Positions 1-64,000 of a DNA stretch of 64,000 nucleotides are shown here, piece after piece. The DNA comes from Streptomyces sp. NBC_00683 (GTDB taxonomy: Bacteria > Actinomycetota > Actinomycetes > Streptomycetales > Streptomycetaceae). Positions within the stretch are counted from its first letter, which is position 1. Each line of letters begins with the position of its first letter. The notes under the pieces are model-generated. The model was given only the letters and a program-made list of their open reading frames with translations, did no database searches and was not told where the DNA came from. The DNA lies in assembly GCF_036226745.1 (NCBI RefSeq), contig NZ_CP109013.1, positions 6,944,001-7,008,000 on the forward strand, written 5' to 3'. Both the position numbers and the translations under genes were made by a program.

Positions 1-646
1 GCAGCAGGCAAGGCTGGCCGGGGCCGCCAGCGGCGCCCTGCAGAAGCTGCGCGCCGCGGGCATGCCGGAGGCCGAGGACGCGTACGAGGTGCACAGCGCC
101 CTCGAACCCCGTATCCCGGTCCACGAGGCCGCCTTCGAGCCGCTGATGCTCGCCTGCCGGGACCGCCGCCCCGTCACCTTCGACTACCGCAAGGCCAACG
201 CCGCCCGCCCCGAGCAGCGCCAGGTGGAGCCCTGGACGCTCGAGTGCTGGCGCGGCCACTGGTACCTGGCCGGCTGGGACCGCGACAGGGGCGCCGAGAG
301 GGTCTTCCGGCTGTCCAGGATCTCCGGCCGGGTCCGCTCCCGGGCCGGGGCCTTCACGGCCCCGGTGCCCGATGTGGTGACCGTGCGCGAGACCGTGGAG
401 AGCTGGGCGGGGGAGACCGCGACCAGGACCGCCCGGATCAGGCTGCGCGCCGGGTCCGGCTACCCGCTGCGCTCCCGCGCAATATCCGTACGGGAACTCG
501 GCGACGGCTGGGACGAGTTGGAGATTCCGTACGGACACGGACTGGACGCCTGGCTCGTCGAGTTCGGACCCGACGTCGTCGTGGAGGAACCCGCCGATCT
601 GCGGGCCGATGTGATGGACCGGCTGCGCGCCGTGGCCAAGGACTGA
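1..646 (+). CDS. pafB: PafB-like WYL-domain transcriptional regulator (5' end outside window)
   Basis: The reading frame is open from the first base, so the N-terminal winged-helix part lies upstream of the window. What remains is the WYL sandwich domain (motif FDYRK near the visible start, then REVF-like ERVFRLSRI) and the C-terminal WCX extension. In mycobacteria PafB and PafC form a heterodimer that activates the RecA/LexA-independent DNA-damage response; the pair normally follows the Pup ligase gene pafA. Here pafC starts 14 bp downstream, which supports a paired operon. An internal ATG at 62 could be mistaken for the start, but the conserved domain extends ahead of it. Confidence 0.9.
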   Translation, partial: QQARLAGAASGALQKLRAAGMPEAEDAYEVHSALEPRIPVHEAAFEPLMLACRDRRPVTFDYRKANAARPEQRQVEPWTLECWRGHWYLAGWDRDRGAERVFRLSRISGRVRSRAGAFTAPVPDVVTVRETVESWAGETATRTARIRLRAGSGYPLRSRAISVRELGDGWDELEIPYGHGLDAWLVEFGPDVVVEEPADLRADVMDRLRAVAKD

Positions 647-660
647 GGGGACCCGTACTC

Positions 661-1617
661 GTGGCCACGAACGCGATCGACCAGACCAGGCGGATGCTCT
701 CCCTGGTGACGTACCTGCGCGAGCGCCCTGGCGCCCACGTCCAGGACGTCGCCCGGGCCTTCGGGATCACCGAGGACGAGCTGATCTCCGACCTCGACGT
801 ACTCCCCATGTGCGGCACCAGCTTCCGCGGCGGTGACCTCCTCGACATCGACACCGACGGCGACCGGATCTGGTGGCACAACCCGGACGACGTCGCGGAG
901 CCGCTCCGGCTGGCCGCGGACGAGGCCACGGCGCTGCTCGTCGCGGCCCGTGCCGTGGCCACGCTGCCCGGACTGCGCGAGAGCGACCGGCAGGCGCTGG
1001 TGCGCGCGACCGCGAAGCTGGAGACGGCGGCCGGAGAGGTCGGGGCGGCCAGTTCGCGGCTCTCGGTCATCTTCGAGTCCGAGGGCGGGGTCTTCGCCGA
1101 GGTCGACCGCGCGATCTCCGAGCGCCGCCGCCTCTGGCTGCGCTACTACTCTCCCGCGCGCGACGAGCTCACCGAGCGTGAGGTGGACCCGATCCGCCTG
1201 TTCGCCGTCGGCCACACCTATATGGAGGGCTGGTGCCGGCTCTCCGAGGCCCGGCGCACGTTCCGGCTCGACAGGGTCGCCGAGATCCGGCTGCTCGACG
1301 CCCCGGCCGCACCGCCGGAGCTCGAACTGCGTGATCTTTCGGAGGGCCTGGTGCAGCCGGCGGCCGAGGACCCGGAGGTCGTCGTCGAGGTGGGACCCGG
1401 GGGCCGGTGGGTCGCCGAGTACTACCCGCACGACAGCGCGGAGGAACTGCCCGACGGGGGCCTGCGGATCACACTCCGTACCCCCGACCCCGCCTCGCTG
1501 CGCAGGCTCGCCCTGAGGCTGGGCGGAGAAGGGCGCATCACGGCGCCCGAGGACCTCGCGCAGAGTGCGCGGACGGCGGCCCGGGAAGCGCTCGCCGCCT
1601 ATGACGGTGCCCTCTGA
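661..1617 (+). CDS. pafC: PafC-like WYL-domain transcriptional regulator
   Basis: A 318-residue protein from GTG 661, preceded by a GAGGGGAC ribosome-binding site. The N-terminal ~60 residues form a winged-helix domain (QTRRMLSLVTYL), then comes a WYL domain (LWLRYYSPARDE around residues 155-170) with the FRLDRV element and a C-terminal WCX domain. It is the partner of PafB in the DNA-damage regulator PafBC, where the WYL domain is thought to sense single-stranded nucleic acid. A longer frame extends upstream to 244, but it overlaps pafB and shows no homology there. Together with tatA and tatC downstream this is the usual actinobacterial pafBC-tatAC order. Confidence 0.92.
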   Translation: MATNAIDQTRRMLSLVTYLRERPGAHVQDVARAFGITEDELISDLDVLPMCGTSFRGGDLLDIDTDGDRIWWHNPDDVAEPLRLAADEATALLVAARAVATLPGLRESDRQALVRATAKLETAAGEVGAASSRLSVIFESEGGVFAEVDRAISERRRLWLRYYSPARDELTEREVDPIRLFAVGHTYMEGWCRLSEARRTFRLDRVAEIRLLDAPAAPPELELRDLSEGLVQPAAEDPEVVVEVGPGGRWVAEYYPHDSAEELPDGGLRITLRTPDPASLRRLALRLGGEGRITAPEDLAQSARTAAREALAAYDGAL

Positions 1618-1654
1618 GCGGCGGCTACCGGAACACGGAGGAGACAGAGGCCGT

Positions 1655-1930
1655 ATGACTGCGATATCGAGTAGGCAGACCGGACCGGTAGCGGTACCGG
1701 TGCCCGCCACCGTCCGGTTCCGGGCGGCCTGCCCGGACTGCCGCGAGAGATTCGAGCTGGCGGCGGGTGCCCTGCGCCTCGCGATAGGTGCGAGCCGTCG
1801 CACGACCTTCTACACCTTCACCTGCCCCGAGTGCGGCTCCGCCGTCCGCAAGCCTGCCGGGGAGCGCATCATCGAACTCCTCACCGGCGGCGGAGTGCGG
1901 ACCCTCCGCCTCCACACCGCCCTGCGGTGA
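1655..1930 (+). CDS. Small conserved zinc-ribbon protein of unknown function
   Basis: A 91-residue protein starting at ATG 1655, about 10 bases after a GGAGGAG sequence. Two CxxC pairs (CPDC near residue 26 and CPEC near residue 57) suggest a single zinc ribbon; between them is a basic stretch. It has no catalytic motif that I recognise. Its position between pafC and tatA suggests co-transcription with these genes. I infer a nucleic-acid or protein-binding role only from the zinc knuckles. A longer frame from 1565 overlaps the end of pafC and is less likely. Confidence 0.75.
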   Translation: MTAISSRQTGPVAVPVPATVRFRAACPDCRERFELAAGALRLAIGASRRTTFYTFTCPECGSAVRKPAGERIIELLTGGGVRTLRLHTALR

Positions 1931-1968
1931 CCGCCCCGCAGTAACGAGAAAACATCGAGGCTCCGTCC

Positions 1969-2166
1969 ATGTTCTGGCCCATGCTCGCCATCGCTCTGGG
2001 ATTCCTCGGCCTGGCCGTGCTCGGAATCCTGGCCGTCAAGGTCTTCATCGAGGCGCAACGGCTCGGCCACCAGGTTTCGGCCACCACGAAGCGGATCAAT
2101 CGAGCGGCAGAGGATCTCGAACGAGCGGCCACCGGTCTCGCGGACACCGGTGAGGCCCTGCGATAG
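1969..2166 (+). CDS. Small single-pass membrane protein
   Basis: A 65-residue protein whose first 27 residues are hydrophobic (MLAIALGFLGLAVLGILAVK), followed by an amphipathic charged helix rich in Arg, Ala and Glu that may form a short coiled coil. It has no known catalytic motif. It follows the zinc-ribbon gene by 38 bp and precedes tatA by about 220 bp. The topology resembles TatA-like single-anchor proteins, but the conserved Phe-Gly hinge of TatA is absent, so I leave the function open. Confidence 0.65.
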   Translation: MFWPMLAIALGFLGLAVLGILAVKVFIEAQRLGHQVSATTKRINRAAEDLERAATGLADTGEALR

Positions 2167-2291
2167 CAGGGGAGCGGCCTTAAGGATTCACCGGTTCGGG
2201 GGGTACGCTGCTGGAGTCGGCCCAGGCTAGGGAGGTGCGGGCCGCCGACGGGAGTATGCACGGGCATTGCCTCGCGTTTACCCCTGCGGGT

Positions 2292-2297
2292 TACGAT
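2292..2297 (+). promoter_or_regulatory. Candidate promoter of tatAC (-10 TACGAT)
   Basis: TACGAT at 2292-2297 with TTGCCT at 2267-2272 resembles a vegetative promoter, although the 19-bp spacer is long. It lies in a 218-bp gene-free stretch before tatA. A perfect 14-bp palindrome, CGGACGTACGTCCG at 2316-2329, falls in the predicted leader. Both are seen directly; their function is inferred. Confidence 0.3.
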
Positions 2298-2384
2298 CGC
2301 TGCCAGCGCGCAGGTCGGACGTACGTCCGGTCGAACGGGTAGCGAGCCCACCCTCCAGTCGCCTCAGTGAGAAGGAAGTCGCAC

Positions 2385-2678
2385 ATGATCGGCAATCTGA
2401 AGCCCCTCGAGATCGTTCTGATCATCGCTGTCATCCTGCTGCTCTTCGGTGCCAAGAAGCTTCCTGACATGGCGCGTTCGCTCGGCAAGTCGGCCCGCAT
2501 CCTCAAGAGCGAGGCCAAGGCCATGAAGAAGGACGACGCGGATCCCGCGCCGCACACGACGGAGACCGTCGCGGACACCACCCCGCAGCCGACCCCCGCC
2601 AAGACGATCCAGGCCGCCCCGGGAGACGTCACCAGCTCCCGCCCGGTCAGCGAGGCCAAGCCCACCACCCAGAGCTGA
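2385..2678 (+). CDS. tatA: Sec-independent protein translocase subunit TatA
   Basis: A 97-residue protein from ATG 2385 with a GAAGGAAG ribosome-binding site. It has the TatA plan: a short N-terminal membrane helix ([18 protein letters not shown]), the Phe-Gly hinge, an amphipathic helix, and a flexible Pro/Thr/Ala-rich acidic tail. TatA oligomers form the size-adjustable pore for folded proteins carrying twin-arginine signals. tatC follows 49 bp downstream, so both export components are together; a tatB-like gene is not in the window. Secreted proteins and cofactor enzymes elsewhere in the window could be substrates. Confidence 0.95.
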
Positions 2679-2727
2679 CAGCTGACACGCTCCACCGACA
2701 GCTGCCGCACGAGACGAGGGAAGTGGG

Positions 2728-3693
2728 TTGCTCAAGTCTGCCCGCAAGCAGGAGAAGGACGACGAGGGGCGGATGCCCCTCCTCGATCACCTGCGTGAGC
2801 TGCGCAACCGACTGCTGAAGTCGGTACTTGCCATCGTGATCGCCGTGATCGCGGCAGCGTTCTTCCAGAAGGAAATCTTCGAGTTCCTGATGAAGCCGAT
2901 CCTGGACTCGGTCGGCTGCAAGAACGGCGCCGTGACCATGGTCAACGGTCGGCCGTGTGCGGAGATGACCACCAACGGTCTGCTGTCGCCCTTCACCATC
3001 GCTCTGAAGGTGTCCCTGATGGCGGGCGTGCTGGTGGCCACGCCTGTCTGGCTCTACCAGCTGTGGGCGTTCGTCGCGCCGGGCCTGCACAAGCAGGAGA
3101 AGCGCTACTCGATGGCCTTCGTGGCGGCCGGCGTTCCGCTGTTCCTCGCCGGTGCCTACCTCGCGTACATGATCCTGCCGCAGACCGCGGAGATCATGCT
3201 CGGCTTCACGCCGGACAACGTGAAGAACCTGCTGCCCCTCGACGACTTCCTCGACCTGATCACGCGGATGGTGCTCGTCTTCGGGCTGGCCTTCGAGCTG
3301 CCGCTGCTGCTCATCCTGCTCAACATGACCGGGGTCCTTTCCGGAGCCCGCATGCTGCGCTGGTGGCGCGGGATGCTCGTCGGACTCACGGCGTTCGCGG
3401 CCATCGCGACGCCGGGCGGCGAGCCCATCTCGATGCTCCTGCTGGCGGGCCCGCTCGCGGTGCTCTACTTCATCGCGGTCGGTTTCTCCCTCCTCAACGA
3501 CAAGCGCAGGCGGCGCCGCAACCCCGACGCCGAACTGGACGACGACGAGGCCTCGCAACTCGACCTCACACCCGAGGACGTCGGCGCGGTCGAGGGTGTC
3601 TCCGCCTCACGGGCAGCCCTGCCCGAGCAGGCCGGTGTCGATTCGGACGGTGCCCGATCTCACCGCCTCAACGGTTACGACGACATCACCTGA
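2728..3693 (+). CDS. tatC: Sec-independent protein translocase subunit TatC
   Basis: A 321-residue integral membrane protein starting at TTG 2728 after GAGGGAAGTGGG. It has the TatC signature near the start (MPLLDHLRELRNRLLKS), six predicted membrane helices, and the loop motif FVAPGLHKQEK typical of the family. TatC recognises the twin-arginine signal peptide and nucleates the translocase with TatA. The C-terminal ~70 residues after the last helix are acidic and basic low-complexity sequence, as is usual in streptomycetes. It is transcribed with tatA. Confidence 0.95.
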   Translation: MLKSARKQEKDDEGRMPLLDHLRELRNRLLKSVLAIVIAVIAAAFFQKEIFEFLMKPILDSVGCKNGAVTMVNGRPCAEMTTNGLLSPFTIALKVSLMAGVLVATPVWLYQLWAFVAPGLHKQEKRYSMAFVAAGVPLFLAGAYLAYMILPQTAEIMLGFTPDNVKNLLPLDDFLDLITRMVLVFGLAFELPLLLILLNMTGVLSGARMLRWWRGMLVGLTAFAAIATPGGEPISMLLLAGPLAVLYFIAVGFSLLNDKRRRRRNPDAELDDDEASQLDLTPEDVGAVEGVSASRAALPEQAGVDSDGARSHRLNGYDDIT

Positions 3694-3735
3694 TCTTGTA
3701 GGGTCCTCCCCCAGACTCCGTCCAAGGGGACCCCA

Positions 3736-4623
3736 GTGACCAGCGAGATCACCCTCTTCGTCAATCCCACCGCAGGACGCGGCCGGGGCGCGCGTGCCGC
3801 GCAGCCGGCCGCTTCCGCGTTGCGGGACGCCGGATTCTCCGTGCGGACCGTGCTGGGCGAGGATGCCGACGACGCCCTGAGGCGGGCCCGCGAGGCCGTG
3901 GCCGCCGGGACCGGTGCACTGATAGCCGTGGGTGGGGACGGCATGATGTCCCTCGCCCTCCAGGCCGTCGCCGGGACCGGGACACCGCTGGGCGTCGTCG
4001 CGGTCGGCACCGGCAACGACTTCGCCCGCGCGCTCGGGCTGCCGATCCGTGATCCGGCCGCGGCCGGACGGCTGGCCGCAGAGGCGCTCAAGGCGGGGAC
4101 GGAGCGCGAGATCGACCTCGGCCGGGTCGGCGAGCGCTGGTTCGGCTCCGTGCTCGCCTCCGGGTTCGACTCGCGGGTCAACGACCGCGGCAACCGGATG
4201 CGCTGGGGCGGACGGTTCAAGTACGACCTGGCGATCCTCGCCGAACTGGCGGCCTTCCGGCCGATTCCGTACCGGATCCGGCTGGACGGAGGTCCGGTGC
4301 GCGAGATCGAGGCGACGCTGATCGCCGTCGGCAACGGGTCCACGTACGGCGGTGGCATGCGGATCTGCGCGGACGCGGTCATGGACGACGGGCTCTTCGA
4401 CGTCACCGTGGTCGGGGACTGCAGCCGGTCCACCCTGCTCAAGGTGTTCCCGAAGGTCTACAGGGGGACGCATCTCGACCACCCCCAGGTCACCGTGCAC
4501 CGGGTCGCCTCGATCGAGCTGGCCGCAGCCGGTGTCACCGCGTACGCCGACGGCGAGCCGCTGGGGGCGCTGCCCCTCACCGCGACCTGTGTACCGGGCG
4601 CCGTGAGGGTCCTTTCGTCGTGA
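3736..4623 (+). CDS. Diacylglycerol/lipid kinase family protein
   Basis: A 295-residue protein from GTG 3736 with an AAGGGGAC ribosome-binding site. It shows the DAGK/YegS-type ATP-binding fold: NPTAGRGRG at residues 11-19, the GGDG loop near residue 67 followed by MM, and GTGNDFAR near residue 92. Family members phosphorylate diacylglycerol or related lipids with ATP. Its position after tatC is common in streptomycetes. A TAGGGT sequence at 3699-3704 could serve as a -10 box for independent transcription. The lipid substrate cannot be told from sequence. Confidence 0.85.
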   Translation: MTSEITLFVNPTAGRGRGARAAQPAASALRDAGFSVRTVLGEDADDALRRAREAVAAGTGALIAVGGDGMMSLALQAVAGTGTPLGVVAVGTGNDFARALGLPIRDPAAAGRLAAEALKAGTEREIDLGRVGERWFGSVLASGFDSRVNDRGNRMRWGGRFKYDLAILAELAAFRPIPYRIRLDGGPVREIEATLIAVGNGSTYGGGMRICADAVMDDGLFDVTVVGDCSRSTLLKVFPKVYRGTHLDHPQVTVHRVASIELAAAGVTAYADGEPLGALPLTATCVPGAVRVLSS

Positions 4624-4637
4624 ATTTAAAGATCGGG

Positions 4638-4664
4638 CTGACTGTCATACCTGGCGGGTAGGCT
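4638..4664 (+). promoter_or_regulatory. Candidate promoter giving a leaderless helicase transcript
   Basis: CTGACT (4638-4643) and TAGGCT (4659-4664) resemble -35 and -10 boxes with a short 15-bp spacer. The -10 box ends 9 bases before ATG 4674 and no Shine-Dalgarno sequence lies in between, so transcription would start at or just before the start codon. Confidence 0.4.
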
Positions 4665-4673
4665 CGTATCAAG

Positions 4674-7502
4674 ATGACAGAGGACCTCTCACCAGCTGAG
4701 CGATACCAGGCTTCCCGGGTCCGTGCGGCCGAGCAGGCCACCGCCCTCGGGCCCTTCCGCGAGATGTACGAGTTCGGACTGGACCCGTTCCAGATCGAGG
4801 CCTGCCAGGCCCTGGAGGCGGGCAAGGGGGTGCTGGTCGCGGCCCCCACGGGGTCGGGCAAGACGATCGTCGGCGAATTCGCCGTGCATTTGGCCCTGGA
4901 GCAGGGCCGCAAGTGCTTCTACACCACGCCGATCAAGGCGCTCTCCAACCAGAAGTTCACCGACCTCGTCAGGCGCTACGGCGCGGACAAGGTCGGGCTC
5001 CTCACCGGGGACAACAGCGTCAACGCGGACGCACCCGTCGTCGTCATGACGACCGAGGTGCTGCGCAACATGCTGTACGCGGGCTCCCAGTCCCTCACCG
5101 GCCTCGGCTACGTGGTGATGGACGAGGTGCACTACCTCTCCGACCGCTTCCGCGGCGCCGTGTGGGAGGAAGTGATCATCCACCTGCCGGAGTCGGTGAC
5201 CCTGGTGTCGCTGTCGGCGACCGTGTCCAATGCCGAGGAGTTCGGCGACTGGCTGGACACCGTCCGGGGTGACACCCAGGTGATCGTCTCCGAGCACCGG
5301 CCGGTTCCGTTGTGGCAGCACGTCATGGCCGGCCGGCGGATGTACGACCTCTTCGAGGAGGAGACCGACCACGGCGGCCGGGGCACCGGACGGCGCGAGG
5401 TCAACCCCGACCTCGTCAGGCTCGCCCGCATGGAGAACCAGCGCGGATACAACCCGCGCGAGCGCCGCCGGGGCAAGATGGTGCGCGAGGCCGACCGCGA
5501 GCGCGAGCGGCGTCAGCGCAGCCGGATCTGGACCCCGGCCAGGCCCGAGGTCATCGACCGGCTCGACGCCGAGGGGCTGCTGCCCGCCATCACGTTCATC
5601 TTCAGCCGGGCCGGCTGCGAGGGGGCCGTCCAGCAGTGCCTGCAGGCGGGGCTGCGGCTCAACGACGAGGACAAGCGCCGTCTGGTGCGGGAGATCGTCG
5701 AGGAGCGGACCGCGTCCATTCCCCCCGAGGACCTCCATGTCCTCGGGTACTACGAGTGGCTCGAAGGCCTGGAGCGGGGCATTGCCGCGCACCACGCCGG
5801 CATGCTGCCGACCTTCAAGGAGGTCGTCGAGGAGCTGTTCGTCCGCGGCCTGGTCAAGGCGGTCTTCGCGACGGAGACCCTGGCGCTCGGCATCAACATG
5901 CCGGCGCGCTCCGTGGTGCTGGAGAAGCTCGTCAAGTGGAACGGCGAACAGCACGCCGACATCACTCCCGGCGAGTACACGCAGCTGACCGGGCGGGCCG
6001 GGCGCCGAGGCATCGACGTCGAGGGCCACGCGGTGGTCCTGTGGCAGCGGGGCATGGACCCGGGCGCGCTCGCCGGACTCGCGGGTACCCGTACGTATCC
6101 GCTGCGTTCCAGCTTCCGGCCCTCGTACAACATGGCCGTGAACCTCGTGCAGCAGTTCGGGCGGCACCGGTCGCGCGAGCTGCTGGAGACCTCCTTCGCG
6201 CAGTTCCAGGCGGACCGTTCGGTCGTCGGCATCTCCCGGCAGGTCCAGCGCAACGAGGAGGGACTGGAGGGCTACCGCGAGGGCATGACCTGCCATCTCG
6301 GGGACTTCGAGGAGTACGCGCGGCTGCGCCGCGACCTCAAGGACCGGGAGACGGACCTGGCCAAGCAGGGTGCGGCGCAGCGGCGTGCCGCTGCCGCGTC
6401 GTCGCTGGAGAAGCTCAAGCCCGGTGACATCATCCATGTGCCGACCGGCAAGTTCGCGGGACTCGCGCTGGTGCTGGACCCGGGCCTGCCCGGGGGGCGC
6501 ACCAACGGGCACCGCGGGCTGGAGTACCACGACGGGCCGCGCCCCCTGGTGCTGACCGCCGAGCGTCAGGTCAAGCGGCTGGCCCACATCGACTTCCCGG
6601 TGCCGGTGGAGGCACTGGAGCGGATGCGGGTCCCCAAGTCGTTCAACCCGCGTTCCCCGCAGTCGCGCCGTGATCTGGCGTCCGCGCTGCGCAGCAAGGC
6701 CGGGCACATCGATCCGCGACGCCACCGCAAGGAGCGGGCCGCTGCGGCCGACGACCGGGAGATCGCCCGGCTGCGTACCGAGCTGCGCGCGCACCCGTGC
6801 CACGGGTGCGACGAGCGTGAGGACCACGCGCGGTGGGCGGAGCGGTACCACCGGCTGCAGCGAGACACCCGGCAGCTGGAGCACCGGATCGAGGGGCGGA
6901 CGAACACGATCGCCCGCACCTTCGACCGCATCGTCGCGCTTCTCACCGAGCTCGACTATCTGCGGGGCAGCGAGGTCACGGACAACGGCCGGCGGCTGGC
7001 ACGGCTCTACGGCGAGCTCGACCTGCTGGCGAGCGAGTGCCTGCGCGAAGGCGTCTGGGAGGGGCTGAACCCTGCCGAGCTCGCCGCGTGCGTGTCGGCG
7101 CTGGTCTACGAGTCGCGTCAGGCGGACGACGCGGTGGCGCCCAAGCTGCCGTCCGGTCCGGCGAAGACGGCGATGGGTGAGATGGTCCGCATCTGGGGCA
7201 GGCTCGACGCCCTGGAGGAGGACTTCAAGATCAGCCAGACGGAGGGGGTCGGCCAGCGCGAACCCGACCTCGGTTTCGCCTGGGCCGTCTACATGTGGGC
7301 CTCGGGGCGGACGCTGGACGAGGTGCTGCGGGAGGCGGAGATGCCGGCCGGCGACTTCGTGCGCTGGTGCAAGCAGGTCATCGACGTGCTCGGCCAGATC
7401 GCGGCCGCCGCGCCCCGGGACGGGAGTTCGGTGGCGAAGAACGCGCACAAGGCCGTCGACGGGGTACTGCGGGGTGTGGTGGCGTACAGCTCCGTGGGGT
7501 GA
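4674..7502 (+). CDS. helY: Ski2/Mtr4-like DEAD/DEAH-box RNA helicase (HelY family)
   Basis: A 942-residue superfamily-2 helicase. It shows Walker A APTGSGKT near residue 57, the DEVH box (MDEVHYLSDRF) near residue 149, SLSATVSN motif III, motif VI GRAGRRGID near residue 440, and a C-terminal DSHCT-type helical region. A CHGC pair sits in the inserted middle domain. Actinobacterial homologues are annotated HelY and are presumed to act in RNA turnover, by analogy with the eukaryotic exosome helicases; the partner nuclease is unknown. The gene has no visible Shine-Dalgarno sequence and is probably leaderless. A long open frame on the opposite strand is a codon-phase shadow. Confidence 0.92.
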   Translation: MTEDLSPAERYQASRVRAAEQATALGPFREMYEFGLDPFQIEACQALEAGKGVLVAAPTGSGKTIVGEFAVHLALEQGRKCFYTTPIKALSNQKFTDLVRRYGADKVGLLTGDNSVNADAPVVVMTTEVLRNMLYAGSQSLTGLGYVVMDEVHYLSDRFRGAVWEEVIIHLPESVTLVSLSATVSNAEEFGDWLDTVRGDTQVIVSEHRPVPLWQHVMAGRRMYDLFEEETDHGGRGTGRREVNPDLVRLARMENQRGYNPRERRRGKMVREADRERERRQRSRIWTPARPEVIDRLDAEGLLPAITFIFSRAGCEGAVQQCLQAGLRLNDEDKRRLVREIVEERTASIPPEDLHVLGYYEWLEGLERGIAAHHAGMLPTFKEVVEELFVRGLVKAVFATETLALGINMPARSVVLEKLVKWNGEQHADITPGEYTQLTGRAGRRGIDVEGHAVVLWQRGMDPGALAGLAGTRTYPLRSSFRPSYNMAVNLVQQFGRHRSRELLETSFAQFQADRSVVGISRQVQRNEEGLEGYREGMTCHLGDFEEYARLRRDLKDRETDLAKQGAAQRRAAAASSLEKLKPGDIIHVPTGKFAGLALVLDPGLPGGRTNGHRGLEYHDGPRPLVLTAERQVKRLAHIDFPVPVEALERMRVPKSFNPRSPQSRRDLASALRSKAGHIDPRRHRKERAAAADDREIARLRTELRAHPCHGCDEREDHARWAERYHRLQRDTRQLEHRIEGRTNTIARTFDRIVALLTELDYLRGSEVTDNGRRLARLYGELDLLASECLREGVWEGLNPAELAACVSALVYESRQADDAVAPKLPSGPAKTAMGEMVRIWGRLDALEEDFKISQTEGVGQREPDLGFAWAVYMWASGRTLDEVLREAEMPAGDFVRWCKQVIDVLGQIAAAAPRDGSSVAKNAHKAVDGVLRGVVAYSSVG

Positions 7503-7555
7503 TCCCGGACGGTTGATCCCGGCCGGGTGACGCAGCCGGGTCGGAACAACAGCGG

Positions 7556-7589
7556 AGTGGCCGCAGGCGTGTTCGTGCCTGTGGCCACT
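7556..7589. terminator. Bidirectional hairpin terminator
   Basis: AGTGGCCGCAGGC (7556-7568) pairs with GCCTGTGGCCACT (7577-7589) with one G-T wobble and an 8-base loop, followed by TT. It lies between the convergent helicase and SPW genes and can serve both strands. Confidence 0.7.
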
Positions 7590-7632
7590 TTGCGCGTCCG
7601 CAGTCCTCTTATTGCGTTCGCGGTCCTCTCCG

Positions 7633-8073
7633 CTACGTCTTCCTGTTCATCACCGCGAGGCCCGCGCAGACCGCCCCCAGCACGACAGCCAGGCCGCCGA
7701 CGATCACGTTGTTGAGGATGACGCCCATATCGGGGCTCGAGCCCACGATCCAGGGCGACACGATCAGCCAGGCGCCCAGGGCGCAGATGGCGATGCTCAT
7801 GCCGGTCATCCGTTCCGGCATGGCGGTGAAGCACAGTGCCAGGACGGCGATCGCGATACCGATGACGAGGTTGTGTGTCACCAGGGCCGGCTGGCTCGCC
7901 GTGAAGTGCAGCACCCAGGGCGAGACGGCGCAGTAGATACCGAGGAGGAACACAGGCGCGTCGGCGAGAGCGGTACTGCGGCCGCCGCCGCTCATCACGC
8001 GGTCGTGGCGCTCCCGCATCTCATCGACATCGGGATGGCCCGACAGGTCACTCCTGTGCGAGACGTTACTCAT
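7633..8073 (-). CDS. SPW-repeat integral membrane protein
   Basis: A 146-residue protein from ATG 8073 with AAGGAGA 8 bases upstream. After a charged N-terminus of about 35 residues come four hydrophobic helices arranged as two repeats, each with the Ser-Pro-Trp signature (SPWVLHF near residue 53 and SPWIVG near residue 108). This is the SPW repeat family, common in actinobacteria and some proteobacteria and of unknown function. It converges on the helicase gene. The upstream region on its strand contains the AT-rich direct repeat ACATAAGGG/ACATATAAG (about 8149-8167), unusual for this genome and perhaps part of its promoter. Confidence 0.85.
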   Translation of the reverse strand: MSNVSHRSDLSGHPDVDEMRERHDRVMSGGGRSTALADAPVFLLGIYCAVSPWVLHFTASQPALVTHNLVIGIAIAVLALCFTAMPERMTGMSIAICALGAWLIVSPWIVGSSPDMGVILNNVIVGGLAVVLGAVCAGLAVMNRKT

Positions 8074-8162
8074 GAGATCGTCTCCTTCGTACCTTGGAAG
8101 GGCGACCGCGGTACGGATGGCGCGGTCATCGTCCCTCCAGCCAGTGTGCTCTTATATGTCCC

Positions 8163-9173
8163 TTATGTGTAGGTTTTCTGGCGGTGGATTCCTGCGTTTC
8201 CGTCGAGGCGGTCGGCCAGTGACACCAGGTCCGCGGCCCGCAGCACCCGGTCCCCGTACCCCGGCAGCGGCACATGCAGGGTTCGCGTCCAGCGTTCCGG
8301 GACGGCGCCGAGCCCGTACACCGCTCCCGCCAGCCCGCCGGTGACCGCCGCGACCGTGTCGGTGTCCCCGCCCACGTCGACCGCGGCGGCGAGCGCGCTC
8401 TCGAAGCCGGAGGTGGTGCGCAGTGCCCAGAGCGCGGTGCCGAGGCACGGCCACACCGCGCCGTTGAACTCGGTCGCGTGGTCCGGATGCCAGTCCGGTG
8501 CGAGGACGGTCGCCCAACGGTCCCGGTGGTCGCCGTGCACCTCGGCGAGGGCGCCGGGTACGGCGGCGAGGGGATCGTCGCCGTCCAGGGCCGCGCGCAC
8601 CAGCTCGTGGAAGACGGCGGTCCCTTCCCACGCGGCCCGGTCGCCATGGGTCAGGGCCGCGATACGGCGGGCGGCGTCCATGGTCGCCGCCCGTCCCTGT
8701 CGCGCGAAGTACACCGCGGAGGTGGCCGCCCGCATCAGCGAACCGTTCCCCGCCGCACGCGCGTTGACCTGGAAGTGCAGGGCTGCGGCCAGGTCCTAGG
8801 GATCACCGCTCGTCAGGACGTCCTCGGTCTGCAGCCCGATGTCCTTGGGTTCGCCGGCCGCCCAGCGCCTGAACCGGGCGAAGATGTCGGAGAGTTCGAG
8901 ACCGCCGTTCTCCAGCAGGGACTCGCCGACGAGAACGGCCATCTGCGTGTCGTCCGTCGCCTCGCCCGGATCCCAGCCCCCGCCCCCGCACAGCGTCCCC
9001 ACGCCGTCCGGGAAGCGGGCGCCGAACACGCCGGGCGCCCCGAACTCGAAGGGGGCGCCCAGTGCGTCGCCGGCCGCGGAGCCGACCACGGCACCGGCGG
9101 CCCGGTCCCTCCGGGCCGCCTTCCCCGGCTCGTTCGTTCCAGGAGTGCGGCCCTCGGGGCCCGTTCTGCTCAT
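8163..9173 (-). pseudogene. ADP-ribosylglycohydrolase family gene interrupted by in-frame TAG
   Basis: Two fragments in the same frame, ATG 9173 to TAG 8796-8798 and then open to TAA 8163, form one 336-codon gene with codon 126 changed to TAG. The N-terminal half has the metal-binding motif EATDDTQM. The half after the stop has AGNGSLMR and the second metal motif GGDTDTV. Both halves of the active site are needed, so a truncated product should be inactive. The context GDP-stop-DLAAALHF fits loss of a Trp codon (TGG to TAG); no frameshift is needed. The family removes ADP-ribose from proteins or small molecules. The gene follows the fasciclin gene by 28 bp on the same strand. A sequencing error is possible. 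Confidence 0.85.
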
Positions 9174-9201
9174 ACGGTCAGCGTACGAGCAAGGGGGAAC
9201 G

Positions 9202-9846
9202 TCAGGCGGCCGGCATCAGGACGGTGTCGATGATGTAGACCGTGGCGTTGGAGGTGGGGACGTTGCCGCAGACGACCTTCGAGGAGTCGTTCACGGTGTA
9301 CGTCATGTCCGAACCGGACGTCGTCAGCTGCGTCTTGGCCAGAGTGTCGAAGGAGCCCTTGTCCAGCTGCGAGGGCGCCAGCTTCTCGCCCACGACGTGC
9401 GAGGTGAGCACCTTGGTGAGCGCGGCCTTGTCGGCGAGCAGCTTGTCCAGGTCGGCCTTCGGGATCTTGGCGAAGGCGTCGTTGGTCGGGGCGAACACCG
9501 TGATGTTCTCCGCACTGTTCAGGGTGTCGACGAGGCCGGCCTGCTTGACGGCCGTGACCAGGGTGGACAGCGCCGGGTTGTTCGACGCCGCCGTGGCGAC
9601 CGGGTCCTGGGCCATCCCCTTGAAGGAGCCCGCGCCGTCCTTCGGGACCGTCGCACAGGCCGGGCCGAAAGGCTCGTCCATGGGCTGGGTCTCCTTGGCC
9701 GGAGCGCTCGACGCGGCCTTGTCCGCACCGGAGTCGGAGCCGGACGCCGCGGTGTCGGAGTCGCTGGAGCAGGCGGTCATCGCCAGCGGCAGCAGGGCGG
9801 CGGCGGAGACGGCGACGGCGACGCGGCGGAGGTGACGGTTGTTCAT
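9202..9846 (-). CDS. Fasciclin-domain lipoprotein (MPT70/MPT83-like)
   Basis: A 214-residue protein from ATG 9846, AGGAGAA ribosome-binding site. It has a lipoprotein signal peptide ending in LAMTAC (lipidated Cys at residue 26), a Ser/Asp/Ala-rich linker, and one fasciclin domain from about residue 78 to the end with the H1 element (NITVFAPTNDAFAKI) and the H2-like element (ATVYIIDTVLMP). In mycobacteria the fasciclin proteins MPT70 and MPT83 are major targets of SigK. Here the gene lies 75 bp after the molybdopterin oxidoreductase on the same strand, so it is probably read from that gene's SigK-type promoter. Its ligand is unknown. Confidence 0.9.
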   Translation of the reverse strand: MNNRHLRRVAVAVSAAALLPLAMTACSSDSDTAASGSDSGADKAASSAPAKETQPMDEPFGPACATVPKDGAGSFKGMAQDPVATAASNNPALSTLVTAVKQAGLVDTLNSAENITVFAPTNDAFAKIPKADLDKLLADKAALTKVLTSHVVGEKLAPSQLDKGSFDTLAKTQLTTSGSDMTYTVNDSSKVVCGNVPTSNATVYIIDTVLMPAA

Positions 9847-9921
9847 GGTGTTCTCCTGTGAGGGTTGTCGATCAACAAAGGGAAAGGGGAAAGGAAGAGG
9901 GATCGGTGGAGGGCCGGGCGG

Positions 9922-11550
9922 TCAGGACACGTCGACCACCACCGAGTGCCATCCGGTCGCACCGTTCGGCACGGTGCCGACACGCTTGTCGGTCTGGGTG
10001 ACGCCGGTACGGTCGGTCGCGCGGACCTCGAGGGTGTGGTGGCCGGTCGTGGCCGGCCACTCCCACACCCATTGGCGCCAGGTGTCACGACCGGCCTCGG
10101 CGGCCAGCCGTGCGGTGTGCCACGCGCCGCCGTCCACCCGGACCTCCACCCGGGCGATGCCCCGGTGCTGGGCCCAGGCGACGCCGGCGACGGGAACGGT
10201 GCCCGCGCGCGGGGAGGCGAAGGGGCGGGGCGTGTCGATGCGTGACTGGGTCTTGACGGGAGCCTCGCGCGACCAGTCGCGCTCGACCCAGTACGCGTCG
10301 TACGCGTCGAACGTCGTGAGTTCGATGTCCCGGATCCACTTGCAGGCCGAGACGTAGCCGTACAGACCGGGAACGACCATCCGGACGGGGAAGCCGTGGT
10401 CGAACGGCAGGGGTTCGCCGTTCATGCCGACCGCGAGCAGTGCGTCGCGGCCGTCCATGACCGCCTCGACCGGGGTGCCGATCGTCATCCCGTCGACGGA
10501 ACGCGCCACGATCTGGTCCGCGGGCCCGCCCTTCGACGGGGGCTTGACCCCGGCCTCGCCCAGCAGGTCGGCCAGTCGTACGCCGATCCACCGGGCGTTG
10601 CCCACGTACGGACCACCCACCTGGTTGGACACGCAGGTCAGCGTGATGTCCCGTTCGACGAGTTCGCGCCGCAGGAGGTCCTGGAAGCCGAGGGTGACGG
10701 GTCGCGCCACCCCCTTGCCGTGGATCCGCAGCCGCCACCGGTCGGCGTCGACGCGCGGGACCACCAGGGCGGTGTCCACCCGGTAGAAGTCCTTGTTCGG
10801 CGTGACGAAGGAGCTCAGCCCCCGGATCCCCAGATCGGCGCCCTCGGGTACCGCGGGAGCCGGTGAGGCGGGTGCGGGGAGTGCGATCTCGCCGCGTGAG
10901 GCGGAGACCCCGGCCAGTTCGGACGCCTGGAGCCGACGGCCCAGGAGTCCGGCACCGGCCGAGGCCGCCGCGGCAGCGGTCGCCGCGATCACGAATCCGC
11001 GGCGGTCGAAGGCACCCCGCGCCCCGCCGTCCGTCTCACCCGCCGCGGGAGACGGGCCGGCTGCCGGCGCGAGCCGTCCGGCCAGGAGGTACAGGACCCC
11101 CGCGGCCACCACGGCGCCCACGACCGACGGCAGCGCGTCACCCGGACGGCCTTCCGGCCGCCCGGCCGCCGCGACTGCGCCGACCACACCGAAGACCAGT
11201 ACAGCCGCAGCGCCGCTCCGCCGGTGCCGCAGCGCGAGGACCCCGACCGCCATGGCGAAGAGCGCCAGGAGTACGAGGATCCCGAACTGCAGCACCAGCT
11301 TGTCGCCGGTGCCGAAGTTCCGTACGGCGAAGTCCTTGACGGCAGGGGGAGTCCGGTCGATGACCGCTCCGCCCACCGCCGTGACCGGCCCCGCCTCGGG
11401 ACGTACGGCAGCCGCGACGAGTTCGGCCACGCACAGGGCGGTGAACCCGGCGATCAGACCGCTGAGCGCGGCGAACGCGGCGCGTGCCCAGCGGGATCCC
11501 CGGGACGCGGAGGCCCCGTCCTTCTGCGAAACGTATCGGTCTGTGCTCAC
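9922..11550 (-). CDS. Membrane-anchored molybdopterin-dependent oxidoreductase (sulfite-oxidase fold)
   Basis: A 542-residue protein from GTG 11550. The first ~200 residues hold about five hydrophobic helices and a short Arg/Ala-rich segment. From about residue 245 follows a sulfite-oxidase-like molybdopterin domain with LTCVSNQVGG, whose Cys is the likely Mo ligand, then GYVSACKWIRDIEL, and a C-terminal Mo-co dimerisation domain (GIARVEVRVDGG). The catalytic part should lie outside the membrane. The electron acceptor is not identifiable. It is divergent from the lipid-modification operon, and both promoters carry the same SigK-like elements. A leaderless transcript is likely because the -10 box ends 6 bases before the GTG and no Shine-Dalgarno sequence is visible. 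Confidence 0.88.
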   Translation of the reverse strand: MSTDRYVSQKDGASASRGSRWARAAFAALSGLIAGFTALCVAELVAAAVRPEAGPVTAVGGAVIDRTPPAVKDFAVRNFGTGDKLVLQFGILVLLALFAMAVGVLALRHRRSGAAAVLVFGVVGAVAAAGRPEGRPGDALPSVVGAVVAAGVLYLLAGRLAPAAGPSPAAGETDGGARGAFDRRGFVIAATAAAAASAGAGLLGRRLQASELAGVSASRGEIALPAPASPAPAVPEGADLGIRGLSSFVTPNKDFYRVDTALVVPRVDADRWRLRIHGKGVARPVTLGFQDLLRRELVERDITLTCVSNQVGGPYVGNARWIGVRLADLLGEAGVKPPSKGGPADQIVARSVDGMTIGTPVEAVMDGRDALLAVGMNGEPLPFDHGFPVRMVVPGLYGYVSACKWIRDIELTTFDAYDAYWVERDWSREAPVKTQSRIDTPRPFASPRAGTVPVAGVAWAQHRGIARVEVRVDGGAWHTARLAAEAGRDTWRQWVWEWPATTGHHTLEVRATDRTGVTQTDKRVGTVPNGATGWHSVVVDVS

Positions 11551-11556
11551 ACCAGG

Positions 11557-11585
11557 AGTTCGGCACCGGGGGCCCCGCGGATTGG
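11557..11585 (-). promoter_or_regulatory. SigK-type promoter of the molybdopterin oxidoreductase/fasciclin unit
   Basis: On the minus strand CCAATCC (11585-11579), a 16-bp spacer, then CGAACT (11562-11557). The same elements and the same spacer length occur upstream of the flavin oxidoreductase gene and of sigK. The -10 element is 6 bases from the GTG start. Confidence 0.75.
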
Positions 11586-11619
11586 TCGTTCACCCGGTCG
11601 AAGGAAGTTCGGGCAGCGG

Positions 11620-11648
11620 CCAATCCGCGTGCCGACCTGCACCGAATG
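11620..11648 (+). promoter_or_regulatory. SigK-type promoter of the lipid-modification operon
   Basis: CCAATCC (11620-11626), a 16-bp spacer, CGAATG (11643-11648). It is the divergent twin of the site at 11557-11585 and resembles the CCATCC/CGAAT-type elements I recall for mycobacterial SigK promoters. The predicted leader of about 50 bases contains the GGAAGGAA ribosome-binding site of the first gene. Confidence 0.78.
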
Positions 11649-11707
11649 ACCTCTGAGGGGCTCTCCGGCGAGCCCCGGTCAGCCGTGGAACACCGGAAGG
11701 AACACCC

Positions 11708-12979
11708 ATGACAACGGACCGGCGGCGCACAGCCGTGGTCGGCAGCGGAGTGGCGGGGCTGACCGCCGCGTACGTCCTGGGCAGGGCGCGGGACGTGACA
11801 CTCCACGAGGCCGACGAGCGCGTCGGGGGCCACGCCCACACGCACGACCTGACCTCCTCGGACGGCCGCATACACCGCGTCGACTCGGGGTTCATCGTGC
11901 ACAACCGGCGTACCTACCCCCATCTGCTCCGGCTCTTCGACGAACTCGGTGTGGCCACCCAGGAGTCGGAGATGAGCATGTCCGTGCGCTGCGAGGGCTG
12001 CGGCCTGGAGTACGCGGGCGCCCGGGGCGCCGCGGGACTGTTCGCCCGGCCGGGCGCCGTCCTGCGGGGCCCGTACCTGCGCATGCTCGCGGAAGTGCCC
12101 CGATTCCACCGGGCCGCCCGGGCCCTGCTCGCCCGGGACGACGGCGCGTCCGCCATGACCCTGGGGCAGTTCGCCGCCCGGGGCCGCTTCTCCCCGTACT
12201 TCACGGCCCACTTCCTGACACCCATGGTCTCCGCCGTCTGGTCCTGCGACCCGGTGACCGCGCTGCACTACCCGGCCCGCTACCTCTTCCGGTTCCTGGA
12301 CCACCACGGAATGCTCTCGATCGGCGGGTCACCGGTGTGGCGGACCGTCACCGGCGGATCGCGCGCCTACGTCGACCGCATCGCCAAGCAGGTGCACTCC
12401 GTGCGTACCTCCACTCCCGTGCGGGCGGTCCGCCGGCACAGCGACGGCGTGGAGATCGTCACCGAGGACGGTGCCACGCAGGAGTACGACGAGGTGGTCG
12501 TCGCCACCCACCCCGACCAGGCGCTCCGCCTGCTCGCCGACCCCACCGACGAGGAACGGCGCACCCTCGGAGCCTTCCGCTACTCTCGCAACCCCACGCT
12601 GCTGCACACCGATACCGCGGTCCTGCCGCGCAGCCGGCGCGCCGCGGCCTCGTGGAACTACCTGATGCCGTCCTGCGCGGCAGACGCCGACCGGGTCACC
12701 GTCAGCTACGACATGAACCGGCTCCAACGGCTGGACGCCCCCGAGGGGTTCGTCGTCACGCTGAACGGTGCGGACAGGGTCGACCCCGGCCTCGTCCGGG
12801 CCCGCATGGTCTACGAACACCCCGTCTTCACCCCGGAATCGGTCGCAGCCCAGGGTCGGCTGCCGGCCCTCTCGGGACCGGTCACCGCCTACGCCGGGGC
12901 CTACCACGGCTGGGGGTTCCACGAGGACGGCTGCCGTTCCGGAGCCGAGGCGGCCGCCGCTCTGGGGGTGAACTGGTGA
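11708..12979 (+). CDS. FAD-dependent oxidoreductase (COG2907, Rv0449c-like)
   Basis: A 423-residue flavoprotein from ATG 11708. The N-terminal Rossmann motif VVGSGVAGLTAAYVL (residues 10-24), the acidic ADP-ribose contact (TLHEADERVGGHAHT) and a C-terminal GAYHGWGFHEDGCRSG segment mark the amine-oxidase/desaturase-like COG2907 family. Homologues sit beside cyclopropane-synthase-like methylases in mycobacteria (the sigK operon) and in alphaproteobacteria that make modified phospholipid acyl chains. The likely job is oxidation, reduction or desaturation of a methylated membrane acyl chain; the exact reaction is inference. It is first in a five-gene operon with 4-bp GTGA overlaps throughout. Confidence 0.88.
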   Translation: MTTDRRRTAVVGSGVAGLTAAYVLGRARDVTLHEADERVGGHAHTHDLTSSDGRIHRVDSGFIVHNRRTYPHLLRLFDELGVATQESEMSMSVRCEGCGLEYAGARGAAGLFARPGAVLRGPYLRMLAEVPRFHRAARALLARDDGASAMTLGQFAARGRFSPYFTAHFLTPMVSAVWSCDPVTALHYPARYLFRFLDHHGMLSIGGSPVWRTVTGGSRAYVDRIAKQVHSVRTSTPVRAVRRHSDGVEIVTEDGATQEYDEVVVATHPDQALRLLADPTDEERRTLGAFRYSRNPTLLHTDTAVLPRSRRAAASWNYLMPSCAADADRVTVSYDMNRLQRLDAPEGFVVTLNGADRVDPGLVRARMVYEHPVFTPESVAAQGRLPALSGPVTAYAGAYHGWGFHEDGCRSGAEAAAALGVNW

Positions 12980-13698
12980 GCGCCCTCTATCCGTGCGCCA
13001 TCACCCACGTACGCACGGCGCCCCGCCGGTACGACCTGCGGCACCGCGGCTACTTGTGGCTGATCGACCCGGACCGGCCGCCACGGCTCCCGGCCGTCCT
13101 GCGCCCGCTGGCCCGCTTCGACGCGCGCGACCACTTCGGCGGCACGGCACCCACGATCCGGGCCGGGCTGGAGCGGTTCCTCACCGCCCGGGGCATCGAC
13201 CTCGCCGACGGCACCGTCACCATGCTCACCCAGGCCCGGGTCCTCGGCCACGTCTTCAATCCGCTGACCGTCTACTGGTGCCACCGCCCCGACGGAACGC
13301 CGCTCTGCGTGGTCGCGGAGGTGCACAACACCTACGGGGAACGTCACTGCTACCTGCTGCACCCGGACGCGGCCGAACGGGCGGTGACCGGCAAGGAGTT
13401 CTACGTGTCGCCGTTCTTCCCCGTGGACGGCGACTACCGCATGCGGCTGCCCGAGCCCGACGGTGGGCTGAACCTGACGGTCCATCTGGAGCGAGCGGGA
13501 ACACGTCCGTTCACGGCGACCGTACGGGGAACGCGGCGCCCCGGTACGCCTGCCCAGCTGCTCCGGCTCTTCCTCCGCCACCCCCTTTCCACCGTTGTCG
13601 TGTCCGCCGCCATCAGGCTGCACGGCATCCGGCTGTTCCTGCGCCGGCTGCCCGTGCAGCCACGTCCCCGTCACCGCACACAGGAAGGCATGCAGTGA
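12976..13698 (+). CDS. DUF1365 family protein (Rv0448c-like)
   Basis: A 240-residue protein from GTG 12976, whose start codon overlaps the stop of the flavin oxidoreductase in GTGA. It has the DUF1365 features RRYDLRHRGYLWLIDPD near the start, RVLGHVFNPLTVYWC around residue 90, AEVHNTYGERHCYLL around residue 113 and KEFYVSPFFPVDGDY around residue 138. The family travels with COG2907 flavoproteins and CFA-type methylases in many bacteria and is suspected to take part in acyl-chain modification. No cofactor motif is obvious; the conserved His and Tyr residues could hold a metal. Confidence 0.87.
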   Translation: MSALYPCAITHVRTAPRRYDLRHRGYLWLIDPDRPPRLPAVLRPLARFDARDHFGGTAPTIRAGLERFLTARGIDLADGTVTMLTQARVLGHVFNPLTVYWCHRPDGTPLCVVAEVHNTYGERHCYLLHPDAAERAVTGKEFYVSPFFPVDGDYRMRLPEPDGGLNLTVHLERAGTRPFTATVRGTRRPGTPAQLLRLFLRHPLSTVVVSAAIRLHGIRLFLRRLPVQPRPRHRTQEGMQ

Positions 13699-15020
13699 AG
13701 GTGCCCACCTCTCCCACTCCCTCAGCCCCGCCCATGGCTCCCGCCCGCAGCGGCAGGATTCCGGCCCAGGTCAGAGGCGCCACGGCCTCCCTCACAGACG
13801 TCGACCCGGACAGATGGCCCGATGTCGCGGCCCAGCCGCGGGCGTCCGGGGTCAGGACCGCCGTAGCCGAACGGCTCGTCCGGCACGCCCTCTCACGGCT
13901 CCCGCTGCGCGCCCGGCTCGCCGGCCGCGACAGCATCGGACTGGGCGGGCCGCTCATGGAGATCCGGCGGCCCGACGCGTTCTTCCGGAGGATCGGCGTG
14001 AGCGGGCTGGTCGGCTTCGGCGAGTCGTACATGGCCGGCGAATGGGACTCGCCGGACCTCGTCGGCGTCCTGACGGTCCTCGCCGGCAACGCGGCCGACC
14101 TCGTCCCCGCGCCGTTGCAGAAGCTGCGGAGACTGTGGGCACCGCGGCAGCCCGCCGCCCAGGCCAACACCCCCGAGGGCTCGCGCGACAACATCAGCCA
14201 CCACTACGACCTGTCGAACGACCTGTTCGCCCTCTTCCTCGACGACACGCTGACGTACTCCTCCGCCGTCTTCCGCGGATTCCCCGCCGAGCACGACCTG
14301 CTGGCCGCCGGCCAGCACCGCAAGATCGACCGGCTGCTCGACATGGCCGGCGTCGCCGGGGGCACCGAGCTGCTCGAGATCGGCACCGGCTGGGGCGAAC
14401 TCGCCCTCCGTGCCGCCGCTCGCGGCGCCCGCGTCACCACGCTGACGCTCTCCCGGGAACAGCAGGAACTGGCCAGGGACAGGATCCGCGAGGCCGGCCA
14501 CGAGGACCGCGTGGACGTGCGGCTGTGCGACTACCGGGACGTCACCGGGGAGTACGACGCGGTCGTCAGCGTCGAGATGATCGAGGCCGTCGGCCAGGAG
14601 TTCTGGCCGGCGTACTTCCGCACGCTGGACCGCTGCCTCGCCCCCGGCGGGCGTATCGCGCTCCAGGCGATCACCATGCCGGACGACCGGATGCAGGCCA
14701 GCAGCAGTACCCACACCTGGATCCAGAAGTACATCTTCCCGGGCGGGCTACTCCCCTCCACCGAGTCGATCGAGCGCGTCACCACCGCGCACACGGCCCT
14801 GCGGACGAGGCAGCGCAGCACCTACGGCATGCACTACGCCGAGACCCTCAGGCTGTGGCGTGAGCGCTTCGAGGAGCGGGCGGACCAGGTCGGCGCCCTC
14901 GGCTTCGACGCGACATTCCGGCGCATGTGGACCTTCTACCTCGCCTACTCCGAGGCCGGATTCCGGTCCGGCTACCTCGACGTGCAGCAGATTCTCCTGA
15001 CCCGTGAGGACACCGCGTGA
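13695..15020 (+). CDS. Cyclopropane-fatty-acid-synthase-like methyltransferase 1 (UfaA1-like)
   Basis: A 441-residue protein from GTG 13695 (GTGA overlap with the DUF1365 gene). About 150 N-terminal residues form the lipid-binding/lid region (GFGESYMAGEWDSPDLVGVL). The SAM-dependent domain follows, with ISHHYDLSNDLFALFLDD, the SAM loop LLEIGTGWGELALRAA and VSVEMIEAVG. CFA-type enzymes transfer a methyl or methylene group from SAM to the double bond of an unsaturated phospholipid acyl chain. The mycobacterial homologue UfaA1 (Rv0447c) has been linked to tuberculostearic acid. The motif EIGTGWGE differs from the EIGCGWGG/DIGCGWGS form in the next gene, suggesting the two enzymes act on different substrates or carry out different steps. 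Confidence 0.9.
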   Translation: MKVPTSPTPSAPPMAPARSGRIPAQVRGATASLTDVDPDRWPDVAAQPRASGVRTAVAERLVRHALSRLPLRARLAGRDSIGLGGPLMEIRRPDAFFRRIGVSGLVGFGESYMAGEWDSPDLVGVLTVLAGNAADLVPAPLQKLRRLWAPRQPAAQANTPEGSRDNISHHYDLSNDLFALFLDDTLTYSSAVFRGFPAEHDLLAAGQHRKIDRLLDMAGVAGGTELLEIGTGWGELALRAAARGARVTTLTLSREQQELARDRIREAGHEDRVDVRLCDYRDVTGEYDAVVSVEMIEAVGQEFWPAYFRTLDRCLAPGGRIALQAITMPDDRMQASSSTHTWIQKYIFPGGLLPSTESIERVTTAHTALRTRQRSTYGMHYAETLRLWRERFEERADQVGALGFDATFRRMWTFYLAYSEAGFRSGYLDVQQILLTREDTA

Positions 15021-16411
15021 ACACCATCACCCACACCCCGGGGTACGGGGCCGCGCAGCGCATCGCGCCGGTCATCGAGCAGTTCCTCGGTGGGCCGCCG
15101 CCGGTCAGGATCAGGATGTGGGACGGCAGCGAGACCGGCCCCGAGGACGCACCCACGGTGCATGTCCGTTCACGCAGGGCGCTGCGCCGCCTCCTCTGGC
15201 AGCCGGGCGAACTGGGCCTGGCCGAGGCCTACATCACCGGTGACATCGACATCGCAGACAACCTCGCGGCCGGACTGCGCGCCATGCGCCGCGCATCACG
15301 GGAGCAGGGCGTGCAACTGCCCCGCCCCGGCGTCGCCGACCGCCTCCGTGCGGCCGGAACCGCCCTGCGCCTCGGAGCGGTCGGCCCCCGCCCGCCGGTC
15401 CCCGCGGCCCGGGCCGGGCTCAGCGGCGCACTGCACAGCAGGGCCCGGGACCGTGCGGCCATCAGTCACCACTACGACCTGTCCAACGCGTTCTACTCGC
15501 TGCTCCTCGACGAGACCATGGCGTACTCGTGCGGCTACTGGACCGGCACCGGGCCGGACTACGGACCGGCCGACGCCCAGCGCGACAAGTTGGAGCTGAT
15601 CTGCCGCAAGCTCGGGCTCCGGCCCGGGGCACGGCTCCTCGACATCGGCTGCGGCTGGGGGTCCCTGACGCTGCACGCGGCCGCCAGGCACGGGGTCCGC
15701 GTCACCGCGGTCACGCTGGCCAAGGAGCAGGCGGCGTACGTACGCGGCCAGGTGGCGGAGCGCGGCCTGGAGGATCTCGTCGAGGTGCACGCCTGCGACT
15801 ACCGCGACGTCGCCGCCCTGCCCGGCTTCCAGGGCGGGTACGACGCCGTGTCCACCGTCGAGATGGGGGAACACGTCGGGGACGCCGAATACCCGGCCTT
15901 CACCGCGCTGCTGCACTCGGTGCTCCGGCCGCGGGGGCGCGCCCTGGTCCAGCAGATGTCCCGCGGCTCCACCGCTCCGGGCGGCGGGGCCTTCATCGAG
16001 TCGTACATCGCGCCGGACATGCACATGCGCCCGCTCGGTGAGACGGTCGGACTCCTCGAAGGGGCGGGGCTGGAGGTACGTGACGTGGAGTCGATGCGTG
16101 AGCACTACGTGCTGACCGTCGAGGCCTGGCACCGGACCCTGGAGGAGCGCTGGCCCGAGTTCGTCGCCCTGGTCGGCGAGGAGACCGCGCGAGTGTGGCG
16201 GCTCTACCTGGTGGGGGGCGCCCTGGCGTTCGAGGAACGGCGCATGGGGGTCGACCAGATCCTGTCCGTGCGGCCGGACGCGGAAGGATCGGCCGGCCTG
16301 CCCGCCACCCGCCACGACTGGCACACGGGCCTCGGCGCCGCGGCCGGACAGGACGGTGGCGTACCCGCCGAACCGGTCATCGCGGGGCCGCGCCCGGGGT
16401 CCGGCCGGTGA
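15017..16411 (+). CDS. Cyclopropane-fatty-acid-synthase-like methyltransferase 2
   Basis: A 464-residue paralogue of the preceding enzyme, from GTG 15017 in a GTGA overlap. It keeps the CFA-synthase plan: N-terminal region LGLAEAYITGDIDI, then AAISHHYDLSNAFYSLLLDE, the SAM loop LLDIGCGWGSLTLHAA near residue 210, VSTVEMGEHVG and a C-terminal LYLVGGALAFEERRMGVDQ. The two methylases are clearly diverged, so they are not a recent duplication. A second methylase in this operon is not part of the mycobacterial sigK operon as I remember it, so two successive methylations, or methylation plus cyclopropanation, are possible. Confidence 0.9.
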   Translation: MNTITHTPGYGAAQRIAPVIEQFLGGPPPVRIRMWDGSETGPEDAPTVHVRSRRALRRLLWQPGELGLAEAYITGDIDIADNLAAGLRAMRRASREQGVQLPRPGVADRLRAAGTALRLGAVGPRPPVPAARAGLSGALHSRARDRAAISHHYDLSNAFYSLLLDETMAYSCGYWTGTGPDYGPADAQRDKLELICRKLGLRPGARLLDIGCGWGSLTLHAAARHGVRVTAVTLAKEQAAYVRGQVAERGLEDLVEVHACDYRDVAALPGFQGGYDAVSTVEMGEHVGDAEYPAFTALLHSVLRPRGRALVQQMSRGSTAPGGGAFIESYIAPDMHMRPLGETVGLLEGAGLEVRDVESMREHYVLTVEAWHRTLEERWPEFVALVGEETARVWRLYLVGGALAFEERRMGVDQILSVRPDAEGSAGLPATRHDWHTGLGAAAGQDGGVPAEPVIAGPRPGSGR

Positions 16412-17214
16412 ACGGCTTCGCCTGGGGGGCATTCGCCCAGAACCTGGCCGCGGCGGCGGGTGCCGCGCTCGCCGTCATGCTCGTGACGTTCCTGATCGCC
16501 CTGCGCAGGCGCCTGCACCGGATCGTCGACGTGGCGTGGGGCGTCGGCTTCGCGGCCGTCGCCCTCGTCTCCTACGCCATGTCGGCGCAGGACGGGGACC
16601 AGGCGCGCAGGCTCCTGGTGACCGCGCTCACCGTCGTCTGGGGGCTGCGGCTCGCCGTGCACATCGGACGGCGGGGCCGGGGCCACGGGGAGGATCCGCG
16701 GTACGCGGCCATGCTGGCCAAGGCGCCGGGCAGTCCCGACCTGTACGCCCTGCGCAAGGTGTACCTGCTGCAGGGGGCGTTGGTCTGGCTCATCTCCCTG
16801 CCGGTACAGGCCGGTTACTACCTGCCGGGGCCGCTGGACGGGTGGGCCTGGACGGGCACCGCGCTGTGGGCGGTGGGGCTCGGCTTCGAGGCGGTGGGAG
16901 ACCGGCAACTGGCCCGGTTCAGGAGCGATCCGGCGAACAAGGGCCGGATCATGGACCGGGGACTGTGGTCCTGGACCCGGCACCCGAACTACTTCGGCGA
17001 CTTCTGCGTCTGGTGGGGGCTGTTCCTCGTCGTGTGCTCCGACCCCGCGGTCGCGGCGGCGACCCTCGTGGCGCCCGTGGTGATGAGCCTCCTGCTGATC
17101 AAGGGCAGCGGCAAGGCGCTGCTGGAGCGGCACATGGCGGGACGGCCCGGCTACGACGACTACCGGGCCCGTACCAGCGGATTCCTCCCGTGGCCGCCGG
17201 GCAGGAAACGCTGA
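16408..17214 (+). CDS. DUF1295 / steroid-5-alpha-reductase-like membrane protein (Rv0446c-like)
   Basis: A 268-residue integral membrane protein from GTG 16408, overlapping the previous stop by 4 bp. It has about six to seven hydrophobic helices and the C-terminal DUF1295 signature (WSWTRHPNYFGDFCVWWG around residue 191), related to isoprenylcysteine methyltransferases and steroid reductases that bind NADPH or SAM at the membrane face. It ends the operon and is followed by a strong hairpin. In mycobacteria the same family sits directly before sigK. A reductase step on a lipid is plausible but unproven. Confidence 0.87.
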   Translation: MNGFAWGAFAQNLAAAAGAALAVMLVTFLIALRRRLHRIVDVAWGVGFAAVALVSYAMSAQDGDQARRLLVTALTVVWGLRLAVHIGRRGRGHGEDPRYAAMLAKAPGSPDLYALRKVYLLQGALVWLISLPVQAGYYLPGPLDGWAWTGTALWAVGLGFEAVGDRQLARFRSDPANKGRIMDRGLWSWTRHPNYFGDFCVWWGLFLVVCSDPAVAAATLVAPVVMSLLLIKGSGKALLERHMAGRPGYDDYRARTSGFLPWPPGRKR

Positions 17215-17217
17215 ACC

Positions 17218-17243
17218 GCCCCTGGGCGCACGCGCCCAGGGGC
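17218..17243. terminator. Hairpin terminator between convergent operons
   Basis: GCCCCTGGGCGC (17218-17229) and GCGCCCAGGGGC (17232-17243) form a perfect stem with a minimal loop. It separates the lipid operon from the convergent sigK-rskA unit. Confidence 0.75.
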
Positions 17244-17256
17244 CTCTCGCTCCGAC

Positions 17257-18012
17257 TCAGGCGCCCGGGAAATCCATCAGGGCCACGGGCGCCGAGGTCG
17301 GCTGCTCGGATCCACCCGCCGGCTCGACGGTGATGCCCATGCCGGACGCCCCGTCGACCGGCCCGTCCAGCAGTACGGCGTCGTCCGGCGCCGAGGGGTC
17401 CATCAGACCGGCGGACCGCATGGTCCCGTCGTCGTTGAACCACAGCTGGTAGACCTTGCCGCCGGGCGGCCGGGCCAGGCCGGAGGCAAGGAAGACCGCC
17501 TGGTTCTCGCTCTGGGAGACGACGACGGCCCCGCGGGCGCCGTCCTTCAGGTCGCTCGATCCGGTCCTGGCATCCGGGGCCGAGAGCACTCGGGCCAGCT
17601 GCTCGTTCTGCTGCTGTGCCCGGTCCGCCTCCTGACGGGCGTCCTGCGCGACCTGGTTCTGCCACACGGCAACCCCGCCGAACGCGGCAGCGGCGGCGAC
17701 ACAGGCGGCCAGCGCGTACGTCGACCAGCGGCCCGCCCGGCCCGCGGGGGCACCGGCGCGGCCGGTCCGGCCGTCGGCCGGCGGCTCCTGCCGTACCGTC
17801 GTGATCTCCCGCAGCACCCGGTCGCGCAAAGCGGGCGGCGCAGTGGTGGACACCGCGAGCCCGAGCCGGACGGCGGTGGCGGACAGCTCCCGTACCTCCT
17901 GGGCGCACGCCTCGCAGGCATCCAGGTGCCGCTCGAACGCGAGGCGTTCGTCCTCCGGCAGGGCATGCAGGGCATAGGCCCCGGTCAGCGTGTGCAGATC
18001 GGCGGTGCTCAT
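17257..18012 (-). CDS. rskA: RskA-like anti-sigma-K factor
   Basis: A 251-residue protein from ATG 18012, sharing ATGA with the end of sigK. The N-terminal ~90 residues form the cytoplasmic anti-sigma domain with the HxxxCxxC pattern (FERHLDACEACAQEV), followed by one membrane helix (YALAACVAAAAAFGGVAVW) and an external C-terminal RskA domain (GKVYQLWFND, GMGITVEPAGGS). In mycobacteria RskA holds SigK inactive and is removed by regulated proteolysis. Translational coupling keeps it in balance with SigK. The external domain should sense an envelope signal. Confidence 0.93.
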   Translation of the reverse strand: MSTADLHTLTGAYALHALPEDERLAFERHLDACEACAQEVRELSATAVRLGLAVSTTAPPALRDRVLREITTVRQEPPADGRTGRAGAPAGRAGRWSTYALAACVAAAAAFGGVAVWQNQVAQDARQEADRAQQQNEQLARVLSAPDARTGSSDLKDGARGAVVVSQSENQAVFLASGLARPPGGKVYQLWFNDDGTMRSAGLMDPSAPDDAVLLDGPVDGASGMGITVEPAGGSEQPTSAPVALMDFPGA

Positions 18013-18593
18013 GCGTTCACCCCCAGGCAGTCGCGCAGCCGGATCAGCCCGTCGCGCAACCGGGTCTTGATCGTTCCCAGTGGTACGGAGAGCAGCTCGC
18101 CGACCTCCCGATAGGTCAGCCCCCGGTAGTACGCCAGGGTCACGGACTGCCGCTGGAGCTCGGAGAGCGTCCGCAGGCAGCGCCGGACCTGTTCCCTCTC
18201 CAGCCGGGACTCGACCTGTTCGGAGACCTCGTCGAAGTCGGGCGTGCGGTCCAGCAGCGCGGCCCTGTGCTCCCGCGCCGCGCTCGCCTCGGCCGACCGG
18301 ACCCGGTCGACGGCGCGGTGGTGGGCCAGGGTGAGCACCCAGTTCATGGCACTGCCCCGGGACGGCTGGAAGCGGGCGGCCGTGCGCCACACCTCGACGA
18401 GCACCTCCTGGGCGACCTCCTCGGACTGGGCGGGGTCGCGCAGGACACTGCGCACCAGGCCGAGGACCGACCCGCTGACCATGTCGTACACCTCGGTGAA
18501 GGCGTCCTGGTCCCCACGGGCGACCATGACGAGCAGCGCCTGCAGATCGGGCCCCGGCGCGGGTGCCCCGCTGATGTATACGGCCTCTTTCAC
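18009..18593 (-). CDS. sigK: ECF RNA polymerase sigma factor, SigK-like
   Basis: A 194-residue ECF sigma factor from GTG 18593 with GGGAGGAA about 8 bases upstream. Region 2 (FTEVYDMVSGSVLGLV, then EVAQEVLVEVWRTA) and region 4 (LSELQRQSVTLAYYRGLTY, then IKTRLRDGLIRL) are complete. Its gene pairing with rskA and its closeness to the COG2907-DUF1365-CFA-DUF1295 operon reproduce the mycobacterial sigK arrangement. An open frame extends 34 codons upstream, but it runs through the promoter and lacks a ribosome-binding site. The gene is preceded by the same promoter elements as the other two units, so it is probably autoregulated. Confidence 0.93.
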   Translation of the reverse strand: MKEAVYISGAPAPGPDLQALLVMVARGDQDAFTEVYDMVSGSVLGLVRSVLRDPAQSEEVAQEVLVEVWRTAARFQPSRGSAMNWVLTLAHHRAVDRVRSAEASAAREHRAALLDRTPDFDEVSEQVESRLEREQVRRCLRTLSELQRQSVTLAYYRGLTYREVGELLSVPLGTIKTRLRDGLIRLRDCLGVNA

Positions 18594-18632
18594 GCGGATG
18601 TTCCTCCCAGGGCACGCATCGGTTTCCTGGGT

Positions 18633-18661
18633 GATTCGAAGCCGGCGGCCGTACGGATTGG
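18633..18661 (-). promoter_or_regulatory. SigK-type promoter of sigK-rskA
   Basis: On the minus strand CCAATCC (18661-18655), a 16-bp spacer, CGAATC (18638-18633). Identical spacing to the two divergent promoters at 11557-11648 points to autoregulation by SigK. Confidence 0.78.
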
Positions 18662-18737
18662 TCGGTGGGCCGGAATCGTCGCACGGCCCGGCCACCGTCG
18701 ATGACGGGGACCGGGCCGCAGGGGTGCGCCGGGCTCG

Positions 18738-19580
18738 CTACGCGGCGTTCTCCTGCTCGCGCTCGACCTGCTCGTTCCACTCGCGCTTGACCGAGCGCCA
18801 GGCGTCGTCGTTCTGGCCGAGGCGCCAGTAACCGGAGATCGACAGCTGACCGAGCGGGATCCCGCGCTCCAGCCGGAGGTGCCGGCGGATCTCCTTCACG
18901 AAGCCCGCCTCGCCGTGGACGAAGGCCTGCACCTCGCCCTCGGGGAACTCAAGACCCTTCACCGCGGCGGTGAGAGCCTCTCCGACGGGACGGTCACCCC
19001 GGTGCAGCCAGGTCACCACCGCTCCGTCGGGCGTGACGATCTTCTGCTCCTCCGCGGCGTCCGCGACCTCGACGAAGGCGTGCACCAGCGCGCCCGCCGG
19101 CATCTGCTCCAGGGCCACGGCGATCGCCGGCAGCGCGCTCTCGTCGCCGACGAGCAGGTGCCAGTCGGCCGAGGCCTGCGGCCCGTATCCGCCGCCGGGG
19201 CCCAGGAACGTCACCTGGTCGCCGGGCTGTGCCCGGCTCGCCCACGGACCCGCGAGGCCCTCGTCGCCGTGCACCACGAAGTCGATGGCGAGCTCACGGG
19301 CGGCCGGGTCCCACGAACGCACCGTGTACGTACGGGTGGTGGGCCACTGAGCGCGCGGGTACTCCTCGCGGATCCTGGCCATGTCGAAGGGGTGCGCGTA
19401 GTCCGCGCCCTCGGGCGCGAAGCACAGCTTGACGTAGTGGTCGGCGAACCCCGCGAGCTCGAAGCCCGCCAGGCCGTCGCCGCCGAGAACCACCCGCACC
19501 ATGTGCGGGGTGATCTGCTCGGTGCGCACGACCTGCGCCCCCTGCGCCGTCGGTGCCCGGCGTTCCTGCCGCTCTGCCAC
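18738..19580 (-). CDS. Siderophore-interacting protein (FAD/NAD(P)H ferric reductase, ViuB family)
   Basis: A 280-residue protein from GTG 19580 with GGGAG 6 bases upstream. The FAD-binding half includes RTYTVRSWDPAARELAIDFVVHGD, given here in pieces as RTYTVRSWDP and ELAIDFVVHGD, and GPGGGY. The C-terminal half has the NAD(P)H-side motif LVGDESALPAIAVALE and the C-terminal SGYWRLGQNDDAWR typical of this family. Family members reduce ferric siderophores in the cytoplasm to free iron. An iron box directly upstream (19621-19639) supports iron-regulated expression. No siderophore synthesis or uptake genes lie in the window. Confidence 0.93.
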   Translation of the reverse strand: MAERQERRAPTAQGAQVVRTEQITPHMVRVVLGGDGLAGFELAGFADHYVKLCFAPEGADYAHPFDMARIREEYPRAQWPTTRTYTVRSWDPAARELAIDFVVHGDEGLAGPWASRAQPGDQVTFLGPGGGYGPQASADWHLLVGDESALPAIAVALEQMPAGALVHAFVEVADAAEEQKIVTPDGAVVTWLHRGDRPVGEALTAAVKGLEFPEGEVQAFVHGEAGFVKEIRRHLRLERGIPLGQLSISGYWRLGQNDDAWRSVKREWNEQVEREQENAA

Positions 19581-19620
19581 AAGGGACTCCCTGCTCTGGG
19601 TGCGTAGCGAACCTCGGTAC

Positions 19621-19639
19621 TTAGGTTTGCCTAAGTTAG
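19621..19639 (-). promoter_or_regulatory. Iron box (DmdR/IdeR-type operator)
   Basis: TTAGGTTTGCCTAAGTTAG matches about 15 of 19 positions of the actinobacterial iron-box consensus TTAGGTTAGGCTAACCTAA. It lies 41 bases upstream of the siderophore-interacting protein start and just after the end of the exonuclease gene, so it serves the former. Confidence 0.85.
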
Positions 19640-19644
19640 CACTT

Positions 19645-20568
19645 TCACGCCTGGAGTGTGACGAGCAGGCGCTGCAATGCGCCGCCCAGGCCCCACTGGG
19701 CCGCGAGGGCCTCGAGAGCCGCCGGGTCGCGCGGCTCGTCGGGGAGTGCCGGGTCGAATTCGGGCAGCGGTACGTCGCCGGCCACCCGGACCACCTTCGG
19801 TGCGACCGCCACGTAGTCCCGCGCCTCGTCCAGGCGCTTGCGCTGCGACGGGGTCAGCTTCGAGGCCGGATCGCCGACCGCGGCCATGATCCCGGCCAGA
19901 TCGCCGTAGGCGTCCAGCAGCTTCGCCGCGGTCTTCTCGCCGATGCCGGGGACCCCCGGCAGGCCGTCGCTCGGGTCTCCGCGCAGCAGTGCGAGATCGA
20001 CGTAGCCGGCGCCGTCGACACCGTACTTCTCCCGCAGCCACGCCTCGTCGGTCATCTGGAGGGTGCCCACGCCCTTCAGCGGATACAGCACCCGCACCTC
20101 GCGGGAGTCGTCGACCAGTTGGTACAGGTCACGGTCGCCGGTCACGATGTCCACCGGGCCGGTGGCCCGGCCGGCGAGCGTGCCGATCACGTCGTCCGCC
20201 TCGTACGGGGCGACACCCACCCTGGCGATGCCGAGGGCGTCCAGGACGTCCTCGATGATCGGGACCTGCGGGGACAGGGTGTCGGGGGTCTCCTCCTCGT
20301 CCGGGACCCCCTCGGGTGTCTCGGCCGCCACCCGGTGCGCCTTGTAGGTGGGGATCAGCTCGACCCGCCAGTGCGGCCGCCAGTCCGCGTCCATGCAGGC
20401 GACCAGGTCGTCGGGCCGGTGGTCCTGGACCAGCCGGGCGATGAAGTCGAGCAGCCCGCGCACGGCGTTGACCGGAGTGCCGTCCGGTGCGCGCACCGAG
20501 TCCGGGACGCCGAAGTAGGCGCGGAAGTAGAGGGAAGCGGTGTCGAGGAGCATCAGGCGTCGCGTCAC
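19645..20568 (-). CDS. 5'-3' exonuclease (Pol I N-terminal domain-like)
   Basis: A 307-residue free-standing flap/5' nuclease, start GTG 20568 (VTRRLMLLDTASLYFRAYFG). It has the metal-binding acidic residues in YEADDVIGTLA and DIVTGDRDLYQLVD, and the helix-3-turn-helix DNA-binding motif GVPGIGEKTAAKLL. It corresponds to the 5' nuclease domain of DNA polymerase I without the polymerase and is a regular companion gene in actinobacteria, probably helping to remove RNA primers or flaps. A longer frame upstream to 20823 crosses the divergent transporter leader and is not used. ATG 20553 is an alternative start. Confidence 0.92.
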   Translation of the reverse strand: MTRRLMLLDTASLYFRAYFGVPDSVRAPDGTPVNAVRGLLDFIARLVQDHRPDDLVACMDADWRPHWRVELIPTYKAHRVAAETPEGVPDEEETPDTLSPQVPIIEDVLDALGIARVGVAPYEADDVIGTLAGRATGPVDIVTGDRDLYQLVDDSREVRVLYPLKGVGTLQMTDEAWLREKYGVDGAGYVDLALLRGDPSDGLPGVPGIGEKTAAKLLDAYGDLAGIMAAVGDPASKLTPSQRKRLDEARDYVAVAPKVVRVAGDVPLPEFDPALPDEPRDPAALEALAAQWGLGGALQRLLVTLQA

Positions 20569-20762
20569 ACCCCGATGATGCCGCACCGCACCGACACCGC
20601 CGGCTGCCGACGCCTGCCGTCCCGCCGCCACCGTCACCCCGAGGTGAACTGGATCACACACGTGTTTGGGTTGCGTAAGTGAGGGCAGGCGCGCCACCGG
20701 AGCGGACCACGTCCATTTTTCGACTGATGCCCGTGCTTTGCGGACCGAATCCGCACTGCTCC

Positions 20763-20795
20763 ACGGTCTGCCGGCGGGGGTGGCAGACCGTTTTT
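20763..20795 (+). terminator. Intrinsic-terminator-like hairpin in the transporter leader (candidate attenuator)
   Basis: ACGGTCTGCC (20763-20772) pairs perfectly with GGCAGACCGT (20782-20791) around a 9-base loop and is followed by a T run (20791-20795). It lies inside the leader of the betaine transporter, 22 bases before the start codon, on the coding strand, with no gene ending on that strand nearby. A second small hairpin TGCGGA/TCCGCA (20739-20755) lies just upstream. This is the layout of a transcription attenuator or riboswitch expression platform; the ligand-binding part is not recognised. Confidence 0.6.
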
Positions 20796-20816
20796 GGTTC
20801 AACGCGTGAGGTGTAT

Positions 20817-21908
20817 GTGTCAAGGCTGCAAGCGGAGCACTTGTACAAAGTGTTCGGCAGACGACCCGATCAAGCCGTGCAGAAGCTCGAGAGCGGTACC
20901 CACCGCGACGAGCTGCGCGCCGACGGAACGACCGCAGCGGTGATCGACGCCTCGTTCACCGTGGAACCGGGCCAGATCTTCGTCGTCATGGGGCTCTCCG
21001 GATCCGGAAAGTCCACATTGCTGCGGATGCTCAACGGGCTGCTCGACCCCACCGCCGGACGTGTGCTGTTCGACGGGCAGGACCTCACGGCCCTGAGCCC
21101 CCGTGAGCTGCGCGGCGTCCGCTCCTCCAAGATCAGCATGGTCTTCCAGCACTTTGCGCTCTTCCCCCACAGGAGCGTGCTCGAGAACGCCGCGTACGGG
21201 CTGGAGGTGCAGGGCGTACCGCGTGCCGAGCGCGAGAAGCGCGCCGCCGACGCCCTGGAGATGACCGGCCTTGCCGGCTGGGAGAAGTCCTGGCCCGACG
21301 AGCTGTCCGGCGGTATGCAGCAGCGTGTCGGTCTGGCCCGCGCGCTCGCCACCGACGCCGATCTGCTGCTGATGGACGAGTCCTTCAGCGCGCTCGACCC
21401 GCTGATCCGCCGCGACATGCAGGACCAGCTGCTCGAACTGCAGAAGCGCCTGAAGAAGACCATCGTCTTCATCACCCACGACCTCAACGAGGCCATGCGC
21501 CTCGGTGACCGCATCGCCGTGATGCGGGACGGCGAGATCGTCCAGCAGGGCACCGCCGAGGACATCCTCGTCCGGCCGGCCAACGACTACGTGGCCTCCT
21601 TCATCCAGGACGTCGACCGTTCCCGCGTGCTCACCGCCGGATCGATCATGGAGAAGCCCGAAGCGGGCCGCTCCGACGAGGACCTCATGGCCGAGGCCCC
21701 CGCGACGGTGTCCGCCGAGACGCCCATCGCGGAGCTCTTCACCCCCTGTTCCACCAGCGGGGTCGCCGTGGCCGTCACCGACGCGGAAGGCGGCGTCATC
21801 GGCGTCGTGCCGCGCAACCGTCTGCTCGCCGCTCTCGGCGAGGAACCGAAGGTCGAGAACGTGCTGCCGGCCCAGCGTGACATCAAGAAGGTGAACGCCG
21901 GTGCCTAG
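20817..21908 (+). CDS. proV: Glycine betaine/quaternary-amine ABC transporter ATP-binding protein (ProV/OpuAA family)
   Basis: A 363-residue ATPase, start GTG 20817 (VSRLQAEHLYKVFG) five bases after GAGG; GTG 20811 is an alternative. It has Walker A GLSGSGKST near residue 60, signature LSGGMQQRVGLARAL, Walker B LLLMDESFSALDP, and the H-loop FITHDLNEAMRLGDR. The C-terminal ~90 residues form a CBS-like region (APATVSAETPIAELFTPC, then GGVIGVVPRNRLL) of the kind that senses ionic strength in osmotic transporters. Its last 8 bp overlap the next gene. The family imports compatible solutes such as glycine betaine or proline betaine. Confidence 0.92.
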   Translation: MSRLQAEHLYKVFGRRPDQAVQKLESGTHRDELRADGTTAAVIDASFTVEPGQIFVVMGLSGSGKSTLLRMLNGLLDPTAGRVLFDGQDLTALSPRELRGVRSSKISMVFQHFALFPHRSVLENAAYGLEVQGVPRAEREKRAADALEMTGLAGWEKSWPDELSGGMQQRVGLARALATDADLLLMDESFSALDPLIRRDMQDQLLELQKRLKKTIVFITHDLNEAMRLGDRIAVMRDGEIVQQGTAEDILVRPANDYVASFIQDVDRSRVLTAGSIMEKPEAGRSDEDLMAEAPATVSAETPIAELFTPCSTSGVAVAVTDAEGGVIGVVPRNRLLAALGEEPKVENVLPAQRDIKKVNAGA

Positions 21909-24537
21909 GGTCTCCTTCGGCGAGTGGGTCGAGAGCGCCGTCGACTGGCTCCAGTCGAACCTCACCTGGATCTTCGACGCCATCAAGGCCGTCCTCGGCG
22001 GCATGTACGACGGTGTCAACGCGGTACTCGGCGGCGGTGAGCCGCTGCTGATGGCGGCGATCTTCGCCGTGATCGCCTTCTGGCTGCGCGGCATCGTCCC
22101 GGCCGTGCTCACCTTCGCGGGCTTCGCGCTGATCGACTCCCTCGCCCTGTGGGACGAGGCGATGGCGACGCTCTCGCTGGTCGTGGTGGCAGCCGTCATC
22201 ACCATCGTGATCGCGGTGCCCATGGGTATCTGGGCCGCGCGCAACAACAGGGTGAGCGCCGCGCTGCGGCCGGTGCTCGACGTCATGCAGACGATGCCGG
22301 CCTTCGTCTACCTGATCCCCGGCGTCATGTTCTTCGGCGTCGGCGTCACCCCGGGTGTCATCGCCACCATCGTCTTCGCGATGCCCCCCGGCGTCCGGAT
22401 GACCGAGCTCGGCATCCGCCAGGTCGACAGCGAGCTGGTCGAGGCGGCCGCGGCGTTCGGCACCACGCCCAAGGACACCCTGACCCGGGTGCAGCTTCCG
22501 CTCGCGCTTCCGACGATCATGGCCGGAATCAACCAGGTCATCATGCTGGCCCTGTCGATGGTCGTCATCGGCGGCATGGCCGGCGCCGGAGGCCTCGGCG
22601 AGAAGGTGTACGCCGCGATCACCCAGCTCCAGGTCGGCCTCGCCGCCGAGAGCGGGATCGCCGTCGTCATCCTCGCCATGTACCTCGACCGGATGACCGG
22701 AGCGCTCAACGAGCGGGTCTCGCCGCTCGGCCGCCGAGCGGCCGCCAAGGTCGCCGCCGGTGCGCGCCGTCTGAAGTTCACGCACTACAAGCCGGGAACC
22801 GCTGTCGCGATGACCGGTGTCGTCGTCCTCGCGCTCGTCGCGGGCGGGCTGAACATCGCCGGCTCGGCCTCGAACGACTCCGGGACCGCCACTGCCGACA
22901 GCGGGAACGTCGGCAAGGGCCAGAAGATCAACCTGGGCTACATCCCCTGGGACGAGGGCATCGCCTCCACCTTCCTCTGGAAGGAGCTCCTGGAGCAGCG
23001 CGGCTACACCACGGGCATCACCCAGCTCGACGCCGGTCCGCTCTACTCCGGCGTCGCCCGCGGCGACATCGACTTCCAGACGGACTCCTGGCTGCCGACC
23101 ACGCACAAGGACTACTGGGACAAGTACAGCGACCAGCTGGACGATCTCGGTTCCTGGTACGGGCCGACCTCGCTGGAGCTGACGGTTCCCTCGTACGTCA
23201 AGGGCATCGACTCGCTCGATGACCTCAAGGGCCAGGGCAAGAAGTTCAACGGCAAGATCATCGGTATCGAGTCGAGTGCCGGGATGATGGGCACGCTGAA
23301 CGAGAAGGTGCTCAAGGAGTACGGCCTGGAGGGCGAGTACAAGGTCGTCTCCTCCAGCACCTCCTCGATGCTGGCCGAGCTGAACGCCTCCATCAAGAAG
23401 AAGGAGCCGGTCGTGGTGACCCTGTGGTCGCCGCACTGGGCCTACGGCAAGCACGACCTGAAGAAGCTCAAGGACCCCAAGGGTGCCTGGGGCAAGGGCG
23501 AAGAGGTCCACACCGTCGCCCACAAGGGCTTCGCCGAGAAGGCACCGGCTGTCGCCGACTGGCTGAAGAAGTTCAAGCTCACCGAGAAGCAGCTCACGAG
23601 CCTGGAGAACGAGATCCAGGGAGCCGGCCAGGGCAAGGAGCAGGACGGCGTACGCAGCTGGCTGAAGAAGAACCCCGGCCTCGTCGACAAGCTGGCGCCG
23701 GTGCCCGGCGGTGCGGGCGGTGCGAAGCAGGGCAAGGACGCGGGCAAGACCGTCAACATGGGGTACTTCCCGTGGGACGAGGCCATCGCCTCCACCTACC
23801 TCTGGCAGAACATGCTGGAGGACCGTGGGTACAAGACCACCGTCAAGCAGCTCGACCCGGGCCCGCTCTACACCGGCCTCGCGCAGGGACAGCTGGACGT
23901 CCAGTTCGACTCCTGGCTGCCGACCACGCACAAGGACTACTGGGAGCGGTACAAGGACAACCTCACCGATCTCGGTTCCTGGTACGGGCCGACCTCGCTG
24001 GAGCTGACGGTTCCCTCGTACGTCAAGGGCATCGACTCGCTCGATGACCTCAAGGGCCAGGGCAAGAAGTTCAACGGCAAGATCATCGGTATCGAGTCGA
24101 GTGCCGGGATGATGGGCACGCTGAACGAGAAGGTGCTCAAGGAGTACGGCCTGGAGGGCGAGTACAAGGTCGTCTCCTCCAGCACCTCCTCGATGCTGGC
24201 CGAGCTGAACCGGTCGATCAAGAAGAAGGAGCCGGTCGTGGTGACCCTGTGGTCGCCGCACTGGGCCTACGGCAAGCACGACCTGAAGAAGCTCAAGGAC
24301 CCCAAGGGTGCCTGGGGCGAGGGCGAGCAGATCCACACGGTCGCCAAGAAGGACTTCGCCAAGGACTTCCCGGAGTTCACCGGCTGGCTGAAGGACTTCA
24401 AGCTCACCGAGGCGCAGCTGGCCTCGCTCGAGGTGGAGATCCAGAAGGGCGGGGCGGGCAAGGAGAAGGAGTCCGCCCGCCACTGGATGGACGCCAACCC
24501 GGATGTGGTGGACAAGCTGGCCCCTGTCGGCAGCTGA
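21901..24537 (+). CDS. Fused betaine ABC transporter permease with two tandem substrate-binding domains
   Basis: An 878-residue fusion from GTG 21901. Residues 1-280 are a ProW-like permease with its EAA loop (ELVEAAAAFGTTPKDTL); a further membrane helix near residues 300-322 is followed by a Ser/Thr-rich linker. Two OpuAC-like substrate-binding domains follow, at about 340-605 (GYIPWDEGIAS) and about 616-875 (GYFPWDEAIAS). Both keep Trp-rich ligand motifs (DSWLPTTHKDYW, SPHWAYGKHDL). The central parts of the two domains are identical in DNA over 243 bp (23143-23385 and 23968-24210) and 102 bp (23392-23493 and 24217-24318), while the flanks are diverged. No separate binding-protein gene is needed. 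Confidence 0.93.
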   Translation: MPRVSFGEWVESAVDWLQSNLTWIFDAIKAVLGGMYDGVNAVLGGGEPLLMAAIFAVIAFWLRGIVPAVLTFAGFALIDSLALWDEAMATLSLVVVAAVITIVIAVPMGIWAARNNRVSAALRPVLDVMQTMPAFVYLIPGVMFFGVGVTPGVIATIVFAMPPGVRMTELGIRQVDSELVEAAAAFGTTPKDTLTRVQLPLALPTIMAGINQVIMLALSMVVIGGMAGAGGLGEKVYAAITQLQVGLAAESGIAVVILAMYLDRMTGALNERVSPLGRRAAAKVAAGARRLKFTHYKPGTAVAMTGVVVLALVAGGLNIAGSASNDSGTATADSGNVGKGQKINLGYIPWDEGIASTFLWKELLEQRGYTTGITQLDAGPLYSGVARGDIDFQTDSWLPTTHKDYWDKYSDQLDDLGSWYGPTSLELTVPSYVKGIDSLDDLKGQGKKFNGKIIGIESSAGMMGTLNEKVLKEYGLEGEYKVVSSSTSSMLAELNASIKKKEPVVVTLWSPHWAYGKHDLKKLKDPKGAWGKGEEVHTVAHKGFAEKAPAVADWLKKFKLTEKQLTSLENEIQGAGQGKEQDGVRSWLKKNPGLVDKLAPVPGGAGGAKQGKDAGKTVNMGYFPWDEAIASTYLWQNMLEDRGYKTTVKQLDPGPLYTGLAQGQLDVQFDSWLPTTHKDYWERYKDNLTDLGSWYGPTSLELTVPSYVKGIDSLDDLKGQGKKFNGKIIGIESSAGMMGTLNEKVLKEYGLEGEYKVVSSSTSSMLAELNRSIKKKEPVVVTLWSPHWAYGKHDLKKLKDPKGAWGEGEQIHTVAKKDFAKDFPEFTGWLKDFKLTEAQLASLEVEIQKGGAGKEKESARHWMDANPDVVDKLAPVGS
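23143..23385 (+). repeat. Exact 243-bp direct repeat, copy 1 (inside first substrate-binding domain)
   Basis: Identical base for base to 23968-24210, at an offset of 825 bp. Further exact blocks at the same offset are 23083-23120/23908-23945 (38 bp) and 23392-23493/24217-24318 (102 bp). DNA identity at synonymous sites between otherwise diverged domains points to gene conversion. Confidence 0.9.
23968..24210 (+). repeat. Exact 243-bp direct repeat, copy 2 (inside second substrate-binding domain)
   Basis: Partner of the copy at 23143-23385. The sequence between and outside the exact blocks differs in both bases and residues (for example KYSDQLDD against RYKDNLTD just upstream). Confidence 0.9.
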
Positions 24538-24564
24538 GTCGTCCGCGTCAGCATCCAACACCCT

Positions 24565-24605
24565 GAAGGGGACGGTCCCGGCAGTGAGCCGGGGCCGTCC
24601 CCTTC
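24565..24605 (+). terminator. Strong hairpin terminator after the betaine transporter
   Basis: An 18-bp stem with one G-T wobble: GAAGGGGACGG... (24565-24582) against ...CCGTCCCCTTC (24588-24605), loop AGTGA. It lies 28 bases after the stop codon. Confidence 0.85.
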
Positions 24606-24723
24606 GGGCTGGTCGGAGCCCTCCCGGAGGGTTTCCCGGCCATTCACTTCGGCTCCATCCCGCAAACGACATGCGTAGGGTGCTGGCAACGGGGAGGATG
24701 GCGATCCGGGGAGGGAGCCGGAC

Positions 24724-25269
24724 ATGGACGACAAGGAAGCCCTTCGAGTGGGTGCCGCGGTTCGCCGACGGCGCAGGACCCTGGGTCTCACGCTGGCCGC
24801 GGTGGCCGGGCGCAGCGGCCTGTCCGTGCCGTTCCTCAGCCAGATCGAGAACGAGCGGGCCAGACCCAGCGCCCGTTCCCTGGACCGGGTGGCCGAAGCG
24901 CTGGAGACCACGACCGAGCGGCTGCGGGCCGCGGCGGACTCGGCGCGTTCCGTGGACGTCGTGCGGGCGGGTGACGACGACGGCGTACGCAGACTGGTGC
25001 GCGGACGACACCAGCTCAGCGTCCTGGAGTTCGTCGGCGAGCAGGACCTCGGACGCGAGTTCCAGCACCGCAACGACGAGGTGATGTACGTCGTGGAGGG
25101 CGCCGCCGAGGTCGAGGCGGAGGGCCAGGCCTACCGGCTGGGCCGTGGCGACACCCTCTTCCTCTCCGGCGGGGTCCGGCACCGGTGGCGCGCGACGGTT
25201 CCCGGCACCCGGCTGCTCGTCGTCGCGGTTGCCGAGCACATCGACGCGACGTACGACTCGCGTCGCTGA
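24724..25269 (+). CDS. XRE-family regulator with C-terminal cupin domain
   Basis: A 181-residue protein from ATG 24724 (ribosome-binding site GGGAGG). Residues 10-65 form a helix-turn-helix (LAAVAGRSGLSVPFLSQIE, then RPSARSLDRVAEAL). Residues about 105-170 form a cupin barrel (HRNDEVMYVVEGAAEVEAEG, then LGRGDTLFLSGGVRHRW), which usually binds a small effector. Such regulators often control polyamine or amino-acid catabolism. The next gene starts 17 bp downstream and may be its partner. Confidence 0.88.
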   Translation: MDDKEALRVGAAVRRRRRTLGLTLAAVAGRSGLSVPFLSQIENERARPSARSLDRVAEALETTTERLRAAADSARSVDVVRAGDDDGVRRLVRGRHQLSVLEFVGEQDLGREFQHRNDEVMYVVEGAAEVEAEGQAYRLGRGDTLFLSGGVRHRWRATVPGTRLLVVAVAEHIDATYDSRR

Positions 25270-25286
25270 GCCGAAAGGGTTTCGCC

Positions 25287-25994
25287 GTGCGCGTCGTGTC
25301 CCTGGTTCCCTCACTGACCGAAGCGGTGGCCGTCACCGCCCCCGGCCTGCTGGTCGGAGCCACCGACTGGTGCACCCACCCGCCGGAGCTCACCGCCGCC
25401 CGGATCGGCGGTACGAAGAATCCCGACGTGGCGGCCGTCGTGGCACTGCGCCCCGACCTCGTCGTCGCCAACGAGGAGGAGAACCGGGAAGCCGACCTCG
25501 CCGCCCTGCGGGAGGCCGGGCTGAACGTCCTGGTCACCGAGGTCCGCACCCTCGGCCAGGCCTTCACCGAACTGGACCGGGTCCTGGTCACCGGATGCGG
25601 CCTGAGCCGGCCGCGCTGGCTGGACGAGGCCGAGGCCGCCTGGGCGGCGCTGCCGCCTCCCGCGACCCCGCGACCCGCGGTCGTCCCGGTCTGGCGCAGG
25701 CCCTGGATGGTGCTGGGCCGCGACACGTTCGCCGGCGACCTGCTGGCACGGTTCGGCGTTCGCAATGTGTACGCGGACCACGCGGAGCGCTATCCCCGTA
25801 TCCCGGTGGCCGAGCTGAACGCGGCAGGCGCCGAGCTGGTCGTCCTGCCCGACGAGCCGTACCGCTTCACCGCCACCGACGGCCCCGAGGCCTTTCCCGG
25901 ACTGCCTGCCGCGCTCGTCGACGGCCGCCACCTCACGTGGTACGGGCCGTCGCTGACCGAAGCGGCTGCGGCGCTGCGAGCAGCCCTCCGCTGA
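25287..25994 (+). CDS. Cobalamin/metal-chelate-binding (BtuF-like) protein without signal peptide
   Basis: A 235-residue protein from GTG 25287 (VRVVSLVPSLTEAV). It has the helical-backbone metal-receptor fold: VVSLVPSLTEAV at the start, GATDWCTHP near residue 30, LRPDLVVANEEEN near residue 55 and a C-terminal RHLTWYGPS. True import lipoproteins of this family have signal peptides; here the conserved domain starts at residue 1, so the protein should be cytoplasmic. No permease or ATPase gene is nearby. Its last 62 bp overlap the convergent TDT transporter gene. Confidence 0.85.
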   Translation: MRVVSLVPSLTEAVAVTAPGLLVGATDWCTHPPELTAARIGGTKNPDVAAVVALRPDLVVANEEENREADLAALREAGLNVLVTEVRTLGQAFTELDRVLVTGCGLSRPRWLDEAEAAWAALPPPATPRPAVVPVWRRPWMVLGRDTFAGDLLARFGVRNVYADHAERYPRIPVAELNAAGAELVVLPDEPYRFTATDGPEAFPGLPAALVDGRHLTWYGPSLTEAAAALRAALR

Positions 25995-27114
25995 CCACTC
26001 CCCGCAGCGTCCGTACGCCCGCCACCGCCCAGGCGGCCACCAGCAGCACGTAGAGCGCTACGGCCAGCCAGACGAAGGCGGTGAGCCCGGTGTGCCTGGC
26101 CAGTCCCGCCGCGCCCGTGACACACGTACCGACGGGGAACGTGAAGCCCCACCACGTCATCGTGAACCGCATACCGCGCCGCGCGGCCCGCACCACCATC
26201 GCCACGGACAGTCCCAGCCACAGCAGCGCGAACCCCATCACCGGTACCCCGTACAGCACGGCGAACGCGCCGAACGCCGAGGCGTACGGCGCCCCGATCG
26301 CACCCGGTGCCACATCGGCCAGCTGATTGACCGCGGTCGTCGACTGGCCCAGCGGGCCGAGCACCAGGAAGAGGGTCGGTGTCAGCGCGAGCGGCAACGG
26401 GCCCTGGTGCACCAGCCGGCCGAAGACCAGCGGAAGGATCACCAGGGTCGCCAGCAGCGACAGCCCGAACATCGCGTAGCAGGCGAGCAGCAGCGCCTCG
26501 CGCCACTGGCCCGCGGGCAGTTCCGGCACGAGCAGCGGACCGACGGCGGCGGAGACCATCGGCGCCACGAGGGGGAGCAGCCAGACCGGCGACGCGGTGC
26601 CGGGTGCCGGACGGTGCCGTACGACCATGAGGTACGGGATCGCGACCGCCGCGGCGAGGCCGGTCACCGTGCCCAGCGTGAACAGCACCGCGTCCACGGC
26701 GACCGCGGCGGAATGCCCGATGACGTCCCGGCCGACCAGCAGGGTGCCCGCGCCGACCGCGAGCAGCGCCATGGAGAGGCAGCCGTAGAACGGGGCCACG
26801 GCAGGATCCAGGAGGTGGGCACGGGCCTGGTCCCGGTGCAGGACCCAGTGCCCGGCGCGGGCCGCGAGGACCACGACGAGCAGCACCGCGGACACGGCCC
26901 AGACCGCGAGGCAGACACCGCGCAGCCCCGGCACGTGAACGGGCAGCCCCGCCCCTGCCGTGGCGACGATCGCGGTGCCCATGACCGTCGCGTACCAGTT
27001 GGGGCCGATGTACCGCAGGGACGGGAGCCGGAGAGGGGCGGGAGCGGGGGCGGGGGCGAGCACCCGGGACTGGATCTGCGGAAAGATGGCCATGCCACGA
27101 TTCTCGGCGGGCAT
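25933..27114 (-). CDS. TDT/SLAC1-family transporter (C4-dicarboxylate/tellurite-resistance type)
   Basis: A 393-residue integral membrane protein with about ten hydrophobic helices; the family hallmark NWYATVMGTAIVATAGAG lies near residue 38 and MTWWGFTFPVG near residue 330. Members export malate or other anions, or sulfite. I place the start at ATG 27114 because GGGCAGGAAC precedes it; ATG 27093 is possible. The divergent LysR-type gene starts 50 bp away, and an operator-like dyad sits between them. The 3' end overlaps the convergent BtuF-like gene by 62 bp. Confidence 0.88.
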   Translation of the reverse strand: MPAENRGMAIFPQIQSRVLAPAPAPAPLRLPSLRYIGPNWYATVMGTAIVATAGAGLPVHVPGLRGVCLAVWAVSAVLLVVVLAARAGHWVLHRDQARAHLLDPAVAPFYGCLSMALLAVGAGTLLVGRDVIGHSAAVAVDAVLFTLGTVTGLAAAVAIPYLMVVRHRPAPGTASPVWLLPLVAPMVSAAVGPLLVPELPAGQWREALLLACYAMFGLSLLATLVILPLVFGRLVHQGPLPLALTPTLFLVLGPLGQSTTAVNQLADVAPGAIGAPYASAFGAFAVLYGVPVMGFALLWLGLSVAMVVRAARRGMRFTMTWWGFTFPVGTCVTGAAGLARHTGLTAFVWLAVALYVLLVAAWAVAGVRTLRGVVSGGLLAAPQPLRSATARTT

Positions 27115-27141
27115 GTTCCTGCCCACCAGGGAGCCCGGACC

Positions 27142-27165
27142 TATGACGTCATAAGCTGGGCTTAT
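27142..27165. promoter_or_regulatory. LysR-type operator between TDT and LysR genes
   Basis: ATAAGC-TGG-GCTTAT (27151-27165) is a perfect dyad that contains the LysR box T-N11-A (27152 to 27164). The perfect palindrome TATGACGTCATA (27142-27153) abuts it. The dyad overlaps the ATG (27164) of the LysR gene, which fits autorepression and control of the divergent transporter. Confidence 0.65.
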
Positions 27166-28120
27166 GTCCATACCGATGTCCAGTGCCCCGCCTCCCGCCC
27201 CCGGTGACGAACACGGCCCCCTGTCCCACCGGGTGCCCGATCTCGGGGCGATGGTGCTGCTCCTGGCCGTCGCCCGGCACGGCAGCCTGGGCCGCGCCGC
27301 GCGGGACGTCGGCATCACCCAGCCCGCTGCCTCCAGCCGCATCCGGTCGATGGAGCGGCAGCTCGGCGTCGCGCTCCTGGACCGTTCGCCACGCGGCTCC
27401 AAGCTGACCGACGCGGGCGCCCTCGTCACCGACTGGGCGCGCAGGGTCGTCGAGGCCGCCGAGGCATTCGACGCGGGGGCGCAGGCGCTGCGGGACCGGC
27501 GCGACTCCCGGCTGCGGGTCGCCGCGAGCATGACCATCGCGGAGTACCTGCTGCCGGGCTGGCTGATCGCGCTGCGCGCCGCACGCCCCGGAACCGCCGT
27601 GTCCCTGACCGCGGGCAATTCGGCCGTGGTCGCCCTGCGGCTGCTCGCCGGTGAGGCCGACCTCGGCTTCGTCGAGGGGCTGTCGGTGCCGGAGGGGCTC
27701 GACGGCACGGTCATCGCGCACGACCGCCTCGTCGTCGTCGTCGCGCCCACGCACCCGTGGGCCCGCCGCCGCAGTCAGCTGACCCCGCAGGAGCTGGCGG
27801 CGACACCCCTGATCCTGCGGGAGCACGGCTCGGGCACCCGGCAGGTCCTGGACGCCGCCCTCGCCGTGCACGGCGGACTCGCGCGGCCGCTGCTGGAGCT
27901 CTCCTCGACCACCGCGGTGAAGGGGGCGGCGGAGAGCGGGGCCGGTCCCTGCGTGCTGAGCGAACTGGCTCTCGGCGAGGAGCTGTCGGCCCGGCGCCTG
28001 GTCAAGGTCCCCGTGGCGGGTGTCCGGCTCAGACGTCAGCTGCGGGCGGTCTGGCCCGCGGGCCACCGCCCCACGGGCCCCGCCCGCGACCTGCTCTCAC
28101 TGACGGCCGACGGGGCGTAG
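27164..28120 (+). CDS. LysR-family transcriptional regulator
   Basis: A 318-residue protein from ATG 27164. The N-terminal helix-turn-helix (GSLGRAARDVGITQPAASSR, residues ~43-62) is preceded by an unusual ~25-residue Pro/Ala-rich extension, and the effector-binding domain fills residues ~110-310 (LRVAASMTIAEYLLPGWL). Its divergent orientation to the TDT transporter strongly suggests it controls that gene. There is no Shine-Dalgarno sequence close to the ATG, which lies inside the operator dyad, so the mRNA may be leaderless. Confidence 0.92.
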   Translation: MSIPMSSAPPPAPGDEHGPLSHRVPDLGAMVLLLAVARHGSLGRAARDVGITQPAASSRIRSMERQLGVALLDRSPRGSKLTDAGALVTDWARRVVEAAEAFDAGAQALRDRRDSRLRVAASMTIAEYLLPGWLIALRAARPGTAVSLTAGNSAVVALRLLAGEADLGFVEGLSVPEGLDGTVIAHDRLVVVVAPTHPWARRRSQLTPQELAATPLILREHGSGTRQVLDAALAVHGGLARPLLELSSTTAVKGAAESGAGPCVLSELALGEELSARRLVKVPVAGVRLRRQLRAVWPAGHRPTGPARDLLSLTADGA

Positions 28121-28187
28121 GCCCCGGGACTGTCCGCTTCCCGGCCCGGCTTCTCCTGGGCCCCGGACCGCTTCGCGGCCCCGGTCC

Positions 28188-28901
28188 TCAGACGGCGGAC
28201 GTGCTCGTCCGTGCCAGGGCCGCCGTGACCAGGGCCCGCATGATCCGGAGGTCCTCGCCCATCTCGGGGTGCCACTGCACCCCGAGCACCCACTGCGGAC
28301 CGGGCAGCTCGACCGCCTCGACCGTGCCGTCCGCCGCGTGCGCGGACACCACGAGACCCGGAGCGAGCCGGTCCACGGCCTGGTGGTGGTACGTGGGTAC
28401 GGACGCCTCCTCGGGCACGAGCGAGGCGTACAGAGTCCCCGGCACAGGCGACACCGCGTGCTCACCGAGGACCCCCGCCTTGCCGAACGGACCGGTGTGC
28501 CCGTCCAGATGCTGGCTCAGTGTGCCGCCCAGCGCCACGTTGAGCAGCTGCATGCCGCGGCAGATACCGAGCACCGGGGTGCCGGCCTCCATCGCCGCGC
28601 GGAGCAGCGCAAGCTCCCAGGCGTCGCGTTCGTGCGCGGGCGGCCCGGTCCTGAAGTCGCGCTCCGCGCCGTACAGTCCGGGGTCGATGTCCGCGCCGCC
28701 CGCGATCACGAGCCCGTCGAGCCTGGCCACGACGGCCGAGGCGCGCTCCGGGGCGTCCGGCGGCAACAGGGCCGCCAGGCCGCCGGACCGCTGGACCAGT
28801 CGGGGGTACGCCGAGGGGAGCACCGCTGCGGGGAGCTCCCAGACACCCCAGCGAGCCGCCGGCTCCAGGTAGGTGGTGACGCCGATGAGCGGTTCGTGCA
28901 T
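28188..28901 (-). CDS. Class C26 gamma-glutamyl hydrolase (PuuD-like)
   Basis: A 237-residue protein from ATG 28901 with GGAGGGAC upstream. It is a class I glutamine-amidotransferase-fold peptidase: GLVIAGGADIDPGLYG near residue 68, nucleophile elbow GICRGMQLLNVALGG near residue 115, and catalytic HPE in GVQWHPEMG near residue 218. Family members cleave gamma-glutamyl amides such as gamma-glutamyl-GABA. Its neighbours, a GlnA-like synthetase, aldehyde dehydrogenase and SDR, suggest it releases glutamate at the end of a glutamylation pathway. An operator-like site shared with the synthetase lies 45 bp upstream. Confidence 0.92.
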   Translation of the reverse strand: MHEPLIGVTTYLEPAARWGVWELPAAVLPSAYPRLVQRSGGLAALLPPDAPERASAVVARLDGLVIAGGADIDPGLYGAERDFRTGPPAHERDAWELALLRAAMEAGTPVLGICRGMQLLNVALGGTLSQHLDGHTGPFGKAGVLGEHAVSPVPGTLYASLVPEEASVPTYHHQAVDRLAPGLVVSAHAADGTVEAVELPGPQWVLGVQWHPEMGEDLRIMRALVTAALARTSTSAV

Positions 28902-28945
28902 GGTGCGGTCCCTCCGGCGGGCGGTCCGCGGACCGGGCCCGGTGC

Positions 28946-28966
28946 AATGGTGATGCGTCATACCTT
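28946..28966. promoter_or_regulatory. Shared 21-bp operator, copy 1 (upstream of C26 hydrolase)
   Basis: AATGGT-N7-CATACCTT. Fourteen flanking positions are identical to those of the copy at 29773-29793, and the spacing is the same. The GGT-N10-ACC core is dyad symmetric, as expected for a FadR-type GntR regulator. Confidence 0.65.
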
Positions 28967-29014
28967 TGTGCGTACCGGGCCGGTACGCAAGAGACGCGAT
29001 CCGGAAGATCGGGT

Positions 29015-29752
29015 TCAAGCCAGGAAACCGCGGAGCAGCGCCGCCGTTCCGGCGCAGTGCTCGCGCATCACCGCGCGCGCGGCCTCCTCGTCGCCGTCGA
29101 GCACCGCGTCGACGAGCACCGTGTGCTGGTGCTGCGAATGCTCGAGGTTCCGCACCAGCAGGGGTATGCAGTCCAGCAGGTCGTTCACGGTCGCACGGAC
29201 GGCGGCGTACTGGGCGGTGAGCGAGGGGGAGCCGGAGAGCTCGGCCAGCGTCAGGTGAAACAGGGTGTCGAGCCTGCGGTAGTCGGGCAGGGGTGCTTCG
29301 TGTGTCGCGATCAGTGCCCTGCGCAGCCGGTCCACGCCCTCGTCGTCGAGGCCGTGTGCCGCGCACAGCCCGGCCGCCCCGGCATCCAGCACCTCGCGGA
29401 AGCGCAGGACGTCCTCGATGTCGACCCCCTCCACCCGGCGGCGCAGCTCGCCGCCGCCGGCCCCGCCGGCGCGGGGGAGGACGAACGTACCGCCGTACCT
29501 GCCCCTCCTGGCCTCGACCAGCCCCTGGTCCTGGAGCACCTTCAGGACCTCGCGCAGTGTGACGCGGCTGATCCCCAGCAGCTCCGCCAGATCCCGCTCG
29601 GCGGGCAGCCGCCCGCCGCTGGGCACCAGACCGAGCCGGACCACCTGGAGGACCTGCTCCAGCGCCTCCTCGAAGCCGTTGCCCGCGCGCACCGGCCTCA
29701 GTACGGGCAGCAGCCGGTCGAAGGGCCCGGTCTCCCCGGTCTCCTGCGCCAC
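29015..29752 (-). CDS. FadR-subfamily GntR transcriptional regulator
   Basis: A 245-residue protein from ATG 29752. The winged helix-turn-helix is at residues ~35-90 (GGRLPAERDLAELLGISRVT, then LQDQGLVEARRGRYGG). The C-terminal all-helical FCD domain (EDVLRFREVLDAGAAGL, then FHLTLAELSGSPSL) binds the effector through conserved Asp and His residues. It is divergent from the GlnA-like synthetase and flanked by two copies of the same 21-bp site, so I infer that it controls the synthetase operon, the C26 hydrolase and itself. Confidence 0.92.
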   Translation of the reverse strand: MAQETGETGPFDRLLPVLRPVRAGNGFEEALEQVLQVVRLGLVPSGGRLPAERDLAELLGISRVTLREVLKVLQDQGLVEARRGRYGGTFVLPRAGGAGGGELRRRVEGVDIEDVLRFREVLDAGAAGLCAAHGLDDEGVDRLRRALIATHEAPLPDYRRLDTLFHLTLAELSGSPSLTAQYAAVRATVNDLLDCIPLLVRNLEHSQHQHTVLVDAVLDGDEEAARAVMREHCAGTAALLRGFLA

Positions 29753-29772
29753 GTCCCGATCCCCTTCCCCTC

Positions 29773-29793
29773 AATGGTTCTGTCCCATACCTT
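29773..29793. promoter_or_regulatory. Shared 21-bp operator, copy 2 (between GntR gene and glnA4-like operon)
   Basis: AATGGT-N7-CATACCTT, matching the copy at 28946-28966. It lies 34 bp before the synthetase start and 21 bp before the divergent regulator start, a position suited to repress both. Confidence 0.68.
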
Positions 29794-29826
29794 AAGCCTT
29801 CCGGCTGACCGAACGAGGAGTACCCC

Positions 29827-31188
29827 GTGGCAGACCGAACACCCCCGCTCCGGCCCGAGGAGCTGCGTCTGCTCGTCGCGAGCGGCGAGATCGACACCGT
29901 CGTCCTTGCCTTCCCCGACATGCAGGGCCGGCTGCAGGGCAAACGGTTCGCGTCGTCCTTCTTCGTCGACGAGGTGCTGGAACACGGCACGGAGGGCTGC
30001 AACTACCTGCTCGCCGTCGACACGGACATGAACACCGTCGACGGATTCGCGATGTCCTCCTGGGCCAACGGCTACGGCGACTTCGCGATGCACCCCGACC
30101 TGACCACCCTGCGCAGGGTGCCCTGGCACGAGGGCACGGCCATGGTTCTCGCCGACCTCGCCTGGGAGGACGGCTCACCCGTCGTCGCCGCGCCCCGCCA
30201 GATCCTCCGCCGCCAGCTGGAGCGGCTCGCCGCACACGGCCTGACCGCCCATGTCGGCACCGAGCTCGAATTCATCGTCTTCAAGGACACCTACGAGCAG
30301 GCCTGGGACCGCAACTACCGAGATCTCACCCCGGCCAACCAGTACAACATCGACTACTCCGTCCTCGGAACCGGCCGCATCGAGCCCCTGCTGCGCCGCA
30401 TCCGCAACGAGATGGCCGCCGCCGGCCTCACCGTCGAGTCGGCCAAGGGCGAGTGCAACCCCGGCCAGCACGAGATCGTCTTCCGCTACGACGAGGCACT
30501 GGTCACCTGCGACCAGCACGCCGTCTACAAGACGGGCTCCAAGGAGATCGCCGCCCAGGAGGGCGTCGCGCTCACCTTCATGGCCAAGTTCAACGAGCGC
30601 GAGGGCAACTCCTGCCACATCCACCTCTCGCTCCGGGACGAAGGCGGACACAGCGTCATGGCGGGCGAGGACGGCACGATGTCCGCCGTGATGCGGCACT
30701 TCCTCGCCGGACAGCTCGCCGCCCTGCGCGACTTCTCCCTGCTCTACGCGCCGAACATCAACTCCTACAAACGCTTCCAGCCCGGCTCCTTCGCCCCGAC
30801 GGCCGTCGCCTGGGGCCACGACAACCGCACCTGCGCCCTGCGCGTCGTCGGACACGGCCGCTCGATGCGCTTCGAGAACCGGCTCCCCGGCGGAGACGTC
30901 AACCCGTACCTCGCCGTCGCGGGCCTCGTCGCCGCGGGACTCCACGGCATCGAGCACGCACTCGAACTCCCCGAGGCGTGCGAGGGCAACGCCTACACCG
31001 CCGGATACGACCAGGTCCCCACCACGCTGCGCGAAGCGGCCGCCCTCTGGGAGGACAGCGACGTGGCCCGGGAGGCCTTCGGCGAGGAGATCGTCGCGCA
31101 CTACCGCAACATGGCGCGTGTCGAACTCGAAGCCTTCGACGCCGCGGTGACCGACTGGGAGCTCCGCCGCTCCTTCGAACGCCTGTGA
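29827..31188 (+). CDS. glnA4: Glutamine-synthetase-like gamma-glutamylation enzyme (GlnA4 type)
   Basis: A 453-residue protein from GTG 29827 with ACGAGGAGT upstream. It has GS folds and active-site elements: TELEFIVFKD near residue 143, ECNPGQHEIVFRYDEA near residue 214, NSCHIHLSL near residue 260, and RFENRLPGGDVNPYLAVAG near residue 345. It lacks the adenylylation-loop tyrosine context of GlnA1. Streptomyces paralogues glutamylate amines instead of ammonia: GlnA3 uses polyamines and GlnA4 uses ethanolamine. The gene neighbourhood is the one I associate with S. coelicolor SCO1613 (GlnA4), but polyamine use cannot be excluded from sequence. Confidence 0.85.
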   Translation: MADRTPPLRPEELRLLVASGEIDTVVLAFPDMQGRLQGKRFASSFFVDEVLEHGTEGCNYLLAVDTDMNTVDGFAMSSWANGYGDFAMHPDLTTLRRVPWHEGTAMVLADLAWEDGSPVVAAPRQILRRQLERLAAHGLTAHVGTELEFIVFKDTYEQAWDRNYRDLTPANQYNIDYSVLGTGRIEPLLRRIRNEMAAAGLTVESAKGECNPGQHEIVFRYDEALVTCDQHAVYKTGSKEIAAQEGVALTFMAKFNEREGNSCHIHLSLRDEGGHSVMAGEDGTMSAVMRHFLAGQLAALRDFSLLYAPNINSYKRFQPGSFAPTAVAWGHDNRTCALRVVGHGRSMRFENRLPGGDVNPYLAVAGLVAAGLHGIEHALELPEACEGNAYTAGYDQVPTTLREAAALWEDSDVAREAFGEEIVAHYRNMARVELEAFDAAVTDWELRRSFERL

Positions 31189-31195
31189 GGCACCT

Positions 31196-32560
31196 GTGAT
31201 CACCGAGCACCGAGTACTGAACCCGGCGACCGAAGAGCTCGTCGCCACCGTTCCCGCCACCACCGTCGCCGAGGTGGACACCGCCGTCACGCGGGCCGCG
31301 GCGGCGCAGCAGGTCTGGGTCGCACTCGCTCCCGCCGACCGTGCCCGGCTGCTGCGCCGCTTCGCCGTCCTCGTCGACGAACAGGGCGAACGGCTCGCGC
31401 GGCTGGAGGTCACCGAGGCGGGCCACACCCTGGGCAGCGCCCGCTGGGAGGCCGGTAACGTCCGCGATCTGCTGGACTACGCGGCCGGGGGAGTGGAGCG
31501 CCTCACCGGGCGTCAGATCCCCGTGCCCGGCGGCATCGACGTCACCTTCCTCGAACCCCTCGGCGTCATCGGGGTGATCGCCCCCTGGAACTTCCCCATG
31601 CCGATCGCCGCCTGGGGCGTCGCCCCGGCACTCGCCGCCGGTAACGCCGTACTCCTCAAACCGGCGGAGACGACCCCGCTCACCGCCCTGCACCTGGCCG
31701 GGCTCGCCCGGGAAGCGGGTCTGCCCGAGCACCTCTTCCAGGTGCTGCCCGGCGCGGGCGAGGTCGCGGGCAGGGCCCTGGTGGAACACCCCGGAGTGGC
31801 CAAGATCGTCTTCACGGGCTCCACCCGGGTCGGCAAACAGATCATGGCCGCGTGCGCCGACCGCGTGAAGCGGCTCACCCTCGAACTCGGCGGCAAGAGC
31901 CCCAGCATCGTCTTCGCGGACGCCGACATCGAGGCCGCCGCAGCCGCCGCACCCATGTCCTTCCTGGACAACGCGGGCCAGGACTGCTGCGCCCGCAGCC
32001 GCATCCTCGTCCAGCGCTCCGTCCACGAACGCTTCCTGGAACTCCTCGCCCCCGCCCTCGCCTCGGTGGTGGTGGGCGATCCCTCCGACGAGAAGACCCA
32101 GATGGGACCGCTGATCTCCCGCACCCAACTGGAGCGGGTCCGCTCCTACGTTCCCGAGGACGCGGCCGGCATCCGGGGCAGCGCCCCCGAAGGGCCCGGG
32201 TTCTGGTTCCCGCCGACCGTCCTCACCGACGTCCACGCGGACGCGCGCGTCGCCACCGAGGAGGTCTTCGGGCCGGTCGCCGTCGTGCTGCCCTTCGAGG
32301 ACGAGGCGGACGCGATCCGGCTGGCGAACGCCACCGAGTACGGCCTGGCCGGCTCCATCTGGACCCGCGACGTGGGCCGCGCCCTGCGCGTCTCCCGGGC
32401 GGTGCGGGCCGGGAACCTCTCCGTCAACTCCCACTCCGCCGTTCGCTACTGGACACCGTTCGGCGGTTACAAGCAGTCCGGACTCGGCCGTGAACTCGGG
32501 CCCGACGCCCTCGCGGCATTCACCGAAACCAAGAACGTCTTCATCGGCACGGAGGCCTGA
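31196..32560 (+). CDS. Aldehyde dehydrogenase family protein
   Basis: A 454-residue NAD(P)-dependent enzyme from GTG 31196, 7 bp after the synthetase. It has GVIGVIAPWNFPMPIAAWG near residue 121, the ELGGKSPSIVF motif near residue 225 and the catalytic Cys in NAGQDCCARSRI near residue 263. In the pathway it would oxidise the aldehyde made from the gamma-glutamylated amine or alcohol. It is translationally close to both neighbours, so the three genes form one operon. Confidence 0.92.
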   Translation: MITEHRVLNPATEELVATVPATTVAEVDTAVTRAAAAQQVWVALAPADRARLLRRFAVLVDEQGERLARLEVTEAGHTLGSARWEAGNVRDLLDYAAGGVERLTGRQIPVPGGIDVTFLEPLGVIGVIAPWNFPMPIAAWGVAPALAAGNAVLLKPAETTPLTALHLAGLAREAGLPEHLFQVLPGAGEVAGRALVEHPGVAKIVFTGSTRVGKQIMAACADRVKRLTLELGGKSPSIVFADADIEAAAAAAPMSFLDNAGQDCCARSRILVQRSVHERFLELLAPALASVVVGDPSDEKTQMGPLISRTQLERVRSYVPEDAAGIRGSAPEGPGFWFPPTVLTDVHADARVATEEVFGPVAVVLPFEDEADAIRLANATEYGLAGSIWTRDVGRALRVSRAVRAGNLSVNSHSAVRYWTPFGGYKQSGLGRELGPDALAAFTETKNVFIGTEA

Positions 32561-32566
32561 ACACGC

Positions 32567-33355
32567 ATGACCACCGACACCGGGAACATCTGCCGCCGCC
32601 TGACCGGCCGCACCGCCGTCATCACCGGAGCGGGCAGCGGAATCGGTCTCGCCACCGCCCGCAGGCTGGCATCCGAAGGCGCCAACGTCGTCTGCGGCGA
32701 CATCGACGAAACCGCGGGCAGGGCGGCCGCCAAGGAGGCCGGAGGCACCTTCGTACAGGTCGACGTGACCGACCCCGAGCAGGTCGAGGCGCTGTTCAAG
32801 GCCGCGTACGACACCTACGGGTCCGTGGACATCGCCTTCAACAACGCCGGTATCTCGCCACCCGACGACGACTCCATCCTCACCACCGGGCTCGAGGCGT
32901 GGAAGCGCGTCCAGGACGTCAACCTCACCTCCGTCTACCTCTGCTGCAAGGCGGCCCTCCCCTACATGCGGCGCCAGGGGCGCGGCTCGATCATCAACAC
33001 CGCCTCCTTCGTGGCCCGGATGGGAGCGGCGACCTCCCAGATCTCGTACACCGCGTCCAAGGGCGGAGTGCTCGCGATGTCCCGCGAACTCGGTGTGCAG
33101 TTCGCCCGGGAGGGGATCCGGGTCAACGCCCTGTGCCCGGGGCCGGTCAACACCCCGCTGCTCCAGGAGCTGTTCGCCAAGGACCCGGAGCGGGCCGCCC
33201 GCAGGCTGGTGCACATTCCCGTCGGCCGGTTCGCCGAGGCCACGGAGATCGCGGCAGCCGTCGCCTTCCTGGCCAGCGACGACTCCTCGTTCGTCAACGC
33301 CACCGACTTCCTCGTGGACGGCGGGATCTCGGGGGCGTACGTGACTCCCCTCTAG
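32567..33355 (+). CDS. Short-chain dehydrogenase/reductase
   Basis: A 262-residue SDR from ATG 32567. It has the NAD(P) motif TGAGSGIGLATA at residues 18-29, NNAGIS near residue 91, and the catalytic Ser-Tyr-Lys (SYTASKGG around residue 161). It lies 6 bp after the aldehyde dehydrogenase. A reasonable role is oxidation of a gamma-glutamyl amino alcohol to the aldehyde before the dehydrogenase step; this is inferred from context only. Confidence 0.9.
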   Translation: MTTDTGNICRRLTGRTAVITGAGSGIGLATARRLASEGANVVCGDIDETAGRAAAKEAGGTFVQVDVTDPEQVEALFKAAYDTYGSVDIAFNNAGISPPDDDSILTTGLEAWKRVQDVNLTSVYLCCKAALPYMRRQGRGSIINTASFVARMGAATSQISYTASKGGVLAMSRELGVQFAREGIRVNALCPGPVNTPLLQELFAKDPERAARRLVHIPVGRFAEATEIAAAVAFLASDDSSFVNATDFLVDGGISGAYVTPL

Positions 33356-33386
33356 GGGCTCTCGCACCGGAACCTAGAGTGGGGGC

Positions 33387-34328
33387 ATGAGCAACGCGAC
33401 CCCTCCCGGCTGGTACCCGGACGCGAGTACCACCGGCTTCGAGCGCTGGTGGGACGGCACGGCCTGGACCGGGCACACCCGGCCGTCCGCCGTCGCGCAG
33501 CCCGTCGCGTTCCAGCAGCAGTTCGCACCGCAGGCTCCGGCCCTCGCCCCCGGCGGCGGCCGGACCACCCGGGTCGTCGCGGTCGCGCTGGCGGTCCTGG
33601 TGATCGCCGGCGCGGCCGTCACCGGAATCGTGGTGCTGGGCGAGGACGACGGGACCGGCACGCAGGCAGGCCCCGGGCCCAGCAGCTCCGCACCGGCGAC
33701 CGGTGCCACCGACACCCCGAGCACGGACACCCCGTCGGCCGACGACGCCCCCGCGGACGACCCGAAGCTGCTCGTCGACCAGCTCAACGGGATCACCCTG
33801 CCGGTCCCCGAGGGCTGGGAGAAGCCGGAGAGCACGCTCGACGACGCGACCACGATGCGTACGGTCGAGTCCTACACCTGCCCCGGCGATTCCGGCAGTT
33901 ACTGCTACCACGGCACGGTCACCGTCCGCACCGCGAGCGGCACCGACGTCACCTCCGCCGAGGCTCCGGCCAAACAGGACATCAAGACCGCCGCCGACAA
34001 GGCCTACGGCGAGAACTTCGTCGGGGACCCGGTCCACGGCGGCATCACGGCGCAGAAGGAACTGGCGTCCAGGTCCGTGACCGTGGCCGGGCGGACCGGA
34101 TATCTGGTGCGCCGGCAGGTCACCACGGGCAAGGGCCCCGGCGGATTCGTGCAGTCGCTCGTCTTCCCCTCGGCGGTGGGCAGCGAGACGCCGGTCATCG
34201 TCCGCTTCGCGTTCGACGCCGGCCAGGGCAAGCTGCCGGTCTCCCTCATGGACACCATCACCCGGGGCATCCGCCCGCTCGGTGACAGCGCCACCGGCGG
34301 AGGCGTCGGCAGCTCGGTCGGACCCTGA
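33387..34328 (+). CDS. DUF2510-domain membrane protein
   Basis: A 313-residue protein from ATG 33387. The DUF2510 module [19 protein letters not shown] opens the protein, followed by a Pro/Ala-rich linker, one membrane helix ([22 protein letters not shown], residues ~63-84), a Thr/Ser/Asp-rich linker and an external domain of about 190 residues. The topology resembles small envelope sensors or lipoprotein-like proteins; no enzyme motif is seen. TAGAGT at 33373-33378 is a candidate -10 box that would give a leaderless mRNA. Confidence 0.85.
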
Positions 34329-34349
34329 CCCCGCTCCGGGCAAACGACC

Positions 34350-35552
34350 CTAGAGGAACGTACGGCCCTCGCCCCGGTACGTCGGCACGGTCGCCGTGAT
34401 CCGGTCGCCCTCGATCAGCTGCAGTTCGTCGAAGCGCTCGCACAGCTCACCGGCCTTGGCGTGCCGGAACCACACCTTGTCCCCGATCAGCAGATCGTCG
34501 GCGGGCGAGCCGAGCAACGGCGTCTGCACCTCTCCCGGACCCTCCTGCGGGTCGTAGCGAAGCCCCTCGGGCAGGTACGGGACCGGCAGCCGGTCCGCGC
34601 CCGCGGCCCCGGACGCCGGATAGCCGCCACCCAGCACCGTCACCACGCCCACACCCGGCCGCCGTACCACGGGCTGTGCGAACAGGGCGGCCGGACGGCC
34701 CGTGAACGAGGTGTAGTTGTCGAACAGCCGCGGTACGTACAGCCCCGAACCGGCCGCGATCTCGGTCACCGCCGACTCCGCCGCGGTGTGCTGCACACTG
34801 CCGGTGCCGCCCCCGTTCACGAACTCCAGGTCCGGCGTCACCGCCCGGACGGCCCGCACGACCTCCGCCCGCCGCGCCGCCAGCTCCTTGCGGGCCGTGG
34901 CCTGCATCAGGCGGACCGCACGCGACCGCAGCGGCCGGCCGGCAACCGAGTCCCCGACTCCCGCGACATGGCCCTCGTACGCCATCAGCCCCACCAGCCG
35001 GAAGCCCGGCCTACGGGCCACCGAGCGGGCCAGCTCGGCGAGTTGGGCCGGCGAGCGCAGGGGGGAGCGCAGCGCGCCGATCCTGACCCGGCCGCCGAGC
35101 ATCCGCAGCGAGGTGTCCAGCTCCAGGCAGACCCGGATCTCCTCGGTGCCGCCGGCCCGTGCCGCGTCGATCAGCTCCAGCTGCGCGTGGTCGTCCACCA
35201 TCACGGTCACGGCCGCCGACAGCTTGGGATCGGCCGCCAGCTCGGCGTACGCGGACCGGTCGGCCGACGGATAGGCCAGCAGTACGTCGTCGAAACCGGC
35301 CCGGGCCAGCCACAGCGACTCCGCGAGGGTGAACGACATGATCCCGGCGAACCCCGGACGCGCGAGTACCCGCTCCAGCAGAGCGCGGCAGCGCACCGAC
35401 TTGCTCGCCACCCGGACGGGTTTCCCGGCCGCCCGGCGCACGAGGTCGTCGGCGTTGGCGTCGAAAGCCTCCAGATCCACCACGGCCACAGGGGCGTCGA
35501 GATGGGCGGTGGCCCGGTTGTAACGGGTCCGGTCAGCGGCGCGGGCAGTCAT
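34350..35552 (-). CDS. PLP-dependent amino-acid deaminase/aldolase (alanine-racemase N-terminal fold)
   Basis: A 400-residue protein from ATG 35552. The PLP-binding Lys lies in PVRVASKSVRCRALLERVL near residue 48; LVGLMAYEGHVAG and FVNGGGTGSVQHT continue the barrel; the C-terminal DSD1-like domain (VTVLGGGYPASGAAGADRL, then LLIGDKVWFRHAKAGE) resembles D-threonine aldolase and D-serine dehydratase. The substrate is probably a D-hydroxy amino acid. A further 32 codons are open upstream but without support. The next gene is divergent. Confidence 0.88.
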   Translation of the reverse strand: MTARAADRTRYNRATAHLDAPVAVVDLEAFDANADDLVRRAAGKPVRVASKSVRCRALLERVLARPGFAGIMSFTLAESLWLARAGFDDVLLAYPSADRSAYAELAADPKLSAAVTVMVDDHAQLELIDAARAGGTEEIRVCLELDTSLRMLGGRVRIGALRSPLRSPAQLAELARSVARRPGFRLVGLMAYEGHVAGVGDSVAGRPLRSRAVRLMQATARKELAARRAEVVRAVRAVTPDLEFVNGGGTGSVQHTAAESAVTEIAAGSGLYVPRLFDNYTSFTGRPAALFAQPVVRRPGVGVVTVLGGGYPASGAAGADRLPVPYLPEGLRYDPQEGPGEVQTPLLGSPADDLLIGDKVWFRHAKAGELCERFDELQLIEGDRITATVPTYRGEGRTFL

Positions 35553-35736
35553 GGCCGCAGCTTGCCAGACGGTCGTACCACTGGGTAGGGGGACGTTCGG
35601 TGCAGATCCCCCGCACCCCCGGTCCTGTGCCCACGGGGCGTCCTCCACCCCGTAGAGTGACGGTCACGCGGATGACCGACGGCCGGTCCGGAACTGTGAT
35701 CCGCAGGCGGTACGGGGACGTGAACCAGGGGGCCGG

Positions 35737-37119
35737 ATGAGTACCGAAGCGCAGCGCGCTCCTGTGCCGCCCCGCCCGACCACCCCACCGCCCGTCCCCG
35801 CCCAGCCCCCGGCCCCGCCCGCAGCCCCCGCACCGCGCACGGGCGCGCAGCCCACGCAGGCTCCCGCGGCTCCGGCCGCACCGCGCACGGGTGCGCAGGC
35901 CCCCGCTGCTCCCCGCACGGGCGTGCAGGCCCCGGCGGCTCCCGCCGCACCGCGCACCGGTGCGCAGCCCACGCAGACCCCCGCGCCTCCGGCCGCACCG
36001 CACCCCGGTGCGCAGCCTCTGCAGGCTCCCGCTGCTCCCCGCACGGGCGCGCAGCCCACGCAGACCCCCGCGCCTCCGGCCGCACTGCACCCCGGTGCGC
36101 AGCCCCCGCAGGCCCCCGCACCGCGCCCGCAGGCCCCCGCGGACGACGCGCCCCCGCCCGTGGAGACGACCACCCAGCTGCGCATCGTGCCGCCCGCCCC
36201 CCTTGCCGCGCCTCCTCCTCCTCCGCCCGCGACCAGGCGGAGGCCCGTCGGCGCGGTGGACCTCACCCCGCGCCCCGGAGCCACCCCCGCCCCGCCGGGC
36301 GCGTACTACGCGTACGCCGAGACGCCCGTCGAGACCACCACCCGCCTGCGCCCCATAAAGACCCGGAACCCGGCCAGGGCCGCGGCCGCCGTGGCCTGTG
36401 TCGTGCTCGGTCTCGGGCTGATCGGCGGCGCGGTCACCGGCACCTGGCTCACGGGGGACTCCGCGGCCGAGCCCGGAGCCGGTACCGCGTACACGGTCGG
36501 CCGCTCCGCCTGGCACAGCGTCCCCGTCGACACCCTCTTCCCCCGCACCCTCAAGGGCGACGGGGCGGGACCGGGGGCCACCGACCGGGTCTGGACCCGC
36601 GTCGCCGTCGCCACCGACAGCGGCTGCGCGGCGGGCCTGGACCCCCTGCTCCTCAAGACGCTCCGCCCGGTCGGCTGCGAACGCATGGTGCGGGCCACCT
36701 ACACCGACGCGACGCGCAGCAGTGTCACGACGGTGGGCATGGTCTTCACGGAGGCGGACAGCGAAGGGATGCGCGCGCTCGGCAGCCGGTTCACCGGCCA
36801 GCACCTCGACGTGCGGGCCGACCTGATGCCCCGTACCTATCCCGCCAAGGGCACAGCCGCGGCGGCCTTCGGTGACAAGCAGCGTGCCAGCTGGACGGTC
36901 AACGTACTGACCGAGGTGCCCGTCGTCGTGTTCGCCGTCTCCGGTTTCGCCGACGGCCGTGCGGTCGCCGAGCCGCAGCCCGCATCCGTCGCCATGGCCG
37001 CAGGCGCCACGACGGCAGTCGCCCAGGCCGGACTGGGCCACGAGGCGAAGGGCATCGCCGACCGGGTGGAGCGCACGCTGCGCAGGACCGTCACCGACCT
37101 CACGGAGAAGCCGGAATGA
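35737..37119 (+). CDS. Pro/Ala-rich single-pass membrane protein coupled to mycosin gene
   Basis: A 460-residue protein from ATG 35737. Residues ~8-140 are low-complexity Pro-Ala-Gln repeats with units such as PRTGAQPTQ and PHPGAQPLQ. One membrane helix (AAAVACVVLGLGLIGGAVTG) lies near residues 215-235, and an external domain of about 220 residues follows, with two Cys in SGCAAGLDPLLLKTLRPVGC. The cytoplasmic tail resembles the disordered arms of envelope-machine components. It overlaps the following serine protease gene by ATGA, so the two products are made together and may act together. Confidence 0.8.
   Translation: MSTEAQRAPVPPRPTTPPPVPAQPPAPPAAPAPRTGAQPTQAPAAPAAPRTGAQAPAAPRTGVQAPAAPAAPRTGAQPTQTPAPPAAPHPGAQPLQAPAAPRTGAQPTQTPAPPAALHPGAQPPQAPAPRPQAPADDAPPPVETTTQLRIVPPAPLAAPPPPPPATRRRPVGAVDLTPRPGATPAPPGAYYAYAETPVETTTRLRPIKTRNPARAAAAVACVVLGLGLIGGAVTGTWLTGDSAAEPGAGTAYTVGRSAWHSVPVDTLFPRTLKGDGAGPGATDRVWTRVAVATDSGCAAGLDPLLLKTLRPVGCERMVRATYTDATRSSVTTVGMVFTEADSEGMRALGSRFTGQHLDVRADLMPRTYPAKGTAAAAFGDKQRASWTVNVLTEVPVVVFAVSGFADGRAVAEPQPASVAMAAGATTAVAQAGLGHEAKGIADRVERTLRRTVTDLTEKPE
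35830..36130 (+). repeat. Imperfect coding tandem repeats in the Pro-rich gene
   Basis: Degenerate repeats encode PxTGAQxxQAPAxPAA-type units. The best pair is about 87 bp apart (starting near 35962 and 36049) and almost identical for over 50 bp. Such repeats can change copy number by slippage or recombination. Confidence 0.8.
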
Positions 37120-38333
37120 CCCGCCCCCGCCGGCTCCGCGCGTTCGCCGCGGTGACCCTCGCCACCGCGTTCGCGGTACTGCCCGCAGTACCCGCCCAGG
37201 CCGACGCCCTCCGGGACCAGCAATGGGCCCTGGAGGCACTCCACACCGACCGGGCCTGGCAGACCACGAAGGGGAAGGGCATCACCGTCGCCGTCCTGGA
37301 CACCGGAGTCGACGGCAGCCACCCCGACCTCCAGGGCCAAGTGCTCCCGGGCAAGGACCTCATCGGCTTCGGCGCCGGACAGGGCGACCGGGCCTGGGCC
37401 GTCCACGGCACCGCGATGGCCGGCATCGTCGCAGGCCACGGCAACGGGCCCGGGCGGAGCGACGGCGTACTCGGAGTCGCTCCGGAAGTGAAGATCCTGC
37501 CCGTGCGGGTCATCCTCGAGTCCAACGACGCGTCCCGCGCCAAGGCCCGTCAGTCGCGCGGCACCGCCCTCGCCGACGGCATCCGCTGGGCAACCGACCA
37601 CGGTGCCGACGTCATCAACCTCTCCCTCGGCGACGACAGCAAGTCCGCGCACCCCGAACCCGGTGAGGACGCGGCCGTCCAGTACGCCCTGAGCAAGGGT
37701 GTCTCCGTCGTCGCCTCCGCCGGAAACAGCGGTGAGAAGGGCAACGGCGTCTCCTACCCCGCCGCCTACCCCGGTGTGATCGCCGTCGCCGCCGTCGACA
37801 AGTACGGGACCCACGCCGCGTTCTCCACCAGCCGCTGGTACGCCACCGTCAGCGCGCCGGGTGTCGACATCGTCGTCGCCAACCCCGACCGCCACTACTA
37901 CATCGAGTGGGGCACCTCGGCCGCCTCGGCGTTCGTCTCCGGAGCCGTCGCCCTCGTACGCGCCGCCCACCCCGGGCTGTCGCCCGCCCAGCTCAAGACG
38001 CTGCTCGCGGACACCGCCCGCAACTCCCCGGCAGGCGGCCGCGACGACGCCCGGGGCTACGGGCTGGTCGATCCCGCCGCCGCGATCGAGGCCGGGGAGA
38101 AGCTCCGCCCCGACAACCTGGGCGCCAAGTCCGCCCCGGCCGGTTATGGCAAGCAGTACTTCGGATCCGGCCCCGACCCGAAGGCCGAGGACGACGGGCC
38201 TGCCGGCTGGCTGGCCCCGTCCGCCGGGGCGCTCGGCGCCGCGCTGCTGGCCCTGGCCGTGGTCCTGTGGCGCGGCAGGAGAGCCCACCCGGGTGGAGGC
38301 AGCACCCTCGCCGGCGTCAGCCGGTGGCGCTGA
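37116..38333 (+). CDS. Mycosin-type subtilisin-like serine protease (S8), membrane anchored
   Basis: A 405-residue protein from ATG 37116. It has a signal peptide (RRLRAFAAVTLATAFAVLPA, cleavage after AQA), then a subtilisin domain with the Asp motif VAVLDTGVDGSHPDL near residue 60, the His motif VHGTAMAGIVAGHG near residue 95 and the Ser motif GTSAASAFVSGAVAL near residue 268. A C-terminal membrane helix with basic stop (GALGAALLALAVVLWRGRR) anchors it outside the cell. This is the plan of mycosins, the proteases of type VII secretion, but no ESX genes are in the window. Its 3' end overlaps the convergent gene by 17 bp. Confidence 0.9.
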   Translation: MTRPRRLRAFAAVTLATAFAVLPAVPAQADALRDQQWALEALHTDRAWQTTKGKGITVAVLDTGVDGSHPDLQGQVLPGKDLIGFGAGQGDRAWAVHGTAMAGIVAGHGNGPGRSDGVLGVAPEVKILPVRVILESNDASRAKARQSRGTALADGIRWATDHGADVINLSLGDDSKSAHPEPGEDAAVQYALSKGVSVVASAGNSGEKGNGVSYPAAYPGVIAVAAVDKYGTHAAFSTSRWYATVSAPGVDIVVANPDRHYYIEWGTSAASAFVSGAVALVRAAHPGLSPAQLKTLLADTARNSPAGGRDDARGYGLVDPAAAIEAGEKLRPDNLGAKSAPAGYGKQYFGSGPDPKAEDDGPAGWLAPSAGALGAALLALAVVLWRGRRAHPGGGSTLAGVSRWR

Positions 38334-39219
38334 CCCCTGCGGTCACACCGACAGCGGCCTTCGCCACCGACTCGACGAGGGCGACACCGGCCTCCTTCGT
38401 CGCGTGCCCCCGCGACAGGACGGCCACCAGGTAGGTGTTGCCGCCGCTCTCCACCCGCCCGATGCTGTTGATGTCCCACAGACCGGTCGTCGTGCGGGGC
38501 ATCCAGCCGTTCTTCAGCGCCGCGCCGCTGCCCGCAGCCGACACCCCCCACCGCTGGTCCGCCTGGACCTCGCCCATCAGCTCCGTCAGGTACGCGCGCG
38601 AGCTCGCCGACAGCTCCGAATCCGTACCGAACACCGCCTTCAGCAGACGTACCTGGTCGGTGGCCGTGGTCTGCGTCAGCCCCCACGCATGCGCGGCAGT
38701 CGTCCCGGACAGGCCCAGCCGCTCGTTCGCCGCGTCCAGCCCCTCGGCGCCGCCGACCGTCTTCAGTAGCTCGGTGGCCGAGGTGTTGTCGCTGCGCCGG
38801 ATCATGGCCTCCGCCCACGCGTGCTCGGCGCCGTTCAGCTCCCGCCCCTCGTCCTGGGCGAGGAGCAGCAGGGCCGCCAGGATGTCGACCTTGACGATGC
38901 TCGCGGTGTCGTACGCCCCGTCCCCGTACACCGCGCCCGCCCCGCTCGCCGTGTCCAGCACCGCAACCGAGACGTCGGCACCGCCGGTCAGGGGCGCCAG
39001 CGCGTCGGCCAGCTCCGCGTCGAGATCCACCTCGGGCTCCTCGCTCGTGCTCGCCGCGGCCGACGGGCTCGATGCGGACGATACGGATGCCACGGCGGCG
39101 GGCGCACGATCCGGCGAGCGACCCACCAGATACGCGCCCCCGGCGGCGGAACCCGCCAGCAGCACGACGGCCGTCACGGATGCGGACAGCGCGGACCTGC
39201 GGATTCTGTGGCGGGACAT
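38317..39219 (-). CDS. Class A beta-lactamase-like serine hydrolase, membrane anchored
   Basis: A 300-residue protein from ATG 39219. An N-terminal signal anchor (VTAVVLLAGSAAGGAYLVG) and Ser/Ala linker are followed by a penicillin-interacting domain with Ser-x-x-Lys in TASIVKVDIL near residue 107, Ser-Asp-Asn in RRSDNTSATELL near residue 142 and a Lys-Asn-Gly box (ALKNGWMPR) in place of Lys-Thr-Gly. The Glu166 loop of true class A enzymes is not evident. It may be a D,D-peptidase-like or weak beta-lactamase enzyme; resistance should not be assumed. Confidence 0.85.
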   Translation of the reverse strand: MSRHRIRRSALSASVTAVVLLAGSAAGGAYLVGRSPDRAPAAVASVSSASSPSAAASTSEEPEVDLDAELADALAPLTGGADVSVAVLDTASGAGAVYGDGAYDTASIVKVDILAALLLLAQDEGRELNGAEHAWAEAMIRRSDNTSATELLKTVGGAEGLDAANERLGLSGTTAAHAWGLTQTTATDQVRLLKAVFGTDSELSASSRAYLTELMGEVQADQRWGVSAAGSGAALKNGWMPRTTTGLWDINSIGRVESGGNTYLVAVLSRGHATKEAGVALVESVAKAAVGVTAGVSATG

Positions 39220-39305
39220 GATCCGGACGCTAGGAACCGCAGCTGGCAGCAGCCTGTGCCCGACCTGTCGCCCGGATGAGAGAACCGGTCCACTACGCTC
39301 GTCGT

Positions 39306-40034
39306 GTGGCGCTCAAGAACATTCCGGACCCCGGTTTCTCCGACGACGACGGCACGGCCGCCCCCGAACTGACGGCGGCGCTCGCCGCGTGGGCGGAGGA
39401 CCGGACGGCCGTCGGCCCGGTCCTGGCCGCGCTCCGCGGCGCCAGGCTCCTCGTCCCGGTCGTCGCCGTCCTCGGCGAGGTCGAGGAGGACGAGAACGGG
39501 CTGCGTCGCGAGAAGACCAGCGACATGGCCGTGCCGACCCTGCAGGCCGGTGACAGGCGCGCCCTGCCCGCCTTCACCTCCACCGCCTCGCTGGCCCGCT
39601 GGGACCCGCAGGCCCGCCCCGTCGCCGTACCCCTGCACCAGGCCCTGCAGGCAGCCGCCCACGAGAACGCGGACACGGTGGTCCTGGACCTCGCGGGGCC
39701 CGTCGCCTTCGAACTGACCGGCCCGGCGCTGCTCGCCCTGGCCGAGAACCGCAGCAGCACGGACCCGCTCGACGACCCGGCCGTGGTCGCCGCGGTACGG
39801 GAGGCGGTCGCCGCCGAACCTGCGGTGATCCGCGCCCACCTGGGCCCGGGACAGGCCGACGGCACCCTCGCCCTGGTCCTCCGCCCGGACGCGGTGGTGG
39901 CCGAAGCCGCCCGGCGGGTCGCCGACGCGCTGTCGGCCAGCGAGGTCCTGCGCGCGAGGCTGGTGCGCGGTATCGACCTCGCACTCCTGCCTGCCGGGGC
40001 CGAGGCACCCGGCGAGCCCCTCTTCACCCGCTGA
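39306..40034 (+). CDS. SseB-family N-terminal domain protein
   Basis: A 242-residue protein from GTG 39306 (VALKNIPDPGFSDDDG). The SseB N-terminal domain covers about residues 20-130 (RGARLLVPVVAVLGEVEED, then AFTSTASLARWDP) and is followed by a second alpha/beta region. Its function in actinobacteria is not established. TACGCT at 39294-39299 ends 6 bases before the start with no Shine-Dalgarno sequence, so the transcript is probably leaderless. ATG 39276 is a less likely upstream start. Confidence 0.82.
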   Translation: MALKNIPDPGFSDDDGTAAPELTAALAAWAEDRTAVGPVLAALRGARLLVPVVAVLGEVEEDENGLRREKTSDMAVPTLQAGDRRALPAFTSTASLARWDPQARPVAVPLHQALQAAAHENADTVVLDLAGPVAFELTGPALLALAENRSSTDPLDDPAVVAAVREAVAAEPAVIRAHLGPGQADGTLALVLRPDAVVAEAARRVADALSASEVLRARLVRGIDLALLPAGAEAPGEPLFTR

Positions 40035-40043
40035 CACACGCGA

Positions 40044-40074
40044 GAGCCCGCCGCCTGTCGCAGGCAGCGGGCTC
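40044..40074. terminator. Bidirectional hairpin terminator
   Basis: GAGCCCGCCGCCTG (40044-40057) pairs with CAGGCAGCGGGCTC (40061-40074) with one mismatch and a TCG loop. It separates the convergent SseB and DUF1844 genes. Confidence 0.75.
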
Positions 40075-40096
40075 GTAGGTGTGCGGTGCGGAGGGG

Positions 40097-40459
40097 TCAG
40101 CCGTAGACAGGGCCCGTGTACTTCTCGCCGGGGCCCTGGCCGGGCTCGTCCGGTACGAGCGAGGCCTCACGGAAGGCCAGCTGGAGCGACTTCAGGCCGT
40201 CGCGCAGCGGCGAGGCGTGGAAGGTGCTGATCTCGGTGGTGCTCGCGTCGAGCAGACCGGCCAGTGCCTGGACCAGCTTGCGGGCCTCGTCCAGGTCCTT
40301 GTGCTGCTCGCCCTCCTCGGTCAGACCGAGCTTCACGGCGGCCGCGCTCATCAGATTGACGGCGACGGTCACGATCACCTCGACCGCGGGGACCTCCGCG
40401 ATGTCGCGGGCCATGTCGTCGAAGCCGGGGTTCTCGGTGCTGGGGGTCGCGTCACTCAT
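40097..40459 (-). CDS. DUF1844 family protein
   Basis: A 120-residue protein from ATG 40459 (MSDATPSTENPGFDDMA). The DUF1844 core (AVEVIVTVAVNLMSAAAVKL, residues ~24-43, then HKDLDEARKLVQALAGLL) is conserved directly upstream of infC in streptomycetes. It is predicted to be soluble and helical, and no function is known. It is divergent from infC; the 410-bp gap between them holds the infC promoter and leader. Confidence 0.85.
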   Translation of the reverse strand: MSDATPSTENPGFDDMARDIAEVPAVEVIVTVAVNLMSAAAVKLGLTEEGEQHKDLDEARKLVQALAGLLDASTTEISTFHASPLRDGLKSLQLAFREASLVPDEPGQGPGEKYTGPVYG

Positions 40460-40544
40460 GCCCCACACGATAAGGCCACGTCCGTACGGCTCTGTCCGTG
40501 GGAGCACCTGGGGGAGCACCTGCGAGGCGGCGCGGGGCCGCGCG

Positions 40545-40574
40545 TTAGCCGCCGCCCCGCGAAGCTGCTAACCT
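40545..40574 (+). promoter_or_regulatory. Candidate promoter of infC-rpmI-rplT
   Basis: TAACCT (40569-40574) is a good -10 box; TTAGCC (40545-40550) at 18 bp is a weak -35. Transcription from here would give a leader of nearly 290 bases before infC. In the rest of 40460-40869 I see only the leader hairpins and a direct repeat of GGAGCACCTG near 40501-40522. Confidence 0.35.
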
Positions 40575-40754
40575 TGTGTAACGACCGGCCGGACACCTAT
40601 GTGCTCGGCCCACAAGTGGAGGCTCCGATCTCCCACCTGACCGTCCTCACGGACGGCGGGTCACCGGTCAGGTAGCGACCATCGTTCCGTACGGACGATG
40701 GAGCTGCTCGATGCGCCCCGCGGTTGACCGCGCGGTGTTCCGGTATTTCCTGGA

Positions 40755-40786
40755 GCCCCGCCTGTGTCCCGTCCGGGGCATTTTTA
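40755..40786 (+). terminator. Attenuator-like terminator in the infC leader
   Basis: GCCCCG (40755-40760) pairs with CGGGGC (40774-40779) and is followed by ATTTTTA, a T run that is rare in this GC-rich DNA. It lies 84 bases before the infC start on the coding strand. infC-rpmI-rplT leaders are attenuated by free L20 in Firmicutes; an analogous device is inferred here. Confidence 0.6.
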
Positions 40787-40869
40787 CTTTCCCGGCTCGG
40801 TTGGTCTTACGAAACAGACGCTACGCGGCTGTCCGCCAGGCGGTCGCGTGGCGCTACCGAGGAGGATCC

Positions 40870-41544
40870 ATCAGCGCCGAGCCCCGCATCAACGACCGGA
40901 TTCGCGTTCCCGAGGTGCGACTTGTCGGTCCCAGCGGCGAGCAGGTCGGGATTGTTCCGCTTGCCAAGGCCCTGGAACTTGCACAGGAGTACGACCTCGA
41001 CCTGGTCGAGGTGGCGGCGACAGCCCGTCCCCCCGTGTGCAAGCTCATGGACTACGGAAAGTTCAAGTACGAGTCGGCCATGAAGGCCCGTGAGGCGCGC
41101 AAGAACCAGGCGCACACGGTCATCAAGGAAATGAAGCTCCGGCCGAAGATCGACCCGCACGACTATGACACCAAGAAGGGTCACGTCGTCCGGTTCCTCA
41201 AGCAGGGGGACAAGGTCAAGATCACGATCATGTTCCGTGGTCGTGAGCAGTCCCGTCCCGAGCTGGGTTTCCGACTGCTCCAGCGTCTCGCTTCGGATGT
41301 CGAGGACCTCGGCTTCATCGAGTCCAACCCGAAGCAGGACGGCCGGAACATGATCATGGTTCTGGGCCCGCACAAGAAGAAGACCGAAGCCATGGCCGAG
41401 GCCCGTGAGGCCCAGGCCGCCCGTAAGGCGGAGCGTCAGGGTTACGCCCACGACGCCGAGCCCGAGGGTGAAGCCGCTGAGGCTCCGGCCGCAGCTGCCG
41501 AGGCTCCGGCCGAGACACCTGCAGAAACACCTTCCGAGGCGTGA
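40870..41544 (+). CDS. infC: Translation initiation factor IF-3, AUC start codon
   Basis: A 224-residue protein. The start is ATC 40870, five bases after a strong GAGGAGG: the family N-terminus ([19 protein letters not shown]) begins exactly there, and rare start codons are the rule for infC because IF-3 itself discriminates against them, giving autoregulation. The IF-3 N-domain (residues ~5-75) and C-domain ([18 protein letters not shown] onward) are complete; a Glu/Ala/Pro-rich tail of about 40 residues is typical of actinobacteria. An open frame upstream from 40711 is ruled out by the leader hairpin and conservation. Confidence 0.95.
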
Positions 41545-41664
41545 CCTCTGGGGGCTGCCATCCAGGCGCCCCCAGGTCCCTCGGGAGCCACCCAAAGATC
41601 TGACGCCCCTGCAGTCCGGTGCCCGCACCGAGAGGGGCGCCACTGACGAGGAGAGAACGGCGCG

Positions 41665-41859
41665 ATGCCGAAGAACAAGACGCACAGCGGTGCCAGCAAG
41701 CGCTTCAAGATCACCGGCTCCGGCAAGGTGCTCCGTGAGAAGGCCGGCAAGCGCCACCTGCTCGAGCACAAGTCGTCCAAGAAGACCCGCTCGCTGACCG
41801 GCACGGTCGTCGTGGCTCCGGCCGACGTCAAGAAGGTCAAGAAGCTTCTCGGCAAGTGA
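41665..41859 (+). CDS. rpmI: 50S ribosomal protein bL35
   Basis: A 64-residue basic protein from ATG 41665 with the family start [20 protein letters not shown] and the Lys-rich core. It is a component of the large ribosomal subunit, in the conserved infC-rpmI-rplT operon. Confidence 0.97.
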
Positions 41860-41965
41860 GGACGCGGCCTCCGGTGAACCCGGAGGCGCGACCTCGATCC
41901 GACCGGGACCAATTCGTTTCCGGGCCGTGTGAGTCCAACCACGGCCCCGCTGTAAGGAGTCAAAA

Positions 41966-42349
41966 GTGGCACGCGTCAAGCGGGCAGTAAACGCCCACAA
42001 GAAGCGCCGGGCGATCCTCGAGGCCGCCAAGGGTTACCGCGGTCAGCGTTCGCGCCTGTACCGCAAGGCCAAGGAGCAGGTCACCCACTCCCTGGTCTAC
42101 AACTACAACGACCGCAAGAAGCGCAAGGGCGACTTCCGTCGGCTCTGGATCCAGCGCATCAACGCCGCTGCCCGCCAGAACGGCATGACGTACAACCGCC
42201 TCATCCAGGGTCTGAACGCCGCCAACATCGAGGTGGACCGCAAGATCCTGGCCGAGCTCGCGGTCAACGACGCCAACGCGTTCGCCGCCCTCGTCGAGGT
42301 CGCTCAGAAGGCCCTTCCGAGCGACGTCAACGCCCCGAAGGCCGCCTGA
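41966..42349 (+). CDS. rplT: 50S ribosomal protein bL20
   Basis: A 127-residue protein from GTG 41966 with TAAGGAG upstream. It begins [20 protein letters not shown] and contains the [11 protein letters not shown] rRNA-binding stretch. It is needed early in large-subunit assembly and in some bacteria represses its own operon through the leader. The 105-bp gap before it holds a GCCTCCGG/CCGGAGGC hairpin that may act as a processing or pausing site. Confidence 0.97.
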
Positions 42350-42377
42350 CCCAGGCAGCTCTTCACAGGTGTGTGAG

Positions 42378-42412
42378 CCGGACCCGCAGGCGCAAGCCGT
42401 CTGCGGGTCCGG
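42378..42412 (+). terminator. Hairpin after rplT
   Basis: CCGGACCCGCAG (42378-42389) and CTGCGGGTCCGG (42401-42412) form a perfect 12-bp stem with an 11-base loop. It is a probable terminator of the infC operon. Confidence 0.7.
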
Positions 42413-42445
42413 TGCGTTGCAGGACGCTGTGCGTACGTAGTCATC

Positions 42446-42490
42446 CGTACGCAGAGAAACGTACGCAGAGAAGCAGAGATACGCAGAGAG
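42446..42490 (+). repeat. Three short direct repeats before the RNA methyltransferase gene
   Basis: CGTACGCAGAGAA at 42446-42458 and 42460-42472, and TACGCAGAGAG at 42480-42490. The last copy is about 14 bases before the start codon and may include the ribosome-binding site. This purine-rich array is unlike the surrounding sequence. Confidence 0.75.
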
Positions 42491-42504
42491 GCTCGCCGCC
42501 GACC

Positions 42505-43344
42505 ATGGGCACCCCCGAACTGATCTCCGCGCGGTCGCCGCGCGTCGCCGCCGCACGACGGCTGGCCAGGCGCAACTTCCGCGGCAAGGAGCGCAGGTTC
42601 ATCGCCGAGGGGCCGCAGGCCGTGCGGGAGGCCGCGGCGCACCGGGGCAGCGACGGCGAGCCCACGCTGACCGAGCTCTTCGCCACCGTCGAGGCCGCCG
42701 AACGGTACGCCGACATCATCGACGCCGCCCACGAGGCGGGCGCCCGGGTGCACCTCGCGGACAGCGACGTGCTGGCAGACGTCTCGCAGACCGTCACCCC
42801 GCAGGGCCTGATCGGCGTCTGCCGCTTCCTGGACTCGCCCTTCGAGGAGATCCTCGCGGCGAAGCCCACGCTGGTCGCCGTACTCGCCCACGTACGGGAC
42901 CCCGGGAACGCCGGCACCGTGCTGCGCTGCGCCGATGCCGCGGGCGCCGACGCCGTCGTGCTCACCGACGCGTCCGTGGACCTGTACAACCCCAAGTCGG
43001 TCCGTGCCTCCGTCGGCTCGCTCTTCCATCTGCCGGTCGCCGTCGGCGTGCCCGTCGAACAGGCCGTACAGGGGCTGCGGGACGCGGGCGTGCGCATCCT
43101 GGCGGCCGACGGAGCGGGCGCGGACGACCTCGACGACGAACTCGACGCGGGCACCATGGGCGGGCCCACCGCCTGGGTGTTCGGCAACGAGGCGTGGGGG
43201 CTGCCGGAGGAGACCCGGGCACTGGCCGACGCCGTCGTCCGGGTCCCGATCCACGGCAGGGCGGAGAGCCTCAATCTCGCCACTGCCGCCGCCGTGTGCC
43301 TCTACGCCTCCGCGCGGGCCCAGCGCCCGCGGCACACCGGCTGA
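42505..43344 (+). CDS. SpoU/TrmH-family RNA 2'-O-methyltransferase
   Basis: A 279-residue protein from ATG 42505. An N-terminal substrate-binding domain (RNFRGKERRFIAEGPQAV) precedes the SPOUT knot: LAHVRDPGNAGTVLRCADAAG near residue 132, ASVDLYNPKSVRASVGSLFH near residue 158, AWVFGNEAWGLPEE near residue 223 and IPIHGRAESLNLATAAA-like HGRAESLNLATAAAVCLY. It methylates a ribose in rRNA or tRNA using SAM; the site is unknown. The place after rplT is conserved in actinobacteria. Confidence 0.92.
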   Translation: MGTPELISARSPRVAAARRLARRNFRGKERRFIAEGPQAVREAAAHRGSDGEPTLTELFATVEAAERYADIIDAAHEAGARVHLADSDVLADVSQTVTPQGLIGVCRFLDSPFEEILAAKPTLVAVLAHVRDPGNAGTVLRCADAAGADAVVLTDASVDLYNPKSVRASVGSLFHLPVAVGVPVEQAVQGLRDAGVRILAADGAGADDLDDELDAGTMGGPTAWVFGNEAWGLPEETRALADAVVRVPIHGRAESLNLATAAAVCLYASARAQRPRHTG

Positions 43345-43433
43345 GACGCCCCGGTACCGAAGCTCCACCGATCGATCCAAGCCACACCCGCCGGTGCGCC
43401 GCCTCGGGGTGTCGCTCGCCGTCCGGCGCCTAG

Positions 43434-43439
43434 TAGGGT
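43434..43439 (+). promoter_or_regulatory. Candidate -10 box of the PAS histidine kinase gene
   Basis: TAGGGT at 43434-43439, preceded by TAG, with no convincing -35. It lies 51 bases before ATG 43490. Confidence 0.3.
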
Positions 43440-43489
43440 GACGAACTCGGGGGCCCACTGCACCGGTTCGAGAGGTGGGGTACGGGAAT

Positions 43490-44644
43490 ATGGCTGTCGG
43501 CATGAGCAGGCCGCGTCAGACACACACGGCCGCCGTGCGCGCCATCACCGACGGGGAAGGTACGAGCGGCATCATCGGGGACACGGCGACGGGCATCGAC
43601 CCGGACGACCTGCCCGACGGCCTCGTCGTCGCCGACGAGAGCGGCAGGATCATCTGCTTCAACTCGGCAGCGGCGCGGATCACCGCCACACCGCGGGCCG
43701 CGGCCCTGGGCCGCCCCCTCGAGCACGCGCTGCCCCTCGAAGACCTCAAGGGCCGCCGCTGGTGGGCCCTGACCGACCCGTACGGGGGCCTCGCCACCCG
43801 GGTCGGACAGCCCGAGCGGAACCTGCTGCTCCCCGGCGGCCGCGAGGTCCTGGTATCGGCACGGTACGTACGCGACGTCCCGACCGGCCCGGTCCGCCGA
43901 CTGGTCGTCTCGCTCCGCGGCACCGAGGCGCGCCGCCGCACCGAGCGCAGCCACGCCGAACTGATCGCCACCGTCGCCCACGAGCTGCGCTCCCCGCTGA
44001 CCTCGGTCAAGGGGTTCACCGCGACCCTGCTGGCCAAGTGGGAGCGTTTCACCGACGACCAGAAGCGGCTCATGCTGGAGACCGTCGACGCCGACGCCAA
44101 CCGCGTCAACCGGCTCATCGCGGAGCTGCTCGACATCTCCCGCATCGACTCCGGGCGCCTGGAACTGCGCCGCCAGCCCGTGGACATCTCCGCCGCCGTC
44201 GAACGCCACGTCCAGGCCCACACGGCGAACGGCCAGGCCCCGGACCGATTCCTCGTTCGCACCCGGCAGCCGCTGCCCGACCTCTGGGCCGACCCCGACA
44301 AGGTCGACCAGGTCCTGGGCAACCTCCTGGAAAACGCGGTGCGCCACGGCGAGGGAACGGTCACTATTGAGATCGCCCCTGCACCCGCACCGGGGAAGAG
44401 CGACGAGAGCGGAACGGCAGTCACCGTGAGCGACGAAGGTCCCGGCATCCCCGAGGAGTCGATGGGCCGCGTCTTCACCCGCTTCTGGCGGGGGAGCAAG
44501 CGCGGCGGGACCGGCCTGGGCCTCTACATCGTCAAGGGCATCGTCGAGGCGCACGGCGGCACGATCACCGTCGACCGGGGGCCCGGCGGCGGCGCCGAGT
44601 TCCGATTTATCCTGCCCGTGAGCGCCCCGGCCTATCTGAAATAA
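43490..44644 (+). CDS. PAS-domain sensor histidine kinase
   Basis: A 384-residue soluble kinase; the start at ATG 43490 is chosen for spacing to GGTGGGG, with GTG 43475 and ATG 43502 as alternatives. A PAS domain (DLPDGLVVADESGRIICFNS, residues ~32-51) precedes the HisKA phosphoacceptor ATVAHELRSPLTSVKGFTA near residue 165 and the ATPase boxes NLLENAVRHGEG, VSDEGPGIPEE and GGTGLGLYIVKGIVEAHGG. There are no membrane helices, so it senses a cytoplasmic signal. No response regulator gene is adjacent: it is an orphan kinase between an RNA methyltransferase and pheS. Confidence 0.9.
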   Translation: MAVGMSRPRQTHTAAVRAITDGEGTSGIIGDTATGIDPDDLPDGLVVADESGRIICFNSAAARITATPRAAALGRPLEHALPLEDLKGRRWWALTDPYGGLATRVGQPERNLLLPGGREVLVSARYVRDVPTGPVRRLVVSLRGTEARRRTERSHAELIATVAHELRSPLTSVKGFTATLLAKWERFTDDQKRLMLETVDADANRVNRLIAELLDISRIDSGRLELRRQPVDISAAVERHVQAHTANGQAPDRFLVRTRQPLPDLWADPDKVDQVLGNLLENAVRHGEGTVTIEIAPAPAPGKSDESGTAVTVSDEGPGIPEESMGRVFTRFWRGSKRGGTGLGLYIVKGIVEAHGGTITVDRGPGGGAEFRFILPVSAPAYLK

Positions 44645-44845
44645 AGGGGTTTCGCGCCAGCGAATCGGACAGGGTGGTGGCGGGCGACGGGAGGGCCTGA
44701 GCGGCCCACGGGCTCCTTCGCCTCTCCCCGGCCCTTAGACTCGACTTTTGGCACCTTTGCGTCCTCAGTCGTCGAGCGAGGGGCCGCGGGGTCCGGGGTT
44801 TCCCCGGTTCAGCGCAGTATCAGCCAATCGGAAGCACGGGAAGAG

Positions 44846-45973
44846 ATGTCGGCACCGAACAAGTCGTACGACCCAGTCGAGGTCGAGGCACTGAAACCGG
44901 AAGAGATCGAGCGCATGCGGGACGAGGCGTTCGCCGCCTTCGCCGCTGCCGGCGACCTCGACGCGCTCGCCCAGGCGAAGACCGCGCACACCGGTGGCAC
45001 CTCGCCCCTGTCGCTCGCCAACCGCGAGATCGGCGCCCTGCCGCCGCAGGCCAAGGCCGAGGCGGGCAAGCGCGTGGGCCAGGCCCGCGGCGCCGTGTCC
45101 AAGGCCCTCGCCGCCCGCCAGACGGAGCTGGAGGCCGAGCGTGACGCCCGTGTGCTCGTCGAGGAGGCAGTGGACGTCACGCTGCCCTACGACCGCATCC
45201 CGGCCGGTGCGCGCCACCCCCTCACGACCATCATGGAGCGCGTCGCCGACGTCTTCGTCGCGATGGGCTACGAGATCGCGGAGGGCCCCGAGGTCGAGGC
45301 GGAGTGGTTCAACTTCGACGCCCTGAACTTCGTGCCCGACCACCCGGCCCGGCAGATGCAGGACACCTTCTTCGTCCAGGGCGCCGACGGTGCCAGGAAC
45401 GACGAGTCCGGTGTCGTGCTGCGCACGCACACCTCGCCGGTCCAGGCCCGCTCGCTGCTCAGCCGCAAGCCCCCCGTCTACGTGGTCTGCCCCGGCAGGG
45501 TCTACCGCACCGACGAGCTCGACGCGACTCACACCCCGGTCTTCCACCAGATCGAGCTGCTCGCCGTCGACGAGGGCCTCACCATGGCCGACCTCAAGGG
45601 CACCCTCGACCACATGGTCCAGGCGCTCTTCGGCCCGGACATGAAGACCCGGCTGCGGCCGAACTTCTTCCCGTTCACCGAGCCGTCCGCCGAGATGGAC
45701 ATGGTCTGCTACGTCTGCCGCGGCGAGTCCGTCGGCAACCCGGACCGCCCCTGCCGCACCTGCGGCAGCGAGGGCTGGATCGAGCTCGGCGGCTGCGGCA
45801 TGGTCAACCCCAAGGTGCTCGTCGCCTGCGGGGTCGACCCCCAGAAGTACAGCGGATTCGCCTTCGGGTTCGGCATCGAGCGGATGCTGATGTTCCGCCA
45901 CAACGTCGAAGACATGCGAGACATGGTCGAGGGTGACGTCCGGTTCACCCGGCCGTTCGGGATGGAGATCTGA
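44846..45973 (+). CDS. pheS: Phenylalanyl-tRNA synthetase alpha subunit
   Basis: A 375-residue class II synthetase subunit from ATG 44846 with GGGAAGAG upstream. An N-terminal coiled-coil arm (residues ~5-95) precedes the catalytic core: motif 1 [20 protein letters not shown], motif 2 [13 protein letters not shown] after [14 protein letters not shown], and motif 3 [18 protein letters not shown]. Four Cys ([19 protein letters not shown]) form a zinc-ribbon-like insert. With PheT it makes the alpha2-beta2 enzyme that charges tRNA-Phe. Its leader (44645-44845) has a CCGGGG/CCCCGG hairpin, but I see no complete T-box. Confidence 0.97.
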
Positions 45974-48486
45974 TGCGCGTCCCGCTTTCCTGGCTGCGGG
46001 AGTACGTCGACCTGCCGGAGACCGAGACCGGCCGTGACGTACAGGCCAAGCTCGTCGCCGTGGGCCTCGAGGTAGAGACCGTCGAGCAGATCGGCGCGGG
46101 CCTCAAGGGCCCCCTCGTCGTCGGTCAGGTACTGACCATCGAGGAGCTGGAGGGCTTCAAGAAGCCCATCCGCTTCTGCACCGTCGACGTCGGCACCGCC
46201 AACGGCACCGGCGAACCGCAGGAGATCGTCTGCGGCGCCCGTAACTTCGCCGTCGGCGACAAGGTCGTCGTGGTCCTCCCGGGTGCCGTCCTGCCCGGCG
46301 ACTTCGCGATCGCCGCGCGCAAGACGTACGGCAGGACCTCGCACGGCATGATCTGCTCCACCGACGAGCTCGGCATGGGCGACGACGGTACGCACGGCAT
46401 CATCGTGCTGCCGCCCGAGCACGAGGTCGGCACCGACGCGATCGAGCTCCTCGAGCTCATCGACGAGGTCCTCGACATCGCCGTCACCCCCGACCGGGGC
46501 TACTGCCTGTCGATGCGCGGTGTCGCCCGCGAGACCGCGATCGCGTACGGTCTGGCGCTGCGCGACCCGGCGCTGCTGGACGTGCCCGCGCCGAACGCGT
46601 ACGGCTACCCGGTGAAGGTCGCCGACCCGATCGGCTGCTCGCGTTTCACCGCGCGCACCGTGGTCGGTCTGCAGCCCGAGGCACGCTCCCCGATCTGGAT
46701 GCAGCGCAGGCTGCAGAAGGCCGGGATGCGCCCGATCTCGCTCGCTGTCGACATCACCAACTACGTGATGCTCGAGCTCGGCCAGCCGCTGCACGCCTAC
46801 GACCGGACCCGCATCCAGGGAGCGATCGGGGTGCGCCGCGCCCAGCAGGGCGAGAAGCTCACCACGCTCGACGGCACCGTGCGCGTCCTGGACGCCCAGG
46901 ACCTGGTCATCACCGACGACCGCGGGCCGATCGGTCTCGCGGGCGTCATGGGCGGTGCCGACACGGAGATCGCCGACGTGCAGGCCGAGGAGGCCGGCAC
47001 CACCGAGGTCGTCATCGAGGCCGCGCACTTCGACGCGATCTCCATCGCCCGGACCGCGCGCCGCCACAAGCTGGCCTCGGAGGCGTCCAAGCGCTTCGAG
47101 CGCGGCGTCGACCCGCAGGCCGCCGCCGCTGCCGCGCAGCGCACCGTCGACCTGCTGGTCCTCCTCGCGGGCGGCACCGCGGAGTCGGGCGTCACCGAGA
47201 TCAGCGCCCCGTCCGCACCCCGCACCATCGCCATGCCCGCCGATCACCCCGACAGGGTGGCCGGTGTCGCCTACGGCCGCGAGACTGTCGTACGCCGCCT
47301 CCAGCAGGTCGGCTGCGACGTCTACGGTCAGGACGAGCTGATCGTCACGGTGCCGTCCTGGCGCCCCGACCTCGCCGCGCCGAACGACCTGGCCGAAGAG
47401 GTCATCCGGCTCGAGGGCTACGAGAACCTCCCGTCCACGCTGCCGACGCCGCCGTCCGGCCGGGGGCTCACCGACCGCCAGCGGCTGCACCGGCGCATCG
47501 GCCGGGCACTCGCGGGCGCCGGTTACGTCGAGGCGCTCAGCTACCCGTTCATCGGCGACGCCGCCCTCGACCAGCTCGGCCTGGACAAGGACGACGCCCG
47601 CCGCCGCACGGTCAAGCTGGTCAACCCGCTGTCCGACGAGGAGCCCGCGCTGCGCACGACGCTGCTGCCGGGTCTGCTCGGGGCACTGCGGCGCAACGAC
47701 GGGCGGGGCAGCCACGACCTCGCGCTCTTCGAGACCGGTCTGGTCTTCCGGCCGTCCGGCGAGGAGACGAAGGCCGTACGGCTGCCCGTCGACCGCCGTC
47801 CCACCGACGAGGAGATCGCGGGTCTCGACGCGGCGCTCCCGCGTCAGCCGCGCCGCGCCGCCGTCGTCCTCGCGGGCGCCCGCGAGCAGGCCGGCTGGTG
47901 GGGCAAGGGCCGCCCCGCCGACTGGGCGGACTCCGTCGAGGCGGCACGCACGATCGCCCGTGAGGCGGGCGTCGAGCTGACCGTCCGCGGCGACCAGCAC
48001 GCCCCGTGGCACCCCGGCCGGTGCGCCGCGCTGTACGTCACGGTGAACGGCGAGGAGACCCTCTTCGGGCACGCGGGCGAGCTGCACCCGCGCGTCGTCA
48101 AGGAGCTCCACCTGCCGGAGCGGACCTGCGCCATGGAGGTCGAGCTCGACGTCCTGGAGCAGGCCGTCGACGGTGCGCTCCAGGCGCCGCGGATCTCCAC
48201 CTTCCCGGTGGCGACCCAGGACGTGGCGCTCGTGGTCGGGCAGGACGTGTCCGCCGACGCGGTCGAGAAGGCGCTGCGCGAAGGCGCCGGCGACCTCCTC
48301 GAGTCGCTGCGGCTGTTCGACGTCTTCACCGGCGACCAGATCGGCGAGGGAAAGAAGTCCCTGGCGTACGCGCTGCGCTTCCGCGCCACCGACCGCACGC
48401 TCACCGTCGACGAGGCCTCCGCGGCCCGTGACACCGCGGTCGCACTGGCCGCCGAGCGCACGGGCGCGGTGCTGCGCGGCGCGTAG
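45973..48486 (+). CDS. pheT: Phenylalanyl-tRNA synthetase beta subunit
   Basis: An 837-residue protein; its ATG at 45973 overlaps the pheS stop by one base. In order it shows the tRNA-binding OB domain (residues ~40-150), B3/B4 editing domain (around 210-380), B5 domain, catalytic-like core ([19 protein letters not shown]) and the C-terminal anticodon-binding domain ([15 protein letters not shown]). The editing domain hydrolyses Tyr-tRNA-Phe. A large open frame on the other strand is a shadow of codon bias. Confidence 0.97.
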
Positions 48487-48514
48487 CACCCTTGCCCTCG
48501 GCGACGAGGGCCGG

Positions 48515-48536
48515 CGCAGGGCTCGCGCAGGGCTCG
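48515..48536 (+). repeat. 11-bp tandem repeat after pheT
   Basis: CGCAGGGCTCG occurs twice without a gap, followed by a partial third CGCA. It is in the 451-bp gene-free stretch 48487-48937. Confidence 0.85.
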
Positions 48537-48548
48537 CGCACAGTGAGG

Positions 48549-48579
48549 AGGGGCGTATCCGGCCACCGGATACGCCCCT
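48549..48579 (+). terminator. Strong terminator of pheST
   Basis: AGGGGCGTATCCGG (48549-48562) and CCGGATACGCCCCT (48566-48579) form a perfect 14-bp stem with a CCA loop, followed by TCTTCT. Confidence 0.88.
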
Positions 48580-48877
48580 TCTTCTGTCTCGCCGGGCGTG
48601 TGGACCGCACGCGGGCCCCGGGGCGGCGCCGGGGGGAACCCCGGTCCGGCCGGTCCCGCATCCACCCTCCTGTCATCGGGGCAGTAGGTCGTGCGATCCG
48701 GCGCCGTCCGCCCTGCCACGGAGTGTCGGGCAGGTCGGCAGAACGGACGGCGCGGGTGCGGGTCGTCGAACTTTACGAGGGGGAGCCGACGACCCGGCCG
48801 CCTCTTGCGAGGCACTCATTCAAGCGACCGGTGCCCCGGCGCGGCAGAGCGCACAGCAGGATGGTTCGGGCATTCCG

Positions 48878-48911
48878 TTCACACCCCGTGTGAATCGTGC
48901 TCCACTAGGGT
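48878..48911 (+). promoter_or_regulatory. 17-bp operator dyad and -10 box of the TPR/HTH regulator gene
   Basis: TTCACAC-CCC-GTGTGAA (48878-48894) is a perfect inverted repeat; TAGGGT (48906-48911) is the likely -10. A factor bound to the dyad would cover the -35 region. Apart from this, the tandem repeat and the pheST terminator, I see nothing in 48487-48937. Confidence 0.6.
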
Positions 48912-48937
48912 CATTGCGACGCGCACATGGGGGGGCA

Positions 48938-50278
48938 ATGGAGCCCAATGTCCTGCTCGAATCCCTGATCGACGAGGCGGGTGTGTCCCGCGCAGGGCTC
49001 GCCGGCCATGTCAACCAGGCGGGCCGCACCCGCGGCCTGTGCCTGAAGTACGAACACACCGCGGTCTCCCGCTGGCTCAAGGGGCAGCGCCCGCGCGGTC
49101 AGGTGCCTGACCTGATCTGCGAGGTCCTCGGCAGCCGGCTGGACCGGCCCGTCACGCTCGACGACATCGGTATGGGGACCTCCGGGGTGTACACGGTCGC
49201 GCACGGCTCGACCCTCCCGGGATTCGTCGAGCACGCGACCGCGCTGTGGCGCTCCGACGAACAGCAGCGCCCGAACCTCGTCTCCGCTCCCGCCGTCACG
49301 GGTACGACAGCGGTGATGCCCGTCTGGGAGTGGGAGAACCCGCCCGAGGACGCCGATGTGTCCCGCCCCGGGCCGTCCCGCGTGAGCATGGCCGACATAG
49401 CGATGCTGCGTGCGGCCCGCGCCCACTACGAGCAGATGTACCGAAAGGCGGGCGGCATCGCGACCAGGGCGCGCGTCGTCGGCTTCCTCAACTCCGAGAC
49501 CGCACCGCTCCTGCGCGGCGGGTACAGCGACGCGACGGGCCGTCAACTGCACCGTGCGACGGGCGGGCTGGTGGCCGTCGCGGGGATCTGCGCCTACGAC
49601 TCGGACGCCCATGGACTCGCGCAGCGCTACTTCCACCAGGCGCTGCGCCTCGCCAAGGCCAGTGGGGACCGGGGGCTCGGCGGCTATGTGATCGCGCTGC
49701 TGGTCAACCAGTCGCTGTTCCTGGCCGACTACCGCCGGTCCGTCGCGTTCGCCGAGGCGGCGCTGCGGGCCGCGGGCTCCCACATCACCCCGGCCCTGGC
49801 AGCCGATCTGTACGCGATGCAGGCCAAGGCCTACGCGCAACTCGGCGACCACCGGAGCGCCCTGGAGTGCATCCGCCGCGCCGAGTCCCAGGACGGCCGC
49901 ATCCACCCGGGCCACGAACCGGACGAGACGGGATACGTGCAGCCGGGACTCGTCAACGTCCAGGTGGCGGAGGCGCTCCTCAGGCTCGGGGACCTCCCCG
50001 GGGCCAGGGAGCACGCCGCGGCGGCCGTACGCTCCCCCGCGCACGACCGCGGCACCGTGCACAGGCTGGCGATGCTCACCCATCTCGAACTGCTCCAGGG
50101 AGAGCCGGACAAGGCGGCCCGCACCGCCTCGGAAATGGCAGAACGCGCCCGGGGCATGGAGTCGCGGCGGCTGCGCGACCGGCTGCGCTCCGTGCGGGAA
50201 CATCTGGCCGCGAGCGGCTGCGCGGACGCCGAAGCGGCGGCCGGCCTCATCGACGGGGCGCTGCGCGTGCCTCTGTGA
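48938..50278 (+). CDS. HTH-TPR regulatory protein (streptomycete family)
   Basis: A 446-residue protein from ATG 48938. The first ~70 residues form an atypical helix-turn-helix (LLESLIDEAGVSRAGLAGHV, then YEHTAVSRWLKGQRPRGQVP). Residues ~190-440 are helical TPR-like repeats (GLAQRYFHQALRLAKASGDR; AADLYAMQAKAYAQLGDHRS). Such proteins are numerous in Streptomyces and often pair with small effector genes; the place next to a Nudix gene after pheT is conserved. The likely function is regulatory, with protein or peptide partners binding the TPR part. Confidence 0.85.
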   Translation: MEPNVLLESLIDEAGVSRAGLAGHVNQAGRTRGLCLKYEHTAVSRWLKGQRPRGQVPDLICEVLGSRLDRPVTLDDIGMGTSGVYTVAHGSTLPGFVEHATALWRSDEQQRPNLVSAPAVTGTTAVMPVWEWENPPEDADVSRPGPSRVSMADIAMLRAARAHYEQMYRKAGGIATRARVVGFLNSETAPLLRGGYSDATGRQLHRATGGLVAVAGICAYDSDAHGLAQRYFHQALRLAKASGDRGLGGYVIALLVNQSLFLADYRRSVAFAEAALRAAGSHITPALAADLYAMQAKAYAQLGDHRSALECIRRAESQDGRIHPGHEPDETGYVQPGLVNVQVAEALLRLGDLPGAREHAAAAVRSPAHDRGTVHRLAMLTHLELLQGEPDKAARTASEMAERARGMESRRLRDRLRSVREHLAASGCADAEAAAGLIDGALRVPL

Positions 50279-50365
50279 GCTCCGCCCCAGGTGCCGCCGC
50301 ACGTTCCCTTGCGGGGCTGACCCTGCTCCGATGTTGCCATCGACCAGTCGGAAGGTGGCAAAACT

Positions 50366-50896
50366 GTGCAGTGGATGAACTTAGGCGAACAGACTGTGTA
50401 TGAGAACCGCTGGTTCCGGGTCAATCTGGCAGATGTCGTCCTCCCTGACGGCAGGCATCTCGAGCACTTCCTCATCCGGCTGCGGCCGGTGGCCGCGGCG
50501 ACCGTCGTCAACGAGGCGAACGAGGTACTCCTGCTGTGGCGGCACCGGTTCATCACCAACAGCTGGGGCTGGGAGCTCGCCGCGGGTGTCGTCGAGGACG
50601 GCGAGGACATCGCGGCCGGGGCCGCCCGGGAGATGGAGGAGGAGACCGGCTGGCGCCCGGGCGAGCTGCGCCCGCTGATGACGGTGGAGCCGGCCAACGG
50701 CCTCATCGACGCCCGGCACCATCTCTTCTGGACGCGGGAGGCGACGTACACCGGCCCCCCGGCGGACGGCTTCGAGTCCTCGCGCCGTGAGTGGATACCG
50801 CTCAAACTCGTGCCCGACATGATCGCGCGCGGCGAGATCCCGGCGGCCAACATGGCGGCCGGTCTGATGATGCTCCATCACATGCAGCTGGGCTGA
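50366..50896 (+). CDS. Nudix hydrolase with a TTA (bldA-dependent) codon
   Basis: A 176-residue protein from GTG 50366, 7 bases after GGAAGGTGG. The Nudix box GX5EX7REUXEEXGU is exact: it starts at Gly in GVVEDGEDIAAGAARE and ends at EEETGW, residues ~72-94. Members hydrolyse nucleoside diphosphates linked to other groups; the neighbourhood gives no substrate. Codon 6 (50381-50383) is TTA, the rarest codon in Streptomyces, read only by the developmentally controlled bldA tRNA. It is the only TTA codon I noticed in the window's genes. ATG 50375 would still include it. Confidence 0.9.
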   Translation: MQWMNLGEQTVYENRWFRVNLADVVLPDGRHLEHFLIRLRPVAAATVVNEANEVLLLWRHRFITNSWGWELAAGVVEDGEDIAAGAAREMEEETGWRPGELRPLMTVEPANGLIDARHHLFWTREATYTGPPADGFESSRREWIPLKLVPDMIARGEIPAANMAAGLMMLHHMQLG

Positions 50897-50914
50897 GTGC
50901 ACACGGACGCGCGA

Positions 50915-50947
50915 AAGGGCCGGCCGGGGGTGTCCCGGCCGGCCCCT
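50915..50947. terminator. Hairpin terminator between convergent genes
   Basis: AAGGGCCGGCCGGG (50915-50928) pairs with CCCGGCCGGCCCCTT (50933-50947) around a short GGTGT-type loop, between the Nudix gene and the convergent dehydrogenase gene. Confidence 0.75.
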
Positions 50948-50995
50948 TCACGTACACGGAAAGCACCTGGCGCGTGATTACGGCGCCGTGGGAAT

Positions 50996-51856
50996 TCAGT
51001 CGTACGGGTAGAAGCCCGAGCCCGTCTTGCGGCCGAGACGGCCCGCGTCCACCATCCGCTGGAGCAGCGGGGGAGCGGCGTACAGCGGCTCCTTGTACTC
51101 GGCGTACATCGAGTCGGCGACCGAGGCCACGGTGTCCAGACCGATCAGGTCGGCGAGCTTGAGCGGCCCCATCGGGTGGGCGCAGCCCATCTCCATGCCG
51201 TTGTCGATGTCCTCGCGGCTGGCGATGCCCGACTCGAACATCCGGATCGCCGAGAGCAGATACGGGATCAGCAGGGCGTTGACGACGAAACCGGAACGGT
51301 CCTGGGCGCGGATCGCGTGCTTGTCGAGCACGTTCTGCACGACGGCTTCGGCGCGCTTTATCGTCTCGTCCGACGTCGTCAGAGCGGGGATCAGCTCGAC
51401 GAGCTTCTGCACCGGCGCGGGGTTGAAGAAGTGGATGCCGATGACCTGGTCCGGCCGGGAGGTCGCCACGGCGAGCTTCACCAGCGGGATGGAGGAGGTG
51501 TTCGAGGCGAGGATCGCGTCCGGCCGGGTCACCACCTGGTCGAGCACCTGGAAGATCTCGGTCTTGACCTGCTCGTTCTCCACGACGGCCTCGATGACGA
51601 GATCGCGGTCCGCGAACTCACCGAGGTCGGTGGTGAAGCTGAGGCGGCCGAGTGTCTCGTCGCGCTCCTCCGCAGTGATCTTGCCGCGTTCGGCGGCCTT
51701 CGAGAGGGAGTTGTGCAGCCGGGTACGCCCTATTTCCAGGGCCTCGCCGGTGGTCTCGGCCACCATGACATCGAGGCCGCTGCGGGCGCACACCTCCGCG
51801 ATGCCTGCGCCCATCTGGCCACAGCCCACCACTCCGACGCGTGCAATGTCGGCCAT
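50996..51856 (-). CDS. 3-hydroxybutyryl-CoA dehydrogenase
   Basis: A 286-residue protein from ATG 51856 with GAGGTGA 9 bases upstream; GTG 51868 is an alternative. It has the NAD-binding motif VGVVGCGQMGAGIAEVCARS at the start, the catalytic His in GIHFFNPAPVQKLVELI near residue 140, and the C-terminal dimer domain (GCAHPMGPLKLADLIGLDT). It interconverts acetoacetyl-CoA and 3-hydroxybutyryl-CoA. In streptomycetes this supplies the ethylmalonyl-CoA route, fatty-acid and polyketide precursors. It stands alone, so the supply pathway must be elsewhere. Confidence 0.95.
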   Translation of the reverse strand: MADIARVGVVGCGQMGAGIAEVCARSGLDVMVAETTGEALEIGRTRLHNSLSKAAERGKITAEERDETLGRLSFTTDLGEFADRDLVIEAVVENEQVKTEIFQVLDQVVTRPDAILASNTSSIPLVKLAVATSRPDQVIGIHFFNPAPVQKLVELIPALTTSDETIKRAEAVVQNVLDKHAIRAQDRSGFVVNALLIPYLLSAIRMFESGIASREDIDNGMEMGCAHPMGPLKLADLIGLDTVASVADSMYAEYKEPLYAAPPLLQRMVDAGRLGRKTGSGFYPYD

Positions 51857-52067
51857 AGAGTCCGTCACCTCGTGCCTTTCGCTGATCTTCGTGCGGCAGT
51901 TCCCGTCTGATTCCGGTGCCCGCCTCGACCCCACGACGTTACTCCGCGATCCGGCCGCGGTGACCTGCGGGTCGGGAGGTCCCGGGGTGGGCATGATCTG
52001 CGTCACCGGCCATGACCGGAGCGGTACCGGAACGGCACAGGGGACAGACGCGTGAAAGGTGTGATGA

Positions 52068-53321
52068 ATGCGGCATATGGGCCGGAGATCCTTCGCGATG
52101 GGTGCGGCCGGGATGGTGGCCGCGCTGATGACGGCGGGCGATGCGGTCGCCCGGCCCCGGCCGGGCGCCGCGCACAGGCGACGCAGAGCGGCTCCGGGTG
52201 AGCTGCGGGGTGTGTGGATCGCGACGGTGGCCAATCTGGACTAGCCCTCCGCCCCCGGCCTGACCGCCGCGGCCCAGCAGGCGGAACTGGCCGCCCATCT
52301 GGACCGTGCGGTCGAGCTGCGGCTGAACGCGGTGTTCCTCCAGGTGCGGCCGACCGCCGACGCCCTGTGGCCCTCGCCGTACGAGCCGTGGGCGCAGTGC
52401 CTGACCGGGGTGCAGGGCCAGGACCCGGGCTGGGACCCGCTGGGGACCGCGGTGCGCGAGGCGCACGCGCGCGGTCTGGAGCTGCACGCCTGGTTCAACC
52501 CGTACCGGGTCGCGAACCACACGGATCCGTCACGGCTCGTCGCCACCCACCCGGCCAGACTTCATCCGGACTGGGTACTGCCCTACGGCGGGAAGCTCTA
52601 CTACAACCCCGGGCTCCCCGAGGTCAGGACGTTCGTCCAGGACGCGATGCTCGACGCGGTCAGCCGCTACGACATCGACGGGGTCCACTGGGACGACTAC
52701 TTCTACCCCTACCCGGTGGCGGGCCAGGTCTTCGCCGACGACGCCGCATACGAGGAGTACGGCGCGGACTTCCCGGACAGGGCCGCCTGGCGCCGGGACA
52801 ACACCGACCTGCTCGTCAGCGGGATGGCCGAACGGATCAAGGAGATCAAGCCGGGGGCCCGCTTCGGGATCAGCCCCTTCGGGGTGTGGCGCAATGCCGC
52901 GACCGATCCGCTGGGCTCGGACACCAGGGCGGGCGTACAGACGTACGACGACCTGCACGCCGACACCCGCAAGTGGGTGAAGGAGGGCTGGATCGACTAC
53001 ATCTGTCCACAGATCTACTGGAACATCGGCTTCGCCGCCGCCGACTACGCGAAGCTGCTGCCCTGGTGGGCCGAGACGGTCCGGGGCACGGGAGTGGGTC
53101 TGTACGTGGGGGAGGCGCTCTACAAGGCCGGTGATCCCGCCCAGCCCGCCGCCTGGCAGGACCCCGCCGAACTCTCCCGCCACCTCGACCTCGCCGCCAC
53201 CCACCCGGAGGTGGGCGGCCACGTCTTCTTCTCCGCGCAGCACGTCGAGGCCGACAGGATCGGAGCCATGGCCCGCGTGGTCGCCGACCACTACCAGGTG
53301 CGGGCCCGCACGCCGCGCTGA
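52068..53321 (+). pseudogene. Secreted glycoside-hydrolase-like (GHL10/DUF187) gene interrupted by in-frame TAG
   Basis: One continuous frame of 418 codons from ATG 52068 (or 52077), broken at codon 59 by TAG 52242-52244. Before the stop lie a twin-arginine-like signal peptide (MGRRSFAMGAAGMVAALMTA) and GVWIATVANLD. After it the protein resumes at PSAPGLTAAAQQAEL, a join that in this family normally reads NxDWPS, so the lost residue is Trp (TGG to TAG). The rest, with VFLQVRPTADALWPS, LHAWFNPYRV, DGVHWDDYFYPYP and ICPQIYWNIGF, looks intact. The family acts on cell-wall or other polysaccharides. It could be a real mutation or a sequence error. Confidence 0.87.
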
Positions 53322-53327
53322 CCGGGG

Positions 53328-53370
53328 ACGCGTGCGCCGGAGACCCGCACGGGGTCACCGGCACACGCGT
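53328..53370. terminator. Hairpin terminator between convergent genes
   Basis: ACGCGTGCGCCGG (53328-53340) pairs with CCGGCACACGCGT (53358-53370) with one mismatch; the loop is 17 bases. It lies between the hydrolase-like pseudogene and DUF1918. Confidence 0.6.
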
Positions 53371-53380
53371 GCTTGCCCTG

Positions 53381-53584
53381 TTACCGGTCCCGGTCCTCGG
53401 GGGCGGTGTGCTGGACGACGCTGTCGGGGCCCGGGGACATGATCGACTCATGCCCGTCCTTGAAGCGCAGGCGGTACGGGGGGCTGCCTCCGTCACCGAG
53501 CACTTCGATGATGTCTGCGACCCGGTCGTGCTGTCCCACGGTCCTGCCGTGCATCAGCAGCCGGTCGCCCGTGTGTGCCTCCAT
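53381..53584 (-). CDS. DUF1918 family small protein
   Basis: A 67-residue protein from ATG 53584, 8 bases after GAGGAGGT. The whole length is the DUF1918 SH3-like barrel (MEAHTGDRLLMHGRTVGQHD, then YRLRFKDGHESIMSPGPD). Its role is unknown; the family is common in actinobacteria. A longer frame adds six residues upstream but lacks a ribosome-binding site. It lies 42 bp from the end of the EamA gene on the same strand. Confidence 0.88.
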   Translation of the reverse strand: MEAHTGDRLLMHGRTVGQHDRVADIIEVLGDGGSPPYRLRFKDGHESIMSPGPDSVVQHTAPEDRDR

Positions 53585-53626
53585 CGGGAGTGACCTCCTC
53601 ACGGGTGGCGATCCATGTCGACAAGT

Positions 53627-54601
53627 CTATGGCCGGACGCGGTCGCCGCCTCTCGTGCGGTCGGCCGCACGGGCCCCGGAGCGCCCTGCGCCCCTGCCCG
53701 CGCGCTGGGTGACGGCGATGCACACCAGCACGGCCACCGCCGCCACCGGAGCGGCTGCGGGCACCTCCTCGCCGAGCGCGAAGAACGACCAGACCAGGGT
53801 GAGAAGCGGCTGCGCCAGCTGGAGCTGGCTCGCCCGCGCGACCCCGATCTCCGCCATGCCGCGGTACCAGACGTACAGGCCGAGGAAGGTCGACCCCGCC
53901 GCGACCCAGACCAGTCCGATCACCCCGTGCGCGGTGATCCGCACCGGCTCGAAGGGCAGGGCCACGACAGCGCCCGCCGCGGCGAGCGGCAGGCAGAGGA
54001 GCAGGGCCCAGCCGACGACCTGCCAGCCCGGCATGACACCGGCGAGCCTGCCGCCCTCCGTGTACCCGGCCGCGCAGACCAGCAGCGCGCCGAACAGGTA
54101 CAGATCGCCGCGGGAGAGGACCCCGCCGCTCTGCTGGACCGTGAAGGCGATCACCACGGCGGCGCCGGCGAGCGCGGCGATCCAGAAGGCGCGGGGCGGC
54201 CGGGAGCCGGTGCGCAGCGACGCGAAGAGCGCGGTCGTCAGCGGCAGCAGCCCCACCACCACGGCCGCGTGCGAGGTCGTGGAGGTCTGCAGGGCGAGCG
54301 TCGTCAGCAGGGGGAACCCGACCACGACCCCGCCCGCGACGACCGCGAGGCCGCCCCAGTGGCGGCGGTCCGGCACCGGCACCCGGCCCGCGAGAAGGAA
54401 GCCGCCCGCGATCAGGGCGGCGACCAGGCTGCGCAGCGCCACCAGGGACCAGGGGCCGAAGCTCTCCAGCCCCCACACGGTGGACGGAAAGGTCAGCGAG
54501 AAGGCGAGGACGCCGAGTCCGGCGAGCAGGACGCCGCCACGGCCCGCGTGCCGGCCGACCGCTATCGTGGTGGGCGCAATAGCGCTATCCTGTGCTGTCA
54601 T
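53627..54601 (-). CDS. EamA/DMT-family transporter
   Basis: A 324-residue protein from ATG 54601 with ten predicted membrane helices in two EamA repeats (GVLAFSLTFPSTVWGLESF; then GSTFLGLYVWYRGMAEIGV near residue 250) and a short basic Arg/Gly tail. Such proteins export amino acids or metabolites. Its start codon overlaps that of the divergent MocR gene (CATG at 54599-54602), so the regulator most likely controls it. TACGCT on its strand ends 6 bases before the ATG and would give a leaderless transcript. Confidence 0.88.
   Translation of the reverse strand: MTAQDSAIAPTTIAVGRHAGRGGVLLAGLGVLAFSLTFPSTVWGLESFGPWSLVALRSLVAALIAGGFLLAGRVPVPDRRHWGGLAVVAGGVVVGFPLLTTLALQTSTTSHAAVVVGLLPLTTALFASLRTGSRPPRAFWIAALAGAAVVIAFTVQQSGGVLSRGDLYLFGALLVCAAGYTEGGRLAGVMPGWQVVGWALLLCLPLAAAGAVVALPFEPVRITAHGVIGLVWVAAGSTFLGLYVWYRGMAEIGVARASQLQLAQPLLTLVWSFFALGEEVPAAAPVAAVAVLVCIAVTQRAGRGAGRSGARAADRTRGGDRVRP
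54560..54591. promoter_or_regulatory. MocR operator region and -10 box
   Basis: CGCTATC occurs twice as a direct repeat (54560-54566 and 54584-54590), and the second copy belongs to the palindrome ATAGCGCTAT (54579-54588). TATCCT (54586-54591) is a good -10 box whose predicted start site falls on the MocR ATG at 54600. MocR proteins often bind direct repeats, so this is a fitting operator. Confidence 0.6.
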
Positions 54602-56069
54602 GCATGAGCGTAGCAGTATGGCAGAGCTGGTGAGTTCCCTGCGTGAGGAACTCAACCGCTACTCACCTGGTGGAAAGCTCCCATCGAGCCGAGCTCTCGT
54701 CGAGCGCTTCCGGGTGAGTCCCGTGACCGTCTCCCGGGCCGTCGCGCAGCTCGCCGCCGAAGGCCTGGTCGTCACCCGGCCCGGCTCCGGCGCCTTCCGG
54801 GCGGAGGCCCGCACCGGCGCCCCCGCACCGGGCGACACGTCCTGGCAGGAGGTCTCGCTCAGCGGCGACAGCGGACCCGAGGTCGTACCGCGCACCGTCG
54901 ACGCCTCCGGAGTGCTGGTCACGCTCGCCGCCCCTCGGCCCGGAGTCATCGAGTTCAACGGCGGCTACCTCCACCCCTCGCTCCAGCCCGAACGGGCCAT
55001 GTCCGACGCGCTGGCCCGGGCCGGCCGTCGCCCCGGAGCGTGGGGGAGGCCGCCCACCGACGGCCTGAGCGAGCTCCGCGCCTGGTTCGCCCGCGAGATC
55101 GGCGGCACGCTCACCGGGGCCGACGTCCTGATCACCGCGGGCGGCCAGAGCGCGCTGGCCACCGCGCTGCGGGCCCTCGCCCCGCCCGGTGCCCCCGTTC
55201 TCGTCGAATCCCCCACCTATCCCGGCATGCTGGCCGCCGCCCGTGCCACCGGGCTGCGGCCGGTTCCCGTGCCGGTGGACACCGACGGCGTACGCCCCGA
55301 CCTGCTCGCCGCCGCCTTCCGCGCCACCGGGGCGCGGCTCTTCGTCTGCCAGCCGCTCTTCCAGAACCCGACCGGCGCGGTCCTCGGGCCGGACCGGCGT
55401 GCGCAGATCGTGCGGACCGCCCGGGAGGCGGGCGCCTTCGTCGTCGAGGACGACTTCGCCCGCCACCTCGCCCACGCGGACGCCGGCCCGCTGCCCGTAC
55501 CCCTGGTCGCGCACGACCAGGACGGTGTCGTCGTCCACGTCCGCTCCCTCACCAAGGTCACCTCGCCGAGCCTGCGCGTCGGCGCGCTGGCGGCCCGCGG
55601 CCCCGTCCTGGAGCGGCTGCGGGCCATCCAGGTCGTCGACAGCTTCTTCGTGCCCCGCCCGCTCCAGGAGGCCGCACTCGAACTCGTCGGCTCACCGGCC
55701 TGGGGACGCCATCTGCGTGCGGTCGCCGCCGAGCTCGGCAGCCGCCGCACCGCGATCACTGCCGCGGTGAGGAGCCGGCTGCCCGAGCTCGTTCTGCCCC
55801 ACGTGCCGTCGGGCGGCGGCAGCCTCTGGCTCAGGCTCCCCGGGCCGGGGGCCGACGAGCCCGCCCTGGTCTCCGCCGCCCTGCGGGCCGGCGTCGCCGT
55901 CGCTCCCGGCCGCCCGTACCACTGCGCCGAGCCCCCTGCCGGCCACATCCGGCTGAGCTTCGCCGCGGTCGCCGGCCCCGCGGAGATCGCCGAGGGCGTA
56001 CGGCGTCTGCGGGCCGCCTGCGACGAGCTGTTCGACCGCCCGGGCCCGACGGATAGCCTGCGCGCATGA
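54600..56069 (+). CDS. MocR-family regulator (GntR HTH fused to aminotransferase domain)
   Basis: A 489-residue protein from ATG 54600 (MHERSSMAELVSSLREELN); ATG 54618 is an alternative. The winged HTH is at residues ~15-75 (GGKLPSSRALVERFRVSPVT). A type I PLP-dependent aminotransferase domain follows from about residue 115, with ITAGGQSALATALRAL and the PLP-Lys segment VHVRSLTKVTSPSLRVGALA near residue 320. MocR proteins use PLP or its adducts to control genes such as divergent transporters. The gene overlaps the following GNAT gene by ATGA. Confidence 0.92.
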   Translation: MHERSSMAELVSSLREELNRYSPGGKLPSSRALVERFRVSPVTVSRAVAQLAAEGLVVTRPGSGAFRAEARTGAPAPGDTSWQEVSLSGDSGPEVVPRTVDASGVLVTLAAPRPGVIEFNGGYLHPSLQPERAMSDALARAGRRPGAWGRPPTDGLSELRAWFAREIGGTLTGADVLITAGGQSALATALRALAPPGAPVLVESPTYPGMLAAARATGLRPVPVPVDTDGVRPDLLAAAFRATGARLFVCQPLFQNPTGAVLGPDRRAQIVRTAREAGAFVVEDDFARHLAHADAGPLPVPLVAHDQDGVVVHVRSLTKVTSPSLRVGALAARGPVLERLRAIQVVDSFFVPRPLQEAALELVGSPAWGRHLRAVAAELGSRRTAITAAVRSRLPELVLPHVPSGGGSLWLRLPGPGADEPALVSAALRAGVAVAPGRPYHCAEPPAGHIRLSFAAVAGPAEIAEGVRRLRAACDELFDRPGPTDSLRA

Positions 56070-56572
56070 CCGATACCGACGCCTCCGCCACCGATGCGAC
56101 CGCTGCCTCCTCTGCCGATGCCTCCTCCGTAGAGGTCTCCTCCGCAGGGGCCTTCGAGCAGCGCTACGAGATCTCCAGCGACCCCTCCCGGCTGGACCCC
56201 GCCCGCATTCACCACTGGCTCTCCACGGACGCCTACTGGGCCCTGGGCCGCAGCCGTGAGCAGCAGGACCGTGCGATAGCGGGATCCCTCAACTTCGGCG
56301 CGTACGACGTGACCTCGGGTGAACAGGCCGCCTTCGCCCGGGTGGTCACCGACCACGCCTCGTTCGCCTGGATCTGCGACGTGTACGTCGACCGGGGGGC
56401 CCGCGGCCACGGAATCGGCACCCGGCTGGTCACCGAGATCCGGGACCGGCTGGCTCCGACGGGCGTACGCAGGTTCCTCCTCGCCACGGACGACGCCCAC
56501 GGGGTCTACGCGAAGGTCGGCTTCACCCCGCTCGAAGTACCGGGAAAGTGGATGTGCCTCCAGGTGAGCTGA
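56066..56572 (+). CDS. GNAT-family N-acetyltransferase
   Basis: A 168-residue protein from ATG 56066, coupled to the MocR gene. The first ~30 residues are Ala/Ser/Asp-rich. The acetyl-CoA fold covers residues ~35-165 with the phosphate loop RGARGHGIGTRLVTEIRDRL near residue 111 and the C-terminal YAKVGFTPLEVPGKWMC. The substrate is unknown. Co-transcription with MocR suggests it handles the same amine or amino acid that the EamA protein exports. Confidence 0.88.
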   Translation: MTDTDASATDATAASSADASSVEVSSAGAFEQRYEISSDPSRLDPARIHHWLSTDAYWALGRSREQQDRAIAGSLNFGAYDVTSGEQAAFARVVTDHASFAWICDVYVDRGARGHGIGTRLVTEIRDRLAPTGVRRFLLATDDAHGVYAKVGFTPLEVPGKWMCLQVS

Positions 56573-56640
56573 CCGGAAGCGCTTGTGTCCGCCGCGCCGC
56601 CCTCTTGACCGGCGCGGCGTTCGGCTCCACGATCGCGCCC

Positions 56641-57216
56641 ATGAGTGTTCGTGTCTCCCTGGTCGCGGCAGCGCGCAGCTCCGCCCTGCTCGCCGAGCGT
56701 TTCGACGACGACCGGCCGCTCGACCACACCGGCTGGCACGAGGTGCAGCTCGCCGCGCACGCCCTGGTGCCGCTCGGCGCGGCCGAGCTGCGCTACTGCT
56801 CACCCACGCCGCGCAGCCGCGCCACCGGTGACGCCCTCGGCTTCGCCCCCATGGCTCAGCCCGCGCTCCGCGACTGCGACATGGGCCGTTGGCGCGGCCT
56901 GACCCTCGCGGACGTGGCCGCCCGGGAGCCCGCCTCCGTCGACGCCTGGCTGGCCGACCCGCGATCCGCCCCGCACGGCGGCGAACCGCTGCTCGCCTTC
57001 ATCTCCCGGATAGGCGGCTGGCTCGACACCCGTCCGGCGTGCGACGGCTCCATCGTGGCCGTCGCCGAACCCTCCGTCGTCCGGGCCGCCCTCGTCTACG
57101 CGCTCAAGGCTCCGCCGTCGACGTACTGGAACGTCGACGTCCGCCCGCTCTCCACCGTCACGCTCACCGGACTGCCCGGCCGCTGGAGCCTGAGCCTCGA
57201 AGCGCTTCCGCGCTGA
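56641..57216 (+). CDS. Degenerate histidine-phosphatase-superfamily protein
   Basis: A 191-residue protein from ATG 56641 (MSVRVSLVAAARSSALLAERF). It keeps the phosphoglycerate-mutase-like plan (STPRSRATGDALGF-like CSPTPRSRATGDALGF, CDMGRWRGLTLADVAAREP), but the catalytic Arg-His-Gly at the N-terminus reads Ala-Ala-Ala, and the second catalytic His of the SHGG segment reads VAEPSVVRAAL. Both catalytic histidines are thus missing, so it is unlikely to be a phosphatase. It may bind a ligand or regulate a partner. A frame extending upstream to 56548 overlaps the GNAT gene. Confidence 0.8.
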   Translation: MSVRVSLVAAARSSALLAERFDDDRPLDHTGWHEVQLAAHALVPLGAAELRYCSPTPRSRATGDALGFAPMAQPALRDCDMGRWRGLTLADVAAREPASVDAWLADPRSAPHGGEPLLAFISRIGGWLDTRPACDGSIVAVAEPSVVRAALVYALKAPPSTYWNVDVRPLSTVTLTGLPGRWSLSLEALPR

Positions 57217-57310
57217 CGGTTCCCCTCGATCGAAGGAACCCGGAGCACGGCTTCTTCCCGCCAGTCCGACCAGTCGGTACGGTGGGGGCTCCCGAGACGA
57301 GGAGTGATCC

Positions 57311-58462
57311 GTGCCGCACTTCCATGGCCACTGCGACGACCGGTTCGCGGCGGTGCGCGACGCGTTCGCGGCGAACTTCGAGGAGCGCGACGAACTGGGC
57401 GCGGCCGTCACCGTCCTCGTCGACGGTTCCCCCGTGGTGGACCTCTGGGGCGGCTGGGCCGACAAGGACCGGACCCGTACGTGGGAGCGGGACACCGTGG
57501 TCAACGTGTGGTCCACGACGAAGGGCCCGACCGCGCTCTGCGCCCACATCCTCGTCGACCGCGGCCTCCTCGACCTGGACGCTCCTGTGGCCACGTACTG
57601 GCCCGAATTCGCTGCCGCCGGCAAGGAATCCGTGCCCGTACGCCATCTGCTCTCGCACCGGTCGGGCGTCGCGGGCCTGCGGGATCCGCACACCCTGGCC
57701 GAGCTGTACGACTGGGAGCTGACCACGGCCCGGCTCGCCGCGACCGAGCCGTGGTGGGAGCCGGGCACCCGCTCCGGGTATCACGCCATCTCGTACGGCT
57801 TCCTCGTCGGCGAGGTCGTCCGCCGGATCACCGGCCTGCTGCCCGGGGAGTTCCTCCGGCAGGAGATCACCGGCCCGCTGGACATCGACTTCACCATCGG
57901 CCTCCCGGAGAAGGACGCCCACCGGGTCGCCGAGCTCGTCCAGCCCAAGACCGTCTCACGTGAACAGGCCGCCCTCTTCGCCCGGATGGAGCCGGTGGCC
58001 ATCGCCTCCCTGCTCAACCCCGGTACGGGCACGGCCGCCGCCAACACCCCCGAGTGGCGCGCCGCCGAGATCCCCGCCGCGAACGGCCACGGAACAGCCC
58101 GCGCGGTCGCCGCGCTCTACGGCATCCTCGCCGGACGGGGCAGCGTCGACGGCCGTCGGATCCTCTCCGAGAAGGCCGCGGAACGGGTCCGTGAGGGGCA
58201 GGGAAGCTGCCGTGACCTGGTACTCGGCGCGGGCTTCGCCCACGACACCGAGCTGGGACTCGGCCTCTGGCTGAGCGGCGAGAACGCCTCCTACGGTCCC
58301 AACCCGCGCGCCGTCGGGCACGACGGGGCGGGCGGTTCCTGTGGCTTGGCCGACCCGGAGGCCGGGATCGCGCTCGGCTACGTCATGAACCGCATGGGCG
58401 CGAACATCGCCGACGACCCACGCAAGATGGCGCTGATCGACGCGGTGTACCAGTCCCTCTGA
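57311..58462 (+). CDS. Serine hydrolase of the beta-lactamase/esterase EstB family
   Basis: A 383-residue cytoplasmic protein from GTG 57311 with ACGAGGAGT upstream. The nucleophile Ser-x-x-Lys is in VVNVWSTTKGPTALCAHIL near residue 72, the Tyr motif in GYHAISYGFLVGEVVRRIT near residue 160, and the third box near HDGAGGSCGLADPE, near residue 337. There is no signal peptide, so it is probably an esterase or D-aminopeptidase-like enzyme and not a resistance enzyme. Confidence 0.9.
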   Translation: MPHFHGHCDDRFAAVRDAFAANFEERDELGAAVTVLVDGSPVVDLWGGWADKDRTRTWERDTVVNVWSTTKGPTALCAHILVDRGLLDLDAPVATYWPEFAAAGKESVPVRHLLSHRSGVAGLRDPHTLAELYDWELTTARLAATEPWWEPGTRSGYHAISYGFLVGEVVRRITGLLPGEFLRQEITGPLDIDFTIGLPEKDAHRVAELVQPKTVSREQAALFARMEPVAIASLLNPGTGTAAANTPEWRAAEIPAANGHGTARAVAALYGILAGRGSVDGRRILSEKAAERVREGQGSCRDLVLGAGFAHDTELGLGLWLSGENASYGPNPRAVGHDGAGGSCGLADPEAGIALGYVMNRMGANIADDPRKMALIDAVYQSL

Positions 58463-58465
58463 CCC

Positions 58466-58494
58466 GGAGCGGGGCCAGCGGCGTGCCCCGTTCC
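58466..58494. terminator. Hairpin terminator between convergent genes
   Basis: GGAGCGGGGC (58466-58475) pairs with GCCCCGTTCC (58485-58494) with one G-T wobble. It separates the serine hydrolase gene from the convergent response-regulator operon. Confidence 0.65.
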
Positions 58495-58513
58495 AGGCCG
58501 CGGCGGCGTCCGG

Positions 58514-59182
58514 TCAGTAGCCGGCCGGGCGCACCAGCCCCGACTCGTACGCGAACACCGCGGCCTGCGTCCGGTCGCGCAGGCCCAGCTTGACCAGGAT
58601 CCGGCTCACATGGGTCTTCACCGTCTGCTCCGCCACGATCAGCCGCCCGGCGATCTCCGCGTTGGAAAGCCCCTGCGCGACGAGGAACAGAACCTCGGTC
58701 TCGCGTTCCGTGAGATCACCGACGCGGTCCCTGCTCGGGGCGCGCGGCGCGGTGCTCACCCGGGAGAACTCGGCGATCAGGCGCTTGGTGATGTTCGGGG
58801 CGAGCAGCGCGTCGCCGGCCGCCACCACCCGTACCGCCTGCGCGAGTTCGGCAGCCGACGCGTCCTTCAGCAGGAAACCCGAGGCGCCCGCGCGCAGCGC
58901 CTCGTACACGTACTCGTCGAGGTCGAAGGTGGTCAGGACGAGGACCTTGACGGTGGCGCCCGGCGCTTCGGTGATGCGGCGGGTCGCGTCGATCCCGCCG
59001 AGACGGGGCATCCGTATGTCCATCAGGACGACGTCGGGAGCCAGTTCGGCGACCTTCTCCACCGCGTCGACGCCGTCCACGGCCTGGCCGACGACCTCGA
59101 TGCCGGGCTCGGCGTTCAGCAGCACCGTGAAGCCCTGGCGGACCATCATCTGGTCGTCGGCGATGAGCACGCGGATGGTCAT
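58514..59182 (-). CDS. NarL/LuxR-family response regulator
   Basis: A 222-residue protein from ATG 59182, sharing ATGA with the end of the kinase gene. The receiver domain (VLIADDQMMVRQGF; phosphoacceptor Asp in DVVLMDIRMPRLGG near residue 54; Lys in GFLLKDAS) is followed by a LuxR-type helix-turn-helix (LTERETEVLFLVAQGLSNAE, then VKTHVSRILVKLGLRDR). It is the output of the adjacent kinase. The targets probably include the acyltransferase and lipase genes of the same operon; this is inference. Confidence 0.95.
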   Translation of the reverse strand: MTIRVLIADDQMMVRQGFTVLLNAEPGIEVVGQAVDGVDAVEKVAELAPDVVLMDIRMPRLGGIDATRRITEAPGATVKVLVLTTFDLDEYVYEALRAGASGFLLKDASAAELAQAVRVVAAGDALLAPNITKRLIAEFSRVSTAPRAPSRDRVGDLTERETEVLFLVAQGLSNAEIAGRLIVAEQTVKTHVSRILVKLGLRDRTQAAVFAYESGLVRPAGY

Positions 59183-60477
59183 GCGGGTTCCTCCAGGGGA
59201 AGTGTCGCCACTACTTCGTAACCCCCGCCGGGGGTGGGGCCGTGGGTGAGTTCGCCGCCCAGCATGGCGGTGCGTTCGTTCATTCCGAGCAGCCCGTGCC
59301 CGACACCGGCGGACCGCGCGGGCGGGACGTCCGGGGCGGAGTTGGTGACCCGGACCGTGACGGCCGCCGTGTGGTAGCCGACCTCCACCCGGGCGCGTGC
59401 CCCAGGGGCGTGCCGCATCACATTGCTGAGCGCCTCCTGCACGATGCGGAACGCCGACAGCTCGACGCCGGGCGGCAACGGCCGCCGGGTACCCGCCGTT
59501 TCCGTGGTGACGGTGATGCCGGCACCCCGTACCTTCCCGATCAGTTCGTGCAGCATGTCGAGGGTGGGCTGCGGCGCGTGCCGTACGCCGTCCGCCAGGG
59601 CGTCCTCCGAGCGCAGTACGCCGAGCACGCGGCGCAGTTCGGCGAGCGCCTCCACGGCGTTCTCCCGGATGCCCGCCAGGTTCTCCTTGAGCTCGTCCGA
59701 CGGGTTCTCCACCAGGTGCGGGGCGACCTGGGCCTGGATGGAGATCACGGACATGTGGTGGGCGACCACGTCGTGCAGTTCGCGCGCGATCCGGTTGCGC
59801 TCCTCCAGGAGCGTGCGCCGGGCCCGTTCCTCCTCCGTCAGCTCCGACTGCTCCACCAACTGGGTGCGGGCCACCCGCAGGGCCCGCAGCGCGCTGCCGA
59901 CCACGACGGCCGCGACGACGACGAGGGCGGCGCGGTCGAGGGCGTAATTGTGGGCCTGCGTGGCGAACGTGCTGGCGGCAAGCCCCGTCAGGAGACTGAC
60001 CACCAGCGCGGTGACCGCGCGGCGTGGCTGGACCCGGAGTGCCAGCAGGAACAACGCACCGCTCTGCAGCGCGATCTCGGGCATGGTCCACGGGAACAGC
60101 TCGTCGGGCCCCAGTACCGGCTCGGCGAGCCGCACGCTGACGACCATGAGTCCGAGCGACGCCCACCAGGCGTACAGCGGCCGGGCCATACCGGAGATCA
60201 GCGCCGCCGACTGGAGCACGGCGACAAGAACCGCGTACACGGGGATGCCGGAGCCGTCCGGTATCAGGTCGTACACATGGAACAGCGTGATCGCCGACGC
60301 GACGATCGCCAGCAGCATCCCGAACACCGGCCGCCATATCGGTGCGCCCGGCCGGCCCGGTGGCGGTACCGGATCGACGGGCGAGGTCCACAGATCCTCG
60401 CGCAGCGTGCGCGGCAGCCTCCGCAGAGCGGCCGCCAGCCGTCGCCCGGCCGCCCCGGCCCCCGCCCACCCCGTCAT
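59179..60477 (-). CDS. HisKA_3-type membrane sensor histidine kinase
   Basis: A 432-residue protein from ATG 60477 with GGTGGAG upstream. About five to six membrane helices occupy residues ~45-205. The dimerisation/phosphoacceptor motif RIARELHDVVAHHMSVISIQ is near residue 235, and the ATPase domain has FRIVQEALSNVMRHAPG and GHGLLGMNERTAMLGG. Short loops and no large external domain point to sensing inside the membrane, as in cell-envelope stress kinases. It follows the acyltransferase gene by 10 bp. Confidence 0.93.
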   Translation of the reverse strand: MTGWAGAGAAGRRLAAALRRLPRTLREDLWTSPVDPVPPPGRPGAPIWRPVFGMLLAIVASAITLFHVYDLIPDGSGIPVYAVLVAVLQSAALISGMARPLYAWWASLGLMVVSVRLAEPVLGPDELFPWTMPEIALQSGALFLLALRVQPRRAVTALVVSLLTGLAASTFATQAHNYALDRAALVVVAAVVVGSALRALRVARTQLVEQSELTEEERARRTLLEERNRIARELHDVVAHHMSVISIQAQVAPHLVENPSDELKENLAGIRENAVEALAELRRVLGVLRSEDALADGVRHAPQPTLDMLHELIGKVRGAGITVTTETAGTRRPLPPGVELSAFRIVQEALSNVMRHAPGARARVEVGYHTAAVTVRVTNSAPDVPPARSAGVGHGLLGMNERTAMLGGELTHGPTPGGGYEVVATLPLEEPA

Positions 60478-60487
60478 GTTCTCCACC

Positions 60488-61648
60488 TTAAGCACGTCGC
60501 GACTCCCGGATCCGGGCGGGGGAACTCTTCCGTACGACCGTCGATCCGCTGCTCCGCCCCTGCTCGTACGCACCGAAGGCGTGCCGGAGCACCAGCAGCA
60601 CCAGGGCGAAGACCGGCAGCCAGGCCAGCCGTGCGAGGACCCAGACCGGGCCGTCGGGCACGGTGTGCAGACCGGGCAACGGGCCGCTGGCGAACAGGAC
60701 GGTCGAGGTGACCACGATCATCGCGGTCTGGTGCCACAGGAACACGGTCATCGCGGACAGGTTCACCAGCGCCACGGCCGCCCAGACGGCGGGACGCGCC
60801 AGGACCCGGCGCAGCGGTCCGAGCAGCAGCAGCGCCGCCCCGCACTGGGCGAGGCCGAACGTGACGGCCGCGAGCGTCGGAGGATCGAGGTTGGACAGCT
60901 CGCCGCCGGGCACCCCGACCATGGACGCCGGATAGCCGGCGAACAGGACGAGCCCCGCGGTTGCCGCCGCGCCCCCGAGCAACAGCGCCCAACCGGTCCG
61001 GCGGCTGCGCAGCCCGCCCCGCGCCCAGGCGGCGCCCAGGCAGTACGGGACCAGCCAGCCCGCCGCCACGTTGACCCGGCCCAGGGCGGCCGGGCCGTCG
61101 AGGCCCAGGCGGATCAGGTCGACGTGGAGGACCACGGCGAGCGGCCACAGCGGATGCAGCCGCGCCACGAGGGGGGTCGCCGCTGTCAGCGCCGCGAAGA
61201 CCAGCAGGAACCACAGCGGCGACCACACCAGCTTGCCCAGCGCGCGCACGGTGTCCTGGTCCACGCCGGAGGCCAGCATCACGCACGCCGCCACGGCCCA
61301 CACCACCAGGACGACGGCGACCGGCCGGAACAGCCGCCCCATCCGGGCCCGCAGCCACCGCCCGTAGGACTCGCCCCTCGCCCGGGCGGAGGCATAGCCC
61401 TTGGCTCCCACGTGCCCGCCCACCAGGAAGAAGACCGCGAGCGTCTGGAACACCCAGGAGACCGGGGTGAACTGCGGCATGTACTGGAGCGGACTCGCAC
61501 CGTGCACCGTGCCGCTGTCGGCGACCAGAGCCGTCACCAGCCAGTGGCCGCACACCACACCCAGGATGGCGAGGCCGCGCAGGGCGTCGAGCGCACGGTC
61601 GCGGTCCGGAGGCGTCGCGGACTCGATACGCCGCACGAGCTCACGCAT
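60488..61648 (-). CDS. Acyltransferase-3 family membrane protein
   Basis: A 386-residue protein from ATG 61648 with about ten membrane helices. The family start RDRALDALRGLAILGVVCGH carries the conserved Arg and His, followed by FQTLAVFFLVGGHVGAKGYA. Such enzymes O-acylate exported sugars, polysaccharides or antibiotics. Its start overlaps the lipase-like gene by 8 bp, and the two-component genes follow, so an envelope-modification operon under local control is likely. Confidence 0.9.
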   Translation of the reverse strand: MRELVRRIESATPPDRDRALDALRGLAILGVVCGHWLVTALVADSGTVHGASPLQYMPQFTPVSWVFQTLAVFFLVGGHVGAKGYASARARGESYGRWLRARMGRLFRPVAVVLVVWAVAACVMLASGVDQDTVRALGKLVWSPLWFLLVFAALTAATPLVARLHPLWPLAVVLHVDLIRLGLDGPAALGRVNVAAGWLVPYCLGAAWARGGLRSRRTGWALLLGGAAATAGLVLFAGYPASMVGVPGGELSNLDPPTLAAVTFGLAQCGAALLLLGPLRRVLARPAVWAAVALVNLSAMTVFLWHQTAMIVVTSTVLFASGPLPGLHTVPDGPVWVLARLAWLPVFALVLLVLRHAFGAYEQGRSSGSTVVRKSSPARIRESRRA

Positions 61649-62597
61649 GACGGCCCGCCGTCCCCGCGACGATCCGGCCGATGCTGCGCAGCGAGACGGA
61701 TCCGGGCTTCAGATAGTCGCTGTGTCCGCCGTCGCCCGCGTCGAAGACCTCGGCGCCGAACTCCGGCGAGACCGGGTCGGTGCCGAACCCGACCGTGACG
61801 AACGGCAGTCGCACCCGTATGTGGGGTACGTCCGCGATCCAGTCGTCACCGCCCCGGCCGGCCCGGACGGTGGCCCGGGTGTGCAGCGCGGCGGCGCTGT
61901 CGGCGCCGGTGCCGGGACTGCCGTACAGCACGATCTCCGCGACATCGAGCCGTGACGCCGCCCGGGCACAGACGACGGAACCGTAGGAGTGGCAGAGCAC
62001 GGAGACCCGGGCGGCGGGCTGTGCCGCACTCAGTTCCCGTACGAAGGAGGTCAGTCCAGGGGCCGCTTCGGCGGCCCGTCCCGACGTCAGTGCCCCGGGG
62101 CTCACCGTGACCGGTGTCCGGTACCCGAGCCAGGCGACGACGGCCGACCCGCCGCCGAGCTCCCCGAGGAGCGCCTCGGCATCGCGCCGTAAACGCCAGT
62201 AGTGGTCGAGGTCGACTCCGGCGCCCGGCACCAGTACGGCGATCCGTCCGGCCCGGGACAGATCCCCGAAGACCTCGGCGGTGCGGCCGCCGTCGCGCCC
62301 GTCGAACGCGAGGAAGTGCCGGGCGGACCCGGCCATGTCCCGCAGTGAAGCGGCGCGCTGCCGGTCCCCGTTCCGGGCGGCCATGCGCTCGGCCGCCCGG
62401 ATACCGTCACGGTTCGCGTCGTAACGCGCCGCCAGCGCGCCCGGGGCCGCGGTGTCCAGCGGGCCGAGGGCCGCCGGGGCGGGTGCCGGAACAGCGGCGG
62501 GGCGGGCCGCCCCCGAAACCGGCAGTGCCACGGTCGCGGTGACGAGCGCGGAGAGCAACGCGCGACGCAAACGGCTGCTGCGTGGGCGGGACGCCAT
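61641..62597 (-). CDS. Secreted alpha/beta-hydrolase (DUF1023-type, esterase/lipase-like)
   Basis: A 318-residue protein from ATG 62597. It has an Arg-rich signal peptide (RRALLSALVTATVALPVSGA), a Pro/Ala linker and an alpha/beta-hydrolase domain with the nucleophile Gly-x-Ser-x-Gly-like elbow VLCHSYGSVVCARAAS near residue 213 and a C-terminal His in GDGGHSDYLKPGS near residue 290. DUF1023 proteins are common actinobacterial exoenzymes of unknown substrate. It heads the operon with the acyltransferase and the two-component system. Confidence 0.88.
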   Translation of the reverse strand: MASRPRSSRLRRALLSALVTATVALPVSGAARPAAVPAPAPAALGPLDTAAPGALAARYDANRDGIRAAERMAARNGDRQRAASLRDMAGSARHFLAFDGRDGGRTAEVFGDLSRAGRIAVLVPGAGVDLDHYWRLRRDAEALLGELGGGSAVVAWLGYRTPVTVSPGALTSGRAAEAAPGLTSFVRELSAAQPAARVSVLCHSYGSVVCARAASRLDVAEIVLYGSPGTGADSAAALHTRATVRAGRGGDDWIADVPHIRVRLPFVTVGFGTDPVSPEFGAEVFDAGDGGHSDYLKPGSVSLRSIGRIVAGTAGRHA

Positions 62598-62744
62598 GGG
62601 TGGTCCTTCCGTACCGGATGTGCCTGATGAATCCGGTACCGAAGCTATGGACCGCCCCGTGTGGTCGGCGTCCCGCTGAGGAGCGCACCTGTCACGTAGC
62701 TCTGGAGTACTACGAGTAGGGGGTGCTCCGCCTCCAGATGCCCG

Positions 62745-63500
62745 CTACGGGCGACGCCGGGGCTTGCCGCGCTTGCCCCCGCCGGACGCCCCGCGGGGGT
62801 TCTTGCCCGTCGCCTTGCCGGCTGCGGGCTTGCGCGGTGCGCCGCCCTTCTTCTCCGGGCGCTTGGCCTTCGGCTGCGGGGGTGTCGGGGGGCGGCCCCG
62901 GGTGCTGTTCACGGTGCGCCCGCGGACGATCCCGATGAACTCCTCCACCAGATCGGTGGTCCTCTCCTCCGGCCAGGACAGGGCGATGCGCGACTCGGGC
63001 ACGTCCGAGAGCGGCCGGTAGGTGAGGTCCTTGCGGTGGTACAGACGGGCCAGCGACTGCGGGACGACGAGCAGCCCCACCCCGGCCGCCACCAGCTCGA
63101 CGGCGTCCTCCGTCGTCGCGGGGCGCTCCAGCGCGGGCCGGCCCGGAGGACGCTCCCACTCCAGGGTGTCGTCGAGGGGGTGCAGCACGATCTCGTCGGC
63201 GAGATCCGCGGCCGACACCTCGTCGACGGCCGCCACGAGGTGGTCCTTGGGAACCACGACCACGGTCGTCTCGGTATAGAGGGGGATCGCGCTCAGATCC
63301 GTACGGTCCACCGGGAGGCGTACGAAACCGGCGTCGGCGTCGCCGCCGCGCAGCACACCGGCCGCCTCGGCCGCGGGGACGCCCACGAGGGTCAGCGGGA
63401 CGCCGGGCAGCCGCTCGTTCCAGATCCGCACCCATTTGGTCGGGGTCACGCCCGGGACGTAGGCGAGCCGGAACGAAGAGGGGGTTTCCGAGCCTGTCAC
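62745..63500 (-). CDS. LysR substrate-binding-domain-only protein with basic tail
   Basis: A 251-residue protein from GTG/ATG near 63500 (MTGSETPSSFRLAYVPGVTP). It matches the effector domain of LysR regulators (FRLAYVPGVTPTKWVRIW; VVVVPKDHLVAAV; LVAAGVGLLVVPQSLARLYH), but the helix-turn-helix is absent. The last ~55 residues are a Lys/Pro/Gly-rich tail (KAKRPEKKGG, GGGKRGKPRRRP) that could bind nucleic acid. It is divergent from the DUF5997 gene, a pairing I recall as common in actinobacteria. It may act as a sensor or a DNA-bound accessory protein. Confidence 0.85.
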   Translation of the reverse strand: MTGSETPSSFRLAYVPGVTPTKWVRIWNERLPGVPLTLVGVPAAEAAGVLRGGDADAGFVRLPVDRTDLSAIPLYTETTVVVVPKDHLVAAVDEVSAADLADEIVLHPLDDTLEWERPPGRPALERPATTEDAVELVAAGVGLLVVPQSLARLYHRKDLTYRPLSDVPESRIALSWPEERTTDLVEEFIGIVRGRTVNSTRGRPPTPPQPKAKRPEKKGGAPRKPAAGKATGKNPRGASGGGKRGKPRRRP

Positions 63501-63545
63501 TCCGCCAGGTTACCGGCCGTGGTCGGAGGCGGCGCACATGCTCGA

Positions 63546-63551
63546 TACCCT
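63546..63551 (+). promoter_or_regulatory. Candidate -10 box of the DUF5997 gene
   Basis: TACCCT at 63546-63551 ends 7 bases before ATG 63559, with no Shine-Dalgarno sequence, which suggests a leaderless transcript. Confidence 0.35.
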
Positions 63552-63558
63552 GGACACC

Positions 63559-63963
63559 ATGACGTCGCACCAGACCACCCAGACAATGAAGCCCGCCACC
63601 GCGGCGAAGAAGCTGGGTGTGTACCTCGAAGCCACCCCCGCCGAGTTCCAGGAGGGCGTCGTCTCGCGCAGCGAGCTGAACGCACTCCAGACCGATCCGC
63701 CCGAGTGGCTGCAGGAGCTGCGGCGCAACGGTCCGCACCCCCGGCCCGTGGTCGCTTCGAAGCTGGGCATCTCCATCGCCGGCCTCGCGCGGGGCGGAGT
63801 CACGGAGCCGCTCACCACCGAGCAGATCGACGCGCTCAAGAACGAGAGCCCCGAGTGGCTGCAGAAGGAGCGCGCCACCCAGGCCGAGGTCCGCAAGGAA
63901 GCGGTCCGCATCAAGGAGAAGAACGCGGCGCGGTCCGAGGAGTCCGGCGACTCGCGTTCCTGA
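63559..63963 (+). CDS. DUF5997 family protein
   Basis: A 134-residue soluble protein from ATG 63559 (MTSHQTTQTMKPATAAKKLG); ATG 63538 is an alternative but would contain the likely -10 box. Two copies of a Pro-Glu-Trp-Leu-Gln motif (DPPEWLQELRR near residue 47 and ESPEWLQKERA near residue 95) point to an internal duplication of a small helical unit. The C-terminus is a charged helix (EVRKEAVRIKEKNAARSEE). The function is unknown. The remaining 37 bases of the window show no gene. Confidence 0.85.
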   Translation: MTSHQTTQTMKPATAAKKLGVYLEATPAEFQEGVVSRSELNALQTDPPEWLQELRRNGPHPRPVVASKLGISIAGLARGGVTEPLTTEQIDALKNESPEWLQKERATQAEVRKEAVRIKEKNAARSEESGDSRS

Positions 63964-64000
63964 CGCGGGCCGGGGCGGTGACGGCCGCCGGGTCCCGAAG

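What the first reader, a model, noticed from the sequence alone, without database searches (positions are those of the whole stretch)
9202..18593. Self-contained SigK/RskA regulon combining lipid methylation, a Mo-enzyme and a fasciclin lipoprotein
Seen here: sigK-rskA next to COG2907-DUF1365-CFA-CFA-DUF1295 in one overlapping operon, and divergently a molybdopterin oxidoreductase and a fasciclin lipoprotein. Known: in M. tuberculosis sigK-rskA adjoins Rv0449c-Rv0446c (COG2907, DUF1365, UfaA1, DUF1295), and SigK drives the fasciclin proteins MPT70/MPT83 from another locus. Here the two arms are joined and a Mo-enzyme and a second methylase are added. I infer an envelope-stress programme that remodels unsaturated phospholipid chains, with the periplasmic-side redox enzyme and fasciclin protein as output or protection.
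Basis: partly seen in the sequence, partly recalled or inferred. Interest (0 to 1): 0.82.

Follow-up and report, generated by a model that had tools for sequence, protein, structure and literature searches.

The report
Likely SigK-controlled furan-fatty-acid gene cluster
A soil-type actinomycete keeps, in one 9.4-kb stretch, a stress switch (SigK/RskA) next to genes like those that other bacteria use to make protective furan fatty acids, plus a surface protein and a molybdenum enzyme, which suggests what this puzzling switch may be for.

Summary
Nine genes at 9202-18593 form three transcription units, each headed by the same SigK-type promoter, CCAATCC-N16-CGAA(T/C). These three sites are the only exact matches in the 8.52-Mb genome, so 'self-contained SigK regulon' is well supported.

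The reading changes in two ways. First, the joined arrangement is not unusual: the full module recurs in 18 of 75 DUF1365 loci, and fasciclin beside sigK-rskA is already in print (PMC7509140). Second, the lipid operon is best read as a furan-fatty-acid pathway. COG2907 matches UfaD, DUF1365 is the UfaO domain (PMC7380195), and CFA1 groups with ufa-linked alphaproteobacterial methylases. Elsewhere this gene set answers singlet oxygen or light (RpoE-ChrR, LitR). Photolyase genes lie in 13 of 81 loci, some behind SigK-type promoters. Light induces SigK-site fasciclin genes in Mycobacterium kansasii (PMC9861118). I propose SigK/RskA as the actinobacterial counterpart of the singlet-oxygen switch.

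The Mo-enzyme has a sulfite-oxidase fold but lacks sulfite-site residues in 22 of 22 members. No lipid or expression data exist for this organism, and its own photolyase lies elsewhere without a SigK-type site.

The parts
9202..9846 (-). Fasciclin-domain lipoprotein (MPT83-like); lipobox-like LAMTAC
   Evidence: PF02469 114.4 bits; only one in the genome; sequence
9922..11550 (-). Membrane-anchored sulfite-oxidase-fold Mo-enzyme, five hydrophobic N-terminal segments, sulfite-site residues replaced
   Evidence: PF00174 149.4 bits; NCBIfam below the sulfite dehydrogenase and MsrP cut-offs; residues and segments; model and Foldseek
11558..11585 (-). SigK-type promoter of the Mo-enzyme/fasciclin unit; seven bases from the GTG, so perhaps leaderless
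   Evidence: exact CCAATCC-N16-CGAAY
11620..11647 (+). SigK-type promoter of the lipid operon
   Evidence: exact CCAATCC-N16-CGAAY
11708..12979 (+). UfaD-like FAD/NAD oxidoreductase (COG2907)
   Evidence: PF01593; 38% identity to a UfaD beside sigma-ChrR in Rhodobacterales
12976..13698 (+). UfaO-family protein (DUF1365)
   Evidence: PF07103 225.9 bits; 31-37% identity to four alphaproteobacterial ones
13695..15020 (+). CFA1, UfaM-type methylase
   Evidence: PF02353; tree and residues
15017..16411 (+). CFA2, second CFA-family methylase of open function
   Evidence: PF02353; separate clade
16408..17214 (+). DUF1295 membrane protein (reductase/methyltransferase superfamily), role unknown
   Evidence: PF06966 235.7 bits
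17257..18012 (-). RskA anti-sigma factor, one hydrophobic segment, H-x3-C-x2-C motif
   Evidence: NF052375 230.6 bits
18009..18593 (-). SigK (ECF sigma factor), both redox cysteines kept
   Evidence: NF007228 291 bits; start and sequence; cysteines
18634..18661 (-). SigK-type promoter of sigK-rskA (self-activation)
   Evidence: exact CCAATCC-N16-CGAAY

Best explanation
A SigK/RskA-controlled photo-oxidative stress regulon whose main output is a furan-type fatty acid. RskA, a membrane anti-sigma factor, holds SigK. A signal (proposed: singlet oxygen, light or lipid peroxide damage) leads to loss of RskA. SigK then transcribes three units from matching promoters: itself, the lipid operon, and the Mo-enzyme with the fasciclin lipoprotein. 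In the lipid operon CFA1 (UfaM) methylates an unsaturated phospholipid chain, UfaD desaturates it to a methylated diene, and UfaO (DUF1365) adds oxygen to close the furan ring, which can scavenge singlet oxygen. CFA2 and DUF1295 would tailor the chain; the Mo-enzyme would repair an oxidised envelope component. Shown here: gene content, promoter sites, homology, recurrence, photolyase linkage. Inferred: the signal, the chemical product, the Mo-enzyme substrate, the roles of CFA2, DUF1295 and fasciclin.
For: Three exact promoters, unique in the genome; 94 such sites in 81 loci against a shuffle mean of 3.1, and 74 of them within 300 bases upstream of module genes. UfaD and DUF1365 homology to alphaproteobacterial ufa loci with ChrR-type anti-sigma genes; DUF1365 named as the UfaO domain; UfaD-DUF1365 in one open frame in 13 loci; CFA1 grouped with ufa-linked methylases, support 0.989. 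Photolyase in 13 of 81 loci, in three directly behind rskA, in four behind SigK-type sites. The R. sphaeroides singlet-oxygen regulon has the same kinds of genes including a fasciclin, and the R. capsulatus sigma/anti-sigma pair induced by photo-oxidative stress is closer to M. tuberculosis SigK/RskA than to R. sphaeroides RpoE/ChrR. Light induces mpk83 and mpk70, which have SigK sites, in M. kansasii.
Against: No lipid, expression or stress data for this organism. The single photolyase of this genome lies at 1.18 Mb without an exact SigK-type site. In M. kansasii the 14 light-induced genes include neither dipZ nor any sigK-locus gene. The lipid core lacks a nearby SigK in 33 of 75 loci, and SigK-type sites before UfaD are absent from f64, f65, f3.g213, f77.g181, f77.g240, f88 and f95. 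R. sphaeroides itself was not compared. CFA1 alone has support of only 0.586. Recalled: the M. tuberculosis CFA1 counterpart UfaA1 was reported to make tuberculostearic acid, and Streptomyces membranes hold few unsaturated chains.
Confidence: 0.55

Rival explanations
1. The operon makes a saturated methyl-branched or cyclopropane chain (for example a 10-methyl fatty acid), with DUF1295 as reductase, as a general membrane adjustment under SigK.
For: Both CFAs belong to PF02353; DUF1295 matches reductase and methyltransferase families. Recalled: UfaA1 of M. tuberculosis was reported to make tuberculostearic acid.
Against: UfaD and UfaO families are conserved with CFA1 and fused to each other, which a simple methylation does not need. 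CFA1 groups away from E. coli Cfa and has lost Cys139 and His266.
Confidence: 0.2
2. The regulon answers disulfide or general envelope redox stress, not light or singlet oxygen; the sensor is the SigK cysteine pair or the RskA zinc-type motif.
For: The SigK cysteines are kept here and in 34 of 45 SigK and are needed for activity in M. tuberculosis SigK (PMC7509140 passages). RskA has H-x3-C-x2-C in 33 of 47.
Against: Both features are lost in whole families that keep the module: cysteines in 11 of 11 f77, the motif in 14 of 14 f3. Photolyase linkage fits light better.
Confidence: 0.18
3. Neighbourhood without shared purpose: the lipid operon and the SigK-fasciclin-Mo cassette are separate units that travel together.
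For: Lipid core without SigK in 33 of 75 loci; fasciclin-Mo-SigK-RskA without the lipid operon in L097; plasmid-borne copies.
Against: The same promoter stands before all three units here, and before UfaD in families whose sigK is elsewhere: f2 2/2, f77.g170 6/6, f68 3/6, f5 1/2.
Confidence: 0.07

Closest known systems
Mycobacterial SigK/RskA regulon (sigK locus plus mpt83/mpt70) and the mpt83-sigK-rskA cassette
   Different: Here fasciclin, a Mo-enzyme and CFA2 are in the same locus; RskA keeps H-x3-C-x2-C, which all 14 f3 members lack.
RpoE-ChrR (ECF11) singlet-oxygen regulon of Rhodobacter and relatives
   Same: UfaD, UfaO, a UfaM-type methylase, and in some loci fasciclin, DUF1295 and photolyase.
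   Different: Regulator pair is SigK/RskA, not ECF11/ChrR: the window RskA scores 19 against a ChrR cut-off of 124.5.
LitR light regulon of Pseudomonas
   Same: PhrB, SDR, FAD oxidoreductase and UfaM, light-induced (PMC9758184 passages).
   Different: MerR-type regulator; no SigK, fasciclin or Mo-enzyme described in the passages seen.
Sulfite oxidase/dehydrogenase family (SorA, SorT)
   Same: Fold and the Mo-ligand Cys in 22 of 22.
   Different: N-terminal membrane part; Asp for His57, no Arg109, no Tyr236 in 22 of 22.

Membership tests
SigK/RskA system | SigK family score above the curated cut-off | tested here: met
   291 against 226 bits
SigK/RskA system | adjacent anti-sigma factor of the RskA type with one membrane segment | tested here: met
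   NF052375 230.6 against 100; one hydrophobic segment at 98-116
SigK/RskA system | SigK-dependent promoter activity | not testable with these tools
   only sequence sites seen
Furan fatty acid pathway (UfaM, UfaD, UfaO) | UfaO domain (DUF1365) | tested here: met
   PF07103 225.9 against 25 bits; domain identity from PMC7380195 section 13
Furan fatty acid pathway (UfaM, UfaD, UfaO) | UfaD orthologue beside UfaO | tested here: met
   38% identity to a sigma-ChrR-linked UfaD; adjacent or in one frame. R. sphaeroides protein itself not compared
Furan fatty acid pathway (UfaM, UfaD, UfaO) | UfaM orthologue | tested here: inconclusive
   CFA1 groups with methylases near alphaproteobacterial UfaD, support 0.989; the characterised UfaM was not in hand
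Furan fatty acid pathway (UfaM, UfaD, UfaO) | furan fatty acid product | not testable with these tools
   needs lipid analysis
RpoE-ChrR (ECF11) regulon | ChrR-type anti-sigma factor | tested here: not met
   TIGR02451 19 against 124.5 bits: works like it, is not a member
Cyclopropane fatty acid synthase (Cfa) | family score and residues Cys139, Glu239, His266, Tyr317 | tested here: not met
   NF008686: CFA1 231.8, CFA2 213.6, cut-off 400; Glu and Tyr kept, His266 is Gln in both, Cys139 kept only in CFA2 of the window. Residue roles recalled
FufM (dimethyl-furan methylase) | sequence relation of CFA2 to FufM | not tested
   no FufM sequence in hand
Sulfite dehydrogenase | sulfite-site residues and family score | tested here: not met
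   SorA 122.6 against 600; His57, Arg109 and Tyr236 not kept in 22 of 22
MsrP | family score | tested here: not met
   42 against 207

The most novel reading that the evidence does not exclude
SigK/RskA is the general actinobacterial light/singlet-oxygen switch: a non-orthologous regulator in place of RpoE-ChrR on the same furan-lipid, fasciclin and photolyase output. As described for ChrR, the furan lipid or its oxidation product feeds back to trigger RskA turnover, and the Mo-enzyme is a new type of envelope oxide reductase.
Probability: 0.35. Interest if true: 0.82.

Novelty: new variant of a known kind. Interest (0 to 1): 0.62.

Why it matters
The stimuli of SigK-RskA are described as obscure (PMC9861118). 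Reading its lipid operon as a furan-fatty-acid pathway, with photolyase in the same regulon in one family and beside it in others, gives a concrete inducer and a concrete product to test in harmless actinomycetes. It would also suggest why fasciclin proteins are SigK targets, and would show two unrelated sigma/anti-sigma pairs converging on one gene set.

Tried and rejected
Rejected: uniqueness of the joined arrangement. Rejected: sulfite dehydrogenase or MsrP as the identity of the Mo-enzyme. Rejected: a MerR/LitR-type regulator as the 254-aa neighbour of f64 loci; its sequence reads as an alpha/beta hydrolase, by eye only.

Papers: passages seen of PMC7380195, PMC7074977, PMC9861118, PMC7509140, PMC4067076, PMC9758184, PMC5241685, PMC9205884, PMC10940516, PMC9323897, PMC6852236 and PMC8591293; whole sections read only of PMC7380195, PMC9861118 and PMC6852236. 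In PMC9323897 a furan fatty acid was isolated from an actinobacterium (Agrococcus), but its authors found no UfaO-like enzyme. In PMC8591293 (light in freshwater Actinobacteria) none of cyclopropane, DUF1365, fasciclin or furan occurs. PMC2258859, on SigK regulon evolution, is not held. Searches for a published link between SigK and furan lipids or singlet oxygen: 15 papers, 14 listed; only PMC7074977 bears on it; 11 listed, none makes the link judging by titles and abstract starts; 25 of 1,272 listed, none makes the link on the same basis. Subscription papers are not covered.

Full report
WHAT IS THERE. The window is 6,944,001-7,008,000 of an 8.52-Mb single-contig genome. The genus is not given. 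I call it Streptomyces-like from its size, a site mirrored near both ends and the closest plasmid matches, which are Streptomyces; this is inference, and so are all genus guesses for coded families (f1 is the window's own family). Nine genes lie between 9202 and 18593: fasciclin lipoprotein and Mo-oxidoreductase on the minus strand; divergently COG2907, DUF1365, CFA1, CFA2 and DUF1295, overlapping by four bases each; then convergently sigK-rskA. The flanking genes are unrelated (DSHCT helicase, ADP-ribosylglycohydrolase, siderophore-interacting protein, 5'-3' exonuclease).

ONE REGULON. CCAATCC-N16-CGAAY occurs three times in the window, all exact: 11558-11585(-), 11620-11647(+) and 18634-18661(-), the heads of the Mo/fasciclin unit, the lipid operon and sigK-rskA. 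The genome has no other exact match. The Mo-enzyme start codon is seven bases behind its -10, so that transcript may be leaderless. I fetched 80 stretches of up to 20 kb: 74 around DUF1365, of 88 matches outside the window among 296 class-level genomes, plus six fasciclin-centred ones. With the first 28 kb of the window these are 81 loci, 1.58 Mb. They hold 94 sites of the CCAATCC/CCATCC family against a mean of 3.1 (largest 6) in 20 shuffles; 74 of 94 lie within 300 bases upstream of a module gene: UfaD 31, Mo-enzyme 14, SigK 12, fasciclin 11, DUF1365 6. Of 66 UfaD genes 31 have such a site: f1 9/14, f2 2/2, f3.g218 3/3, f3.g3 1/3, f5 1/2, f68 3/6, f70 6/6, f77.g170 6/6; and none in f3.g213 (2), f64 (5), f65 (4), f77.g181 (9), f77.g240 (2), f88 (1), f95 (1). 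Families f2, f5, f68 and f77.g170 have no SigK in the fetched stretch. In f77.g181 UfaD follows RskA on the same strand and the sites stand before the Mo-enzyme and fasciclin.

NOT UNIQUE. Of 75 DUF1365 loci, 66 have UfaD, 65 CFA1, 52 DUF1295, 42 SigK, 26 fasciclin and 21 the Mo-enzyme. Fasciclin is in 23 of 42 loci with SigK and 3 of 33 without; the Mo-enzyme in 19 of 42 and 2 of 33. The Mo-enzyme has a fasciclin gene within 600 bases on the same strand in 21 of 22 loci. UfaD, DUF1365, CFA1, SigK, RskA, fasciclin and Mo-enzyme occur together in 18 loci of three coded families, the window included. The sample was chosen on DUF1365, so these are not genome-wide rates. Separately, SigK is in 159 of 296 genomes; of 93 genomes with both SigK and fasciclin in the printed lists, 55 have them within 15 kb and 32 within 1.5 kb (both lists were cut off). 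The mpt83-sigK-rskA cassette is published (PMC7509140 passages).

FURAN FATTY ACIDS. In R. sphaeroides UfaM, UfaD and UfaO turn cis-vaccenate into a methylated furan fatty acid; UfaD (RSP1091) has an NAD-FAD domain and UfaO (RSP1090) contains DUF1365 (PMC7380195 passages and section 13). The window UfaD is 38% identical to the UfaD beside sigma-ChrR in Qingshengfaniella, and its DUF1365 is 31-37% identical to four from alphaproteobacterial loci with a ChrR- or cupin-type anti-sigma gene. UfaD and DUF1365 share one open frame in 13 loci (in one it runs on into CFA1), and DUF1365 and CFA1 in two more. In a tree of 128 methylases CFA1 (65) and CFAs near alphaproteobacterial UfaD (22) form one side, CFA2 (40) and E. 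coli Cfa the other, support 0.989; CFA1 alone has only 0.586. E. coli Cys139 is Ser or Ala in 65 of 65 CFA1 and 21 of 22 alphaproteobacterial ones, Cys in 33 of 40 CFA2; His266 is Gln in 65 of 65, 21 of 22 and 40 of 40. I read CFA1 as UfaM; CFA2 is open. R. palustris adds a second methyl group with FufM (PMC7380195 section 14), so a dimethyl furan is one possibility for CFA2, without sequence evidence.

WHY PHOTO-OXIDATIVE. In 85 alphaproteobacterial UfaD loci (the 80 best of a capped scan plus five plasmids, so not a random sample, and holding the queries themselves) ChrR is in 76, DUF1365 in 80, fasciclin in 5, photolyase in 4. The R. sphaeroides singlet-oxygen regulon holds RSP_1090, RSP_1091, cfaS, phrA and a fasciclin protein; the R. 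capsulatus sigma and anti-sigma factors, both induced by photo-oxidative stress, are closer to M. tuberculosis SigK and RskA than to the R. sphaeroides pair, although R. capsulatus has no RSP_1090/1091 homologue (PMC7074977 passages). Pseudomonas mendocina light-induces ufaM and phrB about 25-33-fold (PMC9758184 passages). Chlamydomonas singlet-oxygen genes include two CFAs, DUF1365, a fasciclin-like protein and MSRA3 (PMC4067076 passages). In the actinobacterial loci photolyase is present in 13 of 81. In three same-genus loci (L081, L090, L092) it follows rskA on the same strand by 25-53 bases. In four f70 loci (L130, L133-L135) a divergent pair of SigK-type sites stands before photolyase and an NmrA/DUF2867 protein (Pfam run on L134). 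In M. kansasii 20 minutes of light raised only 14 genes: eight of the carotenoid locus, phrB-tspO-mmpL2, one PE gene, and mpk83 and mpk70, which have putative SigK sites; the authors call the benefit unclear (PMC9861118 section 10). Against: dipZ did not respond, no sigK-locus gene is among those 14, and in the window's own genome the single photolyase match lies at 1.18 Mb beside an NmrA/DUF2867 protein without an exact SigK-type site.

MO-ENZYME. All 22 members keep the Mo-ligand Cys and the Arg of FYR, but all have Asp where SorA has His57, lack Arg109, and have Val, Ile, Leu or Phe where SorA has Tyr236 (residue roles recalled). NCBIfam scores are far below the sulfite dehydrogenase and MsrP cut-offs. 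The model (pLDDT 72) matches sulfite oxidases. Repair of an oxidised envelope component is a guess; msrA beside the ufa locus of Mesorhizobium terrae is a parallel, not evidence of the substrate.

SENSING. RskA carries H-x3-C-x2-C in 33 of 47 members and in none of 14 f3 members; the two SigK cysteines are kept in 34 of 45 and lost in all 11 f77 members. Sensor details thus differ between lineages while the output stays. The genome has M50 (site-2-type) proteases, which are common, so this is no specific support. In R. sphaeroides furan-lipid synthesis genes are required for ChrR turnover by singlet oxygen (PMC6852236 section 16); a like feedback on RskA is my boldest reading and untested.

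VERDICT. Real, orderly and recurrent. The joined arrangement is common; the new point is the identity of the lipid arm and the inferred light/singlet-oxygen role of SigK. I saw no paper that makes this link in the listings.

Noticed in passing
L293 4696-6719 (G000:C1 about 3,888,700-3,890,700); site at L293 6752: A second SigK-RskA pair in the same genome (SigK 274.6 bits), with a one-mismatch SigK-type site just behind it, before a small, apparently secreted protein.
   Followed up: partly
L294 4790-7875 (G000:C1 about 1.18 Mb): The genome's only photolyase match lies beside an NmrA/DUF2867 protein, the same pair that f70 loci carry behind SigK-type sites.
   Followed up: partly
G000:C1 9006-9033 and 8510627-8510654: The same 28-base string lies at mirrored positions near both contig ends, which suggests terminal inverted repeats of a linear chromosome.
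   Followed up: no
L162, L163: Plasmid-borne sigK-rskA plus lipid operon: a 39-kb Streptomyces plasmid and a Tsukamurella plasmid.
   Followed up: no
L103, L104, L106-L110, L112: Eight f3.g3 loci keep only DUF1365-sigK-rskA, without UfaD and CFA1 in the fetched 20 kb, so DUF1365 may have a role of its own there.
   Followed up: no
L120 7918-8682 and related loci: An alpha/beta-hydrolase-like gene lies next to the lipid core in 12 loci (median 43 bases away), most of them without SigK.
   Followed up: partly
[not shown]
   Followed up: partly
L089, L094: A different ECF sigma factor (171-190 bits to the SigK profile) lies directly before UfaD in some same-genus loci.
   Followed up: no
L131 7296-8150; L132 about 8050: SigK-type sites before a CHRD-like secreted protein in one f70 genome (Pfam run on the L131 copy, below the curated cut-off).
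   Followed up: no
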